Shown here: positions 1 to 64,000 of the stretch, in pieces
Numbering within the stretch: position 1 is the stretch's first letter
How the letters are laid out: every line of letters begins with the position of its first letter
Source: Phycisphaerae bacterium
GTDB taxonomy: Bacteria; Planctomycetota; Phycisphaerae; UBA1845; UTPLA1
Direction of reading: 5' to 3'
DNA length: 64,000 nucleotides
Assembly: GCA_023150615.1 (NCBI GenBank)
Contig: JAKLKO010000001.1
Span: 357,356-421,355, forward strand
Notes under the pieces: generated by a model
What the model saw: only the letters and a program-made list of their open reading frames with translations
Database searches by the model: none
What the model was told of the DNA's origin: nothing
Program-made: the position numbers and the translations under genes

Positions 1-990
1 GTACTCCCGTCCGGCCTCGACGCGCGGCGTCTGGTGCTGATGGTCGTAGTTCTCCTCGTACTCGGTGAATCGCACGGCCGGATAGCCCTGCTCCAAAAAC
101 GCGCTGTGGTCGCCGCCCCGCAGGAAGCGATCCCGGCGAAAAATGTGAACGACGTTCATCCCGGGAAGATACTCTGCCGCCGTCTCTTGGATGTACCGGG
201 CCAGGTTCCGCGACGCCGATTCGTTCTCGTTGCCCGTCGCCTGTCGGATTCGAGCCTGTTCCGGCGTTTCGTTGATGGGCACGCCCTCCGAGAAGACGCG
301 AAGCCGGTGGCGATGGCCCGCGCCCGTCGGGCCGACGCTCGCGCCGACAATGTCGTTCGTGATCATTCCGGCGATGTCCATCTTCCGCTGCTTCGCCTGC
401 TTCGCCCAATGCCGCGATCCGACCAGGCCCTGCTCCTCGCCCGCGACGGCCATAAACACGATCGTGGCGTCGAATTCGTAGCGGCTCATCACGCGGGCCA
501 GCTCAAGCACGACCGCCACGCCCGAGGCGTCGTCGTCGGCGCCGGGCGCATCACAGTTCGGATCGGTCGGATCAGAGCACATCGAGTCGTAATGCGCGCT
601 GAGGACGTACACACGATCCCGCGCAATCGCGCGCGTACCCGGCAGCGTTGCAACGACGTTGACGATCTGCGTCGGCCGCGTGATCCGTCGGTTGTCCGCC
701 TCGGCCGTGAACTCGTCCAACTCCACGCGCAGCCGGCCGGCAGACTCGACGGCGATCTTGTCGAACTCCGATTTCAGCCAACGCCGCGCAGCACCGATGC
801 CGCGCGTGGGATGATTCGTGTCCGATAGCGTGTTCCGCGTGCCGAAGCCGACGAGCACATGGACCGTCCGCGTCACCCGTGCGAGGTCGATCTCGGACGC
901 CATCTGCACGATTTCAGGATCACGCTCGCTCGCGCAGCCGCCCCACAGGATCACCGCCAGCACCAGTGCCACCGATTGCGACTTGTACAT
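1..990 (-). CDS. M28-family zinc aminopeptidase lipoprotein (C-terminus cut by window edge)
   Basis: The 330 visible residues begin at an ATG (988-990) and run off the left edge, so the C-terminus and stop are missing. A short signal peptide ends in a lipobox (WGGC, Cys19). M28 metal-site motifs appear in order: AHYDS (His133), GADDDASG (Asp152/153), AGEEQG (Glu185/186), ND (Asp213) and a final DHQHQTP near residue 320. Family members hydrolyse peptide N-termini with two zinc ions. An insert with two cysteines (about 138-146) lies between the first two motifs and could form a disulfide. The protein probably sits on a membrane in the periplasm. The family call is secure; the substrate is unknown. 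Confidence 0.9.
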   Translation of the reverse strand, partial: MYKSQSVALVLAVILWGGCASERDPEIVQMASEIDLARVTRTVHVLVGFGTRNTLSDTNHPTRGIGAARRWLKSEFDKIAVESAGRLRVELDEFTAEADNRRITRPTQIVNVVATLPGTRAIARDRVYVLSAHYDSMCSDPTDPNCDAPGADDDASGVAVVLELARVMSRYEFDATIVFMAVAGEEQGLVGSRHWAKQAKQRKMDIAGMITNDIVGASVGPTGAGHRHRLRVFSEGVPINETPEQARIRQATGNENESASRNLARYIQETAAEYLPGMNVVHIFRRDRFLRGGDHSAFLEQGYPAVRFTEYEENYDHQHQTPRVEAGREY

Positions 991-1547
991 GCTCGCTTTC
1001 TATCGCACGCACCCGCCGGTGGGAAGTGTTTCCCGGACGCTCCGGTTTTAGGGGCCGACGGCCGGTGGGGACTTTTTTCGCTGAATCCCCCGGCCAACGG
1101 AGCATCGCGGGGGGTTCGAAGGAACGCGACGCCGCACAAGTGAATCCGATCAACGCGTCGCCCGGATGCGCAAACCGCTGCGTGGAAGCGACACCGCGAT
1201 TCGCGGACCGATCCTGCTCCAATCGGCACGGCGAACGGACGTTATGGCCCAGCGGCCATCCCGCTCGAAAACCCCAGCGCGGCTCGTCAACACGTCGTCA
1301 CAGCCCGCCCGATCCGCCCAGCCGGACCTCGCCCGACGCTCGCAACGTAACCGCACCATCCCGCAGCGTTTGCGCGCGAACGACCGCGTCGGCACGGCCG
1401 GACTCGGTCCAGGCACGCCAATGGCCCGTCTGCGGCGGCACAACGGGCCACACGTCACGGCGTGCGGACGTTGAGTCGCGACGCGAGTGCGAGGGGTTGG
1501 GGTAACGGGGCGTCGCTCGATTCCGGGTATTCGGAAAGGAGCGGACC
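991..1547. other. 557-bp intergenic stretch without a convincing gene
   Basis: This lies between the divergent M28 lipoprotein and PEP-CTERM genes. Every open frame here is arginine-rich and lacks a ribosome site or recognisable domain. One minus-strand frame ending near 1298 (…GEVRLGGSGGL-stop) has coding-like third positions, but its upstream part runs antisense into the PEP-CTERM gene. The stretch must hold promoters for both flanking genes, but I could not pick a clear -35/-10 pair. It could also contain the decayed end of a lost gene. Confidence 0.5.
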
Positions 1548-2159
1548 ATGCGGAACAGTTGCCGGACCCTCGTCGTTGTCACCACTCTCTCCCTGCTCGC
1601 CAACGCGGCATCGGCCGCAACGGTCGAGTTCGTCGGACTCGGCTTCGCCGATGTCGTCCACCTGAATTACAACGGCAATGACATGACGGTGTACGCGGGC
1701 CAGATCCGCATCCGGATCGATTCCGGTCCGATTGAGTCCGCCTACTGCGTCGATCTCAATACGACCATCACCAACAACTGGATCGCGACGCTCGGTTCTC
1801 CGGCTGCGTTGAACGGCGGCAGGCAGATCGCCTACCTCTTTGACACGTACGCCGCGACGGTCGATACCAACGCCGAGGCCGCGGGACTCCAGATCGCGAT
1901 CTGGGAGGTCCTCACCGACTTCGCGGCGGTCAATCTCGGCGGCGGCAATTTCCGCGTCGCCTCGAACCAGCCGGGGTACAACGAGGCGCTGACGTTTCTG
2001 ACCGGGCTTCCTTCGAACTACACCGACTTTCCGCCGCCGTACGTCCTCTTCAACAGCCACGACACGATCAGTCAGGACCTCATCGTGCCGGAACCTGCGA
2101 CCATGGCCTTCATCGGACCGGTGCTGATCGCGCTGTTCCGTCGCAAGCCGCAGGCGTAG
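1548..2159 (+). CDS. PEP-CTERM sorted exported protein with thioester-domain-like motifs
   Basis: The 203-residue protein starts at an ATG preceded by AAAGGAGC with good spacing. Residues 1-23 are a signal peptide (cut after ASA). Residues 180-200 form a PEP-CTERM anchor: VPEPAT, a hydrophobic stretch, then FRRKP. PEP-CTERM proteins are processed by exosortase and associate with exopolysaccharide. The middle has AYCVDL (Cys67) and LQIAIWE (Gln115), which resemble the Cys and Gln motifs of TQXA/thioester adhesin domains, where these side chains form an internal thioester that attacks surface amines. That reading is inferred from motif likeness only. No exosortase gene is in the window. The domain order signal–thioester-like–PEP-CTERM is compact, with no extra repeats. 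Confidence 0.82.
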   Translation: MRNSCRTLVVVTTLSLLANAASAATVEFVGLGFADVVHLNYNGNDMTVYAGQIRIRIDSGPIESAYCVDLNTTITNNWIATLGSPAALNGGRQIAYLFDTYAATVDTNAEAAGLQIAIWEVLTDFAAVNLGGGNFRVASNQPGYNEALTFLTGLPSNYTDFPPPYVLFNSHDTISQDLIVPEPATMAFIGPVLIALFRRKPQA

Positions 2160-2208
2160 TTTGCACAACCCGGCTTCCACTCATTCCACGACTTGCACGA
2201 TAGTTCGG

Positions 2209-2248
2209 CAAAGGCGGCACCCGGTTGGTTCCCCGAGCGTCGCCTTTG
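2209..2248. repeat. Inverted repeat between convergent genes (possible terminator)
   Basis: CAAAGGCG at 2209-2216 pairs exactly with CGCCTTTG at 2241-2248 across a 24-nt loop. It lies between the ends of the PEP-CTERM gene and the oppositely oriented PGPGW gene. There is no T-run on either side, so a factor-independent terminator is uncertain. Confidence 0.3.
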
Positions 2249-2260
2249 TCGCCGCGCTGT

Positions 2261-2533
2261 TCAAGTCGGGCCCCCGCCGTCCGGCGGGCCGGGCGGCGGT
2301 GCTCGCGGCGGGGCTGACGAGCTTCCGAAGATCGCCCCGGCCGCATTGCGCATCCCCCGCTTGACTTTCCGCAGCAGCCAGCGTGCCCAGACAAACTCCG
2401 AGGCGAGGATCGCCAGTCCCGCGGGGATCACGAGCGTCGCCGGGCCCGGCAGCGCGATCATCGCGATCCCGACGAGCAACACCGTCCCGCCGATCACCCC
2501 GATCACGACCTGACGCGCGGTTTTTAGAAGCAT
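2261..2533 (-). CDS. PGPGW-family small membrane protein
   Basis: The protein has 90 residues and starts with ATG at 2531-2533. Residues 7-29 form one hydrophobic segment and LPGPATLVIPAGLAILA (28-44) a second, followed by ASEFVWARWLLRKVKRG. This arrangement, with a PGP turn and then a charged WARWLL segment, matches the putative transmembrane PGPGW family, whose function is unknown. The C-terminal 20 residues are Pro/Gly-rich and disordered. It lies 11 nt downstream of the TerC gene on the same strand, so the two are probably co-transcribed. Confidence 0.75.
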   Translation of the reverse strand: MLLKTARQVVIGVIGGTVLLVGIAMIALPGPATLVIPAGLAILASEFVWARWLLRKVKRGMRNAAGAIFGSSSAPPRAPPPGPPDGGGPT

Positions 2534-2544
2534 GGCAGTCTGCT

Positions 2545-3537
2545 CTACATCTCGAGCGGCGGAATCGGCGGTTCGACGCGGACGTTTCGCCGCGAAACCC
2601 ATAGCGACGCAACGACGCCGACGCCGAGCGTCCCCGCGATGATCGCGAGCGAGACCGCGGTCGGGATCGGATGATGGTGCGAGAGGAGCATCTTGATTCC
2701 GACGTAGGCGAGCACAAAAACCAGACTGAACTTGAGGTACTTGAACTTGTCCATCAGCGCGGCGAGCGCGAAATACAGCGATCGAAGCCCGAGGATCGCG
2801 AAGATGTTGGAGGTAAAGACGATGAACGGGTCGCGCGTCACTGCGAAGATCGCGGGGATGGAATCGATGGCGAAGAGCACGTCCGTGCTCTCCACGACCA
2901 CGAGCGCGAGGAACATCGGCGTCGCCATACGTCGCCCGTCGCGAACCGTGAAGAACCGCTCCCGGTCGAAGTCCGACGTCACCGGAAAGACCCGGCGCAC
3001 GATCCGAACGAACGGATTCCGCTCCGGCTCGACGGTATCCGCATGCGCAACGAGCATCTTCGCCGCGGTGAACAGGAGCAGCCCCCCGAAGACATAGATC
3101 GCCCATTCAAAATGCGCGATCATCGCCGCGCCAGCCGTGATCATCGCGCCGCGCATCACGAGCGCCCCGAGGACGCCCCAGAACAGCACGCGATGCTGGT
3201 AAATCAGCGGAATCCGGAAATAGGCGAAGATCAGCGCGATCACAAAGATGTTGTCGAGACTCAGCGACTTTTCGACCACGTAGCCGGTGAAAAACTCAAG
3301 CGCCGCCTGACGCCCCTGCCGCGCCTCGCCTTCGGCGCGGCCGATCCCCAGCCAGTGCTGCTCGTAGATGAAATAGACCAGCACGTTGAACAGCAGCGCC
3401 ACGACGACCCACACGGCCGTCCACACCAGCGCCTCGCGCGTGCGGATGACGTGCGCTTCGCGATTGAACACGCCGAGATCGAGCGCGAGCATCAGTGCGA
3501 CAAACAGGATGAAGCCGATCCAGAGAAAGACGGTCAT
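2545..3537 (-). CDS. TerC/Alx-family integral membrane protein
   Basis: The protein has 330 residues and about eight or nine membrane segments. TerC-family landmarks include LALDLGVFNREAH near the N-terminus, EKSLSLDNIFV, and VVESTDVLFAIDSIPAIFAV with its paired Asp residues in the membrane. This matches the YgjT/Alx branch (about 320-330 residues), which is linked to manganese export and pH or tellurite responses. I chose the ATG at 3535-3537 because membrane segment 1 follows directly; the open frame extends 32 Arg-rich residues further upstream without support. I looked for a yybP-ykoY manganese riboswitch in the leader and did not see one. Confidence 0.88.
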   Translation of the reverse strand: MTVFLWIGFILFVALMLALDLGVFNREAHVIRTREALVWTAVWVVVALLFNVLVYFIYEQHWLGIGRAEGEARQGRQAALEFFTGYVVEKSLSLDNIFVIALIFAYFRIPLIYQHRVLFWGVLGALVMRGAMITAGAAMIAHFEWAIYVFGGLLLFTAAKMLVAHADTVEPERNPFVRIVRRVFPVTSDFDRERFFTVRDGRRMATPMFLALVVVESTDVLFAIDSIPAIFAVTRDPFIVFTSNIFAILGLRSLYFALAALMDKFKYLKFSLVFVLAYVGIKMLLSHHHPIPTAVSLAIIAGTLGVGVVASLWVSRRNVRVEPPIPPLEM

Positions 3538-3646
3538 CGTTCGCTCGCGTCGCGCCGCACACCGGCGGCCAGGGAAAAACCCGTACTCTGCCCGGTGCGC
3601 TTCCGGCACGCAATAGCGGCGACGACGGCGCACACCGGCCGCCGCC

Positions 3647-3675
3647 TTGTGGGCGGACCTCGCCGATGATAGGAT
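3647..3675 (+). promoter_or_regulatory. Candidate promoter for the 3724 gene
   Basis: TTGTGG (3647-3652), a 17-nt spacer and TAGGAT (3670-3675) resemble a housekeeping promoter. The predicted start of transcription is near 3682, about 40 nt before the ATG at 3724. Confidence 0.35.
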
Positions 3676-3723
3676 TCGAATGCTGGATCGGCCCGACCCG
3701 CCCCCGGCGTAGGAAGCGGCCCG

Positions 3724-4182
3724 ATGGCGACGTACGAAGCATTCATCGCCACTCCGTCATCGCAACTTCACGAGGTCGAGATCGAACGGCGCACCGTCAT
3801 TGCCTTCTGGCGGCTCGGCCGCGCGCTGGCGACAAACGCGCCGCGCGACCGGGAGGTATTCACACTGGGGCGGTGCATCGGCAGTACCACGGGTATCACC
3901 GCGACCATCCAGGCGTTCGGCGAAGGCGAGGACCCCGCGCGCTCACCCATGTCGATACTCATGTACGGCGGCGACCAGCCGATGCTCGACGCATACTGGC
4001 AGTCCGTTGACGATCCCGTCGTGTTCCGCCTTGCGCGCGAGGTGTACCGACTCTGCCCGGAGTTCGACGAATGCGCGACGGACGCGCGCGCGGACGAAAG
4101 CGGTGTCGTCGTGTTCGACATCAGCGGCGAGCACGCCCGCCTGATCGGCCTGAGATTCACGCTTTCGCGTCGCGCCAAATGA
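3724..4182 (+). CDS. Unrecognised 152-residue soluble protein
   Basis: The ATG at 3724 is preceded by AGGAAG. The protein has no signal peptide or membrane segment and I recognise no family. It carries mixed alpha/beta-looking sequence with a conserved-looking FWRLGRAL helix near residue 29, and a C-terminal VVVFDISGEHARLIGLRF strand pair. Codon use resembles neighbouring genes, which supports real coding. The next gene, encoding an FHA/GAF/SpoIIE-like regulator, begins 31 nt after its stop, so the two may be co-transcribed and functionally linked; that is inference from spacing only. Confidence 0.6.
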   Translation: MATYEAFIATPSSQLHEVEIERRTVIAFWRLGRALATNAPRDREVFTLGRCIGSTTGITATIQAFGEGEDPARSPMSILMYGGDQPMLDAYWQSVDDPVVFRLAREVYRLCPEFDECATDARADESGVVVFDISGEHARLIGLRFTLSRRAK

Positions 4183-4213
4183 CGCGCCGTGCGAGGCGTT
4201 GCAACGTGTGCTG

Positions 4214-5938
4214 ATGCGCTTGTTCGTCCTCCAAAACGACTCGATCGTCGACAGCCGGCAATTCGATCGACCGCCCGTTACGATCGGCGCGGGCGATCAC
4301 TGTCACGTCCGCCTGCACGACGCGCAGGTCGCGCCGGAGCAGTTGCGGCTGCGCACCGACGCCGTCGGCGGCTGGATCGTCGAACCGCTCGATTCGCGCT
4401 TCCCGGCGCGCCTGAACGGCCAGCCGCTCCAGCAGGCGCGTCCACTGAAGGACCTCGACGAGATCGGGGTCGGGTCGTTCGTGTTGAAGTGCTATTTCGG
4501 CCTCTCGTCGCGGGGTGGCGGCGACAGTCCCTCGGGCGTGATCCACGGCGCGGGTGGACCCGGCGCATCGCGACCGACCGAGGGCTCCGGTGCGGTTCAA
4601 CCCGCAACCGGGTCCGGCACCATTCGTACCGCCGGCGGCTCCGGATCGATCAGTCCGGAGACGCGCGCGGTCGCCGACGTACCGCTCCCGCCCGGTTCGA
4701 TCGTTCGAACTTACGCCACTGGGGTCAAGCTCTCGCCCGCGCGGATGCACGAGGCCGCCACGTTCGCCGCCGAACTGTCGAGCGTCGCGGGGACGGACGC
4801 GATGGTCGATCACGTCCTCGCGCACCTGCTCAAGTCGTTTCACGGCGCGATCGCCGGCGTACGCGTCCGCCATCGCACCGCGGCCGGGCTTGAGCTCGTC
4901 CGCGCCATCGACGCCAAGGGCCGTCGCGTCGAAGTCCCCGTCCTGTGCGACGCAATGCAGGAGCGCTGCATGCGGCAGTTGTTCCGCGTGTGCGTGCCAA
5001 ATGCCGAGCGACCGGGCGTCGGCTCGGTCCTTGCCGTGCCGATCGTCGGATCGCGCGACGTCGTGCTTGGGATGATCTACCTCGAAACCGCGCGGCCCGA
5101 TCCCGCATTCGGCCACGATCTGCTCGACGCGTTCACCGCAATTGCCGCCGCCTTCGCACGCCCGCTCGAACGGGCCATTCGCGGCGAGCAGACGGCCCGC
5201 ACGGAACAGGCGGCGCACGAATTGACGACCGCACGACGCGTCCAGGAGTTGATTACGCCTCGGGCCATGCCGGAGTGGCCGGAATACCACCTCGGCGTTT
5301 ACCGCCGGCCGGGTCACGCGCGCTGTCGGGACTTCTACGATATTGTCCGGCTCGCGAACAAGACCGCCGCGCTGCTCGTCGCCCGGATTGATGCCGACGG
5401 CGCGTCGCTGCTTCGCCTCATGTCCGAAACGCGGTCGGCGTTTCGAATCTCGTGCCTGCACGCCGACGCTCCGCACGTCGTGCTCCGCGCGATCAACTGG
5501 CTCATCGGCGAGACGCCCGACCACGCAATTGTTCACGTCTGCTGCGCGTGGATCGACCCGGAGAGCGCTGCGATGAAGATCGCCTCGGCCGGAACCGGCG
5601 TCACGGTCGGCGCCGTGACGTCCGACGGCCGGTGGCGCGCGACGACCCACGCGGCCCAGCCGGCGATCGGCAAGGCCCGCGGATTCGCGTTCAACTCGCA
5701 CGCGGACTCGCTCGAGCCGGGCGGCACGCTCGCCCTGCTGACCGAGGGCGTGGACACGCTGCTGACGTCCGAAGGCAGCGCCCTCAAGACGGCGGGCGTG
5801 ATCGACTTGCTGCGCGACGCGGCTGGCTCGGCCGTCAACATGATGCTCTCCGACGTCGGATCGGAGATCGACCAGATCGCGTCCACCGGGACCTGCCCGG
5901 ACGACATCACGATCCTGCTGGCGCAGCGATCGACCTGA
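4214..5938 (+). CDS. FHA-like / GAF / SpoIIE-type (PP2C) regulatory protein, phosphatase site degenerate
   Basis: The protein has about 574 residues. Residues 1-95 look like an FHA fold (VTIGAGDHCHVRL) without its usual phosphothreonine-binding Ser and His. A Gly/Ser/Thr-rich linker follows, then a GAF-like domain (about 175-330) and a SpoIIE/RsbU-like phosphatase domain (about 345-574). In that last domain CRDFYD replaces GDFYD, ARIDADG replaces the usual DVSGHG-type motif, and LLTEGV and PDDITILL remain. Metal binding may be altered. RsbU-type enzymes dephosphorylate STAS proteins, and three STAS proteins lie 15-19 kb away. The start is uncertain: TTG (4199) and GTG (4208) are in frame upstream, near a GAGG at 4193-4196. 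Confidence 0.75.
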   Translation: MRLFVLQNDSIVDSRQFDRPPVTIGAGDHCHVRLHDAQVAPEQLRLRTDAVGGWIVEPLDSRFPARLNGQPLQQARPLKDLDEIGVGSFVLKCYFGLSSRGGGDSPSGVIHGAGGPGASRPTEGSGAVQPATGSGTIRTAGGSGSISPETRAVADVPLPPGSIVRTYATGVKLSPARMHEAATFAAELSSVAGTDAMVDHVLAHLLKSFHGAIAGVRVRHRTAAGLELVRAIDAKGRRVEVPVLCDAMQERCMRQLFRVCVPNAERPGVGSVLAVPIVGSRDVVLGMIYLETARPDPAFGHDLLDAFTAIAAAFARPLERAIRGEQTARTEQAAHELTTARRVQELITPRAMPEWPEYHLGVYRRPGHARCRDFYDIVRLANKTAALLVARIDADGASLLRLMSETRSAFRISCLHADAPHVVLRAINWLIGETPDHAIVHVCCAWIDPESAAMKIASAGTGVTVGAVTSDGRWRATTHAAQPAIGKARGFAFNSHADSLEPGGTLALLTEGVDTLLTSEGSALKTAGVIDLLRDAAGSAVNMMLSDVGSEIDQIASTGTCPDDITILLAQRST

Positions 5939-5992
5939 TCAACGCGCGAGATTCCGCACCGGAACACCACGACGACGGTGGCGACGGCGCGG

Positions 5993-7177
5993 TCAGGATG
6001 GCAGCACCGCCGCGATCTTGGGCATGATGCTCTGAAGCGACTCCTCTTCCGCGGTCCATGTCCCGACGAGGAATCGACCCACCGGTTTGAGGACGTTCGT
6101 GGACTGCCACGCGGCCGAGGGGTTGTCGGCCAGGAACCGCTCGATGCGCCGGTGGGCATCGCGGGCGGCGATCGCCGACGGGTATTGCACGATCCAGACC
6201 GTATTGGGGCGCCGGGCGCCGCGCAGTTCATGGCTGCCCACGTACATGAGCGTCTGCGACCCCAGCCCCAGCAGATTGGACATCTGCCCGAAATCCAGGG
6301 GCGGATTCAACCCGATCTGACGCGGGTCGAGCGCGGCGAGGTGTCGCACGAGCCACTGCCGCCCCGGCAGCGATGTGGCCGTCGGCATCGCCAGCGTGAT
6401 CGCGGGCGGATTCTCTCGCGGGATTCGGCTGACGATGTGCAGCAGGAAACGGCGGAGGTCATCACGACCCACGTCTCCGCCGCGGTCCGCGGTGGCGTCG
6501 ATGGCAACGCGACCTTGCCAGACGACGTATCGCGTCCGCGGCTGCGACTCCACGCGGCAGAGCCCGCCGCACGATTCCGACTGCGGCGCGTTCGACAGGA
6601 TTGTCGCGATCCCGTACCCGTCGTCCGGGCTGCGCGCGGAATACGCGACCAGTCGGATCATTAACGGCTCGCCGCCGCCGTGGTAGAAGCCATAGGTGCA
6701 TGCCGCAGCCGAGTCGAGGGCGAAGTTCTTCAGCCGCGCCGCGGCGTCGGCCGACACGATCCGCGCAACTTGCGTCGCGTCGGCGGCGACTACCGGCTCG
6801 ACCTTGACCCAGCCATCCAGATCGCCCGATCGTGGCAGGAAGTTCGGCGAACCGGGCGCATCCCGACCATCCGCGCCGGGCGGAAGCGCTGCGCGCGGCG
6901 TTCGAGTCCCGCCCGGCAGTCCCGTGTCGGTCGAACCTTGCGGACCCGCGCCTGTCGTGTCGCCCGGCGTCGCCCCGATGGGCTGCGGCTTCGGTGACGG
7001 TGTCGGCGGCGGTCGCAACGATACGGGGCCGGGCGTCGCCGCGGGAGTCGTTTCGGCTGGAGTTTCGCTCGGCGGCGGAGGCGGCGGCTCTTCGCGGCAA
7101 GCCGGAAACACAAGTCCAACGATCGCAAATAGCAAAACGCCCGCGGAGAAATGAACTGCAACCGTCACACGCAGCAT
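5993..7177 (-). CDS. Proline-rich lipoprotein, possibly DUF6599-like
   Basis: The protein has 394 residues. The signal peptide ends in a lipobox-like VFPAC (Cys27). A long Pro/Thr/Gly-rich linker (about residues 28-110) follows, and it probably spans away from the membrane. The folded part starts near NFLPRSGDLDGW, a phrase reminiscent of DUF6599 proteins; similarity beyond that is unverified. Two later blocks share the pattern of a residue-rich loop, a YVVWQGR or TVWIVQY strand and helix, suggesting a duplicated half-domain. Two Cys in ESCGGLCR may pair. A strong candidate promoter lies upstream at 7223-7250. It is convergent with the FHA/GAF gene. Confidence 0.65.
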   Translation of the reverse strand: MLRVTVAVHFSAGVLLFAIVGLVFPACREEPPPPPPSETPAETTPAATPGPVSLRPPPTPSPKPQPIGATPGDTTGAGPQGSTDTGLPGGTRTPRAALPPGADGRDAPGSPNFLPRSGDLDGWVKVEPVVAADATQVARIVSADAAARLKNFALDSAAACTYGFYHGGGEPLMIRLVAYSARSPDDGYGIATILSNAPQSESCGGLCRVESQPRTRYVVWQGRVAIDATADRGGDVGRDDLRRFLLHIVSRIPRENPPAITLAMPTATSLPGRQWLVRHLAALDPRQIGLNPPLDFGQMSNLLGLGSQTLMYVGSHELRGARRPNTVWIVQYPSAIAARDAHRRIERFLADNPSAAWQSTNVLKPVGRFLVGTWTAEEESLQSIMPKIAAVLPS

Positions 7178-7222
7178 CCGGGCACCCCCGCAGAGTCGAG
7201 TCGGCGCTCGCGAAACAACGCG

Positions 7223-7250
7223 ATTCTATCGGCTCCGCCCGCGCCGTCAA
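7223..7250 (-). promoter_or_regulatory. Candidate promoter for the Pro-rich lipoprotein
   Basis: Read on the minus strand, TTGACG (7245-7250), a 16-nt spacer and TAGAAT (7223-7228) each match the consensus at five of six bases. The leader would be about 40 nt before the ATG at 7175-7177. Confidence 0.55.
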
Positions 7251-7289
7251 ACCGACCAACGGCGCGGCGGCTCACCGCCATCGCCCGCC

Positions 7290-7589
7290 CTAGGCCCCGC
7301 CCGCGAGGCTCTCCATTCGCCGCGCCAGCTCGAAGTCGCGTTCGCTGATTCCGCCGGCGTCGTGCGTGGTCAGATGGACGCGGACCGTGCGGTAGACATT
7401 GAACCACTCGGGGTGGTGGTCCAGCTTTTCGGCTACGAGCGCGGCGCGCGTCATGAAGCCGAACGCCTGTACGAAGTCCGCAAACTGGTATTCCCGGTGC
7501 AGCTTTCCGTCCACAACCTGCCATTTCGGCAAGTTGCGCAGGGCCGCTTCGATCTCCGCAGCGCTCATTTTCGCTGGCCTGACACTCAT
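7290..7589 (-). CDS. phhB: 4a-hydroxytetrahydrobiopterin dehydratase (pterin carbinolamine dehydratase)
   Basis: The 99-residue protein matches the usual family length. It carries the active-site block [13 protein letters not shown] (His58, His59, Pro60) and the family's [11 protein letters not shown] near the C-terminus. It removes water from 4a-hydroxytetrahydropterin, recycling the cofactor of aromatic amino acid hydroxylases. No such hydroxylase is in the window, so here it may serve another pterin role. I chose the ATG at 7587-7589, which has GGGAGC 7 nt upstream; the open frame extends further but without a ribosome site. Confidence 0.92.
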
Positions 7590-7846
7590 AGCTTCGCTCC
7601 CAACATAGGGAATTCGGACGCCCGCCGCGCCCCGCAGGGCCGACCCAACCGGAGCCGCATTGCCGCTCCGCGGCCCCGGCACGAATCGTAGATCGGAGCG
7701 GGCCGGGGTCAAGTGAATGCCCGGCGGCCGTTCGTCGATAATTGAATCGCGGCGGGCAGGTGGGCTAGGATATCGGCAACCTCGCGCGGGATCGGCCGTT
7801 CAGGAACGGGCCGGGGCCCGCCATTGGCTTTCGGAGACCGCACAGC

Positions 7847-8752
7847 GTGGCGCGGCGCTCGCTCGGGACCATCCTGCAGATCGGAATCGTCGTATTGGCC
7901 GTCGCCGATGTCGCCTCGGCGTGGGGGCCGCTCACGCACGTCGAGCTGGCGAACAACCTGCTCGCGCATCTGGGCCTGCTCCCAACCGCCATCGGCGTCC
8001 TGCTCGCGCGGCATTCGCGCAGCTTCATTTTCGGCAACATTGCCGCCGACGTCGTCTTCGCCAAAAAGCTGAGCAAGGTAAAGCAGGTCTGCCATCGGTG
8101 GACGACGGGCTTCTCGCTGATGAACTCGGCCGGCACGGACGAGGGCCGTGCGTTCGGGTACGGGTATCTGTGCCACCTCGCCGCCGACACGGTGGCGCAC
8201 AACGAGTTCCTGCCGGCGCAGATGATCCGCTGCGGAACAACCAGTGCGTTCGGACACCTTTACTGGGAGGTTCGGGCCGACTCGGCGCTCGGCGACGCGA
8301 ACTGGCAGGAACTGCGGCACGTGCTCCGGCATCGCTATCCGGAGCCGGAGCGGCTTCTGCAGCGAGAACTGACGTCGACGCTGCTGCCGTTCAACTTCAA
8401 CCGCCGGATCTTCAAGCGGATGAACCTGCTCACCTGCGCCAAGAGCTGGCGCCGCTCCATCAGCTTCTGGTCCGGCATGTCGCGCTGGCATCTCGATCCG
8501 CTGGAACTGAGGGAGTACCACGACGAATCGCTCGCCCGCGCGGTTGACATCATCCGACACGCCGGGGAGTCCAAAGTCACGCACATCGACCCGAACGGCA
8601 ACACCGCCCTCGGACACGCGCGACGCGAAGGCCGTGCCAAGCGGCGTGACGGCGGCGCAACGGTGACCGCGCTCCCCATGCCGACCGGCGACATCACTCC
8701 CCTCCTGCGAAGCCCCCCGCCCGTTCGCATGCGTTCGCTCATTCTCCACTAG
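7847..8752 (+). CDS. Zinc-dependent phospholipase C-family exported protein
   Basis: The 301-residue protein starts at GTG 7847, with GGAG upstream. A signal peptide (1-25) is predicted to be cut before Trp26 (ASA/WGP). In zinc-dependent phospholipases C the mature protein begins with a zinc-binding Trp, so this cut is telling. Candidate ligands follow: His31 (THVELANNLL), GNIAADV, CHRWTTGFS, and the GYLCHLAADTVAHNEFLP helix with two His and one Asp. Bacterial relatives are annotated as zinc-dependent phospholipase C-like; the true substrate here is not known. The C-terminal 60 residues are Arg/Pro-rich and look disordered. Its stop codon overlaps that of purF. Confidence 0.85.
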   Translation: MARRSLGTILQIGIVVLAVADVASAWGPLTHVELANNLLAHLGLLPTAIGVLLARHSRSFIFGNIAADVVFAKKLSKVKQVCHRWTTGFSLMNSAGTDEGRAFGYGYLCHLAADTVAHNEFLPAQMIRCGTTSAFGHLYWEVRADSALGDANWQELRHVLRHRYPEPERLLQRELTSTLLPFNFNRRIFKRMNLLTCAKSWRRSISFWSGMSRWHLDPLELREYHDESLARAVDIIRHAGESKVTHIDPNGNTALGHARREGRAKRRDGGATVTALPMPTGDITPLLRSPPPVRMRSLILH

Positions 8753-10167
8753 GGGAACATCGGGAGCTGATAGCGCTCGAGCATGAACTTGCTCACCGGC
8801 CGGTCCACGGAAATGGGGTATTCGCCCGAAAAGCAGGCCGTGCAGTACGAACCGCCCGCGTGCTTCGCGCACTCGAGCATGCCCTCAAGCGACAGGTAGG
8901 CGAGCGAATCCACCTCGAGAAACTCGGCGATCTCCTTCACGCCCCGGTCCTTCGCCACCAGCTCGTTCGGATCCGGAAAATCAATGCCGAAATAGCATGG
9001 ATGACGGATCGGCGGGCTGGCGACGCGCAGGTGAATCTCCGTCGCCCCGGCACGGCGCAGCGCGCCGATCTTGCCGCGCGTCGTCGTGCCGCGAACGACG
9101 GAATCTTCGACGACCACGAGGCGCTTGCCCCGCACGGACTCGCGGATCACGTTCAGTTTCATGCGCACGACCAGGTCGCGATTCGCCTGTGTCGGCATGA
9201 TGAACGAGCGCCCTGCGTAATGGTTCGTCGTAAAACCGCGACCGAGCGGATGGCCGCTCCGCTCGCTGTATCCCAGCGCTGCGCACCGCGCCGCATTGGG
9301 AACCGGAATCACCAGGTCCGCGTCGGCCGGGGCCTCGTCGGCCAGACGGCGACCCGTGGCGACGCGGAACAGATGCACGTTTTGCCCGAACACGTTGCTC
9401 GAGGGATCAGCGAAGTAGACCTGCTCGAAGATGCAGTACGCCCGCCGCGTCTGCTCCAGCGAGGCGAAGTAACGCCCAGAGATCCCCGCATCGGAGAGCG
9501 TCACGATCTCCCCCGGCTGCACCTCGCGCACAAACTCCGCCTCGATCAGGTCCAGCGCGCACGTCTCGCTCGCCGCGCAGTACGCGCCGCTCGGCAGTCG
9601 ACCGATGACGAGCGGGCGAAGCCCGAACGGATCGCGAACCGCTTCGATGCGGTCCGGATAGAGTAACAGCAGGCAATACGCCCCCTGAAGATGCGTCAGT
9701 ACGTGCGCCAGCGGGTCCGGACGCGCGAGGTGACGCGGGTGTGCCAACAGATGGAGGATCACCTCGGTATCGCTCGTCGTCTGGAAGATCGCGCCGTGGT
9801 CCTCGTACTCGTGCCGAAGCAACGCGGCGTTGACGAGATTGCCGTTGTGCGCGACGGCCACCTGTCCGCGCGAGTACTGGATCAGCAGCGGCTGGGCGTT
9901 GACGTCGTGGCAGGAGCCGGTCGTCGAGTAACGCACGTGGCCGATCGCCGCCGGGGCCGACAGCTCGGCGAGCACGCCGGGCTTGAAGACCTCGGTCACG
10001 AGACCGGTCGCCGCGTAGCGTCGCAGCGTCCGACGATCCGACACGCACATGCCGGCCGATTCCTGCCCGCGATGCTGCAGCGCGTAGAGGCCCTGGTAGG
10101 TGTGCATGGCGGCGTCCGGATCGCCCCAGACCCCGAACAGCCCGCAAAACTCCCTCGCGTCCTTCAT
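8749..10167 (-). CDS. purF: Amidophosphoribosyltransferase (first step of purine synthesis)
   Basis: The 472-residue enzyme joins glutamine amide nitrogen to PRPP. The short N-terminal MKDAREF would be removed to expose catalytic Cys8 (CGLFGVWG), a processing step known for the Bacillus-type enzyme. The glutaminase domain shows LQHRGQESAGM, GHVRYSTTG and HNGNLVNA. The phosphoribosyl domain has the PRPP loop VVVEDSVVRGTTTRG. C-terminal YCTACFSGEYP supplies a CxxC as in iron-sulfur-containing PurF. The ATG at 10165-10167 was chosen because the glutaminase Cys must lie near the start; the open frame continues upstream without homology. A palindrome in the promoter region may be an operator. Confidence 0.96.
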   Translation of the reverse strand: MKDAREFCGLFGVWGDPDAAMHTYQGLYALQHRGQESAGMCVSDRRTLRRYAATGLVTEVFKPGVLAELSAPAAIGHVRYSTTGSCHDVNAQPLLIQYSRGQVAVAHNGNLVNAALLRHEYEDHGAIFQTTSDTEVILHLLAHPRHLARPDPLAHVLTHLQGAYCLLLLYPDRIEAVRDPFGLRPLVIGRLPSGAYCAASETCALDLIEAEFVREVQPGEIVTLSDAGISGRYFASLEQTRRAYCIFEQVYFADPSSNVFGQNVHLFRVATGRRLADEAPADADLVIPVPNAARCAALGYSERSGHPLGRGFTTNHYAGRSFIMPTQANRDLVVRMKLNVIRESVRGKRLVVVEDSVVRGTTTRGKIGALRRAGATEIHLRVASPPIRHPCYFGIDFPDPNELVAKDRGVKEIAEFLEVDSLAYLSLEGMLECAKHAGGSYCTACFSGEYPISVDRPVSKFMLERYQLPMFP

Positions 10168-10185
10168 CGTCGAATCCCGCGCGGG

Positions 10186-10211
10186 ATCATATCGCAATCG
10201 CAGGCGATATG
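10186..10211 (-). promoter_or_regulatory. Palindrome overlapping a -10 box upstream of purF
   Basis: CATATCGC (10188-10195) and GCGATATG (10204-10211) form a perfect 8-bp inverted repeat with an 8-nt spacer. On the minus strand TATGAT (10186-10191), a good -10 box, overlaps one arm. A dimeric repressor site over the purF promoter would look like this. No good -35 was found, as in many regulated promoters. Confidence 0.45.
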
Positions 10212-10324
10212 CCGGACCGTCCCCCGGCCACGCGGCGCGCCTGTGAAAGCTCTCCGCCGCGACTCGACGAACCGCGCCCAAACGGGTCAAATGCCCCGTG
10301 GCCCCGTGCTGCTGAGGTACCCCC

Positions 10325-11248
10325 ATGCCGCAATCCCCAGACGTCGTCGTCATCGGCAGCATCAACATGGACCTGGTGCTGCGCGTCGATCGAGCGCCGG
10401 GTCCGGGCGAAACCGTCCTCGCACGGGACCTGGCGACGATCCCGGGCGGCAAAGGCGCAAATCAAGCCGTTGCCGTCGCGAGACTTGGCGCCTCCTGTGC
10501 GCTCGTCGGCCGCGTGGGCGATGACGACTTCGGAAGCCGATTGCTCGTCGTGCTCGAAGCGGCGGGGGTCGACATCCGCCACGTGACCGTGACGGAAGGC
10601 CACTCGACCGGCGTCGCCATGATCACGGTCGATCGCCGCGGCGAGAACGCGATCTGCGTCGCCGGCGGAGCCAACCTGCGACTTTCGGTCGCCGACATCG
10701 AGGCCGCGGCCGACCTGATCGCGCACGCGAAGGTCTGCATCCTCCAGCTCGAAACCCCGATCGAAACCGTGCTGCGCGCGATCGACGTCTGCCGTGAGCA
10801 CGAGGTCGAGTCCATTCTCGACACGGCGCCGGCGCCAGACCGCCCGCCGGCCGGGCTGTTCCGCGCGGACATCCTCACGCCGAACATCGGGGAGGCCGCC
10901 CGACTCGTGGCTGAGCACGGCGACGGCCGGCACGATGCGAAAGTGCTCGCGGCTGCGATCGCCGCCCGCGGGGCACGCCGCGTCGTCATCAAGATGGGCG
11001 AGCACGGCGCGCTGGCCCACGAGAGTGATCTGTTCACGCACATCCCCGCTCACCGGATCGTGCCGGTCGACACGACGGCGGCCGGTGACGCCTTCACCGC
11101 GGCGCTGGCAATCGGTCGGCTCCGCGGAGATTCACTTGACGACGCGGCCAGACTGGCGAATGCGGCCGGGGCGGCCGCCTGCCTGAAGTTCGGGGCGCAG
11201 CCATCGCTGCCACACATGGCCGACGTGCTCAACATGACGCTGATCTGA
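10325..11248 (+). CDS. rbsK: Ribokinase (PfkB family)
   Basis: The protein has 307 residues, the usual ribokinase length. The N-terminal GSINMDLVLRVDRAP and the GGKGANQAVAVARLG signature are typical of ribokinases rather than other PfkB kinases. The second signature, DTTAAGDAF, holds the catalytic Asp255; the usual DTTGAGDAF has Gly at the fourth place. It phosphorylates D-ribose to ribose-5-phosphate, the precursor of PRPP used by the divergent purF product. A GAGGT site precedes the ATG. No ribose transporter is adjacent, so the sugar may come from nucleoside salvage. Confidence 0.93.
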   Translation: MPQSPDVVVIGSINMDLVLRVDRAPGPGETVLARDLATIPGGKGANQAVAVARLGASCALVGRVGDDDFGSRLLVVLEAAGVDIRHVTVTEGHSTGVAMITVDRRGENAICVAGGANLRLSVADIEAAADLIAHAKVCILQLETPIETVLRAIDVCREHEVESILDTAPAPDRPPAGLFRADILTPNIGEAARLVAEHGDGRHDAKVLAAAIAARGARRVVIKMGEHGALAHESDLFTHIPAHRIVPVDTTAAGDAFTAALAIGRLRGDSLDDAARLANAAGAAACLKFGAQPSLPHMADVLNMTLI

Positions 11249-11272
11249 CGGACGAGGAGATCCGCGGCGGCG

Positions 11273-11290
11273 AAAATCAGAACTGATTTT
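11273..11290. terminator. AT-rich hairpin between convergent rbsK and BFD genes
   Basis: AAAATCAG (11273-11280) and CTGATTTT (11283-11290) pair perfectly across 2 nt, and a T-run continues to 11291. GACGAG and CTCGTC flank it and extend the pairing potential. It overlaps the last codons of the BFD gene and begins 24 nt after the rbsK stop. A bidirectional terminator is plausible although the stem is AT-rich. Confidence 0.45.
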
Positions 11291-11567
11291 TCTCGTCCCC
11301 GGAGGCGAGGTATCGCCGGCGGGCCTGAGCGTACTCTTCGGCGGTTTCGGGCAGGCCGGGAACGGACTGCCCCTCCTCGAACGTCGCCTCGGCCGTTGAC
11401 TCGGCGTGGATTTTCTTGAGGATCGGGATGCACCAGCCGCACCCGGTGCCCGCACCGAGGCATTGCGACATCTGCGAGGCCCGCAGCGGCTTCTCGCGCC
11501 GCGCGAACAGCAGCAGCTTCCGCAGCGGCACGTGATAGCAGTAGCAGATCCAATCATCGAGCTTCAT
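11277..11567 (-). CDS. BFD-like [2Fe-2S] protein
   Basis: The 96-residue protein has the bacterioferritin-associated ferredoxin pattern: CYC (Cys8, Cys10) then GTGCGWC (Cys43, Cys46), the four cluster ligands, with an extra Cys36. BFD domains bind a [2Fe-2S] cluster. In bacterioferritin systems they mobilise stored iron, and elsewhere they occur in nitrite reductase and copper chaperones. The C-terminal 45 residues are Glu/Ala-rich and extend beyond the usual ~65-residue domain. It follows aroA by 15 nt and is probably translated from the same mRNA. No bacterioferritin gene is nearby. Confidence 0.85.
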   Translation of the reverse strand: MKLDDWICYCYHVPLRKLLLFARREKPLRASQMSQCLGAGTGCGWCIPILKKIHAESTAEATFEEGQSVPGLPETAEEYAQARRRYLASGDEKNQF

Positions 11568-11582
11568 GATCGCGTACGATTC

Positions 11583-12875
11583 CTACGTGCTGCGCGCCAG
11601 CATCCGCTCCCAGTCCGCGAAGAAGTCAGGATAGGTCTTCCGAACGCAATCTGCGTCGCGAATGACGATGCCGTCGAGTCTCAATCCCGCGATCGCGAAG
11701 CTCATCGCCATCCGATGGTCGCCGTACGTATCGATCGCCGCTGCTCGCAGCGTCTTCGGGGGAACGATCGTCAACCCGTCGTCGTGCAGCTCGATCTCCG
11801 CCCCGAGCTTCTGTAACTCCGCCGCCAGCGCCGCCTGACGATCGGTCTCCTTCAGCCGCAGGTTGGCCACGTTTCGGATTCGCGTTGGCCCCTCGGCGAA
11901 CAGCGCAAGCACCGCCAGCGTCTGCGCAACGTCGGGCATGCCGCCCAGGTCCTCATCAACGCCTCGCAGTCGACCGTCGGCCGGCCCGACGACGCTCGCT
12001 TCGCGGGCCACGCTGCGGACCTCGCATCCCATCCGCTTCAGCACATCGAGAAAACCGAGGTCGCCCTGGAGACTCGCGCGGCCAAGCCCGGGCACGGAGA
12101 TGCGCCCGCCCGTGACCGCCGCCGCGGCGAAGAAGTAGGACGCGGCTGTGGCGTCCGGCTCAATCCGGGTCTCCTGCGCCCGGTAGTGCTGCATCCCCGG
12201 CACGACGAATCGCTCCATCCCATCCACGACACACGCCGCGCCGAACTGCTCGATCATTGAAAGCGTCATCCGCACGAACGGCGCGCTGGTCGGCGCGGTT
12301 GGAAGCGAGATCATCACGTCGCCGCGCGACAGCGGCGCGGCCATCAGCAGCGCCGACAGGAACTGGCTCGACGCATCCGCGCGCAGCTCGGTCGTCCCAC
12401 CGCGCAGCCCCCGCGCCGCAACGTGGACCGGCAACCCTTCGCCGTTCGCGAGCAATACCGATGCACCGAGATCATTGAGGCTATCCACCAGCGGACGGAG
12501 CGGTCGCTCCCGCATCCGCGGCGAGCCGACGATCTCGTAGTCGCCGACGCCGAGCGTGCAGGCCGCGGTGAGGAACCTCGCCACGGTCCCGGCGTTTCCG
12601 CACTCCAGCGTGACGTCGTCGTTCGGCCATCTCGCGCCGCACCCGCGAACGGTCGACCGGCGGGTCGCCGTGTCCCAATCCACCGCGACCCCGAGTCCCT
12701 GAAGCGCCGCGACCATCAGCCGCGTGTCGTCGGCCTCGAGCAGGTCGTCGATCCGGCTGACACCGTCGGCCATGGCTGCGAGGACCAGCGCGCGGTTCGA
12801 CTGGCTCTTGCTCCCGGGAGGATGAACGACCGCATCGACGGGTCGGAACGCCGGGCACAGCGAGATATCGGGCAT
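11583..12875 (-). CDS. aroA: 3-phosphoshikimate 1-carboxyvinyltransferase (EPSP synthase)
   Basis: The 430-residue enzyme has the full motif series: PPGSKSQSNRALVLAA, GNAGTVARFLTA, PRMRERPLRPLVD, ADASSQFLSALLMAAP, RLKETDR and TYGDHRMAMSFAIAGL. It condenses shikimate-3-phosphate with phosphoenolpyruvate in the sixth step of the shikimate pathway. There is no Shine-Dalgarno site. A TAAAAT box (12882-12887, minus strand) lies only 6 nt before the ATG, so a leaderless mRNA is possible, though I see no convincing -35. The BFD gene follows in an apparent operon. Confidence 0.96.
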   Translation of the reverse strand: MPDISLCPAFRPVDAVVHPPGSKSQSNRALVLAAMADGVSRIDDLLEADDTRLMVAALQGLGVAVDWDTATRRSTVRGCGARWPNDDVTLECGNAGTVARFLTAACTLGVGDYEIVGSPRMRERPLRPLVDSLNDLGASVLLANGEGLPVHVAARGLRGGTTELRADASSQFLSALLMAAPLSRGDVMISLPTAPTSAPFVRMTLSMIEQFGAACVVDGMERFVVPGMQHYRAQETRIEPDATAASYFFAAAAVTGGRISVPGLGRASLQGDLGFLDVLKRMGCEVRSVAREASVVGPADGRLRGVDEDLGGMPDVAQTLAVLALFAEGPTRIRNVANLRLKETDRQAALAAELQKLGAEIELHDDGLTIVPPKTLRAAAIDTYGDHRMAMSFAIAGLRLDGIVIRDADCVRKTYPDFFADWERMLARST

Positions 12876-12939
12876 TGCCGCATTTTAGGAGCCCGCCAAC
12901 GGACACGCGAGAAAGTCAGAGGCGAGTGCGCGGGTCGAA

Positions 12940-12967
12940 TTGAATCTCGCGGCCCGGGGGATACGAT
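12940..12967 (+). promoter_or_regulatory. Candidate promoter for the 13024 operon
   Basis: TTGAAT (12940-12945), a 16-nt spacer and TACGAT (12962-12967) match each box at four of six bases. Transcription would begin near 12974, some 50 nt before the GTG start at 13024. Confidence 0.35.
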
Positions 12968-13023
12968 GAAAGTGGGGAGAAACCGCACCGGCTCGACGAT
13001 CGGGCCCCAGGACACCCGCGACG

Positions 13024-14265
13024 GTGAGTTACGATTCCGAGAGTTCATCCCCCGCCCGCGCATCGGCGTCCGGACGACGGACGAGCCGGTGGCTCTCGGC
13101 GCTCGCCGTCGTCGTTGTCGTATCGGCGGCGGTGATCATCGCGACCGAAGTCCTTTCGACGCGCCTCCCCGACGCTCCGACCCGCGCACTCCGGGCGGTC
13201 GCCATCGGCGGATTGGCCCTCGGCATCGCCGGGCTGCTCCACGCTCTGACGTCCCTGTTCAGCACCGGCGAGCGGTTGCACGACTCACTTCAGGAGCTGC
13301 ATTCCGAGCTGGCCGAGATTCGTCACGAATTGGCGAACACGCACGACCGACACGACGCAGCGTCCGGCAGCTCCGGAAGCCAGACGACCGTGGCCGCCCC
13401 GGACGCGATCGACGTGCGGCCGATCACGCCGCCGCCGGATGCGCCGCCGTGGTCGGAACTGATGATGCTGCTCCGCGACGTGCGCGAGAATACGCTGCTG
13501 TCGGAGCCGGAGCGTCAGCGAAAGGCCGCGCGGATCGAGCAGCAGGAACTCCAGGAGACCGATGCGACGCTGAAGACGCTCGCGCGTGCAGGCGATTTTC
13601 AGCAGGCCGAGCAACGGCTCGCGGAACTCGAGCGCAAGTATCCTCGCGCGACGACGGTCGGCGAGATGCGCTCCTGGCTCGAGCAGCAGCGCGCCGAGCG
13701 CCAGGAGTCCGACGCGATGACCGCCTCGCGCCGGGTTGATGAACTGATCAGCATCTCGGCGTGGGACCGCGCGCGATCGGTAGTCGAGGAACTGGCGCGG
13801 CGGCATCCGAACGCCGGTGTCATCGCCCAATTGCGGGCGCGGATCGACCGCGAGTTCGCGATCTACGAGGACGCCCAGCGTACGCGGATGTACGCGGAGA
13901 TCCAGCGCTACGTCAGCCGCCGCCGCTGGCGCGAGGCCTTGGCCGCCGCACAGACGTTCATCGAGCGATTCCCCGACCACAGCGAGGCGGAGACGCTTAG
14001 CCTTCAGCTTTCGACGCTCGCCAACAACGCCGAGATTGCCGAACGTGCCGAACTGGAAGCGGAGATCACCGAGTTGGCGAAGCGCGGACAATACGCCGAG
14101 GCCGAGGAGCTCGCACGGCGCGTCATCGAACGCTTTCCCGACTCCCCCACGGCCGAGATCTTGCGGAGCCAGTTGGATCGATTGCACGAGCTGGCGACGA
14201 ACCCGAACGCCCCGCCGCCCCGCGTGCGGCCGTCCGGTGCATCGTCGTCGATCCGTCCCCCATGA
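13024..14265 (+). CDS. Membrane-anchored coiled-coil / TPR-like protein
   Basis: The 413-residue protein starts at GTG 13024. Two membrane segments lie near residues 22-45 and 58-82, and a coiled coil at about 85-110 follows. Residues 145-400 are helical repeats; GDFQQAEQRLAELERKYP, RWREALAAAQTFIERFPDH and GQYAEAEELARRVIERFP have the spacing of TPR-like units. The tail is Pro-rich. No enzyme motif is present. It overlaps the NeuC-type gene by 4 nt (ATGA), so the two are translationally coupled. It could act as a scaffold for glycan assembly, but only the gene order says so. Confidence 0.65.
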   Translation: MSYDSESSSPARASASGRRTSRWLSALAVVVVVSAAVIIATEVLSTRLPDAPTRALRAVAIGGLALGIAGLLHALTSLFSTGERLHDSLQELHSELAEIRHELANTHDRHDAASGSSGSQTTVAAPDAIDVRPITPPPDAPPWSELMMLLRDVRENTLLSEPERQRKAARIEQQELQETDATLKTLARAGDFQQAEQRLAELERKYPRATTVGEMRSWLEQQRAERQESDAMTASRRVDELISISAWDRARSVVEELARRHPNAGVIAQLRARIDREFAIYEDAQRTRMYAEIQRYVSRRRWREALAAAQTFIERFPDHSEAETLSLQLSTLANNAEIAERAELEAEITELAKRGQYAEAEELARRVIERFPDSPTAEILRSQLDRLHELATNPNAPPPRVRPSGASSSIRPP

Positions 14266-15428
14266 CGAGCGACCGACCCCACCCGCCGCGCCCCACGATC
14301 GGCTGCGTCACGACGACGCGCGCCGACTACGGCATCTACCGGCCGCTGCTGGCCGCGCTCGTCCGGAACCAGCGCCATGACGTGATTCGTTTCGCCGGCG
14401 GCACGCACCTGCATGACAGTTTCGGCCGAACGATCGACGACGTCCGCGCCGACGACTTCGGCCTCGTGGTCCCCGTCGAGCACTTCAGCGATCGCGATGA
14501 CCCGGCCGGCATCGCGGCGTCGGCCGGCAGGGCCGTGGCCGCGTTCGGCGACGCATTCTCGCGACAGCCGCTCCATCTTCTCTTCCTGCTCGGCGATCGC
14601 TACGAGATGCTCGCCGCCGCAATGGCGGCGCAGCTCGGCCGCGTGCCGATCGCGCATCTGCACGGCGGGGATACGACGGCGGGAGCGATCGACGACGCGT
14701 TTCGCCACGCGATTAGCAAGCTGGCCGCACTGCACTTCCCGTCGCTTCCGGAGCACGCGCGTCGGCTCGTCGCGATGGGCGAGGCCGACTGGCGAATCCA
14801 CGTCACCGGCGCGCTGGCGCTGGATTCGATCCGGACCTTCCGACCCGAGCCGGTCGAGGCGCTCTCGGCCGCTCTCGAACTCGACTTCCGGAGTTCCACG
14901 CTGCTCGTGTGCGTGCACCCAGAGACGCTCTCGGAGGTTCCGGTCACGGAACAATGGAACGCCCTGGCCGAGGGCATCCGCGAGTTCTCAGGCAACGTGC
15001 TCGTGATCGGCTCAAACGCGGATGAACAGTTCCTTGCGCTGCGCCGCGCCATCACCGACTGGTGCGCGGCCCGGCCGCGGTCGCGGTTCATCCCGTCGCT
15101 TTCCCAATCGCGATTCTGGTCATGCCTCGCTCACGCGTCCGCAATGATCGGCAACTCCAGCGCCGGGATCATCGAATCGGCGTCGTTTCAGCTTCCCGTG
15201 GTCAACGTCGGCCGGCGGCAGGAGGGCCGCGCCCGAAGCGGCAATGTCCTCGACGTGCCCTGGGACGCAGCGCAAATCGCCGAGGCACTGGCCCGCGCGC
15301 TCGACGCCGAATACCGCACGCAGCTAAGCCGCGTGAAAAACATCTACGGCGACGGACACGCCGCCGAGCGGATTCTCGAGGTCCTCGATCGCCTCCCCCC
15401 GCGCGGAACGCTGCTGCACAAGGCGTGA
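14262..15428 (+). CDS. Hydrolysing UDP-GlcNAc 2-epimerase, NeuC/LegG type
   Basis: The 388-residue protein matches NeuC-like epimerases in length and motifs: TTTRADYGIYRPLL near the N-terminus, LGDRYEMLAAAMAA, LHGGDTTAGAIDDAFRHAISKL, VCVHPET and GNSSAGIIESASF. NeuC releases UDP from UDP-GlcNAc to give ManNAc; LegG does the same with a diacetylbacillosamine sugar. Most family members carry HGGE where this one has HGGD. It could start a sialic-acid-like (nonulosonic acid) pathway, but NeuB and NeuA counterparts are not in the window. It is coupled to the preceding coiled-coil gene. Confidence 0.85.
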   Translation: MTSDRPHPPRPTIGCVTTTRADYGIYRPLLAALVRNQRHDVIRFAGGTHLHDSFGRTIDDVRADDFGLVVPVEHFSDRDDPAGIAASAGRAVAAFGDAFSRQPLHLLFLLGDRYEMLAAAMAAQLGRVPIAHLHGGDTTAGAIDDAFRHAISKLAALHFPSLPEHARRLVAMGEADWRIHVTGALALDSIRTFRPEPVEALSAALELDFRSSTLLVCVHPETLSEVPVTEQWNALAEGIREFSGNVLVIGSNADEQFLALRRAITDWCAARPRSRFIPSLSQSRFWSCLAHASAMIGNSSAGIIESASFQLPVVNVGRRQEGRARSGNVLDVPWDAAQIAEALARALDAEYRTQLSRVKNIYGDGHAAERILEVLDRLPPRGTLLHKA

Positions 15429-15433
15429 GGCGA

Positions 15434-16531
15434 TTACGCCGAGCGGTGCCCGGCAGGGCTGGGCGGCGCCGCGCCTTTCCCGGACTCACCGCTCGCCCGC
15501 GCGCGGCCCCGTCGCCGCATCCAGTGTGTTTCGCTCAGCCGCCCGCGCGCGAACAGGCTGGCCATCGCCATGAACCGGTTGTTCAGCGTCGTGAGCACGA
15601 CACCGAGGAGCACGAAGCCGAGCGCGCAGAGCAGCAGGAGGCCCGACCCCATGGCCAGCGCGAGGCTGCGAATGCTCCGCGTCGGACCGAAGGCGAACTC
15701 CCACAGCGGCAGGATGCCCAGCGACACGCCTGCCAGCCCCAGCGCGAGTCCGATCGCGCCGAAAAACGTCAGCGGCTTGTACGCCATGAACAACCACGCG
15801 ATCGTCCAGAACACGCGAACGCCGTCGTGAACGGTGCGGAGCTTCGACACGCTGCCCTCCGGACGGGCGTAGTACGGCGAGTCGCGCTCGACGATCACGA
15901 AATCCTGGCCCAGCGTCTGAACCGTCAGCTCCGTCTCGATCTCGAAGCCGCGCGAAACCAGCGGCGTACAACGCACCACCTCGCGCGTGAACGCGCGATA
16001 GCCGGAAAGGATGTCCGTCAATTCCGTCGAGAAGAGCGTCCGGATGAGTCGCGCCACGAGTTGATTGCCGAAGACGTGCATCGGCCGGTAGGCGGCCTGA
16101 GCATCGCGCGTCACGCGCCGCGCGACGGCCATGTCCGCGCCGCCGTCGAGAATCGCCTCGATCAGCGCATGCACGGTCCGCGGCTCGTAGGTTTGGTCGC
16201 CATCGACCAGCACGTAGATGTCCGCGTCGACGCGCTGCAAAGCCGCGCGGACGGCGTGGCCCTTGCCCTGCCGGCGGACGCGAAACGTCTCCGCGCCTGC
16301 GGCCGACGCCACGTCGGCGGTCCCGTCCGCGCTGTTGTTGTCGATGACGATGATTGAGGCGGACGGCAATTCCCGCCGGAAATCCGTCACGACCTCGCGG
16401 ATCGTCGCCGCCTCGTTGTAACAGGGGATCAGGACGGCCACGTGTGGAAACGCGCCTTCGTTGCGTCCCGATGCGTCCTCGTTGGCGTTCATGCGGCCGA
16501 CGTCCCGCGGCGAATTCGCAATGGCTGACAT
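15434..16531 (-). CDS. Polyprenyl-phosphate-type family 2 glycosyltransferase with two C-terminal membrane segments
   Basis: The 365-residue protein has a GT-A domain (about 25-240): VLIPCYNEAATI, IVIDNNSADGT, RRQGKGHAVRAAL and LVDGDQTY, then DILSGYRAFTR and FEIETELTV. This set is typical of dolichol/polyprenyl-phosphate mannosyl- or glucosyltransferase-like enzymes. Two membrane segments (about 245-330) follow, as in the DPM1/GtrB architecture. I chose the ATG at 16529-16531, with GAGG upstream; a second ATG at 16490-16492 is possible. It is convergent with the NeuC-type gene and downstream of the HAS-like synthase gene. The likely product is a lipid-linked sugar for surface glycans. Confidence 0.85.
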   Translation of the reverse strand: MSAIANSPRDVGRMNANEDASGRNEGAFPHVAVLIPCYNEAATIREVVTDFRRELPSASIIVIDNNSADGTADVASAAGAETFRVRRQGKGHAVRAALQRVDADIYVLVDGDQTYEPRTVHALIEAILDGGADMAVARRVTRDAQAAYRPMHVFGNQLVARLIRTLFSTELTDILSGYRAFTREVVRCTPLVSRGFEIETELTVQTLGQDFVIVERDSPYYARPEGSVSKLRTVHDGVRVFWTIAWLFMAYKPLTFFGAIGLALGLAGVSLGILPLWEFAFGPTRSIRSLALAMGSGLLLLCALGFVLLGVVLTTLNNRFMAMASLFARGRLSETHWMRRRGRARASGESGKGAAPPSPAGHRSA

Positions 16532-16578
16532 CCGTGCTCGCGCCTCGCGCCGAACATGGCGACCGGTGCGCCGTGCGA

Positions 16579-16607
16579 ATCCTACGCGGCGCCGCGCGAT
16601 GGAACAA
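16579..16607 (-). promoter_or_regulatory. Candidate promoter for the 16531 glycosyltransferase
   Basis: On the minus strand TTGTTC (16602-16607), a 17-nt spacer and TAGGAT (16579-16584) precede the ATG by about 48 nt. The same TAGGAT box is used at 3670. The match is moderate. Confidence 0.35.
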
Positions 16608-16724
16608 CCACCGTCCCCGACCGCTCGCCGGCGCTGCGAATCAGTCCGCAACGCTCGGCGCACGAAACGACCGGCGCCGAAAGGACTCGACGCCGGTCGA
16701 CACTGAATTCGCGAATGCGGGTTT

Positions 16725-18305
16725 CTACGCCGCCTGCGTCACGGCCGCCTCCGCCGCTGCAACCGCGGCTTCGGCCGTCCGCGTCGACATCACGCCGCTC
16801 ACCGACGATACGGCCGCGGCCGATGCCACCGCCACCGAGGCGGCGACCGACGCCATCGCCGGACTGGCCATCGCCACGGCCGGCCGTGCGACGGCGGGCC
16901 GAGCTGCCGGCGTGCGTGCCGGCGCCCCGCGCGTCAGCCAGCCGGTGTTCTTCAGCGTCAGCAGCGCGTACGGCATGATCCACGAGAGGCTGATCACCCA
17001 GAAGACCTCGTAGAGCAGGAGCCAGATCCAGTCGGAATCGCGCTCCTTTCGATAGTAGATCAAGGCCATGGACAGGGCGTTGACGACGAGCATGCCGACG
17101 TGCCGCAGGGCGTACTCACCGTTCGTGGCGATGAGCATCCAGCTATTGCCGATCAGGAGATACGGGACGATCAGCGTCAGCAGCACGAGCGTCATGTTGA
17201 GGCGGAATGCGCCGACGTGCTTCGTGCGGAACGGCGTAAAGAGGAACCGCTGCAGAACGATCGTCTCGCGGATGTTGCTCCGCGCCCAGCGAAGCAGCAT
17301 CTTGCACGTGCCCTGATAAGTCGTGGGCATCTGGCTGCGGACGACGGCGTTCTCCTGGTAGGCCGTCAGCCAGCCTTCGCGAAGGATCAGGTTCGTCATC
17401 GCGCGGTCCTCGCCGGTCGTGCAGGCCTGGCCGAGAAACCGCTGGTGCAGCCATTCATCGGCGACCTTGCGGACAACCGACGCGCGATAGACCGACATCG
17501 CGCCGGGCGTGCAGAAGACGCCGCGGAACTCGCTCTGGTACGCGCGGACGAACTTGAACGAGAGCGAAAAAGTGCACTTCAGGAAGCGCGTGAACATGCT
17601 GTCGTTTGGGTTGAGCACTTCCACGCATCCGGCCACCGCGCCGATGTCCGGCTCGCGGACCAGCGGCGTCACGCCGTTGCGGAGCGCATCGGGCTGCAGA
17701 ATGCTGTCGGAGTCGATCGTCACGATGACCTCGCCGGTCGCGCGGCGAAAGCCCGCGAACAGCGCGTGGCGCTTGCCCATGTTCCGGGGCTGCTGAAAGA
17801 CCGCAACGTCGATCGTCGAGTCGATCTCCGCCACGGCGGCCTGAATGTGCTCCCACGTATCGTCGGTGCTGCCGTCATCGATGACGATCATCTGCAACTT
17901 GTCGACCGGATACCGGCTGCCCGCGACCGAGCGGATCGAAGCGCGGACCAGCGCGCCTTCGTTGTAGGCCGGGATGATCACGGAGACCGACGGCAGGTCT
18001 GCGTCGGCCACCGACTCCATCGGACGGTACTTGAGCCACAGGCGAACACGCCAGATCAGCGCGCTGTACCAGATGCACGCCCAAATCGTCGACATGACGA
18101 GGAACGACCACGCCATCGACGAATTCGACCAGTCGAACGGATTGCGGATCAGCACGCCGGAGCGCAGGGAAACGGCCAAGGCGATCGCGGCGAGAACCAG
18201 GATGACGCCTTTCGCGACGAGTTCCCCGGTCGCGGGCTGGGCAACCTCGCGACGCGCCGTCGACGACCCCGTGAAGGCGAACGGCGCGGTCAGTTGTCGG
18301 GACAT
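16725..18305 (-). CDS. Processive membrane glycosyltransferase, hyaluronan/chitin synthase-like
   Basis: The 526-residue protein has two N-terminal membrane segments (30-48, 65-85), a cytosolic GT2 domain and three or four C-terminal membrane segments. Motifs are VIDDGSTDDTW (Asp143/144), IDSDS (198-201), TTGEDRAMT (catalytic-base GED, 298-300) and LLRWARS (339-343), in the order found in hyaluronan, chitin and poly-GlcNAc synthases. The Q of the usual QxxRW is replaced in MLLRW. After residue about 470 comes a 55-residue Ala/Val/Ser low-complexity tail not usual for the family. A good SD (GAGGAG) precedes the ATG. The polymer made is unknown. Confidence 0.85.
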   Translation of the reverse strand: MSRQLTAPFAFTGSSTARREVAQPATGELVAKGVILVLAAIALAVSLRSGVLIRNPFDWSNSSMAWSFLVMSTIWACIWYSALIWRVRLWLKYRPMESVADADLPSVSVIIPAYNEGALVRASIRSVAGSRYPVDKLQMIVIDDGSTDDTWEHIQAAVAEIDSTIDVAVFQQPRNMGKRHALFAGFRRATGEVIVTIDSDSILQPDALRNGVTPLVREPDIGAVAGCVEVLNPNDSMFTRFLKCTFSLSFKFVRAYQSEFRGVFCTPGAMSVYRASVVRKVADEWLHQRFLGQACTTGEDRAMTNLILREGWLTAYQENAVVRSQMPTTYQGTCKMLLRWARSNIRETIVLQRFLFTPFRTKHVGAFRLNMTLVLLTLIVPYLLIGNSWMLIATNGEYALRHVGMLVVNALSMALIYYRKERDSDWIWLLLYEVFWVISLSWIMPYALLTLKNTGWLTRGAPARTPAARPAVARPAVAMASPAMASVAASVAVASAAAVSSVSGVMSTRTAEAAVAAAEAAVTQAA

Positions 18306-18637
18306 CGAGTGTCAGCTCCTCTCGCTTGTTTCAGATGATCCGGCGTGTAGGCAGGACGTCGTCTGCGTTGTGTTGGGCGTATGGTCGACTCGCTTCAATT
18401 CCCGGGACGAAAAGCCCGGAGTATAGCAAACTCGATTCGGCCGGGTAAACCCCGGCCCCGCTCCGCCGACTTCTCGCCTGCCGAGCCCGCGCGGTCTACG
18501 AATCAGACCCCCCGGCAGCCCCGACGTTAGGCGGCCAAACGCGGTCTGGGGGCCTCGGGGGCCTTGCTGGTTCCTTGCGAAAACACCCCTCCCGTGGCAG
18601 AGTATCGGACCCTCGACGAGGACCGACGGGCCGGAAC
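18306..18637. other. 332-bp divergent promoter region
   Basis: It separates the HAS-like synthase (minus) from the HhH protein (plus). It holds one good minus-strand promoter (18420-18449) and a roughly 100-nt leader for the synthase. I saw no small ORF with a ribosome site and no clear plus-strand promoter. Confidence 0.5.
18420..18449 (-). promoter_or_regulatory. Candidate promoter for the HAS-like synthase
   Basis: On the minus strand TTTACC (18444-18449), an 18-nt spacer and TATACT (18420-18425) form the pair. Transcription would begin near 18413, giving a leader of just over 100 nt, long enough for regulation of polysaccharide output. Confidence 0.5.
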
Positions 18638-19084
18638 ATGAACGTACACGTTGACGGCAACGAAGGTTGCAGATTCTGGCCCTCCGGGCCGCGACGTACG
18701 ATCGTCGTCGCTGGCGTCCTTTGCGGACTCGCCCTCCACATGCCGGTCGTCACGACCCACGGCGGCCTGCCGTCACCGTCCGACCTGCCGGACCGACCCG
18801 TACCGGAATCACGGCTTAATCCGAACATGGCACCTTGGTGGCAGTTCGCACGCTTGCCGGGGATCGGCCCGGTCCTGGCCCAGCGAATCACCGAGCTTGC
18901 GACTGCCGACGCGCGCTGGGGCGATCCGCATCGCCGCGCGTACGAGAAAGCGACCGACCTGCTGCGAGTCCGCGGCATTGGCGAGAAGACGCTCGCTCGC
19001 CTCGCTCCATTCCTCCGGTTCGATCCGCCGGGAACGGAATCGCGCCCGGCCGGCACGATTGACAACCGCTCGGGGCGATCGTAG
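18638..19084 (+). CDS. ComEA-like helix-hairpin-helix protein with one membrane segment
   Basis: The 148-residue protein has a membrane segment at about 19-37, which could be an uncleaved signal anchor. A double helix-hairpin-helix unit follows: WWQFARLPGIGPVLAQRITEL and LLRVRGIGEKTLARLAPFL. LPGIG and VRGIGEKT are the DNA-contacting hairpins. ComEA receptors of naturally competent bacteria have this layout and bind DNA outside the inner membrane. The ATG at 18638 was chosen over an upstream in-frame ATG because the membrane segment then lies near the start. PilT and a PilB-like ATPase in the window could also be competence parts, but ComEC is absent here. Confidence 0.75.
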   Translation: MNVHVDGNEGCRFWPSGPRRTIVVAGVLCGLALHMPVVTTHGGLPSPSDLPDRPVPESRLNPNMAPWWQFARLPGIGPVLAQRITELATADARWGDPHRRAYEKATDLLRVRGIGEKTLARLAPFLRFDPPGTESRPAGTIDNRSGRS

Positions 19085-19087
19085 ATT
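19059..19087 (+). promoter_or_regulatory. Strong candidate promoter for the 19119 STAS gene
   Basis: TTGACA (19059-19064, perfect), a 17-nt spacer and TAGATT (19082-19087). It overlaps the 3' end of the HhH gene. Transcription from about 19094 gives a 25-nt leader, so the STAS gene can be expressed independently of its upstream neighbour. Confidence 0.65.
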
Positions 19088-19118
19088 CGGTCCGTCAGAA
19101 TTGAAGACGGGTGAACGT

Positions 19119-19457
19119 ATGCCGATCCAGGACTGGTCCGAGCGCATCGTCATCGTGGATCTTCATGACGATCCGCAGTTTACGGACGACATGACCGCCC
19201 TGACCGACCTCATCGAGAAGCGGAATGGCGCCGACGTCCTGCTCAACCTCGCCGACGTCAACTTCCTGAACTCGTCCAACATCGCCAAGCTGCTGAAGCT
19301 CCGCAAGCAGCTCCACAGCAACTACCCGGGCAAGCTGCGGCTCTGCGGGATCAGCAACTCGGTCTGGGGTGTGTTCCTGGTGACCGGGCTGGACAAGATC
19401 TTCGAATTCGCCGACGACGTGGCCAGCGGCCTGGCCGGCCTTCAGATGCAGCGCTAG
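19119..19457 (+). CDS. STAS-domain anti-sigma factor antagonist
   Basis: The protein has 112 residues, all one STAS domain. The phospho-acceptor loop reads VNFLNSSNIAKLLKLRKQL: the usual F(I/L)DSSGL has Asn for Asp, and Ser remains. The C-terminal VTGLDKIFEFADD helix is typical. In its unphosphorylated form such a protein would bind a kinase/anti-sigma factor and free the sigma factor or other client. It has its own promoter. It faces the S41 protease gene convergently, and two more STAS proteins and the likely partner kinase lie 2.5-4 kb further on. Confidence 0.85.
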   Translation: MPIQDWSERIVIVDLHDDPQFTDDMTALTDLIEKRNGADVLLNLADVNFLNSSNIAKLLKLRKQLHSNYPGKLRLCGISNSVWGVFLVTGLDKIFEFADDVASGLAGLQMQR

Positions 19458-19488
19458 CCGATCGACACTCCACCCGAACGACCGGTCG

Positions 19489-21699
19489 TTATTTCGTGCG
19501 GTCGAGCGGATCCCGTGCCGCCACGCGCGGCGCGTGCGTCCAGGGCTGATTGCTGAGCAGCTTGATCCGCATCACGCAAAGCGCGGTCAGCAACTGCGGG
19601 TCCGTGTCGGGCGCATCATCGAGCTTCGAATCATCCTCTTCGACCTCGGCCTCGTCATCGCCCTCGGCCGGCCTCGTGGCAGGGGCGCGCTCGAATACCT
19701 CCTCAGGAATCGAATCCCTCCCCTTGCCCTTGAGCACGTCCACCTTGCGGCGGAGGTTCAGCACCTTCCGCACCTCGTATGGGAACGTCTCGATCTTGAT
19801 ATCCGGATCGACGCCCCAGACCTTCGCGCCCTCTTCGCGATGCAGGCAGCGCCAGTCCCCCTCGGGAATCCCGCTCGGAACGTAGTAATACTGCGTCGTC
19901 AGCTTCAGATACGCCGCGTTGTCCTCGATCGGGATCAGGTTCTGGACGCTGCCCTTTCCGTACGTCCGCGTTCCGACGATACAAGCCCGGCCGCGACCCG
20001 ACAGCGCCCCCGCCACGATTTCGCTTGCGCTCGCGCTGTACTCGTTCACGAGAATAATCAACGGAAGTCCGCGAAAGCCCGGCCCGGACTTCGCCGTGAT
20101 CTCCATGTCCGGCCGGCCCGAACGCCCTTTGGTCATGACGATCGGCTCATCCTCGTCCATGAACAGGTTGCAGGTATCCACCGCGGAGCGCAGCAGTCCG
20201 CCGGGGTTGAAGCGCAGGTCGAGAATCAGCCCCTTGCAGCCCTCCTGCTGCAACTTCTCCAGCACCGCCCGCAGGTCTTCGACGGTGCGCTCCATGAAGC
20301 TGCCGATCCGCAGATAGGCGATCCGCCGCTCCGGATCGATCATGTAGTTCCAGTCGCCGTTCGCATTGCGGCCGATGCCGCGCACGGTCACGAGCTTGAT
20401 CCGATTACGGACAAGCGTGACGTCGCGCGCCTTGCCGTCGAGGCTCTTGATCGTCAGCGTGACGCGCGTCCCGGGCTGGCCCGTGATCATGTTCACCGCG
20501 TCGTTGACGTCGATGTCCTCGGTGCCGCGGCCGTCGATCGCCGTGATCATGTCGCCCGGGCTGATGCCCGCGTCGTACGCGGGCGTGTCCTCGAGCGGCG
20601 ACTCCACGCGAATGTGGCCGCCGGGTTCCTTGGTGATCTGAATGCCCACGCCGACGAATTCGCCGCGGGTGTGCTTCGTGAAGTCGTCCACGTCGGAAGG
20701 CCAGATGACGGACGTGAAATCGTCGAGCAGCTCCATGAAACCGGCGAGGAACTCGTCAACGAGCACGTTCTCCGGCAGGGCGACGCTCTCCTTGCTGATC
20801 TTCAGCACGCGATCGAAGACGCCCGAGGCGTCGCGATAGTCGAACCGCTGGCGGTTATTGACGCGACCGATCTCGCGCTCCACGCGATCGACGAAGTTTC
20901 CGACCACGTCCGGATCGCCCAGCGTCGGAAAGACCTGGTCCAGCTTGCGCGTCCGCGCCAGCAGTACCAGGTTCTCCAGCCCGGAAACCGTGGCCTTGCG
21001 GAAATCCACCTCGCGAACGTACTCCTGCGAGATTCGCGCCAGGACCTCCTCGACCACGCCGGCGTTGATCTCGGCCAGCGCCTTCTTCCACTCGCCCTTC
21101 TTCGTGAAGAACAGCTCGAAGTGCGCGTGCTGACGGCATTCGCGCGAGCGGGCCTTATAGTCCGCGTTGTCCTCGAACAACAGCCGCAGCGTCTCGTAGA
21201 ACTGGAACGCATCGCGCCACTCCGACGCCTTTCGATGCGTGGCCGCCTTCTCGACCGAGGCCTTGACGAGCGCCTCGATCCAGGGCTCCGACAAGAACGC
21301 CTGCTTGTCGACGGCGTACTGCGACGCCCGGTAGACCTCGCCGAGCGCCTTGAGCAGTTCCTTCTCCTCGGCCTGCTCCCGGGCCTTGGCCGCGTGCTTC
21401 TCGAAGATCCGCGTCCGCAGCCGCTCGCGCGATTCCGCCAACTGGTTGGCGGATTGGATCCACCCGATCACGTCGTTGAGCAGCGGATCGCCGGGATGGT
21501 CTTTTTGGAGCCGCGCCAGCGTCTTCGCGGCCTCCGAGAAGTCGCCGGCGAGCATCTGGTCCGAACTTCGATGCCAGAGTTCGCGCGTCGTAACGGCCGA
21601 CGACAACTTCTCCGGCGGTGCGGCGGCGGCGAACGCCGGCACGACCATCAGCGCAAGAACTGCAAGTAGCCCCGGCCGGCGTCGATTCAGAACGAGCAT
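19489..21699 (-). CDS. S41 carboxy-terminal processing protease with PDZ domain (CtpA/Prc-like)
   Basis: The 736-residue exported protease starts at an ATG with GGAGG 5 nt upstream. A signal peptide ends near residue 30. A long alpha-helical N-terminal part (about 30-330) has TPR-like look. The PDZ domain (about 345-440) contains GVGIQITKEPGG and ISPGDMITAIDGR. The protease core carries GLILDLRFNPGG and the Ser/Lys dyad: Ser557 (SASASEIVAGAL) and Lys582 (TYGKGSVQ), 25 residues apart as in Prc. After the core, about residues 650-700 are Glu/Asp-rich. It trims protein C-termini in the periplasm; its target is not evident. The N-terminal extension is longer than in CtpA. Confidence 0.92.
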   Translation of the reverse strand: MLVLNRRRPGLLAVLALMVVPAFAAAAPPEKLSSAVTTRELWHRSSDQMLAGDFSEAAKTLARLQKDHPGDPLLNDVIGWIQSANQLAESRERLRTRIFEKHAAKAREQAEEKELLKALGEVYRASQYAVDKQAFLSEPWIEALVKASVEKAATHRKASEWRDAFQFYETLRLLFEDNADYKARSRECRQHAHFELFFTKKGEWKKALAEINAGVVEEVLARISQEYVREVDFRKATVSGLENLVLLARTRKLDQVFPTLGDPDVVGNFVDRVEREIGRVNNRQRFDYRDASGVFDRVLKISKESVALPENVLVDEFLAGFMELLDDFTSVIWPSDVDDFTKHTRGEFVGVGIQITKEPGGHIRVESPLEDTPAYDAGISPGDMITAIDGRGTEDIDVNDAVNMITGQPGTRVTLTIKSLDGKARDVTLVRNRIKLVTVRGIGRNANGDWNYMIDPERRIAYLRIGSFMERTVEDLRAVLEKLQQEGCKGLILDLRFNPGGLLRSAVDTCNLFMDEDEPIVMTKGRSGRPDMEITAKSGPGFRGLPLIILVNEYSASASEIVAGALSGRGRACIVGTRTYGKGSVQNLIPIEDNAAYLKLTTQYYYVPSGIPEGDWRCLHREEGAKVWGVDPDIKIETFPYEVRKVLNLRRKVDVLKGKGRDSIPEEVFERAPATRPAEGDDEAEVEEDDSKLDDAPDTDPQLLTALCVMRIKLLSNQPWTHAPRVAARDPLDRTK

Positions 21700-21821
21700 G
21701 TATCCTCCGTCGGTCAAGTGGCGGAGATCGGGACATCCATCAGCGATCTTTGGGGCTCGTGACCGAAAGACCGACCGTCCAGACCCGGCCCGGATTCGCG
21801 GGAACCGCCACGATACGCGGT

Positions 21822-21851
21822 ATTATATGACCTCGATTCCGGACGATCCAA
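21822..21851 (-). promoter_or_regulatory. Candidate promoter for the S41 protease
   Basis: On the minus strand a perfect TATAAT (21822-21827) is preceded, after an 18-nt spacer, by TTGGAT (21846-21851). It predicts a leader of about 115 nt before the ATG at 21697-21699. Confidence 0.5.
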
Positions 21852-21940
21852 GTTCCATCGCGACCTCGAAGCGCCCTTCGATCAGACATCGGGCGGCATG
21901 GCCGGGGGGCTTGACGATTCGTCAACGCGGGCCGCGAACG

Positions 21941-22318
21941 CTACGCACCGCGCGTCGCGGCCAGGGCCGCCGACAGGTCCGGATAGATCGACAGCAACTG
22001 GTTCAGACGCGTGACGTCGAGCACGTCGTGAATCGCGGCGGTCGGGCCGACGAGCACGAGACTGCCCCCTTGACGGCGCTGTTTGAGATAGGCGGCGACG
22101 AGGCCGCCCAACCCGTTTGAATCAATGAATTCCAGCGCGGACAGGTCGACAACGATGCAATGCGGCTTGGCGACGGCGACCTCAACGAGGCGTCGCCCGA
22201 TCTCCGACGACACGTCCATCGTCGCGGCGCCGCAGATTCGAACCACGGACGCGTGCTCGCGCCGCTCGACGTCGATCTGGAGCGGCGCACCGTTGCGGGG
22301 CGGGTCGGAAGCGCTCAT
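21941..22318 (-). CDS. STAS-domain anti-sigma factor antagonist (RsbV/SpoIIAA type)
   Basis: The protein has 125 residues. The STAS domain spans about 13-120 and has LEFIDSNGLGGLVAAY; the Ser in FIDSNGL is the residue phosphorylated by the partner kinase in this family. This is the most canonical of the three STAS proteins. Its start overlaps the stop of the RsbW-like kinase gene by 4 nt (ATGA), so the switch pair is translated together. Confidence 0.9.
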   Translation of the reverse strand: MSASDPPRNGAPLQIDVERREHASVVRICGAATMDVSSEIGRRLVEVAVAKPHCIVVDLSALEFIDSNGLGGLVAAYLKQRRQGGSLVLVGPTAAIHDVLDVTRLNQLLSIYPDLSAALAATRGA

Positions 22319-22749
22319 CGCTCGTTCACCTTGACCATCGTGATCTCGTTTCCGGTCGCGCTGTATTCCACGTGCGTCATGTACGCACGAATGAGCATGA
22401 TGCCCCGGCCGCTCGGCCGCTCGATGTTCTCCGGCGCGGTCGGGTCCGGCACGCGATCGGGGCAGAAGCCCGGCCCTTCGTCGCGAACGATGATGATCGT
22501 CCGCTCGGGCGTGACCGCGTAACGGATCGTGACGTGCTTCGATGCATCGCAGCGGTTGCCATGTCGCACGGCGTTGGTCATCGCCTCTTCCAGCGACAGC
22601 TTGATCGCGAAGATGTCGTCCTCGCTGTATCCGCAGCGCTCGACCTCGCTGAGAATCGCCGCCTCCGGCTTCTTCGCCGCGCTGAGCGTGCTCTCGACGA
22701 CCATCTCCTGAAGCGGCACGTCGGGTTCGATCGACGAAGAACGGCTCAT
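22315..22749 (-). CDS. RsbW-like serine kinase / anti-sigma factor (HATPase_c_2)
   Basis: The 144-residue GHKL-fold kinase has all three ATP-site boxes: N-box LEEAMTNAVRHGN, G1 DEGPGF and G2 SGRGIMLIRAYMT. Proteins of this type phosphorylate STAS antagonists and hold a sigma factor or another client when the antagonist is phosphorylated. It sits between two STAS genes on one strand, giving the order STAS > kinase > STAS. No sigma factor gene is adjacent, so the client is unknown and may not be a sigma factor. Confidence 0.9.
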   Translation of the reverse strand: MSRSSSIEPDVPLQEMVVESTLSAAKKPEAAILSEVERCGYSEDDIFAIKLSLEEAMTNAVRHGNRCDASKHVTIRYAVTPERTIIIVRDEGPGFCPDRVPDPTAPENIERPSGRGIMLIRAYMTHVEYSATGNEITMVKVNER

Positions 22750-22821
22750 GCGATTACGATCGTCGCCCCCTTCGGCCCCCGATCCGCACTCGGCGAACCG
22801 ATCGGCCGCGAGCGGCGTCGG

Positions 22822-23178
22822 CTAAAAAGAGGCCTGGGCCTGCTCGGCCGTGTCGTGAATGTCAAAGAGCTTGTTCAGACGCGTGATCTTGAACACCTCG
22901 AAGATCTGCGACCGAATGTTGCTCAACTTCAGCACGCCGCCCTTTTCCTGAACGCGCTTGTTCAGCGTGATCAGCATCCCAAGCGCCGCGCTCGCCAGAT
23001 GATCCACGTTGCCGAACGACACCAGCAGCTTGATCTTCGGCTCGCTGTCGACCAGCTTCATCAGCTCGTCCTGGATCTCCTGAATGCACAGCTCGTCCAG
23101 GATCTTTCGGTCGGAGAACTCGACCACGCAGATGCCGCGCGTACGAGTCACCTTCACACGAGTTGTCGGTTCGGCCAT
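22822..23178 (-). CDS. STAS-domain protein with Ser-Ala acceptor loop
   Basis: The 118-residue protein is a single STAS domain: CVVEFSDRKILDE, LLVSFGNVDHLASAALGMLI and FKITRLNKLFDIHDT. The acceptor loop reads HLASAALGM in place of FIDSSGLG. Ser is retained, but the preceding Asp is gone, so phosphorylation cannot be assumed. It is the first gene of the minus-strand set and has a well-formed promoter (23220-23248). The kinase gene starts 72 nt downstream, so co-transcription is likely. Confidence 0.85.
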   Translation of the reverse strand: MAEPTTRVKVTRTRGICVVEFSDRKILDELCIQEIQDELMKLVDSEPKIKLLVSFGNVDHLASAALGMLITLNKRVQEKGGVLKLSNIRSQIFEVFKITRLNKLFDIHDTAEQAQASF

Positions 23179-23577
23179 CGCGAGTGCTCCAGACGGTATC
23201 CTGCCTTGCGTCGTTTCGGATCATACTTCGCCCGGTCCGACGCCTCAAGCCGCGGCCGCACCAGCGAATCCCCGCGCCCACGGTTCGATTGACCCGCAAG
23301 CCGACGGGCGAAACGGCGAGCGCGATCACCGGGCCGTGCGGCAATTCCCGCTCGAGCGCGAGCCTCGCGCGCGGTCCCGACGCGGCGCCGACCGGCCCGC
23401 ACAGCAACCCGGCAGGCCGGGCCATCGCCGGCTTCAAAATAATCTCCCGCTCGACCGAAATACCTTCGCGGCGGTTTCGTTTATCTGCGCGCGGTGTCGG
23501 CGGGGCGAGTTTGCCCCCTTTTGCCGCCCAATTCGAGCCACGGTCCGCGAGCATCGAGCCAGAAAGGGTCTGTCGCC
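23179..23577. other. 399-bp divergent intergenic region
   Basis: Between the STAS gene (minus) and the zinc-ribbon gene (plus). The minus-strand promoter at 23220-23248 lies here. Open frames in the rest are low-quality antisense or shifted frames with no ribosome site. The 340 bp to the zinc-ribbon start are longer than needed, and I see nothing else definite in them. Confidence 0.5.
23220..23248 (-). promoter_or_regulatory. Candidate promoter for the STAS/RsbW gene set
   Basis: On the minus strand TTGAGG (23243-23248), a 17-nt spacer and TATGAT (23220-23225). Transcription would begin near 23213 and give a leader of about 35 nt. Confidence 0.6.
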
Positions 23578-23778
23578 ATGAGGGCCTTGTACATCCACTG
23601 TCCGGCCTGCTCGCATCCGATGGTCGTTCCGGCGTTGGAGCGCGGCTTTCGACATCACTGCCGGCAATGCGGAGCCGAATTCGTTGTCAGCCCATCGGCT
23701 CTGCGGAAGGGCAGTGCCTCTTCGTCGAACGAACCGGCCCGCAACGCCGCCACGCCCAAGTCGCCCTTCGCTCCGTAG
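23578..23778 (+). CDS. Small zinc-ribbon protein
   Basis: The 66-residue protein starts at an ATG with AAAGGG upstream. It has CPAC (Cys8, Cys11) and CRQC (Cys28, Cys31), two knuckles spaced as in a rubredoxin-like zinc ribbon. The rest of the protein is a Ser/Ala/Pro-rich tail with no fold. Such small ribbons often bind RNA polymerase or RNA, but the function cannot be read here. The ribbon looks like the start of larger planctomycete proteins that begin with a CPxC…CxxC module. Confidence 0.7.
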   Translation: MRALYIHCPACSHPMVVPALERGFRHHCRQCGAEFVVSPSALRKGSASSSNEPARNAATPKSPFAP

Positions 23779-23860
23779 CCGCAAACCCGTAAACTCCAGT
23801 CCCGGGCGACGGGCCGCGCCGAGCGATGCCGACTCGAATCACATGGACGCGGGGACGCGA

Positions 23861-24553
23861 ATGAGGCTCGCACTCCGGATTTCGGAATCGGAACTTCGCG
23901 CGGACGCGCGCCGGGCAATCGAACGGGCCGCGGTGGTCGGAGGCGCAGTGCTCGAATGGAACGGCGCAACGTCTCCGGTCGGCGATTTCACGCGGATGGA
24001 ATGGCGCGACTTCGTCGCGCTGGCCGACGCGATGAGTGTTCCACTCGTCGGATTGACACTGTCTCCAACGCACGTCCGTCGCACAACCGGAAACGTTGAC
24101 GCGGTTTTGTCGGAGCTGGAACCCGGGATTGCCTATGCGGCCGCGCGCTCTGCCGAATTCGTGGAGCTGGATTGGAACGGTCCGGCGGAGACCGCTTCCT
24201 GCGGCCTTGAGGCTGAGCGCCATCGCGCGCTGCTCGCGCTCCGACTGCTGAGATTCACCGGCGAGCGTCACGGCGTCCGGATCGGATTGACCATCGGACG
24301 GCGCGCGTGGGACGCGCCCGCGGATTCGATCCGTGAGTTTTTCGACGCGGTCAACTCGTGGTGGGTCGGCGCGATCCTCCATCGACGCGGCGACGGCGAG
24401 GACCTGTCGCAATCCATCCGGGCTTTGAGCCACCGGCTCATCGCGGTCGAACTCGATCCACCCGCCCCGCAAGACATTGAATCAATCGGCACAACGTCTC
24501 GCGCAGCCGGCTTCGATGGTCCGCTGATCGTCTCGGACGCGAGGCTTGCCTGA
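23861..24553 (+). CDS. Unrecognised 230-residue protein, possibly a TIM-barrel sugar isomerase/epimerase relative
   Basis: The start was set at the ATG at 23861, which has GGGGA 5 nt upstream; an in-frame ATG at 23843 is possible. The pattern of AIERAAVVGGAVLEWNG, then a helical stretch with R(x)LLRFTGERHGVRIGLTIG, is reminiscent of AP-endonuclease-2/xylose-isomerase-like barrels. However, the metal-binding Glu/His set is not evident and the protein is shorter than those enzymes (about 270-300). It could be a degenerate or truncated relative. It follows the zinc-ribbon gene by 82 nt. Confidence 0.5.
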   Translation: MRLALRISESELRADARRAIERAAVVGGAVLEWNGATSPVGDFTRMEWRDFVALADAMSVPLVGLTLSPTHVRRTTGNVDAVLSELEPGIAYAAARSAEFVELDWNGPAETASCGLEAERHRALLALRLLRFTGERHGVRIGLTIGRRAWDAPADSIREFFDAVNSWWVGAILHRRGDGEDLSQSIRALSHRLIAVELDPPAPQDIESIGTTSRAAGFDGPLIVSDARLA

Positions 24554-24672
24554 GACGAGGCAGCGGAATAGTCGCCGATCTAAAGGCAATACGTCGTCAG
24601 AATGGAGTCGGTCGCAACCGGCGACCGCGCCGGCCTGGTGCGAGCCCGAACAAGCGAAAGGGAGACCTTCAA

Positions 24673-25620
24673 ATGACATCGTTGCACGGTGGCAGGAGCC
24701 GTCTGAACGCCCTCGCCGGCCGGATGCACGGTCCGCACTGGATCTTCGTCGCGCTCGCCGGGTCACTGCTCGCCGCCCCCGGTTGCGGCACGCCGTTTCA
24801 GCATCGCGAGATCGTCGAGCGGAGCGCGCCGACGGCCAAGACACTGCGGATAGAAAACCAGGTCGGCCGCATCGACTATACCGCGGTCGCCAACGCATCC
24901 GGAATCGCGGCAACCATCACGAAGATCGGCAGGGGCGCAAGCGGTGACGAAGCCGCCGCCGCCCTTCGAAAGATCGACGTGAGCCTGAGCGCCGCCGAGA
25001 AAGACGCCGGCATGATCGTCGCGCGGGCCACGCACCCAAACGGCAGCGGAATGCGCGGCTACGAGGTCCGCTGGAAGTTCACCGGTCCCGCCGACATCGA
25101 CATCGTCATCGACAGCGCCATCGGCGACGTCGCCGTAACGGGCATCAGCGGCGCGGTGAAACTCCGGGCAGGGATCGGGGATGTTTCGGTTAGTGCCGAT
25201 TCAAAAACAAGCCGCGGCCGGACGGAACTGGCCGTCCGCGTCGGCGATGTTCGCGCGCGGGGCCTGGCGGGCGGTCTGGTCATCGATTGCGGCACCGGTG
25301 ATGTCGTCGCGGAGGCCGGCGGTTCGATTGATGTGCGGACCGACGTGGGAGACATCACTCTGCGCGTGCTGCCGGATTCGCCGAAGGAGGTGTCGGTGCG
25401 CACCGGCGTCGGAGAGGTCCGCACCTATCTGCCGAAAGGGCGCGTCGGAATCGTCAACGCCGTGGCGGGCGTGGGACGCGTCCATGCCTGGCTCACCGAC
25501 ATCAACCTGACGATCCGCGAACAGGGGCAGGACCGTTTCGCCGCGAACTTGGGCGATCAATCGCAGCCCGTTCTGCACGTATCGAGCGGCGTCGGAGACG
25601 TCGTCCTGCAGTCCCGCTGA
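24673..25620 (+). CDS. DUF4097-type beta-helical lipoprotein
   Basis: The 315-residue protein starts at an ATG with AGGGAGA upstream. The signal peptide ends in a lipobox, LLAAPGC. Residues 120-315 consist of repeats, each with a GDV core: SAIGDVAVTGISG, GIGDVSVSAD, RVGDVRARGLAG, GTGDVVAEAGG, DVGDITLRV, GVGEVRTYL, GVGRVHAW and GVGDVVLQS. About eight rungs of a beta-helix are implied. DUF4097/adhesin-like proteins have this form; their role is unclear. A second, separate DUF4097 lipoprotein is at 49578-50501. Confidence 0.85.
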   Translation: MTSLHGGRSRLNALAGRMHGPHWIFVALAGSLLAAPGCGTPFQHREIVERSAPTAKTLRIENQVGRIDYTAVANASGIAATITKIGRGASGDEAAAALRKIDVSLSAAEKDAGMIVARATHPNGSGMRGYEVRWKFTGPADIDIVIDSAIGDVAVTGISGAVKLRAGIGDVSVSADSKTSRGRTELAVRVGDVRARGLAGGLVIDCGTGDVVAEAGGSIDVRTDVGDITLRVLPDSPKEVSVRTGVGEVRTYLPKGRVGIVNAVAGVGRVHAWLTDINLTIREQGQDRFAANLGDQSQPVLHVSSGVGDVVLQSR

Positions 25621-25629
25621 CGGCCGCGC

Positions 25630-26106
25630 CTATTCAGTGCTGACCGTGATCGCGTCGCCGACCGCGATGCGACCGCCCTGCACGATCCGGCCATGAACGC
25701 CGCCTCGCAACTCCGGGGCCAGCGCCGCCTTCAATCCCGGATGCATGCGGTCCATGAGGTCGCACGGCTTCGTCTCGGCCAGCACCTGAACCACGACGCT
25801 GCCGACGCGGATCGTATGGCCGATCCAAGCCGACAGGCCGTCCAAATCGACGAGCACGTTCGCCCTTCGCGTGTGCCACGGAATGTCCGTGCCAAGCTCG
25901 CGCTGCACGTCGCGCCACTGCGCGGCGGACAGAAACGTCACGCCGCGGTCCGGCCGGGACGCGACATCATCGACCAGTCCGGCGTTCGCGACCGCCGTCA
26001 CCTCGTGCACTTCGCGCATGGGCCCGCGCGGCGCGCTCCGCAGTGCGAGACCCAGGACTTTCGATACCCGCTGATCCGCCAATTCGAATCTCCAACAGGC
26101 GTGCAT
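25630..26106 (-). CDS. MOSC-domain protein
   Basis: The 158-residue protein is essentially one MOSC domain. AETKPCDLMDRMHPGL contains the conserved Cys that in MOSC proteins carries persulfide sulfur for molybdenum cofactor sulfuration or ligand transfer. RGGVHGRIVQGGRIAVGD near the C-terminus is also typical. Single-domain MOSC proteins of this size resemble the YiiM class. The ATG at 26104-26106 was chosen because a longer frame would overlap the divergent GNAT gene; GGAG lies 4 nt upstream. It converges closely with the DUF4097 gene (9 nt between stops). Confidence 0.85.
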   Translation of the reverse strand: MHACWRFELADQRVSKVLGLALRSAPRGPMREVHEVTAVANAGLVDDVASRPDRGVTFLSAAQWRDVQRELGTDIPWHTRRANVLVDLDGLSAWIGHTIRVGSVVVQVLAETKPCDLMDRMHPGLKAALAPELRGGVHGRIVQGGRIAVGDAITVSTE

Positions 26107-26143
26107 TTTTCTCCGGCCGTTCGCGCGGATATCGTACTCGCCG

Positions 26144-26749
26144 ATGCGCGCCGACACGAACCACCTCACGCTCCACGGCACCTTCGTACGGCTCGAACCG
26201 CTCGGCCCGCGCCACGCCGCCGATCTCTTCGCAGCCGGTCGCGACGAGTCGATCTGGACCTACATGCCCCGCGGCCCGTTCGACAGCCTCGACGATGTTC
26301 AGGGCTGGATTGCGGCGGCGGAGCAATTCCGCCAATCCGGCGCACAGGAGCCGTTCGCCATCATGGACTTACGCAGCGAACGCGCCGTCGGTTCGACTCG
26401 GTTTCTCGACGTCCGGCCGGACGATCGAGGGTTGGAGATCGGCTACACCTGGCTGACGCCCGCGGCCCAGCGGACGGCGATCAACACGGAGTGCAAGCTG
26501 CTCCTGCTGGCGCATGCGTTCGACGTGCGACGCTGCTTCCGCGTTCAGCTAAAAACCGACCGGCGAAACATCCGCTCGCAGAAGGCTATCGAACGGCTCG
26601 GCGCGGTCCGCGAAGGCACCCTCCGGCAGCACATGGTCGTCCGCGACGGCGCGCTGCGCGATACGGTCGTGTACAGCATCATCGACACGGAGTGGCCCGC
26701 GATCCGCGACCGACTCCGCGAACGACTCGCTCGATCGCCGGGTCGTTGA
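26144..26749 (+). CDS. GNAT-family N-acetyltransferase (RimJ/RimL type)
   Basis: The 201-residue protein begins HLTLHGTFVRLEPLGPRHAADL, a standard RimJ/RimL-like start. Later EIGYTWLTPAAQRTAINTE and FDVRRCFRVQLKTDRRNIRSQKAIERLGAVREG give the acetyl-CoA-binding turn and the terminal N-R-S-Q-K-A-I-E-R-L-G helix. These enzymes acetylate protein N-termini or small amines; the substrate here is unknown. It is divergent from the MOSC gene with 37 nt between starts. Confidence 0.88.
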   Translation: MRADTNHLTLHGTFVRLEPLGPRHAADLFAAGRDESIWTYMPRGPFDSLDDVQGWIAAAEQFRQSGAQEPFAIMDLRSERAVGSTRFLDVRPDDRGLEIGYTWLTPAAQRTAINTECKLLLLAHAFDVRRCFRVQLKTDRRNIRSQKAIERLGAVREGTLRQHMVVRDGALRDTVVYSIIDTEWPAIRDRLRERLARSPGR

Positions 26750-26859
26750 CCGCGCTCGCACGGCGCGAAGGCTCAACCCGCCGATGCGCCGATGGCCCGC
26801 GCGATACGACGATCTCACGGGCCTTCGACGCGGAATGATGCGTGGTGGGCAAACGCGTT

Positions 26860-26979
26860 CTACAAGCCCAGGCCGTTGAAGAAAAGGTAGATCGGCTCGA
26901 GCAGGGCTTCCCCGATCAGTGCCCAGGGGAAGGGCTCCCAGAACGCCATGTACAGAAACTCGATAAGCGAACTGATCAT
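26860..26979 (-). CDS. 39-residue hydrophobic micropeptide, paralogue 2
   Basis: Its ATG (26977-26979) is preceded by GGGAGG with 8-nt spacing, one of the best ribosome sites in the window. The peptide starts MISSLIEFLY, has PFPWALIG in the middle and ends FFNGLGL. It shares about 20 of 38 positions with its upstream neighbour at 27032-27148, including MIS, LI, Y, P-P-W-A, LE-P, FF and GLGL. It is hydrophobic, carries three Glu and no Lys/Arg, and probably sits in or on a membrane. No known small-protein family is recognised. It lies 52 nt downstream of its paralogue. Confidence 0.7.
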   Translation of the reverse strand: MISSLIEFLYMAFWEPFPWALIGEALLEPIYLFFNGLGL

Positions 26980-27031
26980 GAGTGAAACCTCCCAGTCCGT
27001 TCGGGCTTTCGGAGAACTCGGGCGCGCCGGC

Positions 27032-27148
27032 TCAGAGGCCAAGACCCTGGAAGAACTGGAATGGCACCTCCAGGAACGAGCCGAGCGACGCCCACGGGTA
27101 TGGATCGAACAGCAGCAGATAAACTGCGTATATCAGGCCGCTGATCAT
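27032..27148 (-). CDS. 38-residue hydrophobic micropeptide, paralogue 1
   Basis: The ATG (27146-27148) has GGAGG 7 nt upstream. The peptide begins MISGLIYAVYLLL, has DPYPWASLG in the centre and ends FFQGLGL just before TGA. Conservation with the second copy is spread along the whole length while the intervening 52 nt are not similar, which indicates selection on protein. It has two acidic residues and no basic ones. Possibilities are a small regulator of a membrane protein, a signalling peptide or a toxin; the sequence alone does not decide. It lies divergent from DUF423. Confidence 0.7.
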   Translation of the reverse strand: MISGLIYAVYLLLFDPYPWASLGSFLEVPFQFFQGLGL

Positions 27149-27355
27149 CGGATGGCCTCCTGCAACGTGGCCGTCGTTGAATCGCCGGTGCGACGCGTGT
27201 CGTCGGCGATCCCATTCACATCCGGCTCCGCTACAATCCGCGTGCCACGATCCGGTTCGCGACGGCCGCGCGCCGAACCGGATGGGGCCCCCGCGCATGG
27301 GAAAGGTTGCGCGGAACTGGGTATCCCACCCCAACCCGATCGAATCGGAGGCGCA

Positions 27356-27727
27356 ATGACTTACTGGCTGCTTGTCTCGGCTGTGAACGGACTTGTCGCG
27401 GTTGCGGCCGGTGCGTTCGGCGCCCATGCCCTCAAGGACCGCCTGCCCGCGCCTGACCTCGCCATCTTCGAGACCGGCGCGCGGTATCAGATGTACCACG
27501 CGCTGGCGTTGCTCGCGGTCGCCTGGCTCGCCGACCGAGCGCCGTCTCCGCTCGTGACCGCCGCGGGCTGGGCCTTCACGATCGGCTGCGTCATCTTCAG
27601 CGGCAGCCTTTATGCCCTCACGCTCTCCGGACTGCGGTGGTTGGGTGCGATCACGCCGATCGGAGGCGTCGGCCTAATGCTGGGATGGCTGCTGCTGGCG
27701 GCTGCGGCGATCCGGATGACAAGGTAG
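27356..27727 (+). CDS. DUF423 membrane protein (YgdD/TMEM256-like)
   Basis: The 123-residue protein has four membrane segments. Family landmarks are GAFGAHALKDRL (19-30), ARYQMYHALALL (42-53) and FSGSLYALTLSG (81-92). The GAFGAHAL segment with a buried His, and the YQMYHAL segment, are hallmarks of DUF423. The function is unknown across bacteria. The ATG follows GGAGG by 4 nt. The upstream 207 bp also serve the divergent micropeptide pair. Confidence 0.9.
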   Translation: MTYWLLVSAVNGLVAVAAGAFGAHALKDRLPAPDLAIFETGARYQMYHALALLAVAWLADRAPSPLVTAAGWAFTIGCVIFSGSLYALTLSGLRWLGAITPIGGVGLMLGWLLLAAAAIRMTR

Positions 27728-27802
27728 GCGAGCCGCAGGCGTACCGCACTGCTTCCTTGCAAACCCCGTCCGATCTGCGCATAGTCCGCTCGGCAGGAGG
27801 CC

Positions 27803-28513
27803 ATGCAGACCACCCCCCCAAACAACGCGCGAGCCGCTCGCCAGAAACGCGGCCGAGTCGGACCCCGATCCATACGCGGCCGACTCCTCGCCGGCACGCT
27901 GATTATCGTCCCCGTCGCGATCACCGGCTGGCTGCTCATGCTGGTGTTTAACGCAGCCCTCTGGGCCGGACGCCCGCTGGTCGGCTGGGCGCGCGAGGGA
28001 CTTCGCATCCTGCTGGGGATCCAGCTTCAGCCCAACCTCGGCGCGGCGGAGAACGTCGTCGCGGTCGCACTCACGCTGGCGATGCTCTACATCCTCGGCT
28101 GGCTCGGCTCCAACGTCGTCGGACAGCGGTTTATCAGCGTCGCGGAGCGACTGCTGGCGAAGATCCCCTTCGTCGACACGATCTACATTTCCGCCAAACG
28201 GATGCTCACGGCCATCAGCCGACCGCCGGGCGGAGACGAATCGTCGCAGGTCGTGGTCCTCATCGACTTCCCCTACGCGCCGCTCAAGGCGATCGGTTTC
28301 ATGACGAACACGATCACCGACGCCGCGACGGGGCGAAAGGTCGCCACGGTCTTCGTGCCCACGACGCCCAATCCGACGTCCGGCTACATGGAAATGGTCC
28401 CGATCGAGAACGTCACGCTGACCGATTGGACCATGGAAGAAGCGCTGACGACCATCCTGTCGGGCGGCGCATCCGCCCCGTCCGAGTTTCACACCCGGCC
28501 GATGTCGTCCTGA
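27803..28513 (+). CDS. DUF502 membrane protein
   Basis: The 236-residue protein starts RGRLLAGTLIIVPVAITGWLL, then has a second membrane segment with YILGWLGSNVVGQRF, and continues to ERLLAKIPFVDTIYISAKRM and PNPTSGYMEMVP. All are DUF502 landmarks. The soluble part would be cytosolic. The function is unknown. AGGAGG ends only 2 nt before the ATG, unusually tight; no better start is visible downstream. The gene is convergent with the symporter gene, with 13 nt between stops. Confidence 0.9.
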   Translation: MQTTPPNNARAARQKRGRVGPRSIRGRLLAGTLIIVPVAITGWLLMLVFNAALWAGRPLVGWAREGLRILLGIQLQPNLGAAENVVAVALTLAMLYILGWLGSNVVGQRFISVAERLLAKIPFVDTIYISAKRMLTAISRPPGGDESSQVVVLIDFPYAPLKAIGFMTNTITDAATGRKVATVFVPTTPNPTSGYMEMVPIENVTLTDWTMEEALTTILSGGASAPSEFHTRPMSS

Positions 28514-28526
28514 CGCGGCGCTCGCG

Positions 28527-29870
28527 TCAGTGCGCGGTCCGATTCGACTCCGCTCGCGCCACGCACGTCGCGAGCACCAGGTCGCCGGAGACGTTGACCA
28601 CGGTCCGCAGCATGTCCAGCACGCGATCGACGCCGAGGATCAGCGCAATTCCCTCACCCGGCACGTTCACGGTCTGAAGCACGATCACGATCAGCGGCAG
28701 CGAACCGCCGGGGATGCCCGCGGTTCCGATGCCGGCAAGCACCGACATCAGCACGACCGTAACCTGCTGTGCGAGCGACAACTCGACGCCGAAGACCTGC
28801 GCGAGGAAAAGCACCACGACGCCCTCGTACAGCGCCGTTCCGTTCTGATTCCCCGTCGCGCCCACCGTTAGGACGAAATTCGATATCTCGCGCGGCAGGC
28901 GCAGATTCTCCGTCGCCGATCGAAGCGCCGTCGGCAACGTCGCGTTGGACGACGACGTGCCCAGCGCCGTCACCATCACGTCGGTCGTCTCGCGGAAAAA
29001 CGCCGCCGGGCTCTTGCGGCCCAGCAGAATCAGCGCGACCGGATAGACAATGAAGAAATGGACCGCCATGCCGGCCGCCGCGGTCAGCATGAACCAGACG
29101 AGGGCGTGCAGGATCTGGCCACCCAGTCGCGACGTCACCGTAAAGACGAGGCACGCGACTGCCAGCGGCGCGAGCCGCATCGCGAACCGGATGATCGTCA
29201 TCGACACATCGAACAGGCCCTCGAGCCAGCTGACGAGCACGCGCTTGCGCTCCTCCGGGACCAACGTCAGCGCTGCGCCGAACATCAGCGCGAAGAACAT
29301 CACGGCCAGCATGCCGTTGCCCTTCGAGCTGCCGTCCAGCGCGCCGACCATCTCCTGCAGCGGGTTCTCCGGAATGATGTCGAGCAGCGTGTCGCGCACC
29401 GACTTGGCCTGCCGCGCCTTCTGAACCGTCTCGGCCGCGCCGCCGGCGTATTGCTCCCAGAGCTGCTGCCGCTGCCCCGCAGGCAGGCCGGCCCCGGGGC
29501 GGAGCGTATTGACGAGCGAGACGCCGATCGCGACGGCCGTCAGCGAGAACACGGCCGTCAGCACCAGCGTCCGGATCCCGACGCGGCCCAGCCGCCGGAG
29601 GTCCCCGAATTCATGCACACCCAGCGCCAGCGCCGAAAACACCAGCGGCAGAACGACCATGAAGATCAGCCGGAGGAAGACCCGCCCAACCGGGTCAGCG
29701 ATGTTGAGCGCCAGCCAATCGAGGCGATCATCGACGTGGTTGCCATCGCGATCGAGCGCGTCCGCGGTCGCCGACGCGGGGCGCGTCGCGAGTTGATTCG
29801 CGGCCAGACCGGCGATCGCGCCGACGACCAGCCCGAGCAGTATCCAGTGATGCAGCTTCCACCGCGCCAT
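28527..29870 (-). CDS. Dicarboxylate/amino acid:cation symporter (DAACS, GltP/DctA type)
   Basis: The 447-residue transporter shows the DAACS core: LIFMVVLPLVFSALALGV, SSSNATLPTAL (helical hairpin 1), ATGNQNGTALYEG, GIGTAGIPGGSL (hairpin 2) and DRVLDMLRTVVNVSGD. The usual NMDG motif reads NQNG here. The family takes up glutamate, aspartate or C4-dicarboxylates with Na+ or H+. A non-typical loop with DALDRDGNHVDDRLDW near residues 37-52 resembles an EF-hand-like Asp-rich run. There is no clear Shine-Dalgarno. Citrate synthase is just upstream on the same strand, which would fit a carbon-acid uptake role. Confidence 0.92.
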   Translation of the reverse strand: MARWKLHHWILLGLVVGAIAGLAANQLATRPASATADALDRDGNHVDDRLDWLALNIADPVGRVFLRLIFMVVLPLVFSALALGVHEFGDLRRLGRVGIRTLVLTAVFSLTAVAIGVSLVNTLRPGAGLPAGQRQQLWEQYAGGAAETVQKARQAKSVRDTLLDIIPENPLQEMVGALDGSSKGNGMLAVMFFALMFGAALTLVPEERKRVLVSWLEGLFDVSMTIIRFAMRLAPLAVACLVFTVTSRLGGQILHALVWFMLTAAAGMAVHFFIVYPVALILLGRKSPAAFFRETTDVMVTALGTSSSNATLPTALRSATENLRLPREISNFVLTVGATGNQNGTALYEGVVVLFLAQVFGVELSLAQQVTVVLMSVLAGIGTAGIPGGSLPLIVIVLQTVNVPGEGIALILGVDRVLDMLRTVVNVSGDLVLATCVARAESNRTAH

Positions 29871-29907
29871 GGGCGGGCATTATGCAGGCCGCGCCCCGCA
29901 GTGTGGA

Positions 29908-29936
29908 GAAAAAAGCACCGCGCCTGACGCTTTTTC
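29908..29936 (-). terminator. Possible terminator after citrate synthase
   Basis: GAAAAAAGC (29908-29916) and GCTTTTTC (29929-29936) are inverted around a GC-rich 12-nt loop. On the minus strand the downstream arm ends in a T-run, 37 nt past the citrate synthase stop and before the symporter start. It would separate the two genes. Confidence 0.45.
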
Positions 29937-29972
29937 AGCGCGCCACACGCCCGGCGTGCCGTCGCGCGATGG

Positions 29973-31094
29973 TCAGCGTTGATCGATCGGCGAGACCTTG
30001 CGCAAACCCGGCCCGGTGTATTCGCTCCGCGGCCGGAACAGTCGGTTGTCGTCGTGCTGCTCGATCACATGCGCGCACCACCCCGAGACGCGGCTCGCGA
30101 CGAAGATCGGCGTGTAAAGCGGCACAGGGATGCCCATCTGAAAGTAGGCATGCGCCGCCGGGTAGTCGGTGTTCGGATGGATGTTCTTTTCCTTGAGCAT
30201 CAGCGCCTGGAGCTTGTCCGCGATGTCGATCCACTTCTTCTGGCCGGTCTTGGCGGTCAACTGGATCGACCATTCACGCAGAATGCTCGCGCGGTGATCG
30301 CCGTGCTTGTACACGCGGTGGCCGAAGCCCATGATCTTCCGCTTCTCTCCCAGCGCCCTGCGGAACCACGGCTCGACATTCTCGACCGAGCCGATCTCCT
30401 GGAACATCCGCATCGCCGCCTCGTTGGCGCCGCCGTGCAGCGGACCCTTGAGCGCCGCGATCGCGCCGGCGATTGCCCCGTGCATGTCGGCCAGCGTCGA
30501 CGCGATTACGCGGGCCGTGAACGTCGATGCGTTGAATTCGTGTTCCGCGTACAGAATCAACGTGCCGTCCAAGACGCGCGAAAAGAGCGGATCCGGCGAC
30601 TTGCCGAGGATCAACGCCAGCAGGTTGCCGCCGTGCGACGCCTGCGGATCGATCCGGACCGAACCATGACCGGAGATCCGCTGCCCCCAGCCGCCTACCG
30701 CCGCCGCCATCTGCCCCAGCAGCCGCTCCGCCTTTCGAAGGTTGGCCGCGTGAGAGTTGTCATTGACGTCCGGGTCGTGGTGACCGAGCATCGACACGAC
30801 CGTGCGGAGCACGTCCATCGGGTTCGTCTCGACCGGAAGCTCCGCCATCACGCGGCGAACCGGTTCCGGCAGCGTCATGGCCGCCTGCACGCGAGTGCGA
30901 AACTCGGCCAATTGTCCGCGATTGGGCAGCGCGCCGTGGAGCAGCAAATGCGCGACCTCGTCGAAGGTCGCGTGTTCCGCCAGATCGGCGATGTCGTAGC
31001 CGCGGTACCGCAGGCCGGTTTGTTCCACCTCGCACAACGCCGTTTGGCCGGCGATGACGTCTTCGAGTCCTGGCTTGTAGCCGGGCGTCGTCAT
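29973..31094 (-). CDS. gltA: Citrate synthase (type shared with 2-methylcitrate synthase)
   Basis: The 373-residue enzyme is of the short, dimeric class. Its start MTTPGYKPGLEDVIAG and TGLRYRGYDIADLAE are typical. Active-site blocks are GPLHGGANEAAMRM, IMGFGHRVYKHGDHRA and HPNTDYPAAHAYFQMG, with the His and Asp in place. It makes citrate from oxaloacetate and acetyl-CoA; sequence alone cannot exclude 2-methylcitrate synthase (PrpC), but no prpB or prpD is near. The ATG at 31092-31094 has GAGG 5 nt upstream. A candidate promoter lies at 31195-31224. Confidence 0.94.
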   Translation of the reverse strand: MTTPGYKPGLEDVIAGQTALCEVEQTGLRYRGYDIADLAEHATFDEVAHLLLHGALPNRGQLAEFRTRVQAAMTLPEPVRRVMAELPVETNPMDVLRTVVSMLGHHDPDVNDNSHAANLRKAERLLGQMAAAVGGWGQRISGHGSVRIDPQASHGGNLLALILGKSPDPLFSRVLDGTLILYAEHEFNASTFTARVIASTLADMHGAIAGAIAALKGPLHGGANEAAMRMFQEIGSVENVEPWFRRALGEKRKIMGFGHRVYKHGDHRASILREWSIQLTAKTGQKKWIDIADKLQALMLKEKNIHPNTDYPAAHAYFQMGIPVPLYTPIFVASRVSGWCAHVIEQHDDNRLFRPRSEYTGPGLRKVSPIDQR

Positions 31095-31194
31095 GTGTAC
31101 CTCGCTGGATGCTGTTCGAACGCGCCGTCGGGCGATCGTCCACTCGCGCAATCGCGTTCCGGCCGCGTTCGCACACGCGGGGGCAATCGGGCCG

Positions 31195-31224
31195 ATTCTA
31201 CTGGTGGACTTCGCGGGCCTGCAA
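31195..31224 (-). promoter_or_regulatory. Candidate promoter for citrate synthase
   Basis: On the minus strand TTGCAG (31219-31224), an 18-nt spacer and TAGAAT (31195-31200). The -10 matches at five of six bases, as at 7223. Leader about 95 nt. Confidence 0.45.
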
Positions 31225-31281
31225 GGCGACGGCGTCGCCATGCGACCAATGGCCCGGGGTTCGTACGAGGCGCGGAATTTG

Positions 31282-32358
31282 TCAGCGAAGCGTCGGCGCA
31301 TCGACCGCGACGGCCGTGCGGATCAGGACCGGTTCGACGGGTCGCCCGTTGGCATCAGTCGCGACCGCGGCGATCTTGCGAAGCGTCTCGAGCGATTCGG
31401 GCCCCTCGATCCGCGCGAACGCGGTGTACTTGCCGTCGAGCGAGGGCAACCGTGCGAGCGCGATGAAGAACTGGCAACTCGCCGAGTTCGGATCACCCGG
31501 CATCAGCGACATCCCCACCGTCCCGACGTCGAATGCCGTATCGCTGAATTCGGGCCGGATCGTCCGGCCGTCCGGACGCCGCCCGGTGCCGTTGCCGAGC
31601 GGGCAGCCGGCCATGGCGACGAAGCTCGGTTCGATGCGGTGGAACGGCTTTCCGTCGTAAAAGCGTGATGTGACAAGCTCAAGGAAGTTCGCGACCGTCT
31701 CGGGCGCGGCATCGTAAAGCAGGTGCAGGCGGAGCTTGCCCTGCGTCGTTTCGAGTACGACATCCTGGTAGTTGACCACGTCGATCGTCACCGGCGCGGA
31801 GGAGAGCGTACCGGCGTACGGCAGCCACTGGATCGTGTACCGGCCGGCCTGGTGCAGCACCGGGTAGAACCGTGCGAGGTCGAACTTCAGCCCGACGGAA
31901 CTCAGCGGCGCGAGCGTGATCATGGGCACCGGGTATTCCGGTTTCATCGCGACGCGATCGCCGAGATTCGGATTCCCCTCCGCGGCGATGCGCACCGCGC
32001 GGAAGCGATCGCCGGAGAAAATGTGCTCCAGCGGCAGGCCCATGCCCTCGAACGGCTGGCGCGATGGGTCGGCTCCGGGGACCGCAAGGACGATCGGCTC
32101 AAGCGTCTTGTTTCTAAGCACGAACTCGACCATGACCTGGCTGCCGACCGGAAGCGTCGCGCGGTCGAACCGCAGATCGGCGTCGACCAGCGCCGGCAGA
32201 CTGGCGAGCGGCGCGGGCTCGGCGCGTGCCGGCGCACTCGTCGCCGCGGGCAACATTTCGGCCGGCGCGGACTCCGACTGTCCGAGGCTCCCGCCGCCCG
32301 AGAGCCCCAGCAGCACCAGCCCCGCCAGGCACGTCCGACCTCTGAGCGTCAACGCCAC
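31282..32358 (-). CDS. Exported cyclophilin-type peptidyl-prolyl isomerase with N-terminal extra domain
   Basis: The 358-residue protein has a signal peptide (1-26). The N-terminal domain (about 55-195) has no recognised family but looks beta-rich (VEFVLRNKTLEPIVLAVPG). The cyclophilin domain (about 200-355) has KPFHRIEPSFVAMAG, TVGMSLMPGDPNSASCQFFIAL and LDGKYTAFARI. The catalytic Arg in FHR is kept, but the usual Gln in the FMIQGGD motif is replaced (FVAMAGC). Activity may be low or the role may be a chaperone. It follows the sugar transferase gene by 4 nt, so the two are co-transcribed. Confidence 0.85.
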   Translation of the reverse strand: MALTLRGRTCLAGLVLLGLSGGGSLGQSESAPAEMLPAATSAPARAEPAPLASLPALVDADLRFDRATLPVGSQVMVEFVLRNKTLEPIVLAVPGADPSRQPFEGMGLPLEHIFSGDRFRAVRIAAEGNPNLGDRVAMKPEYPVPMITLAPLSSVGLKFDLARFYPVLHQAGRYTIQWLPYAGTLSSAPVTIDVVNYQDVVLETTQGKLRLHLLYDAAPETVANFLELVTSRFYDGKPFHRIEPSFVAMAGCPLGNGTGRRPDGRTIRPEFSDTAFDVGTVGMSLMPGDPNSASCQFFIALARLPSLDGKYTAFARIEGPESLETLRKIAAVATDANGRPVEPVLIRTAVAVDAPTLR

Positions 32359-32362
32359 GCCA

Positions 32363-33793
32363 CTACGCCCCGGATCCCGAAAGCACCGTTACAACCGTCT
32401 TGAACATGATCAGGAAATCGAGCTTCAATGACCAATGATCGATGTAGTACAGGTCCAGCCGCATCCATTCGTCGAACGCCATCTGATGCCGCCGCCGCCC
32501 GCGGATCTGCCACAGGCACGTCAGGCCGGGTCGCATGCTCAGCCGCCGCCGCTGCCAGCGGTCGTATTGCGCGACTTCCTCCGGTACCGGCGGTCGCGGC
32601 CCGACGATCGACATCTCGCCCGCCAGCACGTTGAACAACTGCGGCAGCTCGTCGAGGCTGAAGCGTCGTAAGAACGCGCCCAGCCGCGTGACGCGCGGAT
32701 CGTCCGTGATCTTGAACGCCGGCCCGTCCGCTTCGTTCAGATGCGCAATTTCTGCGCGACGCTCCGCCGCATCGGGCTGCATCGTGCGGAATTTCAGCAT
32801 ATAGAACAACCGGCCGTTCAGCCCCGTTCGTAGCTGGCGAAACAGGAACGGACCGGGGCTGGTCCACCGGATCGCAACCGCGCATATCAGCATTATCGGT
32901 CCGGTGACGATAATCCCGACAGTCGCGATCAAGAGGTCGAACAGTCGTTTGATGAACAGCAGTTCCGGTGAGTGGCGCGTCGGGGAATACGCCAGCAGCG
33001 GGACGCCTCTGAAATCCTCGACCTGCGGCGTCGAATGACATGCGATGGACTCCGCCAGCACGTGGGACGAAATGCCCACCTCTTCGCACAACCGCACGTA
33101 CGGCAGCGCCGCCGGGAGCCGGTCGAGCGAAACGGCGAAGAAGACCTCGTCGACCACGCGGCTGTCGAGCAACTCGCCCAGCGCCGACACGTCGCCAAGG
33201 ACGGCCCCGGTCGTTCGGTCCTCCGCCGGGCCCTCGGCGGGAAAGGACAGGTGGCCCAGCACCGTCGGTCGGCCCAGCGCCGATGAACGGAGCAGCCGTC
33301 GCAATCGGACCGCTTCGCGACCCGTCCCAACAATGAGCACATGCCGTCGTTGCCGCGCGGCCAGCCAATGACCGGCCAACCCGGTTATACCCCGAATCAG
33401 AACGGCGGTCGCAGGCAACAGGCCGCCGAACAGGACGATCTGCATCCGCGGAAACGCCTCGCGCCGCACGAACAGCGCCAAGCCCGCGAGGATCAGGCTC
33501 AGAACGAATCCGCCGACGATCGCGCGGGAGATGTACCATCGGGCCGGTCGCCAGCGCTGCGTGTACCAGCCCAGTCCGCGCAGCACGAACGGCCAGACGA
33601 TGGGCAGGACGGCCAGTGTCCAGTAGTGCACCTCGACCGGGTTATTGAATCCAGGTAGCGTCTCCGGCCAAGGCTGCCCCAGCCACCAGCGCGTGCGGAT
33701 CACGTCGGCCGCGACGTAGGCGATGAACACCGACGCCACATCGCCGCAGGCGATCGCCAATCGGATCTGACGCCACGCGCTGGAGAAGGTCAT
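32363..33793 (-). CDS. Polyprenyl glycosylphosphotransferase (WcaJ/WbaP-like initiating enzyme)
   Basis: The 476-residue protein has four or five N-terminal membrane segments, a Rossmann-like domain (about 130-260) and the C-terminal transferase domain (about 275-476). Signature motifs are KRLFDLLIATVGIIV, SPGPFLFRQLRTGLNGRLF, YMLKFRTM, ITDDPRVTRLGAFLRRFSLDELPQL and MSIVGPRP. This enzyme moves a sugar-1-phosphate onto undecaprenyl phosphate and starts an exopolysaccharide or O-antigen repeat unit. I set the start at the ATG 33791-33793; there is no clear ribosome site. It opens the 32-41 kb polysaccharide cluster. Confidence 0.92.
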   Translation of the reverse strand: MTFSSAWRQIRLAIACGDVASVFIAYVAADVIRTRWWLGQPWPETLPGFNNPVEVHYWTLAVLPIVWPFVLRGLGWYTQRWRPARWYISRAIVGGFVLSLILAGLALFVRREAFPRMQIVLFGGLLPATAVLIRGITGLAGHWLAARQRRHVLIVGTGREAVRLRRLLRSSALGRPTVLGHLSFPAEGPAEDRTTGAVLGDVSALGELLDSRVVDEVFFAVSLDRLPAALPYVRLCEEVGISSHVLAESIACHSTPQVEDFRGVPLLAYSPTRHSPELLFIKRLFDLLIATVGIIVTGPIMLICAVAIRWTSPGPFLFRQLRTGLNGRLFYMLKFRTMQPDAAERRAEIAHLNEADGPAFKITDDPRVTRLGAFLRRFSLDELPQLFNVLAGEMSIVGPRPPVPEEVAQYDRWQRRRLSMRPGLTCLWQIRGRRRHQMAFDEWMRLDLYYIDHWSLKLDFLIMFKTVVTVLSGSGA

Positions 33794-33987
33794 CGTCGAT
33801 TCGAGGCGAGGATTCCGAACGGGCGCCGCACGACGGACCATACCACAGCACACCCGTACGCGCGGATTGTACGCCCTGCCGCCCCCGCGGGCGAATGACC
33901 GCGAGCCGACCGGGCCAAGTTCCACACGGTATGATGCGACCAGCGCGCATCCCGAACGACGATTAGCGCGCAACGAGGCGAGCATCC

Positions 33988-34881
33988 ATGCCGGGACAGC
34001 CCAATCCAGTACGACACGTCGTCGTCACCGGGGCCGCCGGTCTGCTCGGCGGACCGCTTTGCCGGCAACTGGCGTCCCGCGCGGACGTTCGCCTCGACGC
34101 CTTCGCGCACGCCGACCTTGACATCACGGACGAGGCCTTCGTTCGCGCCCGACTCGCCGAGCTGCGCCCGGACCTGGTTATCAACTGCGCCGCATTTACG
34201 CGCGTCGATGATTGCGAATCGCAGGAGACGCTGGCCATGCGCGTAAACGGGCACGGACCGACAAACCTCGCCGCCGCGTGCAGGTCGATCGACGCGCTGC
34301 TCATACACATCAGCACCGACTACGTCTTCGACGGATCGAAGCCGAGCCCCTACGGCGAACACGACCTGACCGGACCCGAGTACAACCTTTCCGCCTACGG
34401 CCGCTCCAAGCTGGCCGGCGAGCGCGGCGTCATCGGCGCCGGCGGACGACACCTGATCGTTCGGACGAGCTGGCTTTATGGCGAGGGGGGACCGAATTTC
34501 GTGGCGTCCATCCTGCGGCTGGCTCGCGCGAGGCCGGAACTCTCCGTCGTCAATGACCAGCGGGGTCGCCCGACCTACGCGCCCGATCTCGCCGGAGCGA
34601 TCATCAATCTGATCGACGCCGGCGCGACCGAGGTCATTCACGCCGCAAACAGCGATGCCTGCACCTGGTACGAGTTCGCCTGCGAGATCGTCCGTGCCGC
34701 GGGACTGGACACGCCGGTGCGGCCCTGCACCACCGCCGAGTTTCCGCGACCGGCGCGCCGTCCGGCGAACTCCGTCCTCGACACAACGCGATACGAAAAG
34801 CTGACCGGCCGGCGGCTGCGATCCTGGCGCGACGCCGTTCGCGAATACATCACGCTGCTGGAAGGCACGCCAGGCGGGTAG
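33988..34881 (+). CDS. rfbD: dTDP-4-dehydrorhamnose reductase
   Basis: The 297-residue SDR-fold enzyme has VTGAAGLLGGPL (NAD(P) loop), INCAAFTRVDDCE, HISTDYVFDG, YGRSKLAGE (catalytic Tyr/Lys) and VRTSWLYGEGGPNFV. All fit RmlD, the last step of dTDP-L-rhamnose synthesis. RmlA-C are not in the window, so a related deoxysugar reductase role cannot be excluded. GAGG precedes the ATG. It is divergent from the initiating transferase gene with 194 nt between starts. Confidence 0.9.
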   Translation: MPGQPNPVRHVVVTGAAGLLGGPLCRQLASRADVRLDAFAHADLDITDEAFVRARLAELRPDLVINCAAFTRVDDCESQETLAMRVNGHGPTNLAAACRSIDALLIHISTDYVFDGSKPSPYGEHDLTGPEYNLSAYGRSKLAGERGVIGAGGRHLIVRTSWLYGEGGPNFVASILRLARARPELSVVNDQRGRPTYAPDLAGAIINLIDAGATEVIHAANSDACTWYEFACEIVRAAGLDTPVRPCTTAEFPRPARRPANSVLDTTRYEKLTGRRLRSWRDAVREYITLLEGTPGG

Positions 34882-34937
34882 AAACACGCAGCCGGCGAAT
34901 TCGCGACCGCGCGGCCGAACCGGCGTGTCCCGGCTCG

Positions 34938-35657
34938 CTACTTGATCGCGTGCGCATTCACCCAGGCCGCCAGCTCGCGCAGATCGCGAAACGTGTGGTC
35001 CGGATCTTTCTCGCCGACGTCATGGATCCGTCCCTCGCGGCACAGCCAGCCGGCCCGCAACCCCGCCGCGCGGGCCCCTCCGACATCGCTGTGCAGCGAA
35101 TCCCCGACGTGGATGACCGTGTCCGGGTCCCAGCCGGTCCGGCGCAGCGCCAGATCGAACACGCCGCGATCGGGCTTGTAGGATCGGGCGCACTCCGACG
35201 TCACGAAGGCGAGGTCCGACAGGCCATGCCGCGCCAGCGCGGCCGCGACGTCGTCCCGATCCGCGTTGGAGACGATGCAGACGGGTATCCGCAGCATGGA
35301 CAGCCCGTCGAGGACTTCGTCGTGGAGCGGCGGGTCGCGCCAGTATTCGCGCAGCGCCTCGGCGTAGGGTCTCGGATCGAGCGTCACGTCGTAGCGTGCC
35401 AGCGTCTCGACGAGCGTGATCTGCTCCAGATCGAAGAGCGTATGAAACGCCGGACCGTTCGCGCTCTCAATGGCCGCAAAAAAAAGCTCGCCCCACTCAA
35501 TCGACAGGGCACGGGCCGAAGTCGGCAGTGGGTGCGCCCGCACGACCTGCTCGCATACGGCCTCGACCGCCGCGCGATCGCCGCCGGTTAGCGTTCCGTA
35601 CATGTCGAGAAACAGGCCGCGGATCGGGGCGCCGTCCGACGTCGCACGCTCGCTCAT
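34938..35657 (-). CDS. HAD-superfamily hydrolase
   Basis: The 239-residue protein has HAD motif I as FLDMYGTLT, motif II as IVSNAD, motif III Lys in SYKPDRGVF and motif IV as HVGDSLHSDVGGARAAG. The second motif-I Asp of phosphatases (DxD) is replaced by Tyr, as in haloacid dehalogenases and some phosphatases. The C1-type helical cap lies at about 25-100. A sugar-phosphate target is plausible given its position between two RmlD-like genes, but the sequence does not set it. The start is the ATG at 35655-35657. Confidence 0.85.
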   Translation of the reverse strand: MSERATSDGAPIRGLFLDMYGTLTGGDRAAVEAVCEQVVRAHPLPTSARALSIEWGELFFAAIESANGPAFHTLFDLEQITLVETLARYDVTLDPRPYAEALREYWRDPPLHDEVLDGLSMLRIPVCIVSNADRDDVAAALARHGLSDLAFVTSECARSYKPDRGVFDLALRRTGWDPDTVIHVGDSLHSDVGGARAAGLRAGWLCREGRIHDVGEKDPDHTFRDLRELAAWVNAHAIK

Positions 35658-35814
35658 CTTCGAATGCGCTGCTTCCACGCTGCCGGGTCTCCGCGAAATC
35701 GCCGCACCGTCCCCGCCCTTCTGGCGTTGCGCGGCCCAGTTTACATTCAACGGCCCGCGAACGCGATGGACGCCCAGGCGTATCCCGCGCCGCGTGCAGG
35801 ATCGAACGCCCCCG

Positions 35815-36741
35815 ATGGACCCGCGATTCCTCGTCACCGGTGCCGGCGGACAGCTCGGGAGCGTCATCATGCGACAACTTGCCGCGGCAAAGCACGCGGC
35901 CGTCGGGCTGGTCTCGCCGACCGGTCCCCATCCGCACGTTGGCCCGGTTCGCGCATGCGACTTGTGCAACGCCGACACCCTGCGCGACGCTGCGCGGGAC
36001 GCTCGACCGACGCACATCCTCCACGTCGCGGCCATGACAAACGTCCAGTCGTGCGCTCGAGCGCCGGATCGCGCGCACGTGACCAACGTCGATGCGACGC
36101 GGTCGATCGTCGAGCTCGCGGACGTCGTCGGCGGCCGATTGATCTTCACCTCGACCGATCTCGTCTTCGACGGCCGCACCGGTGGATACGCCGAGGACTC
36201 GACCCCGCGCCCGCTGTCGGTCTACGGACAGACGAAGCACAAAGCGGAAGCAATCGTCCTTGCGAACCCGCGCGCCGCGGTCGTCCGGCTGCCGCTGATG
36301 TACGGAATCCCCGCCGTGGACCGGCCGACGACGTTCCGCGCGCAATTGCAGTCGATCAGCCGCCGCACGCCCATCCGGCTCTTCCACGACGAGTTTCGCT
36401 CGCCGATCTGGCTGGAGGACGCGGCCGCCGCGGTCATCGCGCTCGCACTCAGCGACTACGTCGGACGTATCCATGCCGCCGGGCCGCAGCGCCTGTCGCG
36501 GCTGGAGATGGGACGCCTCGCGGCGGCGGCCCTCGGCGTCGGCGACGACGCGATCGAACCGGTTTCCCAAACGGACGTACCGTTCGATGAGCCGCGACCA
36601 AGGGACGTGAGCCTGCGAAGCGATCGCTTCGAGGCGCGTTGGGGTCGACCCGCCGGCCGCCCGATGCGCGACGCCCTGCCGCAGATCGTCGTGCAGTTCC
36701 GCGACCCGGCGTCAGCGAGCGGTCGGCCCGAGCTTGATTGA
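35815..36741 (+). CDS. RmlD-like NAD(P)-dependent sugar reductase
   Basis: The 308-residue protein has VTGAGGQLGSVI (nucleotide loop), LHVAAMTNVQSCARAPD, TSTDLVFDGRTGGYAED, YGQTKHKAEAIV (catalytic Tyr/Lys) and PIWLEDAAAAVIAL. It belongs to the RmlD-like branch, with STDL where RfbD has STDY. It is divergent from the HAD gene. A UbiA-family gene starts 59 nt after its stop. The exact deoxysugar made is not known. It and RfbD are two different paralogues in one cluster. Confidence 0.85.
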   Translation: MDPRFLVTGAGGQLGSVIMRQLAAAKHAAVGLVSPTGPHPHVGPVRACDLCNADTLRDAARDARPTHILHVAAMTNVQSCARAPDRAHVTNVDATRSIVELADVVGGRLIFTSTDLVFDGRTGGYAEDSTPRPLSVYGQTKHKAEAIVLANPRAAVVRLPLMYGIPAVDRPTTFRAQLQSISRRTPIRLFHDEFRSPIWLEDAAAAVIALALSDYVGRIHAAGPQRLSRLEMGRLAAAALGVGDDAIEPVSQTDVPFDEPRPRDVSLRSDRFEARWGRPAGRPMRDALPQIVVQFRDPASASGRPELD

Positions 36742-36800
36742 CGCCACGGTGCGCGGGGCATACTGTGGCCCGACGGCGCATCCGGCAGGAGAACATCGCG

Positions 36801-37799
36801 TTGCTGAGCAAGGTGTGGGCGTACATCGAGCTGATCCGCCCGGCCCAGTGGGTGAAAAACGTCTTCGTCTTCGCCGCGCTCGGCTTCAGCGAGGAACGGT
36901 ACGATCCCCAGTCGTTCCTGACCGCCATCGTCGCGTTCATCTCGTTTTCGCTGCTGTCGAGTTCCGTCTACGCCTTCAACGACATGCGCGATGCGCGCGA
37001 AGACGCCCTGCACCCAACGAAGCGCAAACGCCCCGTGCCCAGCGGCCGCGTCAGCCCGGGCGAGGCGGGGATCATCGCCGTCCTCCTCGCCATCGCCGGC
37101 GTCGGACTGGCGTGGCCGCTGCCGCGCGGCTTCCTGCTGACCGCGGTCACGTACCTCGCGCTGAACCTGTTTTACAGCCTCGGGGCCAAGCGTCTCGTGC
37201 TGCTCGACATCATCCTGATCGCGATCGGATTCGTCCTTCGCGCACTTGGCGGCGCCGCGGCGATCGAGGTCGACGTCTCCGCGTGGCTCATCATCTGCAC
37301 CTTCACGCTCTGCCTCTTCCTCGGCTTCGGAAAGCGGCGCTGCGAACTCGCCATGCTCGACGCACCTGGCCAGGCCGCCAGTTACCGCGCCACACTGGCC
37401 CTCTACACGCCCGACCTGCTCAATCAGCTCCTCGCCGTCACGGGCGGCATCGCCGTCATCACGTTTCTGCTCTACACCCTCGATCCGCACACCACGACGA
37501 CCTTCCGACCGCTGATCTTCACCACGCCGCTCGTCTTCTATGCCATCTTTCGCTACGCCATGCTCATCGAGACCGGTCGGCACCCCGGCCCGACGGACAT
37601 CCTCATCAGTGATCGGCCGTTCCTCGTCACTGCCGTCCTGTGGCTGGTCTTGACCGCGGTGATCGTCTATCGAGGCAAGGACGTGGAGCGATATCTGCCG
37701 AAACTGCGCTGGCCCGGTACACCCCCGGCGGTCAAGACCGCGATGTCGCCGCGGAAAACCGAGGCAAGTCTGACCGGCGCGACGAACGCGACGCCGTAG
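36801..37799 (+). CDS. UbiA-family prenyltransferase, decaprenyl-phosphate phosphoribosyltransferase-like
   Basis: The protein has about 332 residues and eight or nine membrane segments. LIRPAQWVKNVFVFAALGF at the start, FNDMRDAREDALHPTKRKRPVPSG (first Asp-rich motif), LDIILIAIGFVLRALGGAA and CLFLGFGKRRCELAML are those of the DPPR synthase branch, which puts ribose-5-phosphate on decaprenyl phosphate for arabinan lipids. I chose TTG 36801, which has AGGAG with 9-nt spacing, over an upstream in-frame TTG at 36738. In actinobacteria it works with DprE1/2, not seen here. Its 3' end overlaps the next, convergent gene by 68 bp. Confidence 0.85.
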   Translation: MLSKVWAYIELIRPAQWVKNVFVFAALGFSEERYDPQSFLTAIVAFISFSLLSSSVYAFNDMRDAREDALHPTKRKRPVPSGRVSPGEAGIIAVLLAIAGVGLAWPLPRGFLLTAVTYLALNLFYSLGAKRLVLLDIILIAIGFVLRALGGAAAIEVDVSAWLIICTFTLCLFLGFGKRRCELAMLDAPGQAASYRATLALYTPDLLNQLLAVTGGIAVITFLLYTLDPHTTTTFRPLIFTTPLVFYAIFRYAMLIETGRHPGPTDILISDRPFLVTAVLWLVLTAVIVYRGKDVERYLPKLRWPGTPPAVKTAMSPRKTEASLTGATNATP

Positions 37800-39507
37800 C
37801 GGACGGAATGCGATAAACCTCAAACTCATCGCTTCGGTAGGCGCAAAGCAGCCCGGACAGGTCGCCGCGATGGTCCGCGCGCCGGATCGCGATGTACGAC
37901 ACGGCGTACGACTCCGCGAGCACAGCCGCCCGCGCGGCGTCGAGCGTCGCGTATCCTCCGCACGCATCGGCCACGCAGCGAACGCTCCGGCCCGACTGAC
38001 GCTCGTGTCGGGCCAGCCACTCCAACTGATCGCCGGGGCGCAGCGGCATGCACTTCCAATCCACGACCACGGCCCGGCCGGTGCGGAGTCGGAACGCCGC
38101 GAGATCGGGAGGAATCGCAAAGACCGTTCCCACCGGCGTGTATGCCCGACACCAGTCGAACAGTGCTCGTTCGGCGATCGGTGTTCGGGCGGTGAACGCG
38201 TCGCGGCGCCAAAGGCCGTGACGCACACCCCACAGCCCGCCGAGAATCAGGACGGCAAGCATGAGCGGCCGCGCCGTGCGCCTCGCGATGTCCGGAAGGA
38301 GCGCGTGCCGCCGCGCCGCACCGAAGGCGACCGTCGCCAGTCCGAGCCACAGCATGGCCACGTGCGGTCCGATCCGAGAGCAAGCCAAGGTCACGCCGAC
38401 CAGCGGCGCGGTGAGTCCGATCTGCCACGCCGGACGATCGTCGATCCAGTCGAGCCAGATCGAAACGGCCGCGAACGCCGCAAGCACCAGGAACGGCGCC
38501 ATCCGCCACGGATAAGCCGCGGCGACCGCGTCGATCGGCACCACGACCGTGAATGCGATCGCCAGCCCGATGACGGCCAGCAGCGCGGCGACGATCCGTC
38601 GCGCATCGGCAGTCCACTTCGCCCGAAGTTGCCACGCCGCGACGGCGCCGGCGATCAACCACAGCCCGAAATCGGTCCAGACCTCGATCCGCCACGTCGA
38701 GGGTCGATAGTGTTGCGGGGCGTAGACATCAAAGAAGACCGGCCGCGACGCAGCGAGCAACTCCGCATCGCCGCCGATCGAGCGAAAGAACGAAACGTGC
38801 GGCAGTGCCGCAACGACGAGCGGCGCGAACAGGCACACTGCCCGATGCCGGCGCTGTCGAGCCGGCGACATCATCACGACGATCCCCCACACGCAGCCGC
38901 CCAAGAGCAAGTAGTTCGCGTGCATCGCGCCGCCGATCCCCGTCATCAGGCCGCCCGGACCCAACCGGCCGTACAGCAGGCACACGATCGCGATCAGCAT
39001 CGCGACGCCCGAGAAGACCGATGGAACGAAGTGGTCAAGCAGGATGTTGCTGTGCCCCGGAGCGTCGATCCCCATCTGCGACGCGAGCAGCAGAACCGAC
39101 GCGAACGGAATCAGCGGATTGCGCGAAAAGCGCGCCATCGCAGCGTATATCGCGACCGCAAACGCAGACGCCGCGATTCCGTTGAGCAACCCGAGCACCA
39201 GTTCCGGTCGTCCGCTCCACGCCGCCGCGCGGACGATCCAGTTGAACGGGCCGTGATGCGCCACCGTCTGCGTCGCAAACCAGTCGCCGGCGAGGAATGC
39301 CGGATCGGCCTCGTGCAATCCGTGCAGCAGGTACTGCCAGTGATTGCCGCGACCGTATGTCATGCCGTTGGCGAAGGCGAAGCCGACGATCGCCACCGCG
39401 ACCGCCGCGGATTCCGCAAACCTCGCCGACCAGCCCGGGCGCGCCCGTGTGCCGATCAAATGCGTCACAACCGTTCGTCCCGCGACTTCGAGGGATGCCT
39501 GCTGCAT
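37732..39507 (-). CDS. Polytopic membrane protein of unknown function
   Basis: The 591-residue protein has about ten membrane segments (spread over 30-430) and a soluble C-terminal half-domain (about 440-570) with VGTVFAIPPDLAAFRLRTG and VVVDWKCMPLRPGDQLEWL. That layout, a many-pass membrane part plus a small C-terminal domain, resembles glycosyltransferase-C-like proteins and perhaps DUF6798, but I cannot confirm a family. HHGPFNW near residue 84 and FVNG-like loops may hold the active site. Its stop lies inside the UbiA gene, 68 bp overlapped. It is divergent from the SGNH hydrolase gene. Confidence 0.6.
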   Translation of the reverse strand: MQQASLEVAGRTVVTHLIGTRARPGWSARFAESAAVAVAIVGFAFANGMTYGRGNHWQYLLHGLHEADPAFLAGDWFATQTVAHHGPFNWIVRAAAWSGRPELVLGLLNGIAASAFAVAIYAAMARFSRNPLIPFASVLLLASQMGIDAPGHSNILLDHFVPSVFSGVAMLIAIVCLLYGRLGPGGLMTGIGGAMHANYLLLGGCVWGIVVMMSPARQRRHRAVCLFAPLVVAALPHVSFFRSIGGDAELLAASRPVFFDVYAPQHYRPSTWRIEVWTDFGLWLIAGAVAAWQLRAKWTADARRIVAALLAVIGLAIAFTVVVPIDAVAAAYPWRMAPFLVLAAFAAVSIWLDWIDDRPAWQIGLTAPLVGVTLACSRIGPHVAMLWLGLATVAFGAARRHALLPDIARRTARPLMLAVLILGGLWGVRHGLWRRDAFTARTPIAERALFDWCRAYTPVGTVFAIPPDLAAFRLRTGRAVVVDWKCMPLRPGDQLEWLARHERQSGRSVRCVADACGGYATLDAARAAVLAESYAVSYIAIRRADHRGDLSGLLCAYRSDEFEVYRIPSATASRSSRRSDLPRFSAATSRS

Positions 39508-39689
39508 GCGTTGTGTATCGGCCTCGAGCGACGTGCGGCCCGGCCGGGAGTTGAGCTCAAGTTTATTGGACCTGGACCCGAAGTATCCGTGTGATCCTGC
39601 TCCAAACGCAGCAACCGGCCCGCGACGCCGCGCACCGGCTCGAACGGCCGCGACGAACGCCGACCGCGAAGCATGAGTCGTCGAACCCG

Positions 39690-41162
39690 ATGCATGAGCG
39701 CGCCCTCGCCGGAGTATCCCTTGTTGCCGGGGCGGCCGGACTGATCGCGGTCATCGAGTACGCGCTGCGCGTCTGGACCCAAACCGGATCGATCACCGGA
39801 ACGCACGCCGCCGTCGGCGTCACGCTTGCTGTCGCCGTCCGCGTGGCGGCGCGGTCGCTGCGTGCGTCGAACCCGTCAACGGCGACAACCCGCGAGCGCG
39901 TCGCCCTCTGGTTCGCCGCGCTTGCCATCGCGCCGCTCATCGCCATACACGTCGGAAACGTCTATTGGGACGCCGTCTTCGGTCCGGCGCCGTTACCGCA
40001 CATCTATCGAACGGCCGCCGTGACCGCCGTTGTTGGTGGGCTCGCGAGCGTCTGGATCGCGGCGAGCCGCCTTCTTTGCGATCGCCGAACGCGGTCGGCC
40101 GCGGCACTCGCCGGAATCTCCGCCGCCACCGCCATCCTGCTCGTGGAGGTCGTCTGGGGCGCGCTGCAACCGCTCTACCCCGGACCGCGAAAGTTCGCCG
40201 CCGGCGGCCGGCCGATCACGAGACCGATCGACGAGCAAGTCCACGGCTACGCGTACGCTTATCGCGCGGACGGCGTGTTTCGAGAAGAATGGGGAGGCAA
40301 TCCGCACGGCGTGTTCGACGTTCAGAACGGGCTGGACTACCGGATCAACCGGCTCGGTCTGCGCGGCCCGTTGCCGAACCCGACCCGGACAACGAGCGCC
40401 GTTCGAATCGTGTTTCTGGGCGATTCGTTCACGTTTGGCGAAGGCGTCCGCGAACACGAGACCCTGCCCCAGCAGGTCGCCGGCCTGCTGTCGATGAAAC
40501 GCGGCGGCGCTGTCGAGTGCATCAACGGCGGCGTCGGCGGATTCGACACGCGCCAGGAAGTCGCGGTCTATCGACACCGGCTCGCGGAGTTTCAGCCCGA
40601 TGCCGTCGTCGTCGTCATGACGCTGAACGATCGCCGACCGAGTTCCCTGCGCGAGGGCGATCCGCTTCGCCGCATCGAGCTGGAGCGGCTGTCGGTCATC
40701 GTGCATCGCGTGCGGGACGCCGCGAGAATTGCAGCGGGACTCGATGCCGCGCACACGATTGACGACTATCACCCGTGCTTCACGGCCCTCCGCGAACTGC
40801 ACGGGCGGCTTTCGCACCGACAGTACCTTCTCGTCGCGCTCTATCCCTACGTCGACGTGATTCGACGATATCCCTACCGGGCACTGCACGAGCAGATCAC
40901 GACGCGACTCCAATCCGACGGAATCGACGCCCTCGATCTCCTGCCGACGCTTGAAGCGCTGCCCGGCTCGGACCTGACCGTGCATCCGTACCAAGACACC
41001 CACCCGAACGCGCCGGCGCACGCCGCCGCGGCCCGCGCCATCGCCGACTGGCTCCACGCGAAGTTTCGCGCTCCGGCGTCCGTCCGCTGTCCGATGACCA
41101 CTACCAGTCGCGACCGCTCGATCGGCGGGAATTCGGCGTCGGCGAGCCGGTCGCGCGCTTGA
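39690..41162 (+). CDS. Membrane-anchored SGNH/GDSL hydrolase
   Basis: The protein has about 490 residues; residues 1-150 carry four membrane segments. The SGNH domain follows (about 235-470): FLGDSFTFGEGV (catalytic Ser), NGGVGGFDTRQE, MTLNDRRP (Asn) and the terminal DTHPNAPAH (Asp/His). Such proteins often add or remove O-acetyl groups on surface glycans, which would fit this cluster. I chose the ATG at 39690; an in-frame GTG at 39591 gives a 33-residue extension. The C-terminal 30 residues are Ser/Arg-rich and unstructured. Its last codons contain the -35 of the pilT promoter. Confidence 0.82.
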   Translation: MHERALAGVSLVAGAAGLIAVIEYALRVWTQTGSITGTHAAVGVTLAVAVRVAARSLRASNPSTATTRERVALWFAALAIAPLIAIHVGNVYWDAVFGPAPLPHIYRTAAVTAVVGGLASVWIAASRLLCDRRTRSAAALAGISAATAILLVEVVWGALQPLYPGPRKFAAGGRPITRPIDEQVHGYAYAYRADGVFREEWGGNPHGVFDVQNGLDYRINRLGLRGPLPNPTRTTSAVRIVFLGDSFTFGEGVREHETLPQQVAGLLSMKRGGAVECINGGVGGFDTRQEVAVYRHRLAEFQPDAVVVVMTLNDRRPSSLREGDPLRRIELERLSVIVHRVRDAARIAAGLDAAHTIDDYHPCFTALRELHGRLSHRQYLLVALYPYVDVIRRYPYRALHEQITTRLQSDGIDALDLLPTLEALPGSDLTVHPYQDTHPNAPAHAAAARAIADWLHAKFRAPASVRCPMTTTSRDRSIGGNSASASRSRA

Positions 41163-41186
41163 TTCAACGTCGTGCCGGGCTAAAAT
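41159..41186 (+). promoter_or_regulatory. Candidate promoter for the pilT gene cluster
   Basis: TTGATT (41159-41164), a 16-nt spacer and TAAAAT (41181-41186). The -35 overlaps the SGNH gene's stop. Transcription from about 41193 gives a 90-nt leader before the pilT ATG. Confidence 0.5.
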
Positions 41187-41283
41187 CGATGGGGACACCG
41201 ACCGCCGGCGAGCTGTCTGCCTTCCAACACTCACTGCGGCGACGACGCTTCGGGCGGGGCCCCGTTGCGGCGGGAATCGCAAT

Positions 41284-42453
41284 ATGCACGATCGGCACGA
41301 CACGTCCGCGCTGAACCCCATCGATACCCATTCGACTTCCGGCATCCTGCCGGTCAACCGCGATCCGAAGATCAATCGCCTCTTTCGCGCCTGCTGCAAG
41401 CTTGGCGCCAGCGACGTGCACGTCAAGGCGGGCTCGCCCCCGCGCTTCCGCCTCAAGGGCGACATCCGCAAGGCCAACGAGCCGGCCCTCAGCGGCGAGC
41501 AGATCGACGAGATGGTCTTCGAGATCCTGACGCCGGCGCAGCGCGAGCACTTCCTCGAGAACGGCGCGGTCGACTTCGCGCACGACATCGAAGGCCACGA
41601 CCGGTTCCGAATCAACGTCTATCGTCAGCGCGGCCACACGTCGATCGCCGCGCGACGCGTTGTCCGCGAAATCCGCGATTTCGACGAACTCGGGCTGCCG
41701 CCGGTGCTCAAGGAGGTCGCCAAGTTCCACCAGGGGCTCGTGCTCCTCGCGGGCATCACCGGCTCGGGCAAGAGCACGACCATCGCGGCCATGCTCAACC
41801 ACATTAACGCCACGCGGGCCTGCCACATCGTCACCATCGAGGACCCGATCGAGTACCTCTTCGAGGACAAAAAGGCGTTCATAAACCAGCGCGAGATCGG
41901 CATTGACGTCCGCGACTTCCACGCGGCGCTGAAATACCTCATGCGCCAGGACCCCGATGTCGTCCTCCTCGGCGAGCTGCGCGACCGCGAGACGTTTGAA
42001 GCTGCCATTCACGCCTCGGAGACCGGGCACCTCTGCTTCGGGACGATTCACGCGTCGACCACCGCGCAGACGATCACGCGCATCCTGGACCTCTTCCCCG
42101 AGAACTCGCGGTCGCTCGTGCGGCAGTCGCTGGTCTTCAACCTCAAGTCGGTCGTCTGCCAGAAGCTGCTGCCGTGTATCAAGCCCGACTTCGCGCGCAT
42201 CCCGTGCTGCGAGATCATGATCGTCAACGCCGCCATCCGAAAGCTGATCGCCGAGTCGCGCGACGTCGAAATCACAAACGTCCTCAAGAGTTCGTTGCAG
42301 GAAGGCATGCAGGACTTCACTGAAGCCCTGTACAAGCTGGTGACGGAAGAGTACGTTGACTTGAAAGTCGCTCTGGAAGTCGCCACGAACCCCGAAGAGC
42401 TCAAGATGCGACTCAAGGGGATCAAGGCCGGCGCCGGCGGGCTCCGCGGATAG
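41284..42453 (+). CDS. pilT: PilT-type retraction ATPase
   Basis: The 389-residue ATPase begins with an N-terminal domain containing KLGASDVHVKAGSPPRFRLKG. The ATPase core has Walker A GITGSGKSTT (Lys163), an Asp box VTIEDPIEYLF, Walker B VVLLGELRDRET and a His box GTIHAS (His256). PilT powers retraction of type IV pili, used for twitching and DNA uptake. The AIRNLIRE motif typical of the C-terminal region appears as AIRKLIAESRDVEITNVL, in part altered. It is the first gene of a run of six plus-strand/related genes, without pilin genes. The start ATG is 98 nt after the likely transcription start. Confidence 0.93.
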   Translation: MHDRHDTSALNPIDTHSTSGILPVNRDPKINRLFRACCKLGASDVHVKAGSPPRFRLKGDIRKANEPALSGEQIDEMVFEILTPAQREHFLENGAVDFAHDIEGHDRFRINVYRQRGHTSIAARRVVREIRDFDELGLPPVLKEVAKFHQGLVLLAGITGSGKSTTIAAMLNHINATRACHIVTIEDPIEYLFEDKKAFINQREIGIDVRDFHAALKYLMRQDPDVVLLGELRDRETFEAAIHASETGHLCFGTIHASTTAQTITRILDLFPENSRSLVRQSLVFNLKSVVCQKLLPCIKPDFARIPCCEIMIVNAAIRKLIAESRDVEITNVLKSSLQEGMQDFTEALYKLVTEEYVDLKVALEVATNPEELKMRLKGIKAGAGGLRG

Positions 42454-42500
42454 GACGCCTCCCGCACGCACACGGGTTTCCGCCGGCAGGGACCGCGATC

Positions 42501-44252
42501 ATGGCATCGCTCGAGATCGTCGCGAACGGACGGCGTCGGACCGTTCCCCTCGATAAGTCCACGTTCACGATCGGGCGCCAGCCCGACAACGACATCGTCA
42601 TCGAGGACACCAAGGCGTCGCGACGCCACTGCACGATCGAGGCCGGGCCGGACGGCCTCAAGCTCCGCGACCTCAACTCCCGAAACGGCACCTGGATCGG
42701 TCCGAACCGCATCATCGAGGCCGACCTGTCCGACGGCTCCGTCTTTCGCATCGGCGAGACGCAGTTCATCATCTCGACCGGCTCAAGCGCGCCAGGTAAG
42801 GCCGCTCCGCAACGGATGCGCATCGCTCCCGCCGCGGCCCCCGTGCCATCGCTCAACGACAGCGGCGAACTGGTCATTCCAGCCCCCGCCGAAACGGCCG
42901 AGTCGCGCGAACCCGACGCCGAGATCATGCCCGCAATGTCCGGCGGAGGACCGCTCGCGCGGCAGCTCGCGCCCATCCTCGACGCCTGCCGCTACCTCGG
43001 CCCGAAAAAGAACATGCCGACCTCCCCGCGGGAGGTACGGCTCCTCGATCGGACCGGAAAACCGCTGGTGATGAAGGGCGCCGCTGGCCGACCGGCCGAG
43101 GCCATCGCGGCCCTGCAGCAACTCCTGTTCGCCTCGCTGCGGATTCGCGCCACGGACATCCACATCGAGCCGAAGGACCAGGTCTTCACGCTCCGCCTGC
43201 GGATTGACGGACTCATGCAGGCGATTGGCGACATGCACCGGCAGATGGGCCTGGCGATGCTCAACGTCATCAAGATCCTCTGCCACATCGATATCGCCAA
43301 ACGAAGCGTCGTTCAGGAAGGCAGCTTCTCCGCCGAACTCGCCGACCGGCGCGTCGACTTCCGCATCTCCTTCACCCCGGCCTCCGGCGGCCAGAAGCTC
43401 GCGCTGCGCATCCTCGACAAGTCGTCCGTTCCGGCGACGTTCGAGGAACTCGGCATGGATGCGCAGGCCTGCGGCGAGGTCCGACGCGTCTGCGGGCTCG
43501 ATTCGGGCATGATCATCGTCTCCGGCCCGACGGGCGCCGGAAAGACCACCACGCTTTACACCGCGCTCTCGACCATCGACGCCCGACGACGAAACGTCAT
43601 CACCGTCGAGGACCCGATCGAATACCACCTCGAACACACGACGCAAATCGCCATCGACCCGACCCACAACGTCACCTTCGCCTCCGTCCTCAGCACCATC
43701 CTCCGCCAGGACCCCGACGTCCTGTTCGTCGGCGAAATCCGCGACAAAGAAACGGCCACGCTCGCCATGCAGGCCGCCGCCACCGGCCACCTCGTGCTCA
43801 CGTCCATTCACGCCCGTGACACGATTGGCACAATCTTCCGACTGCTCGACCTCGGCGTGGAACCCTACGTCATCGCGAACGCCGTCTCGCTCATCATCGC
43901 GCAGCGGCTCGTGCGCGTCCTCTGCCCGCACTGCAAGCGCCCCTATCGACCCGACGCGAAGCAGATTCGCGACCTGCGACTCGAGGACCGCCCCACCACC
44001 GGCTCACTCTACGACCACGTCGGCTGCACGCGCTGCATGCACACCGGCTACTTCGGACGCATGGCGCTCTTCGAGGTCCTCCGCTTCACCTCGGCCCTGC
44101 GCGACGTCGTCCTCACTCGCCCCACCATCTCCGAAATCCGGAAAGTCGCCGGGGATTGGATGTTCCAAACCCTCATGGACAGCGGCTATCGGCAGGTCCT
44201 CGCCGGCTTGACGACCGTGGAAGAAGTCGAGCGCGTCTGCTCGTCCGATTGA
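42501..44252 (+). CDS. FHA domain fused to GspE/PilB assembly ATPase
   Basis: The 583-residue protein has an N-terminal FHA domain (1-93) with FTIGRQPDNDIVIEDTKASR and RDLNSRNGTWIG, residues that bind phosphothreonine. A 90-residue Pro/Ala linker follows. The ATPase part (about 190-583) has ATDIHIEPKDQVFTLRLRIDG, Walker A GPTGAGKTTT (Lys348), EDPIEYHLEHTTQIAID, Walker B VLFVGEIRDKET, a His box TSIHARDT, and a zinc-binding CPHCKR…CTRCMHTGYFGR. The core looks active. It would extend a pilus or drive secretion, with phosphorylation-dependent control through FHA. It starts 47 nt after pilT. Confidence 0.92.
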   Translation: MASLEIVANGRRRTVPLDKSTFTIGRQPDNDIVIEDTKASRRHCTIEAGPDGLKLRDLNSRNGTWIGPNRIIEADLSDGSVFRIGETQFIISTGSSAPGKAAPQRMRIAPAAAPVPSLNDSGELVIPAPAETAESREPDAEIMPAMSGGGPLARQLAPILDACRYLGPKKNMPTSPREVRLLDRTGKPLVMKGAAGRPAEAIAALQQLLFASLRIRATDIHIEPKDQVFTLRLRIDGLMQAIGDMHRQMGLAMLNVIKILCHIDIAKRSVVQEGSFSAELADRRVDFRISFTPASGGQKLALRILDKSSVPATFEELGMDAQACGEVRRVCGLDSGMIIVSGPTGAGKTTTLYTALSTIDARRRNVITVEDPIEYHLEHTTQIAIDPTHNVTFASVLSTILRQDPDVLFVGEIRDKETATLAMQAAATGHLVLTSIHARDTIGTIFRLLDLGVEPYVIANAVSLIIAQRLVRVLCPHCKRPYRPDAKQIRDLRLEDRPTTGSLYDHVGCTRCMHTGYFGRMALFEVLRFTSALRDVVLTRPTISEIRKVAGDWMFQTLMDSGYRQVLAGLTTVEEVERVCSSD

Positions 44253-44352
44253 GTTCTCGCGGAGATTTCGCTAAGGTGTGCCCCACGGCGGGCCGGCCGG
44301 CGCACCGGCCGGTGCCGTGCGTAGAACGCGCTCCGCGGGCGACCGACGACTG

Positions 44353-46053
44353 ATGAATTCGTTCGATCTACGCCTCCCGCTCGCCGTCCTCCCGACCGCA
44401 GGGAACTACTTCGACCCCATCAAGATCGGCCTCTTCGTCGTCCTCGCGCTCGCCTGGGCCTACGTTTGCGCCTGGGTCGACAAGGACACGCTCAAGGCCA
44501 AAACGCCGCGCCTCCCCTGGAACGCCGCGGTCTTCGGCGCCGGCGGGCTCGGCATCGCCCTCTGGCTCCTGCTCCCGAGCTGGATCCTCGGCCTGCTGCT
44601 CTACCTCCTGCTCTTCGGCGGCGCCACCGGCGCGTACGTCGTTCACCGCAACGGCCGGGTCGCGCCCGCGCAGCGCGTCCTCACGCCGGCACACCTCAAG
44701 CGGCTGCTCAACAAGAAGCCCGCCACCGAGGAGGCCATCCACGCCGGCGACAAGGTCCGCATCAAGGGCGCCGACGGCAAACAACCGAAGTGGCCGACCG
44801 ATTCCGAGGAACATAAGGCCTACGCCGCGCTGCAAAACCTCCTCTTCGACGCAATCTGGCGCCGCGCGAGCGTGGTCGACATCACCCTCCAGGCCCAGAC
44901 CGCGCGGATTATCTATCGCGTCGACGGCGTCAACCGCGACCGCGAACCGATCGAACGACCGCTCGCGGACGCCGCCCTGACGCACCTCAAACGGATCAGC
45001 GGCATGGACCCCGAGGAGATGCGGAAACCGCAGAACGGCAAGCTCACCGCCGCGGTCGGTCCGGGCGGCAAGCAGGACAAGGTCGTCGAGATCTCCGTGA
45101 AGACGTCCGGCTCGACGGCCGGCCAGCGCTTCGTCATGCGGCTGTTCGCCGAAGACACCAAGTTCCGTGTGCAGGACATCGGCCTGACGAAGCCGCAGTT
45201 GGACCTGCTGCAACCCGTCATCGACAAGCTCTCCGGCGTCATGCTCATCGCCGGACCGCGCGAGAGCGGCCTCACGACCACGCTCTACGCGCTGATCCGC
45301 GGTCACGACGCATTCCTGCGTAACATCCACACGCTCGAATCGCCGAAGGTCATGGACATCGACAACGTCACGCAACATTCCTTCGATCCGAAGGGCGGCG
45401 ACGTCGCCTTCGCGCGACAGCTCCAGTCGATCCTCCGCATGGACCCCGACATCATCATGGTCTCCGACTGCCCCGACCGCGACACCGCCGAGATGATTGC
45501 CGCCGCCGGACGCCAGAAGAAAAAGGTCTACGCCGGCATCTCGACCAGTGACACGATGGCCGCGCTGCGGCGCTATCTACAACTCGTCGGCGACCATGAC
45601 CTCGCGGCATCCGGGCTGGAGGCGGTGGTCGCCCAGCGCCTCGTCCGCGTGCTCTGTCCCACCTGCCGCCGGGCCTACAAGCCCGACCCGAACATCCTGC
45701 GGAAGGCCAACCTGCCGACGGGTGAGAACCGGCCGTTCTACCGCCCGCCGAATCCGGACGAGATCGAGACCGACAAGCGCGGCAACCCGGTAATCTGCCA
45801 GGTCTGCCAGGGATCGGGTTACCTTGGTCGAACGGGGATCTTCGAGGTCCTGGTGATCGACGATGAGATTCGCGGTATGCTGGCGCGCGGTACGCCGCTG
45901 CAGAACGTCAAGGCACACGCCCGCAAGAACCGCATGCAGTACCTCCAGGAGGTCGGGCTCTACAAGGTGTACGAGGGAATCACGAGCATCAACGAGATCC
46001 TGCGGGTCACGCGCGACGAAACATCGGCGCGGCCCTCGACCGCGACCTCGTAG
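44353..46053 (+). CDS. Membrane-anchored GspE/PilB paralogue with degenerate ATP site
   Basis: The 566-residue protein starts MNSFDLRLPL and has three N-terminal membrane segments (about 25-110), not usual in this family. The GspE-like core (about 150-566) has Walker A as GPRESGLTTT with Leu307 in place of Lys, an Asp box as TLESPKVMD in place of VEDPIE, Walker B as IIMVSDCPDRDT with SD for GE, and a His box as GISTSDT lacking His. The zinc fingers CPTCRR and CQVCQGSGYLGRTGIFEVL are intact. It is probably a non-hydrolysing partner of the active ATPases. ATG 44353 was chosen; an upstream in-frame ATG at 44278 adds 25 residues. Confidence 0.88.
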   Translation: MNSFDLRLPLAVLPTAGNYFDPIKIGLFVVLALAWAYVCAWVDKDTLKAKTPRLPWNAAVFGAGGLGIALWLLLPSWILGLLLYLLLFGGATGAYVVHRNGRVAPAQRVLTPAHLKRLLNKKPATEEAIHAGDKVRIKGADGKQPKWPTDSEEHKAYAALQNLLFDAIWRRASVVDITLQAQTARIIYRVDGVNRDREPIERPLADAALTHLKRISGMDPEEMRKPQNGKLTAAVGPGGKQDKVVEISVKTSGSTAGQRFVMRLFAEDTKFRVQDIGLTKPQLDLLQPVIDKLSGVMLIAGPRESGLTTTLYALIRGHDAFLRNIHTLESPKVMDIDNVTQHSFDPKGGDVAFARQLQSILRMDPDIIMVSDCPDRDTAEMIAAAGRQKKKVYAGISTSDTMAALRRYLQLVGDHDLAASGLEAVVAQRLVRVLCPTCRRAYKPDPNILRKANLPTGENRPFYRPPNPDEIETDKRGNPVICQVCQGSGYLGRTGIFEVLVIDDEIRGMLARGTPLQNVKAHARKNRMQYLQEVGLYKVYEGITSINEILRVTRDETSARPSTATS

Positions 46054-46119
46054 CTCGCCGACTCCCGCACACGATTGGCGCGGCGCCCGCGCCGGCGAGG
46101 CTAGAATCAGGAAACGCCC

Positions 46120-48105
46120 ATGATCCTCTCGCTCCTGTCCGCCGTCTTCGTCCTCCTCATCGCCGCGTTCTGGGCGTTCCAGGGCCTGTTCTCGAGTGCC
46201 ATCATGTTCGTCGAGACGCTCACGGCCATGATGGTCGCCTTCGGCTTCTACGAGCCCCTGCACGAAATGTGGGCCGCGCAGGTGCCGGGCGACTACGGCT
46301 ACTCCGGTGCGCTCGTCCTGCTGTTTCTGATCACGCTGGCCGTGCTCCGTTTCCTCACCGACAAATTCATCCCCGGGAACGTGCATTTCCCGCTCGCCGT
46401 CGACCGCGCCGGAGGCGGACTGCTCGGCCTGCTCACCGGACTGACGATCGTCGGCACGGTGCTCGTCGCGATTCAGATGATGCCGCTCGGTACGGACCTT
46501 CTCGGATTCACGCGCATCGCGCCGAACGACCCGCGCCAGCGCGCATCGATCTGGCTCAACCCCGACGGCTTCGCGAGCGGCCTCGCCGTGTTCCTCTCGG
46601 ACGGCCGCTTTCAGGGCCAGAACCGCTTCGGCGAGTCGCACCCGGACCTCCTGACCGAGTTGTTCGCGAAAAACTGCGGGTTCCAGCGCGAGGCCAAGCG
46701 CGAAGCGCCGAAGGATGCCATCAGCGTCCTGGGCTACTGGAGCGTCGCGTCGATCGACGAAGTGCGACAGGAGCCGGCCAGCCAGGGCTGGACGCGGAAC
46801 TTCAGCCCGGCCGGCCCGTCCGATCCGAGTCACCAGTTCCTCGTCGTGCGTCTCGGTCTCAGCGCCTCCGCCGCAGAGTCCGCCGATGGCAGCTCGAACA
46901 TGATCCTCTTCACGCCCGCGCAGTTCCGCGTCGTCGGATCGCCGGCCGGCGATTCCCACGGCGCGCCGATGCTGCATCTGGCCGTCGGCATGAGCGACCT
47001 GTTCGCCGAGAAGGCGGATTTCAACATCACCGCGAAACAGGCCTCGCGCCTGGTGAAGTGGCCGCTCAACATGCGATTCGGACTCAGCGATCAGATTGCC
47101 AAGGAACTGAAGGAAAACAACCGGTTCGTCGTCGACGTCGTCTTCGAGGTCCCCCAGGGCTTCCAGCCGCGTTACATCGAGTTCAAGTCGGGCGCGATGG
47201 TCGAGCTGACCGAGAAGCTGAGCCGAAAGCAGCCGATGCCGCGCCAATCGGTCGCGCCGCCTCCGCCGCCGAAGAAGCCCGACGCCGCCGACGACGCGGA
47301 GGACGAGGACGAAGAGGACGCCGATGAGACTCCCGCCGCCGAGAAACCGGCCGGCGGCGCGGCAGGCTCCGCCGCGAAATCGCCCGCCGCCGCGTCGGAG
47401 GACGAGGACGAGGACGAGGAGGACGAAGACGAGGGCGAGGGCGAGGGCGAGGACGATGAATCGCCGGGTCAGGCATCGGCCGACGCCTCCGCGAAGAAGC
47501 CCCCTGCCGCGCCAAAGGTCGGCTCCGGCCCCAAGGGCCGCCTGCACGTAGCCTCCGCCGTCGAGGAGCGCACGGGCGTATCGCCGCTCCTGCCGCGTCC
47601 GCTGCGACGATCCGACCTGAAGCCCGATGTGCTCCAGGGAAACAAGTTCCACGAAGGTCACGTGGTCATCGACAATCCACCGGACGAGGTGCTCGAAAGC
47701 GAGGCCATCACCGAATTCGATGTCCCCTCCGACCGCCGCCTCGTTCAGGTCGGTGCGGAGCGCGTCTTCGCCGGCAGCGCCCTCGGACAGGTCCTCGAAT
47801 TCGCGAAGCGCGCCGTCTCTCAGATCTCCGTCGAAACCGACGAAGGCGAACGCCACTTCGCCGTCGGCGTCTACATCGAGGCCACGGTCGCGGGCAAGCG
47901 CGTGCTCGAGATTCAGTACTACTACGAGCCCGAAGTGCCGGAGCGCTGCCTCAAGCCGCCGAACCGCCTGACGCACAACGTCCTTCGAACGTCGAAGGAC
48001 CCGAAGATGGGGTTTCTCTTCGCCGTCCCGCCGGGTGAGACCATCGTGAGGCTTTACACCTCGCCGCGGAGCGGACAGAACGTCCGGATCGAAGTCCCCG
48101 AGTAA
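46120..48105 (+). CDS. CvpA-family membrane protein with acidic linker and large C-terminal domain
   Basis: The 661-residue protein begins with a CvpA-like domain of four membrane segments (about 1-130) ending in FPLAVDRAGGGLLGLLTGL. A soluble domain (about 145-380) follows, then an acidic low-complexity linker (388-447) made almost only of Asp, Glu, Ala and Gly, and a C-terminal beta-rich domain (about 460-661). CvpA (colicin V production) proteins help maintain the envelope and are usually about 160 residues; the extension here is three times longer. AGGAAA lies upstream of the ATG. It follows the pseudo-ATPase by 66 nt and precedes the HtrA gene by 5 nt. Confidence 0.78.
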   Translation: MILSLLSAVFVLLIAAFWAFQGLFSSAIMFVETLTAMMVAFGFYEPLHEMWAAQVPGDYGYSGALVLLFLITLAVLRFLTDKFIPGNVHFPLAVDRAGGGLLGLLTGLTIVGTVLVAIQMMPLGTDLLGFTRIAPNDPRQRASIWLNPDGFASGLAVFLSDGRFQGQNRFGESHPDLLTELFAKNCGFQREAKREAPKDAISVLGYWSVASIDEVRQEPASQGWTRNFSPAGPSDPSHQFLVVRLGLSASAAESADGSSNMILFTPAQFRVVGSPAGDSHGAPMLHLAVGMSDLFAEKADFNITAKQASRLVKWPLNMRFGLSDQIAKELKENNRFVVDVVFEVPQGFQPRYIEFKSGAMVELTEKLSRKQPMPRQSVAPPPPPKKPDAADDAEDEDEEDADETPAAEKPAGGAAGSAAKSPAAASEDEDEDEEDEDEGEGEGEDDESPGQASADASAKKPPAAPKVGSGPKGRLHVASAVEERTGVSPLLPRPLRRSDLKPDVLQGNKFHEGHVVIDNPPDEVLESEAITEFDVPSDRRLVQVGAERVFAGSALGQVLEFAKRAVSQISVETDEGERHFAVGVYIEATVAGKRVLEIQYYYEPEVPERCLKPPNRLTHNVLRTSKDPKMGFLFAVPPGETIVRLYTSPRSGQNVRIEVPE

Positions 48106-48110
48106 CCGGC

Positions 48111-49550
48111 ATGGATCGCCGACGCGCAGCCTCGCGCCACATCGACATCGCGATTACAGCCTTGCTGATCGCCGCGACCGCGGCGCGATCCGCCGAGCCG
48201 CCCGCCGCGCACCGCCGGACCGCTCTGCCGGCCGATGCGTCCAAGATCCCGCGCGTCCTCTCCGACACCGCCCTCGTCGATGTCGTCGATCGCGTCGCCC
48301 CATCCATCGTCGCCGTACAGGTAACGCGCCGAACCGCATCCGAGATTCGCTCGCCCGACGCAGACCACTCGCTCGCTCCCGCTCCTGCGGCCGAGGACCT
48401 CCACGGCGCCGGCGTCATCCTCGACTCGGCTGGACTCGTCGCCACCGCTGCGCACGTCGTCCGCGGCGCAGACGTCATTCACGTCGTCACGTCCGATGGA
48501 CAGCGCTGCCGCGCGGCCACCGTCGGCGCGGACCCGTACAGTGACCTCGCCGTCGTCCGGATCTCCGCCGGCCGGCTGAGATCGGCGACCCTCGGCGACG
48601 CAGGCAACCTGCGGCGCGGTCAGGCCGTCGTCGCCTTCGGCAATCCGTGGGGAATCGCCAGCGATGGCCAGGCCTCCGTCGCCCTCGGAATCGTCAGCGG
48701 GCTTGACCGCGCCGCGCCCATGAGCGACGCCGGACTCGATGCGGCCATCGGCGGTTTGATACAGACCTCGGCCGCCATTAACCCCGGCGACTCGGGCGGG
48801 GCGCTTGTCGATCTACGCGGTCGCATCGTCGGCCTGATCACCCGCATTCAGACCACGAGCGGCGCGGGCCAGGGCGTCGGCTTCGCGATCCCGATCAACC
48901 CGCGGACGCGCGAAATCCTCGCAGCCCTGTCACGCGGCGAGCTGGTCGCGTACGCCGACCTCGGCGCCGGCTTCAACGGCCGCGGGCCGCTCGCGTCGCT
49001 CGACGCACCCGCTGCCGGAGCGTGCATCACGGAGGTCGCGCCGCAGGGCCCCGCCGCCTCTGCCGGCTTGCAGGCGGGTGACTGCATCGAGCGCATAAAC
49101 GGACGGCCGGTAAATGGCCCGGCGCATCTGTTCCGCTTGATCGGCGCATGTTCGCCGGGCACGGCCGTGCAAATCGCATTCCGCCGCGGCGACGAAGTCC
49201 GTGAGGCAACCGCCGTTCTGGCGCGGGCCGACCGTCCGTCGGCGTCAAGAGTCCAGGAAAGTTCTGAGCGTCGCGAGTGGCGCGGCGCGACCATGATCGC
49301 GGCCGCGTCCGCCCGGCACCCGAACGGAACCCGATCGCTCGCGTTTCCGCCCGGTACGCAGCTCGTCGTCGCCGTCGAACACGAATCGCCCGCCGAGCGC
49401 GCCGGTCTCGAGCCCGGCGACCTGATCGTGCGCATCAGCGGCTCGCCGCTCACATCGATTGAAACGACCGAACGGCTGCTCGCTACCGCGAGCGGCGAGG
49501 TGCTGCTCGGCCTTCAGAACGGCAGCGCGATCCTGGTCGCCGCGCCGTGA
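48111..49550 (+). CDS. HtrA/DegP-like serine protease with two PDZ domains
   Basis: The 479-residue exported protease has a signal peptide (1-28). The catalytic triad is in place: His115 (ATAAHVV), Asp145 (YSDLAVV), Ser228 (NPGDSGGAL). The trypsin-like domain spans about 50-280. Two PDZ domains follow, one around 300-380 (SAGLQAGDCIERINGRPV) and one around 400-479 (RAGLEPGDLIVRISGSPL). HtrA proteases refold or degrade damaged proteins in the periplasm. Its start is 5 nt after the CvpA-like gene, so they are co-transcribed. Substrates of the nearby export ATPases are a possible target, which is inference. Confidence 0.93.
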   Translation: MDRRRAASRHIDIAITALLIAATAARSAEPPAAHRRTALPADASKIPRVLSDTALVDVVDRVAPSIVAVQVTRRTASEIRSPDADHSLAPAPAAEDLHGAGVILDSAGLVATAAHVVRGADVIHVVTSDGQRCRAATVGADPYSDLAVVRISAGRLRSATLGDAGNLRRGQAVVAFGNPWGIASDGQASVALGIVSGLDRAAPMSDAGLDAAIGGLIQTSAAINPGDSGGALVDLRGRIVGLITRIQTTSGAGQGVGFAIPINPRTREILAALSRGELVAYADLGAGFNGRGPLASLDAPAAGACITEVAPQGPAASAGLQAGDCIERINGRPVNGPAHLFRLIGACSPGTAVQIAFRRGDEVREATAVLARADRPSASRVQESSERREWRGATMIAAASARHPNGTRSLAFPPGTQLVVAVEHESPAERAGLEPGDLIVRISGSPLTSIETTERLLATASGEVLLGLQNGSAILVAAP

Positions 49551-49577
49551 TCTTCTGCGGCCCGACGCGTCATCGTC

Positions 49578-50501
49578 CTACAGCCCCCGGAACGAGATCG
49601 GGCCGTTCGAGGTCCGCCCGGTGATGCTCCCGCCGCCGCCGTTGAGCGTCGCCGTGACGTGGCGGTTCGTCTGGTCCAGGTCCGTCACATCGAAGCCGTC
49701 CAGATCGACGAAGACGAAGCCGTTCGATGTCTCCAGGTCCAGCGCCGCCGCGAAGTCCGTCGGCACGCGGATCGCGACCGGACCATTGCTCGTGTCGACG
49801 TCGATCATCCCGCCCGCCGGCGGTTCGGCCTCGACGTGGATGCCGCCGTTGCTCGTGTGCGCCACGACGTTGCCCTCGATCCCAAGCAGTTGGATGCCGC
49901 CGTTCGAGGACTGCACGTCGACGTCGCCGGTCTGGTCCTCCACCTGGATGCTGCCGTTGCTTGTCTCGATCTGAACCGAGCCGTTGTTGTCATCCACCTC
50001 GACCGGACCGTTCTGCGTCGTCAGCTCGAGGTCCAGCCCCGCCGGCAGCACGATGTCAAACGAAGCGCCGCTCCGCCCGCCGGGTCCGAAGTGGCGACTC
50101 GAGCCGCCATCATCGGGGGGAAACTCAACCGTGATTTCAAGGATTTCGTCGTTATCACCGGTCCGCCGGATCGTGATCACGATCTGAGCCAGCAGGTCCT
50201 GCGCCTCGTCCTCGGTATCGGCCACGGCGAACGTGCTCGACTCGATCCGCGCATCGTCGCGCGTTGTGTCGACGTCGACCTCGATCGAGCCGTTCCGCGT
50301 CGTCACGCGCAGCGTCGTGACGCCCTCGACATCGATCGTCTGCGTCGAGTGGTCGTGGGCCGTGCGCGGAAAGTCGCACGCAATGACGAAGAACCCGTCG
50401 TTGAAATCGAGCACGCCCGATTCGCAACACCCGGCCGCCGCGAGCATTCCCGCGCACAGAAGCGCGGAGCAACCGTACGAAAACGCTGTCCGATTCATCA
50501 T
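49578..50501 (-). CDS. DUF4097-type beta-helical lipoprotein, second copy
   Basis: The 307-residue protein starts at an ATG pair with GGGAGG 9 nt upstream. The signal peptide ends in LAAAGC. Residues 60-307 are repeats with an N-G/N-N-G core: TRNGSIEVD, TQNGPVEVDD, NNGSVQIE, SNGSIQVED, SNGGIQLLG, SNGGIHVE, SNGPVAIRV, SNGFVFVD and SNGPISF. These give nine or so rungs of a beta-helix, a different repeat signature from the GDV repeats of 24673-25620. It is convergent with HtrA and divergent from alaS. A promoter with TTGACA lies upstream. Confidence 0.85.
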   Translation of the reverse strand: MMNRTAFSYGCSALLCAGMLAAAGCCESGVLDFNDGFFVIACDFPRTAHDHSTQTIDVEGVTTLRVTTRNGSIEVDVDTTRDDARIESSTFAVADTEDEAQDLLAQIVITIRRTGDNDEILEITVEFPPDDGGSSRHFGPGGRSGASFDIVLPAGLDLELTTQNGPVEVDDNNGSVQIETSNGSIQVEDQTGDVDVQSSNGGIQLLGIEGNVVAHTSNGGIHVEAEPPAGGMIDVDTSNGPVAIRVPTDFAAALDLETSNGFVFVDLDGFDVTDLDQTNRHVTATLNGGGGSITGRTSNGPISFRGL

Positions 50502-50578
50502 GGCGACAATCCTCCCTGAGAGCCCCGGTGAGCGGGTGGGTCCGCGCCGAAGTCGCCGGACCGCACCGGTGCTCATAC

Positions 50579-50606
50579 AGCCTACGGCCGACCGCGGCGC
50601 TGTCAA
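50579..50606 (-). promoter_or_regulatory. Candidate promoter for the second DUF4097 gene
   Basis: On the minus strand a perfect TTGACA (50601-50606), a 16-nt spacer and TAGGCT (50579-50584). The -10 is weak. The leader would be about 70 nt. Confidence 0.45.
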
Positions 50607-50659
50607 CGGAGCGCACAATCTTTGCTCGCCAATACCGCGCCGCCCCGCTTCGGCAGCAA

Positions 50660-50688
50660 TTGCCATGCCGCGCCAGCGCCGCTACATT
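50660..50688 (+). promoter_or_regulatory. Candidate promoter giving leaderless alaS mRNA
   Basis: TTGCCA (50660-50665), a 17-nt spacer and TACATT (50683-50688). The alaS ATG is at 50696, just 7 nt after the -10 box, where transcription itself should begin. There is no Shine-Dalgarno sequence before the ATG, which agrees with a leaderless transcript. Confidence 0.6.
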
Positions 50689-50695
50689 CATCGAA

Positions 50696-53521
50696 ATGCA
50701 AAGGACTTCCGCCCGGATCCGGCAGGACTTCATCGACTTCTTCGTGTCACGGCACGGACACGCCTTCGTGCCGTCCGCCCCCGTCATCCCGCACAACGAC
50801 CCCACGTTGATGTTCACCAACGCGGGCATGAACCAGTTCAAGGACGTCTTCCTCGGCACCGGAACGCGGCCCTACGTCCGCGCCGCCAACACGCAAAAGT
50901 GCATTCGTGCCGGCGGAAAGCACAACGACCTCGACGACGTCGGCAAGGACACCTATCACCACACCTTCTTCGAGATGCTCGGGAACTGGTCGTTTGGCGA
51001 CTACTTCAAGAAGGAAGCCATCGCCTGGGCGTGGGAACTGCTCACCCGTGAATGGAACCTCGACAAGTCGCGCCTGCACGCCACCGTCTTCGAAGGCGAC
51101 GCCGCCGAGGGCCTCGACCCCGATGACGAGGCCGCGGAACTCTGGCGGACCGTCACCGACATCGACCCGACGCACATCCATCGCGGCCGGAAGAAGGACA
51201 ACTTCTGGGAAATGGGCGACACCGGGCCCTGCGGACCGTGCAGCGAGATCCACATCGACCTCACGCCGGACCGCTCAGGCGGTACGCTCGTCAACGCCGG
51301 CGACGCCCGCGTCATCGAGATCTGGAACCTCGTCTTCATCCAGTTCAATCGCAGCAGCGACGGACGGTTGACGCCCCTGCCCGCCAAACACGTCGACACG
51401 GGCATGGGCTTCGAGCGCGTCACCGCCCTGCTCCAGGGCAAGCGCAGCAACTACGACACCGACATCTTCGCACCGCTCTTCGGCGTCATTCAGCGCACCA
51501 CGAACGCCGCGGCCTATCGTGGCACGCTCCCGACGCCCGGACAGGCGCAGCACGATCGCCACGTCCTCATCGACATCGCCTATCGCGTCATCGCCGACCA
51601 CCTGCGCTGCCTGACCTTCGCGCTGACCGACGGCGCACTGCCCGGAAACGAAGGCCGCGGCTACGTCCTGCGACGCATCCTCCGTCGTGCGTTTCGCTAC
51701 GGATGGCAGTACCTCGGAATGCACGAGCCGTTCCTGCACCGCCTCGTCCCGGCCGTCGTCGACCTGATGGACGAGGCGTTTCCGGAACTTCGCTCACAGA
51801 CCCGGCACGTCGCGGAGGTCATCCGCGACGAGGAAGAGTCGTTCGGTCGGACGCTGGAACGCGGCATCGCGCTGTTCGAGGACGCCGCGCAGTACGCCGT
51901 GCGGCACCATCACGGCCGCATCAAGGGCGAGGACGCCTTCCGCCTGCACGACACGTACGGCTTCCCGATCGACCTGACGCAGATCATGGCGGAGGAGAAG
52001 AACCTGTCCGTCGACGTCGCGGAATACGAGCGCTTGATGGAACAGGCCCGCGAGCGGGCCCGCGCGGCGACGTCCGGTTCGCAGGACATCCTGCCGGCTA
52101 TGGCGTTCCCGGCCTGGACGGCCACGGACGACAGCGCGAAGTACTCGCACCTTCAGATGAAGTCGACCATTAGCGGTTGGGTGCAGGATGGCCGATTCTC
52201 CGACCACGGGCCGGTACCACATGGCGGGCGGCTCGGCCTGCTCTGCCGCCAGAGCTGTTTCTATGCCGAGCAGGGCGGACAGGTCGGTGACCGCGGAGAG
52301 ATCATCGGCCCGAACGGATCGTTCGTTGTCGAGGATACGCAGCGCCGCGGCGACGCGGTCGTTCACGTCGGCGTCGTCACCCGCGGGAGCATATCGGTCG
52401 GCGAGACCGTCTCGCTGAAGCTCAGCGACCTGCGGCGACCGACCGTCATGAACCACACGTCGACGCACCTGCTCAACTGGGCCCTGCGCGAGGTGCTCGG
52501 CGATCACGTCCAGCAAAAGGGCTCGCTGGTCGACGCAGACAAGACGCGCTTCGATTTCTCGCACACCGCCGCCGTCACCGATGAGCAATTGCGGCGCGTG
52601 GAGGGGCTGGTCAACGACCGCATCCGCGACAACCTCGCCGTCTACGCACGCGACGTGCCGCAGAAGGACGCGCTGAAGATCTGCGGCCTGCGGGCCGTTT
52701 TCGGCGAGAAGTACCCCGACGTCGTCCGCGTCGTCTCGATCGGCCCGACGATCGAAGAGCTGTTGGCCGATCCTGCGAACCGCAAGTGGTGGCAGTTCTC
52801 CATCGAGTTCTGCGGCGGAACGCACCTCGCGCGGACCTCCGAGGCCGGATCGTTCTGTCTCGTCGAGGAGTCCGCCGTCGCGCGGGGCATACGCCGCGTC
52901 GTTGGCGTCACGGGCGACGCAGCCGCCGAAGCGCGCCGCGCGGCGATCGAGTTGTCCCGTCGGCTCGACGAATCCGCAAAGCTCGACGGCCCCGCGCTCC
53001 TCGCCGCAATGGACGCAATCAGTGAGACGCTGGCGCACGCCGCGCTGCCGGTCATCGAGAAGTCCCGCCTTCGCGACCGCGCCGCGGAACTCCAGGATCG
53101 CGTCCGAGTTGCGCAGAAGCAGCAGGCCCGCCAGGACACCGCCGGCGTGCTTGACCGCGCCGCACGGCTGCTCGACGGCGCCCTGCGCATCGGTTCGACG
53201 GCGATCATCACGGGCGACATGGGAACGGCCTCGGTCGAGCAGCTTCGACCGGCCATCGACTCGCTCCGCGCCCGGGCCAGTTCCGCCGCCGTGCTGCTTG
53301 CGGCCGAAAACGAGGGCAAGGTCGTCCTGCTGGCGGCCATGACCGCGGACGTCGTCGCCCGCGGCGTGAAGGCCGGCGACCTGATCCGTGAGATCGCGCC
53401 CATCGTCGGCGGTCGCGGCGGCGGCAAGCCGGACATCGCGCAGGGCGGTGGACCAGACCTCGCGCGGGCGCCGGAGGCCCTTCAGGCCGCCACGAAGTGG
53501 CTCCGCGACCGGCTGACGTAA
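50696..53521 (+). CDS. alaS: Alanyl-tRNA synthetase
   Basis: The 941-residue enzyme starts at ATG 50696 (MQRTSARIRQDFIDFF). The aminoacylation core has FTNAGMNQFKDVFLG, RAANTQKCIRAGGKHNDLDDVG and WEMGDTGPCGPCSEIHID. The editing domain has the zinc ligands: HTSTH (His587, His591) and CGGTH (Cys706, His710). The C-terminal DHHA1 domain is present with GGRGGGKPDIAQGGGPD. It attaches alanine to tRNA-Ala. The length is a little above the usual 875. A longer in-frame frame upstream has no support. It overlaps the minus-strand promoter region of DUF4097. The BtpA-like gene follows by 16 nt. Confidence 0.97.
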   Translation: MQRTSARIRQDFIDFFVSRHGHAFVPSAPVIPHNDPTLMFTNAGMNQFKDVFLGTGTRPYVRAANTQKCIRAGGKHNDLDDVGKDTYHHTFFEMLGNWSFGDYFKKEAIAWAWELLTREWNLDKSRLHATVFEGDAAEGLDPDDEAAELWRTVTDIDPTHIHRGRKKDNFWEMGDTGPCGPCSEIHIDLTPDRSGGTLVNAGDARVIEIWNLVFIQFNRSSDGRLTPLPAKHVDTGMGFERVTALLQGKRSNYDTDIFAPLFGVIQRTTNAAAYRGTLPTPGQAQHDRHVLIDIAYRVIADHLRCLTFALTDGALPGNEGRGYVLRRILRRAFRYGWQYLGMHEPFLHRLVPAVVDLMDEAFPELRSQTRHVAEVIRDEEESFGRTLERGIALFEDAAQYAVRHHHGRIKGEDAFRLHDTYGFPIDLTQIMAEEKNLSVDVAEYERLMEQARERARAATSGSQDILPAMAFPAWTATDDSAKYSHLQMKSTISGWVQDGRFSDHGPVPHGGRLGLLCRQSCFYAEQGGQVGDRGEIIGPNGSFVVEDTQRRGDAVVHVGVVTRGSISVGETVSLKLSDLRRPTVMNHTSTHLLNWALREVLGDHVQQKGSLVDADKTRFDFSHTAAVTDEQLRRVEGLVNDRIRDNLAVYARDVPQKDALKICGLRAVFGEKYPDVVRVVSIGPTIEELLADPANRKWWQFSIEFCGGTHLARTSEAGSFCLVEESAVARGIRRVVGVTGDAAAEARRAAIELSRRLDESAKLDGPALLAAMDAISETLAHAALPVIEKSRLRDRAAELQDRVRVAQKQQARQDTAGVLDRAARLLDGALRIGSTAIITGDMGTASVEQLRPAIDSLRARASSAAVLLAAENEGKVVLLAAMTADVVARGVKAGDLIREIAPIVGGRGGGKPDIAQGGGPDLARAPEALQAATKWLRDRLT

Positions 53522-53537
53522 CAAGGGTCCGAGCCGA

Positions 53538-54389
53538 ATGCACGCACCTCGCCGCGGAAGACGCCGCCTGAAGCAATCGACCCGCCGCGCCGCCCGTTCG
53601 TTCGCGCGATCTCGCCGTCTGCTGATCGGTATGGTCCATCTGCCCGCGCTGCCGACCGCGGCGAACCACGCCGGCGGAATCGAACCGATCATCGAACGCG
53701 CCGTCCGCGAGGCCCGCACGCTTCAGGACGCCGGATTCGACGCGCTCTTCGTTGAGAACTTCGGCGATGCGCCGTTTCACGCCGATCGCGTCCCGCCACC
53801 CATCATCGCCGCCATGACCGCCGTCGTCTGCGAGGTCGTCCGCGCCGTCCGTATCCCCGTCGGCGTCAACGTCCTGCGAAACGACGCCGTCGCCGCCCTC
53901 TCCATCGCCGCGGCCGCCGGCGCATCGTTCATCCGCGTCAACGTCCTCTCCGGCGTCTGCGCGACCGACCAGGGCATTCTGACCGGCCGCGCCGACGAAG
54001 CCCTGCCGCTGCGGAACCGACTCTGTCCCAACGTACAGATCGCCGCCGACGTGCACGTCAAGCACGCGGTCCCGATCAGTCAGCCCGATCTCGCGCTTGC
54101 GGCCGAGGAGACGGCCTATCGTGCCGGCGCCGACATCCTGATCGTCAGCGGCCCGTCCACCGGCCGCGCGGCGGATGGCGACAGCGTCGAGACCGTCCGC
54201 GGCGCCGTCCCCGACCGTCCGATCTGGATCGGCAGCGGCGTCACGCCCGAGACCGCCCGCGACTGGCTGGTCGTGGCCGATGGCCTGATCGTCGGCACCT
54301 GTCTGAAGCGCGGCGGGCGCACGACGGCGCCGCTCGACGCCGCGCGGGTCCGCGCCCTGGTCGCGGCCGCGCGCTCGTGGCGAGACTAA
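53538..54389 (+). CDS. BtpA/SgcQ-family TIM-barrel protein
   Basis: The 283-residue protein has a basic N-terminal stretch and then LLIGMVHLPALP, DALFVENFGDAPF, PVGVNVLRNDAVAALSIA, FIRVNVLSGVCATDQGILTG, VQIAADVHVKHA and GADILIVSGPSTG. These define the BtpA family, named for a photosystem I biogenesis protein. In non-photosynthetic bacteria it is likely a phosphate-binding barrel enzyme of unknown reaction. It follows alaS closely. The first 26 residues are Arg-rich and may be untranslated if a later start is used; none with a ribosome site was seen. Confidence 0.88.
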   Translation: MHAPRRGRRRLKQSTRRAARSFARSRRLLIGMVHLPALPTAANHAGGIEPIIERAVREARTLQDAGFDALFVENFGDAPFHADRVPPPIIAAMTAVVCEVVRAVRIPVGVNVLRNDAVAALSIAAAAGASFIRVNVLSGVCATDQGILTGRADEALPLRNRLCPNVQIAADVHVKHAVPISQPDLALAAEETAYRAGADILIVSGPSTGRAADGDSVETVRGAVPDRPIWIGSGVTPETARDWLVVADGLIVGTCLKRGGRTTAPLDAARVRALVAAARSWRD

Positions 54390-54426
54390 CGTCCGAACGC
54401 ATTCCGGGGGGCTGGACAGCCTCGGC

Positions 54427-54456
54427 GTCATATCGTAGCATACGATACCTTATGAC
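54427..54456 (+). promoter_or_regulatory. Hairpin enclosing the start codon of the outer-membrane protein
   Basis: TATCGTA (54431-54437) and TACGATA (54441-54447) form a perfect 7-bp inverted repeat around GCA. GTCA just before it and TATGAC (54451-54456) extend the pairing, with a bulge, over the ATG at 54452. It is AT-rich amid GC-rich DNA. It could be an operator, or an mRNA hairpin hiding the start. Confidence 0.5.
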
Positions 54457-55351
54457 GTACAGACTATATCCATCGTCGTGGCGCGCCGTACGAATCCTCG
54501 CCGCCGTCTGCGCCGCCCTCGGCGCGTCGGACGGCGCCGCGGCCCAGACGACCGCTCCGGCCGACGACCGCCAGCGCAACCTCTTCGGCCTGCGCGCTGC
54601 GCCGCTCGACGAACCGATCGTCACCGACCGGCCCGACTTCACCGAATCGGCCCTCTCCGTGCCGATCGGCCGCGTGCAGCTCGAAGGCGGCTACACCTTC
54701 ACCTTCGACCGCGAGGATGACACGCGCTCGCGCGATCACACCTTTCCCGAGTTCCTGCTCCGCGTCGGTCTCGTCGAGGACGTCGAACTGCGGATCGGCT
54801 GGCTCGGCTGGCTCATGACCGACGAGCTGTTCGTCGATCAGGACGACGAGGGCCGAACGTTCACGCGAAAGGTCCGCGACAATGGCAACAGCGACCTGAA
54901 CCTCGGCTTCAAGTTCCACCTGCTCGAACAGAAGGCGTGGATCCCCGAGTTCGGCATCATCGCCGCCGTCAACGTGCCCTCCGGCTCGACCACCAAGACG
55001 TCCGGTGACGTCGATCCCGAAGTGAAGCTGCTCTGGTCGTACGTCCTCAACGATCGCACGTCGCTCTCGGGCAACGTGAACTTCCTGATGCCGACGACCG
55101 ACGCCTCTCGGCTCTTCCAGGTTGCCTCGTCGATCTCGCTCGGCTATGGCCTGACCGACCGGCTCGGCTCTTATATCGAGTACTTCGGCACCTACCCCAA
55201 CGACCGCGATGCCGACGGCGCGCACAACCTCAACGGCGGCTTCACGTATCAGCTTACCGACAACCTGCAATTCGACATCCGGGCCGGCTTCGGCCTCAAC
55301 GAGGAAGCGCCCGACTTCTTCACCGGCGCGGGGTTCGCCATCCGCTTCTGA
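54452..55351 (+). CDS. Outer-membrane beta-barrel, transporter (MetA-pathway/phenol-degradation) family
   Basis: The 299-residue protein has a signal peptide (1-31, ASDGAAAQ). After PIVTDRPDFTESA come alternating strands: RVQLEGGYTFTFDRED, FPEFLLRVGLVEDVELRIGWLG, SDLNLGFKFHLL, DPEVKLLWSYVL, SLGYGLTDRLGSYIEYFG and LQFDIRAGFGLNEEAPDFFTGAGFAIRF, ending in aromatic Phe as barrel proteins do. It belongs to the group often annotated as transporter or phenol MetA-like. A solute cannot be named. The start codon lies inside a hairpin (54427-54456), and no Shine-Dalgarno lies at the normal distance. A longer frame from 54377 is not supported. Confidence 0.82.
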   Translation: MTYRLYPSSWRAVRILAAVCAALGASDGAAAQTTAPADDRQRNLFGLRAAPLDEPIVTDRPDFTESALSVPIGRVQLEGGYTFTFDREDDTRSRDHTFPEFLLRVGLVEDVELRIGWLGWLMTDELFVDQDDEGRTFTRKVRDNGNSDLNLGFKFHLLEQKAWIPEFGIIAAVNVPSGSTTKTSGDVDPEVKLLWSYVLNDRTSLSGNVNFLMPTTDASRLFQVASSISLGYGLTDRLGSYIEYFGTYPNDRDADGAHNLNGGFTYQLTDNLQFDIRAGFGLNEEAPDFFTGAGFAIRF

Positions 55352-55402
55352 GTCGCCTCGCCGCCGCGCCTTTGACACCGTTCACGGGTAAACTCCCGCT
55401 CC

Positions 55403-57394
55403 GTGACAAGCGGAAAGTCCACACGCCCGGCAGCGGCGCCGCCAGCATCGAATCGTCTCGCGTCCGCCGTGCCCGTCGTCGTCGGTCTCGTGCCGCTCGC
55501 AATCTACCTGTCCACGCTCGCGCCGACGGTCACCGCCGAAGACAGCGGCGAGCTGATCACCGCCGCCTGGCACTTCGGAATCCCCCATCCGCCCGGGTAT
55601 CCGCTCTGGACGATGCTCTGCGGAGCGTTCCTCCGCATCGTGCCGTTCGGGAACGTCGCCCTTCGAGCCAACCTCTTTTCCGCCGTCTGCATGTCCGCCG
55701 CGGCGGTCGTCGCCTACAGCGCCGTTCGCGAACTGCGCACCTCACGTATCGCCGCCGCATCCGCCGCCGTCACCTGGGTGCTGACACGATGGGCGTGGAA
55801 ACAGGCGGTCATCACCGAGGTGTACGGACTGAACGCCGTGCTGACGGCCGGGCTGCTCTGGGCGGTGCTCCGTTGGTACCGAACGCGACGACCGCGCCCG
55901 CTGGTCGCCGCGGCCGTGCTCGCGGGGATTGGCATGACGAATCACCACCAGATCGCATTCAGCGGGCTCGCGCTCGGCCTCTGGGCCTTTTTGCAAGTTC
56001 CGTCGCTGCTGAAGGATGCGCGACTTCTTGCCCACTGTGCGATCGCCGCCGCCCTCGGTCTGCTTCCCTACGTCTACCTGCCCGTCCGCGCTGCTCAGGA
56101 CCCGCCGCTCAACTGGGGCCGGCCCGCAAACTGGAGCGCGTTCTGGGCGCATGTCGCGCGGAAGCAATACGGCTCGATCGGTCCGACCCGCTCCCGCGAG
56201 CCGCAGTCACCCACGCGCCTCGCCGCGCAGCTTCGATACGCCGGCGCCGCGCTCATCGAAGACCTCACGCCGCCGGTCGCCGCGATCTTCGCCGCGGGAC
56301 TCCTCCTGCTCACGCGCCGCGCGACGCGGGACATCAGCGTTTTGATGACGCTCTGGCTTCTGGCGAACGTCGTCCTCTTCGTCGCGATCTCCAACTACGA
56401 ACTCAACCGCCACACGCGCTGGATGCTCCGCGTCTTTTTCATCCCTGCACATCTCGCGGTTGTGCCGGTGCTGGCCGGACTCGTCGACTGGCTGCGCGCC
56501 CGATGGCAACCGCTCGCGGTGACAACGGCGCTCGCGTTGCCCGTCATCGAGATCGTCTCGCACTTCCGCGCCAACGATTATCGCAACTACTGGTACGCCG
56601 TCGACAACGCCCGAAACATGCTCGATTCCGCGCCACAGCGCGCAATGCTCCTGCCGACCGGAGATCACGTCAGCTTTCCCCTGATGTATCTCACGCTCGT
56701 CGAGGGCTATCGCCCCGATGTGATCATCGCCCGAAAGGGCGGCCGGCTCGATCCGGCCCTCTATCGCGACCGGCCGGAAGACTCCTCGCTGACCCCCATG
56801 GCGTGGGTCATCCGTCGCGAGCGAAGACCGCTCTGTTACACGTGGAAGGAACCACTGCCGATCCGCAACGCCCGTCTGGTCCCCACCGGCATGCTCTATT
56901 GCGTCGTGCTCGACGGACAACCGGACCCGCCTGCCGATCGCTGGGCGTCGTGCCATTATCGAAACCTCGCACAGCCGGGCAACCGCGACCTCGGCGCAGA
57001 CCAGATTCTCGCGCAGTACTACTTCTTCGGCGGTGTCGAGTCGCTTCGGAACGGCGACGTCGAGACTGCGTCGTCGCGGTTCGCGCGGGCCGCCGAATAC
57101 GGCGACGGACTCACGGAGGTGATCAACAACATCGGCGTCGCGCTCGGCGAGGCCGGCCGCGTCAACGACGCCATTTCGTATCTTCGCCGCGCCGCGGCCA
57201 TCGATCGCACGAATACGCTGGCGCGCTGGAACCTGTTCAGCCTCTATCAGCGACTCGGCAATCGCGACGCGGCCGCGCAGGTGCTCGATGAGCTGGAGCG
57301 CATCGAGCCCGACCGGGCCCGGATCGACACAGCGCGCCGGGAACCGAAGGACGACAGCGCGACGACTCAGCCCGCCGGCGGCCCGAACCAGTGA
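55403..57394 (+). CDS. DUF2723 membrane glycosyltransferase-like protein with C-terminal TPR
   Basis: The 663-residue protein starts at GTG 55403. Its N-terminal half carries about ten membrane segments with the DUF2723 motif: TVTAEDSGELITAAW, then FGIPHPPGYPLWTML. DUF2723 proteins are related to the protein O-mannosyltransferase (GT-C) fold, and acidic residues in the AEDSGEL loop are the likely catalytic ones. TPR-like repeats lie at about 560-640 (ISYLRRAAAIDRTNTLARWNLFSLYQRLGN). The likely role is glycosylating exported proteins or lipids. Its 3' end overlaps the convergent DUF420 gene by 28 bp. Confidence 0.88.
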   Translation: MTSGKSTRPAAAPPASNRLASAVPVVVGLVPLAIYLSTLAPTVTAEDSGELITAAWHFGIPHPPGYPLWTMLCGAFLRIVPFGNVALRANLFSAVCMSAAAVVAYSAVRELRTSRIAAASAAVTWVLTRWAWKQAVITEVYGLNAVLTAGLLWAVLRWYRTRRPRPLVAAAVLAGIGMTNHHQIAFSGLALGLWAFLQVPSLLKDARLLAHCAIAAALGLLPYVYLPVRAAQDPPLNWGRPANWSAFWAHVARKQYGSIGPTRSREPQSPTRLAAQLRYAGAALIEDLTPPVAAIFAAGLLLLTRRATRDISVLMTLWLLANVVLFVAISNYELNRHTRWMLRVFFIPAHLAVVPVLAGLVDWLRARWQPLAVTTALALPVIEIVSHFRANDYRNYWYAVDNARNMLDSAPQRAMLLPTGDHVSFPLMYLTLVEGYRPDVIIARKGGRLDPALYRDRPEDSSLTPMAWVIRRERRPLCYTWKEPLPIRNARLVPTGMLYCVVLDGQPDPPADRWASCHYRNLAQPGNRDLGADQILAQYYFFGGVESLRNGDVETASSRFARAAEYGDGLTEVINNIGVALGEAGRVNDAISYLRRAAAIDRTNTLARWNLFSLYQRLGNRDAAAQVLDELERIEPDRARIDTARREPKDDSATTQPAGGPNQ

Positions 57395-57819
57395 TACAGC
57401 ATGAGATAGACCAGCACGCCGGTCACCGACACGTAGAGCCAGATCGGAAACGTCCAGCGCGCAATCCGCGCATGCTGCTCGAACCGGCCGCGCAAACCGC
57501 GCACGACGGTGACGATCGCCAGCGGCAGACAAACCGCCGCCAGGATCGTGTGCGAGATCAGGATGGAAAAGTAGACCGGCCGGGTCCAGCCCGCACCGCC
57601 GAAGCGCGTCGGTCCGAGCCCGGTGACGTACGTTCGATGCGCGTGATACGTCACGTAGCACGCAAGAAACACCGCCGACGTGACGACCGCCGAGATCATG
57701 AACGCGCGATGCGCCGCGATCCGTCGGCGGCGGATGCAGACGTATCCCGCCGTCAGCAGGATGCCCGACAATCCGTTCAGGCCGGCATCGATCGCCGGCA
57801 AATCGCGGACCTCGATCAT
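57367..57819 (-). CDS. DUF420 membrane protein (oxidase-associated)
   Basis: The 150-residue protein has four membrane segments. DUF420 landmarks include NGLSGILLTAGYVCIRRRRIAAHRAFM, VFLACYVTYHAHR and YFSILISHTILAAV with conserved His. The family is often found next to SCO1 and cytochrome oxidase genes and is thought to help oxidase assembly, though its chemistry is unknown. It is the last gene of the respiratory operon and overlaps SCO1 by 4 nt (ATGA). Confidence 0.9.
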   Translation of the reverse strand: MIEVRDLPAIDAGLNGLSGILLTAGYVCIRRRRIAAHRAFMISAVVTSAVFLACYVTYHAHRTYVTGLGPTRFGGAGWTRPVYFSILISHTILAAVCLPLAIVTVVRGLRGRFEQHARIARWTFPIWLYVSVTGVLVYLMLYHWFGPPAG

Positions 57820-58433
57820 GACGCGCCCGCCCTCGGATCGCCCGCCACCGGCGCTTCGCGCCGCAGCCGCTCGATGTCGGCCAGCAGCTTCCGCACCGAG
57901 GGCTCGTCCTCGCCGTCGTACGCTCCGCGGATGCGGCCGACGCGATCGACCAGCATGAACCGCGTCGAATGAAGGATCGGCGACGAGGCCGTCTCATCCT
58001 CGACCGACAGCTTGAACCCGTCGATCGCCAGCCGGTGAATCGTCCGCCGGTCACCGGTGACAAACGTCCACGTCGCCGGAAGCGCGTGATAGCGCGCGCC
58101 GTATTCTCGCAGCACCGGCGGCGAGTCACGCTCCGGATCGACGCTGAACGAGACCAGCCGCACATCGTCGTACGACCGGACCCCCGCCTGGATCCGCTCC
58201 ATCTGCGCCGACATCCTGGGGCACGGACCCGCGCAGTGCGTGAAGATGAAGTCCGCGACCCAGATTCGTCCGCGCAGGTCGCCGCGCGTGATCGGCCGCC
58301 CCAACTCGTTGACGAGCGAAAAGTCCGGGACTTCGGCGATCACAGGAAGCGGCGCGGCGTCGCGAGAGTTGCACCCCGCCGCGATCAGCAGCAGCGCGAC
58401 AGCGGCGCAAGCCGCGCGGACGCTCAACTCCAC
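57816..58433 (-). CDS. SCO1/SenC copper chaperone for cytochrome oxidase
   Basis: The 205-residue lipoprotein has a lipobox (LIAAGC, Cys21). Its thioredoxin-like domain has FTHCAGPCPRMSAQM with Cys67 and Cys71 (CxxxC) and His155 (ILHSTRF), the three copper ligands. It loads the CuA site of oxidase subunit II or keeps its cysteines reduced. The start is uncertain: GTG 58431-58433 is used here, and TTG at 58425-58427 would overlap the upstream stop as TTGA. It is co-transcribed with the permease upstream. It lies in the operon with oxidase and heme A genes. Confidence 0.9.
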   Translation of the reverse strand: MELSVRAACAAVALLLIAAGCNSRDAAPLPVIAEVPDFSLVNELGRPITRGDLRGRIWVADFIFTHCAGPCPRMSAQMERIQAGVRSYDDVRLVSFSVDPERDSPPVLREYGARYHALPATWTFVTGDRRTIHRLAIDGFKLSVEDETASSPILHSTRFMLVDRVGRIRGAYDGEDEPSVRKLLADIERLRREAPVAGDPRAGAS

Positions 58434-59236
58434 CGTGCGGCGTCGTCGACCACGACCGTCCGAACGCACCATACGAACATCACTCCGAAGAAGCCGACAA
58501 CCACCGCCAGCGCGACCGGCCACGACGCCAGCCCCATCGCCGCGACCGCCTCCGCCGGATACAGGCAGCGCCGCACCGCGACGACGCCGTACGACAGCGG
58601 ATTCGCGGCCATGACCCATCGCAACCAGCCCGGTGCCCCGGTTGGAGGAAAGACCGCGCCGGACAGCATCCACATCGGCACCAGCACCAGATTCATAATC
58701 GCGTGGAAGCCCTGCGTCGACGTCAGCCGCCACGCGACCGCAAATCCGAGCGAGGTCAACCCCAATCCGCAGAGCACCAGGACGCCAATGCTCGCGAAAA
58801 ACCGACCGAACGACCATTCGAAACCCACCAGCGGCGCGAAGAGCAGCAGAATCCCCGCTTGTCCCACGGCCAGCGTCGTCCCTCCAAGAACGTTGCCGAG
58901 CACGATTGCCGCCCGCGGCACGGGTGCGACGAGCACGCCCTGAAGGAAGCCCTCCCGCCGGTCTTCGATCACCGAGATCGTCGAGAAGATCGCGGAAAAC
59001 AGCAGAATCATCACCAGCGTGCCCGGGAAGAAATACTCGAGATAGCCGTGCGACGCCGGTCCGCCGGCGGCCTGGAATGACCGCCCCAGCCCGCTGCCGA
59101 GCAGCAGCCAGAAGACCATCGGCGTCGCCAGCGCGCCGACGATTCGGCTCCGCTGTCGCACGAAGCGCACCATCTCCCTCCGCCACAGGCTCGTCGTCGC
59201 AAGCCACACGCGCGTGTCCACTCGTTCCACCGTCAC
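58424..59236 (-). CDS. ABC-2 type exporter permease
   Basis: The 270-residue permease has six membrane segments. Landmarks are SRIVGALATPMVFWLLLGSGLG, EYFFPGTLVMILLFSAIFSTISVIEDRREGFLQGVLVAPV and VMAANPLSYGVVAVRRCLYP, all typical of the ABC-2 family. Start GTG 59234-59236 overlaps the ATPase stop as GTGA, and AGGT lies upstream. The half-transporter pairs with the ATPase directly before it. The exported substrate in a heme/oxidase operon is not known; related pairs next to cyoE occur in other bacteria. Confidence 0.9.
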   Translation of the reverse strand: MTVERVDTRVWLATTSLWRREMVRFVRQRSRIVGALATPMVFWLLLGSGLGRSFQAAGGPASHGYLEYFFPGTLVMILLFSAIFSTISVIEDRREGFLQGVLVAPVPRAAIVLGNVLGGTTLAVGQAGILLLFAPLVGFEWSFGRFFASIGVLVLCGLGLTSLGFAVAWRLTSTQGFHAIMNLVLVPMWMLSGAVFPPTGAPGWLRWVMAANPLSYGVVAVRRCLYPAEAVAAMGLASWPVALAVVVGFFGVMFVWCVRTVVVDDAARWS

Positions 59237-60174
59237 GCCGCACCTACCTCGGCCGCCAGGCGATGGCCCGTCCGGTGAATAAACACATCCTCCAGAGTCG
59301 GGCGCGAGACCGTCACCGACTCCAGTCGCGGTCCGAGCAGCTCGATGATCCGGCCGATCCACTCGTGGCCGCGCGGCGCTTCGATTCGCAGCGTCTCATC
59401 GACCGGCGTCGCGGTCAGCCCCAGCCGTTCGCCGATCTCGCGCGCGGCCGAATCGGGATCGGCCGTCCGCACGACGATGCAGTCTCCGGCGATCTCGCGC
59501 TTGAGCGCCTCCGGCGTGCCGGCGTCGATGACGCATCCGCGGTCCAGAAGCACGAGCCGGTCGCAGCGCTCGGCCTCGTCGAGGATGTGCGTCGTCAGGA
59601 GGATCGTGACGGCGCGCTGCGATTGAATCGCGCGGAGTTGATCGCCGAGGCCGCGCCGCGCCACCGGATCCAGCCCCGTCCCCGGCTCGTCCAGCAGCAG
59701 CACCGGCGGCTCGTGCAGCATCGCGCGGGCCAGGTCGACGCGACGCTGCTGCCCGCCCGACAGCGCCCCGACGCGGTCAGCGGCCCGGTCGGCCAGTCCG
59801 GCCCGATGCAGGCCCTCCTCAATCCGCGCATCAAGCAACGCCCCGCGAAGCCCGAACAAGTGCCCGTGGTGCCGGAGATTCTCGCGCACCGTCAACTGCC
59901 GATCGAGCGCCGGTGATTGAAACACCACGCCGAGCTTTCGCCGCACGTCGGCCGGCCTTTCGCGCACGCTTACGCCCGCCACGCTCGCCTGCCCGCCCTG
60001 CGGCTGGATGAGCGTGCTGAGAATTCGGAACAACGTGGATTTCCCGCTGCCGTTCGGCCCCAGCAGTCCGACGCGCTCCCCGCCGCGCACCTCGAACGAC
60101 ACGCCGGCCAGCGCCGGACGTTCGCCGTAGCGATACGTCAGATCGCGCACCTCGATGACGGAATCACCGCTCAT
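59233..60174 (-). CDS. ABC transporter ATP-binding protein
   Basis: The 313-residue ATPase has Walker A GPNGSGKST, the Q-loop region VVFQSPALD, the ABC signature LSGGQQRRVDLAR, Walker B VLLLDEPGTGLD and the switch His in LLTTHILDEA. The C-terminal 90 residues form a DrrA-like extension (about 225-313). It energises the ABC-2 permease coded just downstream. It is preceded by the heme O synthase gene by 33 nt, so it is part of the same operon. Confidence 0.94.
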   Translation of the reverse strand: MSGDSVIEVRDLTYRYGERPALAGVSFEVRGGERVGLLGPNGSGKSTLFRILSTLIQPQGGQASVAGVSVRERPADVRRKLGVVFQSPALDRQLTVRENLRHHGHLFGLRGALLDARIEEGLHRAGLADRAADRVGALSGGQQRRVDLARAMLHEPPVLLLDEPGTGLDPVARRGLGDQLRAIQSQRAVTILLTTHILDEAERCDRLVLLDRGCVIDAGTPEALKREIAGDCIVVRTADPDSAAREIGERLGLTATPVDETLRIEAPRGHEWIGRIIELLGPRLESVTVSRPTLEDVFIHRTGHRLAAEVGAA

Positions 60175-60207
60175 GTCCGGACCGCACGTGCGGACGACAT
60201 CGGCGCG

Positions 60208-61131
60208 TCACGGATCGATCATCATCAGGCCAAGCAGCAGCGGCAGGTAGATGATGGAAACGCGCAACAACTGCCGCGCGGTTGCATGCGTCGGGCGCAA
60301 AGCGAAGTGCGCGCCGGCCGCGACGAACATCGACCCGAGCAGCAACGCGCCGACCAGATACGCCGACCCGGTCGTTGCGAAGCACCACGGAAGCACGCTC
60401 AGGCCGACGAGCACGATACTCAGCACAACGACCTGCCGGCTCGTCCGACGGCCGTCCTGATCGACGACCGACAGCATCGCAAAGCCCGCCGCACCGTACT
60501 CGTGCCGGTACATCCACGCGATCGACCAGAAGTGCGGTATCTGCCACACGAACATGATCGCAAAAACAACCGCAATCTCCGCCTCGATCGTCCCGCGGGC
60601 CGCGGACCAGCCGATCACCGGAGGCAGCGCCCCGGGCACGGCGCCGACCACGGTACACCATGGCGAAACCCGTTTCAGCGGCGTGTACAGCAAAACGTAA
60701 CTGACGACGCAGACACCGGTCGCCAGCGCGGCAAGGTGATTCGAGAACACCGCCAGATAGGCGATCCCCGACGCCGCGCAAAGCAGCCCGAACAGCAGCC
60801 CTTCGATCGGCTCGACGCGCCCGCTGGGGATCGGTCGCACGGCCGTGCGCCTCATCAGCGCGTCGAAACGCCACTCGAGCACCTGGTTCAGCGCGTTCGC
60901 GCCCGCCGCGGCGAGCGCCGTGCCGAGCACGACGTGCAGGACGTCCAGCAATGCCACCGTCGATCGTGCCCCCAGCGCGTAGCCGACCGCGGTCGTGATC
61001 AGCACCAGCGCCGCAATCCGCGGTTTCGTCATCTCAATGAAGTCGGCGATGCGCGAACCGGCCGCCGCAAGCGACGCCGTCAGCGACACCGCCCCGCCGT
61101 TACCGCTCTCGATCGGTTCCGCGGACTTCAT
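60208..61131 (-). CDS. cyoE: Protoheme IX farnesyltransferase (heme O synthase)
   Basis: The 307-residue UbiA-type enzyme has MTKPRIAALVLITTAVGY, the Asp-rich motif ANALNQVLEWRFDALMRRTAVRPIPSGR, LLYTPLKRVSPWCTVVGAVPGALPPVIGW and WQIPHFWSIAWMYRHEYGAAGFAML. It adds a farnesyl group to heme B to make heme O, the precursor of heme A. Heme A synthase is coded directly upstream with 1 nt between, so the two-step pathway is built from neighbouring genes. It resembles CtaB/COX10. Confidence 0.95.
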   Translation of the reverse strand: MKSAEPIESGNGGAVSLTASLAAAGSRIADFIEMTKPRIAALVLITTAVGYALGARSTVALLDVLHVVLGTALAAAGANALNQVLEWRFDALMRRTAVRPIPSGRVEPIEGLLFGLLCAASGIAYLAVFSNHLAALATGVCVVSYVLLYTPLKRVSPWCTVVGAVPGALPPVIGWSAARGTIEAEIAVVFAIMFVWQIPHFWSIAWMYRHEYGAAGFAMLSVVDQDGRRTSRQVVVLSIVLVGLSVLPWCFATTGSAYLVGALLLGSMFVAAGAHFALRPTHATARQLLRVSIIYLPLLLGLMMIDP

Positions 61132-61132
61132 C

Positions 61133-62200
61133 TCAGGTCACCATGTACGGCTGCGGCCGCCACGCCGTTGCAGCCGGCTCCGCTCCGAGCGGGGCAAACG
61201 CCCGGCCGCACCGCAGCGCCAGCACCACGTTCAACGCCAGAATGACCGCGCCGACAGCGACGTGCAACGTTGCGATGATCGGCACGCGCTGCGTCAACAC
61301 CGTCGCCGCGCCGAGAACCGCCTGGCCCGCCAGCAGGATCAGCAAGCCCGCGGCCGGCAATGAGAGCCGCGGCTCCCGCTGGCGGATCACCATCACCGCG
61401 AACAGGGACACCACGACCAGCGCGACCGCCGCGCCGGCGCGATGCGCAAACTGCGCCGCGATCTGGTAAGCCTCGACCTGCGGCAACTCCAGCTCCCAGC
61501 GCCGCGAGAGGTTGTAGCCCGCGACCGATGCCTCATCGAGCGGCGGCAGCCAATGCCCGTAGGCCGTCGGAAAATCCGGAATGGCGAGCGCAGAGTCCGT
61601 GTGCCGCACGAGCGCGCCGAGCACGAGCTGCGCGAACACGACGCACGCGGAGACAATCGCGAACCAGCGCACGTCCAGGGGCCCTCGCTGCGCGCGCCGC
61701 GGCGAACGCTCAATCCATCCGCGCGACGTAAAAAGCGCAATCGCGCACACGAGGCAAAAGAACGACTGCGCCAGGCACGCATGCGCGACGGACACCGGCG
61801 TCGGCAGAAGGAAGATCACCGTCAGTCCGCCCAGGACACCCTGCGCGACCACCGACAGAACGGCGACGATACCCAGCCAGCGCAACCAGCGCCGCGACTC
61901 CGACCGCCACAGCCACGCCGCCAGTCCGAGCGTCAGCAGGCCGACGGTCGACGCAATCAGCCGGTGCGTGTGCTCGTAGAAGATCCCGCCGACCCACTTC
62001 GACGACGGAAACGTGAACATGTTGTAGCCGTAGCTCGTCGGCCAATCCGGAACGGACAGACCCGCGCCGTGGCTGGTCACCTGCCCGCCCGCGCTGATGA
62101 GCACGAGCGTCAGGCCCGCCAGCAGCAGCGTGTAGCGATGCAGCCAGGGGCGAAAGACGGTCGGCGCGGCTGGCGACGGGCCGGATTCCATGGTGCTCAT
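61133..62200 (-). CDS. ctaA: Heme A synthase (CtaA/COX15)
   Basis: The 355-residue protein has eight membrane segments in two similar halves. Conserved His-containing motifs are EHTHRL, VAHACLAQSFF, LVRHTDSALAIPDFP, AQFAHRAGAA and ATLHVAVGA, corresponding to the heme-binding His of COX15. It oxidises the C8 methyl of heme O to a formyl group. The GLSVPDWPTSYG loop is typical. It overlaps the preceding small gene by 4 nt (ATGA) and precedes cyoE by 1 nt. Confidence 0.95.
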   Translation of the reverse strand: MSTMESGPSPAAPTVFRPWLHRYTLLLAGLTLVLISAGGQVTSHGAGLSVPDWPTSYGYNMFTFPSSKWVGGIFYEHTHRLIASTVGLLTLGLAAWLWRSESRRWLRWLGIVAVLSVVAQGVLGGLTVIFLLPTPVSVAHACLAQSFFCLVCAIALFTSRGWIERSPRRAQRGPLDVRWFAIVSACVVFAQLVLGALVRHTDSALAIPDFPTAYGHWLPPLDEASVAGYNLSRRWELELPQVEAYQIAAQFAHRAGAAVALVVVSLFAVMVIRQREPRLSLPAAGLLILLAGQAVLGAATVLTQRVPIIATLHVAVGAVILALNVVLALRCGRAFAPLGAEPAATAWRPQPYMVT

Positions 62201-62517
62201 TCGACTCGCTGCCCGGTGTCATCTGATCGCGGCGCGGATTCTGCTCCGCGCGCGCCGGGCGCATCGGATCGCGCGCCGCAATTCAGTCGAGCGCTCATCC
62301 GCCGCGCACGCACGATCCAGTACCCGGAGACCGAGACGATGCCGATGAGAACCGTCCCGATGAACCCCAGCAGGACGAGGATACCCATGCCGACGCCCTG
62401 CACCATCGGCGAGCTCGGATCGCCGAAGCAGACCGAGCACGCAACGGCCCGTTCGACCGCCGCGGTTACGATCACACCGACGCTCGCAGCGATGCGACTC
62501 GTTCGCCGCCCCGTCAT
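62197..62517 (-). CDS. Small oxidase-operon membrane protein with CSVCFGDP motif
   Basis: The 106-residue protein has a signal-like helix (8-24), then AVACSVCFGDPSSPM (Cys27, Cys30) and one membrane segment (43-66) ending in WIVRARR. The CxxC facing the outside next to a membrane helix suggests metal or thiol chemistry. It lacks a named family that I know, although the CSVCFGDP phrase recurs in planctomycete oxidase operons in my memory. Its start overlaps the next gene upstream as TGATG. It lies between the oxidase subunits and heme A synthase. Confidence 0.75.
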   Translation of the reverse strand: MTGRRTSRIAASVGVIVTAAVERAVACSVCFGDPSSPMVQGVGMGILVLLGFIGTVLIGIVSVSGYWIVRARRMSARLNCGARSDAPGARGAESAPRSDDTGQRVE

Positions 62518-62723
62518 CAGAGGTACCCCACGCGCTTGAGCTTCCGCAGGAACCAGCGGAAATACCAGACGAGCACCGGCACGCACGCCAGTGACGCCGC
62601 CCCCAGCACCAACCACACGCCGTCTCCGAAACGGAGGTAACTGCGGATCGACCAGACGCCGAACCCGGTGCAGAACAGCAGCGCGACCGTTACGAAGACG
62701 ACGTGGAAAGCCTTAAGGGACAT
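62517..62723 (-). CDS. 68-residue membrane protein of the oxidase operon
   Basis: The small protein starts at ATG 62721-62723, with GGAGG 7 nt upstream, inside the end of the coxIV gene. It has two membrane segments (about 6-25 and 34-55) joined by SIRSYLRFGDG, and ends RWFLRKLKRVGYL, a basic tail. No family is recognised. Position between subunit IV and the CSVCFGDP protein suggests a small oxidase subunit or assembly factor. It is translationally coupled on both sides. Confidence 0.75.
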   Translation of the reverse strand: MSLKAFHVVFVTVALLFCTGFGVWSIRSYLRFGDGVWLVLGAASLACVPVLVWYFRWFLRKLKRVGYL

Positions 62724-63036
62724 GCGTCCGCCTCCACGCATCCACTTCGCCCTGCGTCACGACCGGCAACAGCAGCAGCGCCACGAACAGCACACCGCAT
62801 AGAATCAACGTCGCGTAGATCGCCTTCCGCTCCGAGATCAGGTGCATGAAATACGCGGCCACCAGAGACGCCTTCGTGCCCGCCACCACCATCGCCACCG
62901 CGATCGCCATCGGCATCGACAGGAACTTCATCTCCGCCACGGCGACGGTGACGACCGTCAGCACCGCCAGCGCGGCAAAGACCTTCAGGTACGCGTTCCG
63001 ATGTTTGCGGGCCTCGTCCGGATGCGCGAAGCTCAT
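62713..63036 (-). CDS. Cytochrome c oxidase subunit IV-like protein (CtaF type)
   Basis: The 107-residue protein has three membrane segments. AYLKVFAALAVLTVVTVAVAEMKF, KASLVAAYFMHLISERKAIYATLI and LFVALLLLPVVTQGEVDAWR match prokaryotic cytochrome c oxidase subunit IV. YFMHL is a conserved feature of the family. It stabilises the oxidase core. It starts 13 nt after the coxC stop. Confidence 0.92.
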   Translation of the reverse strand: MSFAHPDEARKHRNAYLKVFAALAVLTVVTVAVAEMKFLSMPMAIAVAMVVAGTKASLVAAYFMHLISERKAIYATLILCGVLFVALLLLPVVTQGEVDAWRRTHVP

Positions 63037-63049
63037 GTCACGACTCCCG

Positions 63050-63655
63050 TCACAGCAGGTAGATCGACGGAAACAGGAAGATCCACACCAGATCGACGAA
63101 GTGCCAGTACAGCCCCGCGCACTCGACGCGATTCGTGTAGCGGTGCGGATCCGTCTTCCACATCCCCGCCCCGGGGCCGACGAAGTACAGAAAGACGAGG
63201 ATGCCGCCGAGGACGTGCAGGCCGTGCAGGCCGGTCAGCGTGAAGTAGAGCCCGTAGAACAGGTTCGTCCGCGGATAGTGGTGGTGCTCGAACTTGCTTG
63301 AGTATTCGATGTACTTGATGACCATGAAGACCAGCGCCAAGCCGATCGTCGCCAGCAGGTACAGCCGCGCCTTGCCGAAGTCGTTCAGTTGCAGGCAGTA
63401 CCACGCCATCACGACCGTCACGCTCGACGTGATGAGCACCATCGTATTCACCGTCGCGAGCGGAACGTTCAGGACCGAGTAGCCGTGCGGCCACTCCGCT
63501 GATCCGACCCGCAGCAGCACGTACGATGAAAACAGCGCGCCGAAGAGCATGATCTCCGACGCCAAAAACAGCCACATGCCGAACTTGCCGTTGTACACAC
63601 CCGTCACCGGGTGCGGTTCGACCGTGTGGGGGATGACCTCCGCGGTTGCTGACAC
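63050..63655 (-). CDS. coxC: Cytochrome c oxidase subunit III
   Basis: The 201-residue protein has five membrane segments, the short form without the first two helices. Motifs are KFGMWLFLASEIMLFGALFSSY, GLYFTLTGLHGLHVLGG and AGLYWHFVDLVWIFLFPSIYLL, which include the conserved Glu in SEIMLF and the His in GLHGLHV. It supports the proton-pumping core of the heme-copper oxidase. It begins 3 nt after the end of the subunit I gene. Confidence 0.95.
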   Translation of the reverse strand: MSATAEVIPHTVEPHPVTGVYNGKFGMWLFLASEIMLFGALFSSYVLLRVGSAEWPHGYSVLNVPLATVNTMVLITSSVTVVMAWYCLQLNDFGKARLYLLATIGLALVFMVIKYIEYSSKFEHHHYPRTNLFYGLYFTLTGLHGLHVLGGILVFLYFVGPGAGMWKTDPHRYTNRVECAGLYWHFVDLVWIFLFPSIYLL

Positions 63656-63658
63656 GTC

Positions 63659-64000
63659 CTAGTCCTCCGGGGGTTGATTCTGCGGCCAGAAATCCGACGG
63701 TCGACCCGGCGGACTGTACACGTACGGATCGCGGTACACCGACACCGATTTCAGGAAGTTCCCGTGCGGCGGCGGGGACGGCGCGGCCCACTCGAGCGTC
63801 GTCGCGTCCCACGGGTTGTCCGACACCTTCTTGCCGGCCACCGCGCTCCAGAAAAAGTTGATGATGAACGGAATCTGCGCGATCGCGAGAATCCACGCGC
63901 CCCACGAGCTGACGAAGTGCCAGCCCTGCACGGCCTGCCCGGCATCATAGACCAGCGGGTCGTACGTGCGCCGCGAAAGGCCTTGCAGGCCCTGGAACAG
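63659..64000 (-). CDS. coxA: Cytochrome c oxidase subunit I, C-terminal part (N-terminus beyond window)
   Basis: The visible 113 residues are the C-terminus: GLQGLSRRTYDPLVYD, then the last membrane helix with WGAWILAIAQIPFIINFFWSA and a tail with NPWDATTLEWAAPSPPPHGNF. The NPWDATTLEWAAPSPPPHGNF-type tail is the standard end of subunit I (the phrase NPW…T.EW..PSPPP.HNF is widespread). The heme and copper ligands lie outside the window. It is the first visible gene of the operon. Confidence 0.93.
   Translation of the reverse strand: MFQGLQGLSRRTYDPLVYDAGQAVQGWHFVSSWGAWILAIAQIPFIINFFWSAVAGKKVSDNPWDATTLEWAAPSPPPHGNFLKSVSVYRDPYVYSPPGRPSDFWPQNQPPED

Follow-up and report, generated by a model that had tools for sequence, protein, structure and literature searches.

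A conserved, putatively membrane-anchored pseudo-ATPase of the PilB/GspE clade

What use could a cell have for a pilus assembly ATPase that has lost most of the residues of its own chemistry? The question is raised by a gene in the 64,000-nucleotide stretch of Phycisphaerae DNA analysed here (the window), which encodes a protein of 566 residues (P0001; 44353-46053, + strand, from the ATG at 44353 up to and including the stop codon), referred to below as pseudo-PilB. It is the third of five + strand genes separated by gaps of about 5-100 bases, preceded by a PilT-type ATPase (41284-42453), which scores above the cut-off of NCBIfam pilT_fam, and by an FHA-domain PilB (42501-44252; Pfam FHA and T2SSE), both with intact catalytic motifs, and followed by a CvpA-domain membrane protein (46120-48105; Pfam Colicin_V) and an HtrA-like protease (48111-49550; Pfam Trypsin_2 and PDZ, with NCBIfam degP_htrA_DO below its cut-off). 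No pilin, PilM/N/O or platform gene was found next to it. Residues 159-551 match Pfam T2SSE (E 9.9e-62, profile positions 11-370), the homology to PilB and GspE spans the N2D, the CTD and the C-terminal region, identity to active PilBs is about 31-37% across the core, and the closest solved structures in the PDB are GspE and PilB, with no FlaH entry among the Pfam or PDB matches. As it scores against GspE and PilB models, homology-based annotation could label the protein an assembly ATPase.

The catalytic residues tell a different story. Eight positions were scored, namely the Walker A lysine, the Asp-box glutamate, the Walker B glycine, the catalytic glutamate, two His-box histidines and two arginine fingers; these are the residues named for PilT-like ATPases (PMC5424180), mapped via alignment and residue spacing, and the Walker, catalytic glutamate, arginine-finger and Asp-box residues are described there as completely conserved. 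Pseudo-PilB retains two of the eight, E329 and R263, so that an earlier note on this DNA, made from its letters alone, put the matter slightly too strongly in stating that all four catalytic signatures were lost. Three of its readings hold as they stood: the Walker A motif GPRESGLTTT (45253-45282, +) carries Leu307 (CTC, 45271-45273) instead of lysine, three base changes away from AAA or AAG; the alignment places S371-D372 (45463-45468, +) at the Walker B glycine and catalytic glutamate; and both histidines of the His box (45520-45543, +) are gone, replaced by K390 and S397. The Asp box, likewise reported as altered, has lost its following aspartate but keeps Glu329 (45337-45339, +), the equivalent of the Mg-binding glutamate of PilB. 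The first arginine finger is lost (S248), and the second is kept (R263). Also kept is Arg432 (45646-45648, +), which by residue spacing corresponds to Arg455 of Geobacter metallireducens PilB, a residue with an inter-chain role (PMC5424180). All four cysteines of the zinc site (C435, C438, C482 and C485; 45655-45807, +) are present as well; what had been described as intact zinc fingers is, however, one tetra-cysteine zinc site.

Is this the state of a single gene or of a lineage? Full-length orthologues of pseudo-PilB were found in 56 of the 61 genomes searched, the window's own counted, and the degenerate clade as sampled holds 92 members, 87 of Phycisphaerae type and 5 of Thermoguttaceae type. 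The named relatives were taken from the matches listed in a scan of the collection, and other phyla may also carry the family; a search of the phylum (244 genomes) gives best matches only, which divergent orthologues may escape. Retention of the eight residues is bimodal, with one to four present in every member of the clade, as against all eight in 25/25 canonical PilBs and in 30 of 31 intact orthologues. Chance does not account for the missing Walker A lysine, which 92/92 clade members lack as against 0/25 canonical PilBs, and the residue found at its position varies between V, L, I, R, M, A, Q, G, T and F. Walker B glycine and catalytic glutamate occur jointly in 9/92, never alongside the lysine, while both histidines are lost throughout and arginine finger 1 nearly so. 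The second Walker A glycine and R432, by contrast, are kept in 92/92, the Asp-box glutamate in 90/92, and the zinc cysteines in 86-87 of the 87 Phycisphaerae-type and 5/5 Thermoguttaceae-type members, a combination which argues for the loss of ATPase chemistry rather than for a protein falling apart. Two residues, H318 (95%) and Y393 (97%), are fixed in the Phycisphaerae-type pseudo members and not in the intact orthologues; they hint at a new surface in the degenerate proteins, as would be expected of a new function. Nine related pairs gave dN/dS values of 0.02-0.23 (Nei-Gojobori), those of the more distant pairs being rough since they are near synonymous saturation, and pseudo-PilB is, by this measure, kept under purifying selection. 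Thus, our analysis supports, with high confidence, the pseudo-ATPase that the earlier note had envisaged, as a conserved member of the PilB/GspE clade anchored in the membrane, and the sequences speak strongly for a loss of ATPase activity.

Two ways of denying that conclusion have to be weighed. Judged by its lost catalytic motifs only, a decaying pseudogene or a sequencing artefact could not be told apart from such a protein, but the frames are open across the clade, the dN/dS values are low, the zinc site and the membrane segment are fixed, and the changes are common to many independently assembled genomes among the matches listed; the chance of either is negligible, and an error at codon 307 and the other motif positions, against which the earlier note had cautioned, is excluded by a clade that is without the lysine in its entirety. 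Alternatively, the protein could still hydrolyse ATP, or at least bind nucleotide, by way of altered residues, for which the strong conservation of E329, G306 and T308 might speak. With lysine and both histidines gone throughout, arginine finger 1 nearly so, and no single substitute established at the lysine position, we regard this as very improbable, although the protein may perhaps bind nucleotide without hydrolysing it.

How is the protein built, and when was its chemistry lost? A single-chain AF2 model, built with 51 sequences (mean pLDDT 88.8), puts helices first and a PilB-like core after them, and Foldseek aligns it to G. metallireducens PilB (5tsh_E) with a target-normalised TM-score of 0.90; structure prediction of the protein alone, one of the checks named in the earlier note, thus indicates that the PilB fold is retained. 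Three transmembrane helices are predicted at residues 22-49, 53-73 and 77-100 (44416-44652, +; pLDDT mostly 86-97), and their charge pattern suggests an N-out topology with the ATPase-fold domain in the cytoplasm. They occupy the place of the N1D/MshEN (GSPII) domain, for which none of the 51 members has a Pfam match. Three hydrophobic segments recur in nearly all pseudo members and in all intact orthologues, and are not found in canonical PilBs. The membrane anchor seen in the earlier note is therefore predicted here too, but it was not gained together with the loss of catalysis: as the intact orthologues have the same three helices, the anchor is the older of the two events.

These intact orthologues, full-length proteins from Isosphaeraceae (e.g. 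Aquisphaera insulae, locus L085, and Singulisphaera, L089) and from family groups f37 and f44, carry a GPTGSGKTTTLY-type Walker A, VEDPIEY, GEIRD and His boxes, and align with pseudo-PilB through the membrane region as well. In L085 (9863-11620), L089 (6604-8238) and their relatives, three N-terminal membrane helices replace the N1D of an otherwise intact PilB, apparently making these proteins active, membrane-anchored extension ATPases. A further Isosphaeraceae orthologue (L099, 6417-8045) is else intact and has its zinc cysteines partly lost in the alignment. In rooted trees, computed with the motif columns omitted, the whole anchored family forms a clade apart from canonical PilBs, with the intact members basal, the degenerate members together and no lysine-bearing row inside the degenerate clade. 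Orthologues with a normal Walker A, named in the earlier note as evidence against its proposal, do exist, but being basal they date the loss and do not refute it. The 38-row tree unites all degenerate members (support 98/96), and the alternative grouping of Thermoguttaceae-type with intact Isosphaeraceae-type proteins is not clearly rejected (AU p = 0.07); one loss fits this tree best, and two are possible. The simplest reading of the trees would be an active, anchored ancestor, with catalysis lost later.

Which partners does the genomic context suggest? Where the flanking DNA is long enough to tell, PilT is encoded upstream of the family member in 67/87 loci, in 64 of them immediately, and a CvpA-domain protein downstream in 79/91. 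The catalytic motifs of PilT are intact in 46/46 aligned sequences, the window's included. Since duplicate removal left some loci without a Walker state, a split by state is partial: Isosphaeraceae-type loci that could be classed have PilT upstream in 8/8 and CvpA downstream in 7/8, while four f37 loci with intact orthologues, which are among those left without a state, have no PilT upstream. At the level of whole genomes, 47 of the 61 contain both PilT and pseudo-PilB, 9 pseudo-PilB only, 2 PilT only and 3 neither, a weak co-occurrence (Fisher p = 0.048, relatedness ignored), which makes synteny across distant relatives the stronger argument for a link to PilT. Within the window's own family (f1), the two genes lie apart in 10 of the 14 genomes that have both. 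In several genomes of this family (L187-L190 and L192-L194), a block of pseudo-PilB, CvpA and HtrA and a pair of PilT and FHA-PilB are found at separate places. The HtrA-like protease adjoins only in the window's close family. The CvpA-domain protein is modelled by AF2 with 4 membrane helices and beta-rich regions. Two such regions, together with a disordered linker rich in acidic residues, characterize it and its aligned relatives, and its fold has no PDB match at E below 0.001.

The partner favoured in the earlier note was FHA-PilB. It does stand directly upstream in the window, but is adjacent in only 5/87 loci, the conserved neighbour being the intact PilT, and the proposed co-occurrence with pseudo-PilB does not materialize as an association between genomes (Fisher p = 1.0). 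Every one of the 17 genomes of the window's family carries an FHA-PilB orthologue, though one of these is partial and another shows just 37% identity, and 8 further genomes have one too; among the relatives searched, all belong to families f1 and f5. In our trees, the FHA-PilB of the window (42501-44252) forms a long, basal branch among canonical PilBs.

Taken together, a protein that keeps the features of a ring, has lost those of a motor, is tied to the membrane and is usually encoded beside a working PilT invites interpretation as an adaptor or socket ring. In the scenario we propose, an anchored ATPase of PilB type, which seems to have stayed active in Isosphaeraceae-like relatives, would have ceased to hydrolyse ATP before the diversification of the Phycisphaerae, and the dead enzyme would then have been retained as a pseudoenzyme. 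Most likely it would still build a PilB-like ring, which the three N-terminal helices would fix to the inner membrane on its cytoplasmic side. Without catalysis of its own, this ring may provide the active PilT-type hexamer usually encoded alongside with a socket, an adaptor or a regulator. In the window's own family, the active FHA-PilB may share the role of PilT, and the CvpA-domain protein could be a membrane or envelope partner. Here the absence of ATPase activity, the formation of a ring and the docking of PilT are all inferred. Precedents make such an adaptor ring plausible: a Vibrio cholerae PilT with a dead Walker A (K136A) still supports retraction driven by PilU (PMC6821130), and FlaH binds to the FlaI motor and stimulates it without hydrolysing ATP (PMC6011876). 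Counting against docking is the loss of arginine finger 1, which would act on the neighbouring subunit. On balance, we give the reading in which an inactive, anchored PilB-like ring docks or regulates the PilT motor a probability of about 0.5. Its more specific form, a Phycisphaerae-type two-ring motor in which the dead ring is the permanent PilT socket, derived from the anchored active PilB that survives in Isosphaeraceae, is more tentative and on present evidence rather doubtful.

Other roles for the same protein have to be set against this. Pseudo-PilB and an active ATPase, either FHA-PilB or PilT, could share one mixed hexamer and so tether the active partner to the membrane. The retained PilB fold, the inter-chain R432 and a core as similar to active PilBs as stated above would allow this; however, 33 of the 56 genomes with pseudo-PilB are without FHA-PilB, a subunit lacking arginine finger 1 cannot fully complete its neighbour's site, and PilT is a distant relative, with V. 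cholerae PilT and PilU reported as homohexamers (PMC6821130), which leaves the mixed ring decidedly improbable. Less easily set aside, if still unlikely, is an envelope scaffold or sensor, in which the PilB fold would be reused together with the CvpA-domain protein for a non-motor function, with the linkage to PilT as a relic. CvpA is conserved as a neighbour no less stably than PilT, 9/61 genomes have pseudo-PilB without a P0003-type PilT, and new conserved residues have been acquired; against it, the intact orthologues share the order PilT-PilB-CvpA, pointing to a motor-related ancestry, and PilT has stayed catalytically intact throughout. The idea that pseudo-PilB stands in for the missing platform protein (PilC/GspF), also raised in the earlier note, draws on its membrane helices and on a local cluster without a T2SSF gene, but has little left to commend it: 14 hits to T2SSF (PilC/GspF) domains lie in other parts of the genome, neither sequence nor structure matches of the protein resemble T2SSF, and the same helices are already present in catalytically intact orthologues.

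How does pseudo-PilB, as a putative adaptor ring for PilT, compare with known systems? With the GspL and PilM-type anchors it would share a proposed role, that of tethering a motor ATPase to the membrane, and no sequence relation to them was detected. Two further cases would resemble it in function. FlaH/ArlH of the archaellum, a protein of ATPase fold, binds a PilT-family motor and stimulates it, yet does not hydrolyse ATP (PMC6011876). It differs in belonging to another family, of RecA/KaiC type, in binding ATP, and in that its Walker B is non-canonical, whereas pseudo-PilB is without the Walker A lysine. We know of no membrane anchoring of FlaH/ArlH. In the PilT(K136A)-PilU pair, a Walker A-dead ring lets an active ring act on the pilus (PMC6821130), but there the change was engineered into a retraction ATPase that is not membrane-anchored, and is not that of a natural, fixed pseudoenzyme. 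In the open-access literature searched, we found no published PilB-family pseudo-ATPase, no other pseudoenzyme of the superfamily and no membrane-anchored PilB, though such proteins may have been described. By descent, pseudo-PilB belongs with the PilB/GspE extension ATPases (T2SSE, PF00437), with which it shares the N2D, the CTD, the tetra-cysteine zinc motif and, in the model, the fold; it departs from them in its three membrane helices in place of a recognizable N1D/MshEN and in its catalytic residues, most of those lost being ones for which complete conservation among PilT-like ATPases had been reported (PMC5424180). The intact anchored orthologues, predicted to be active, have the same helices and core and, with one exception, the full catalytic set. 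Both forms of the anchored protein, the intact and the dead, are extant, and the family thus constitutes a natural experiment on the non-hydrolytic roles of a pilus motor ring.
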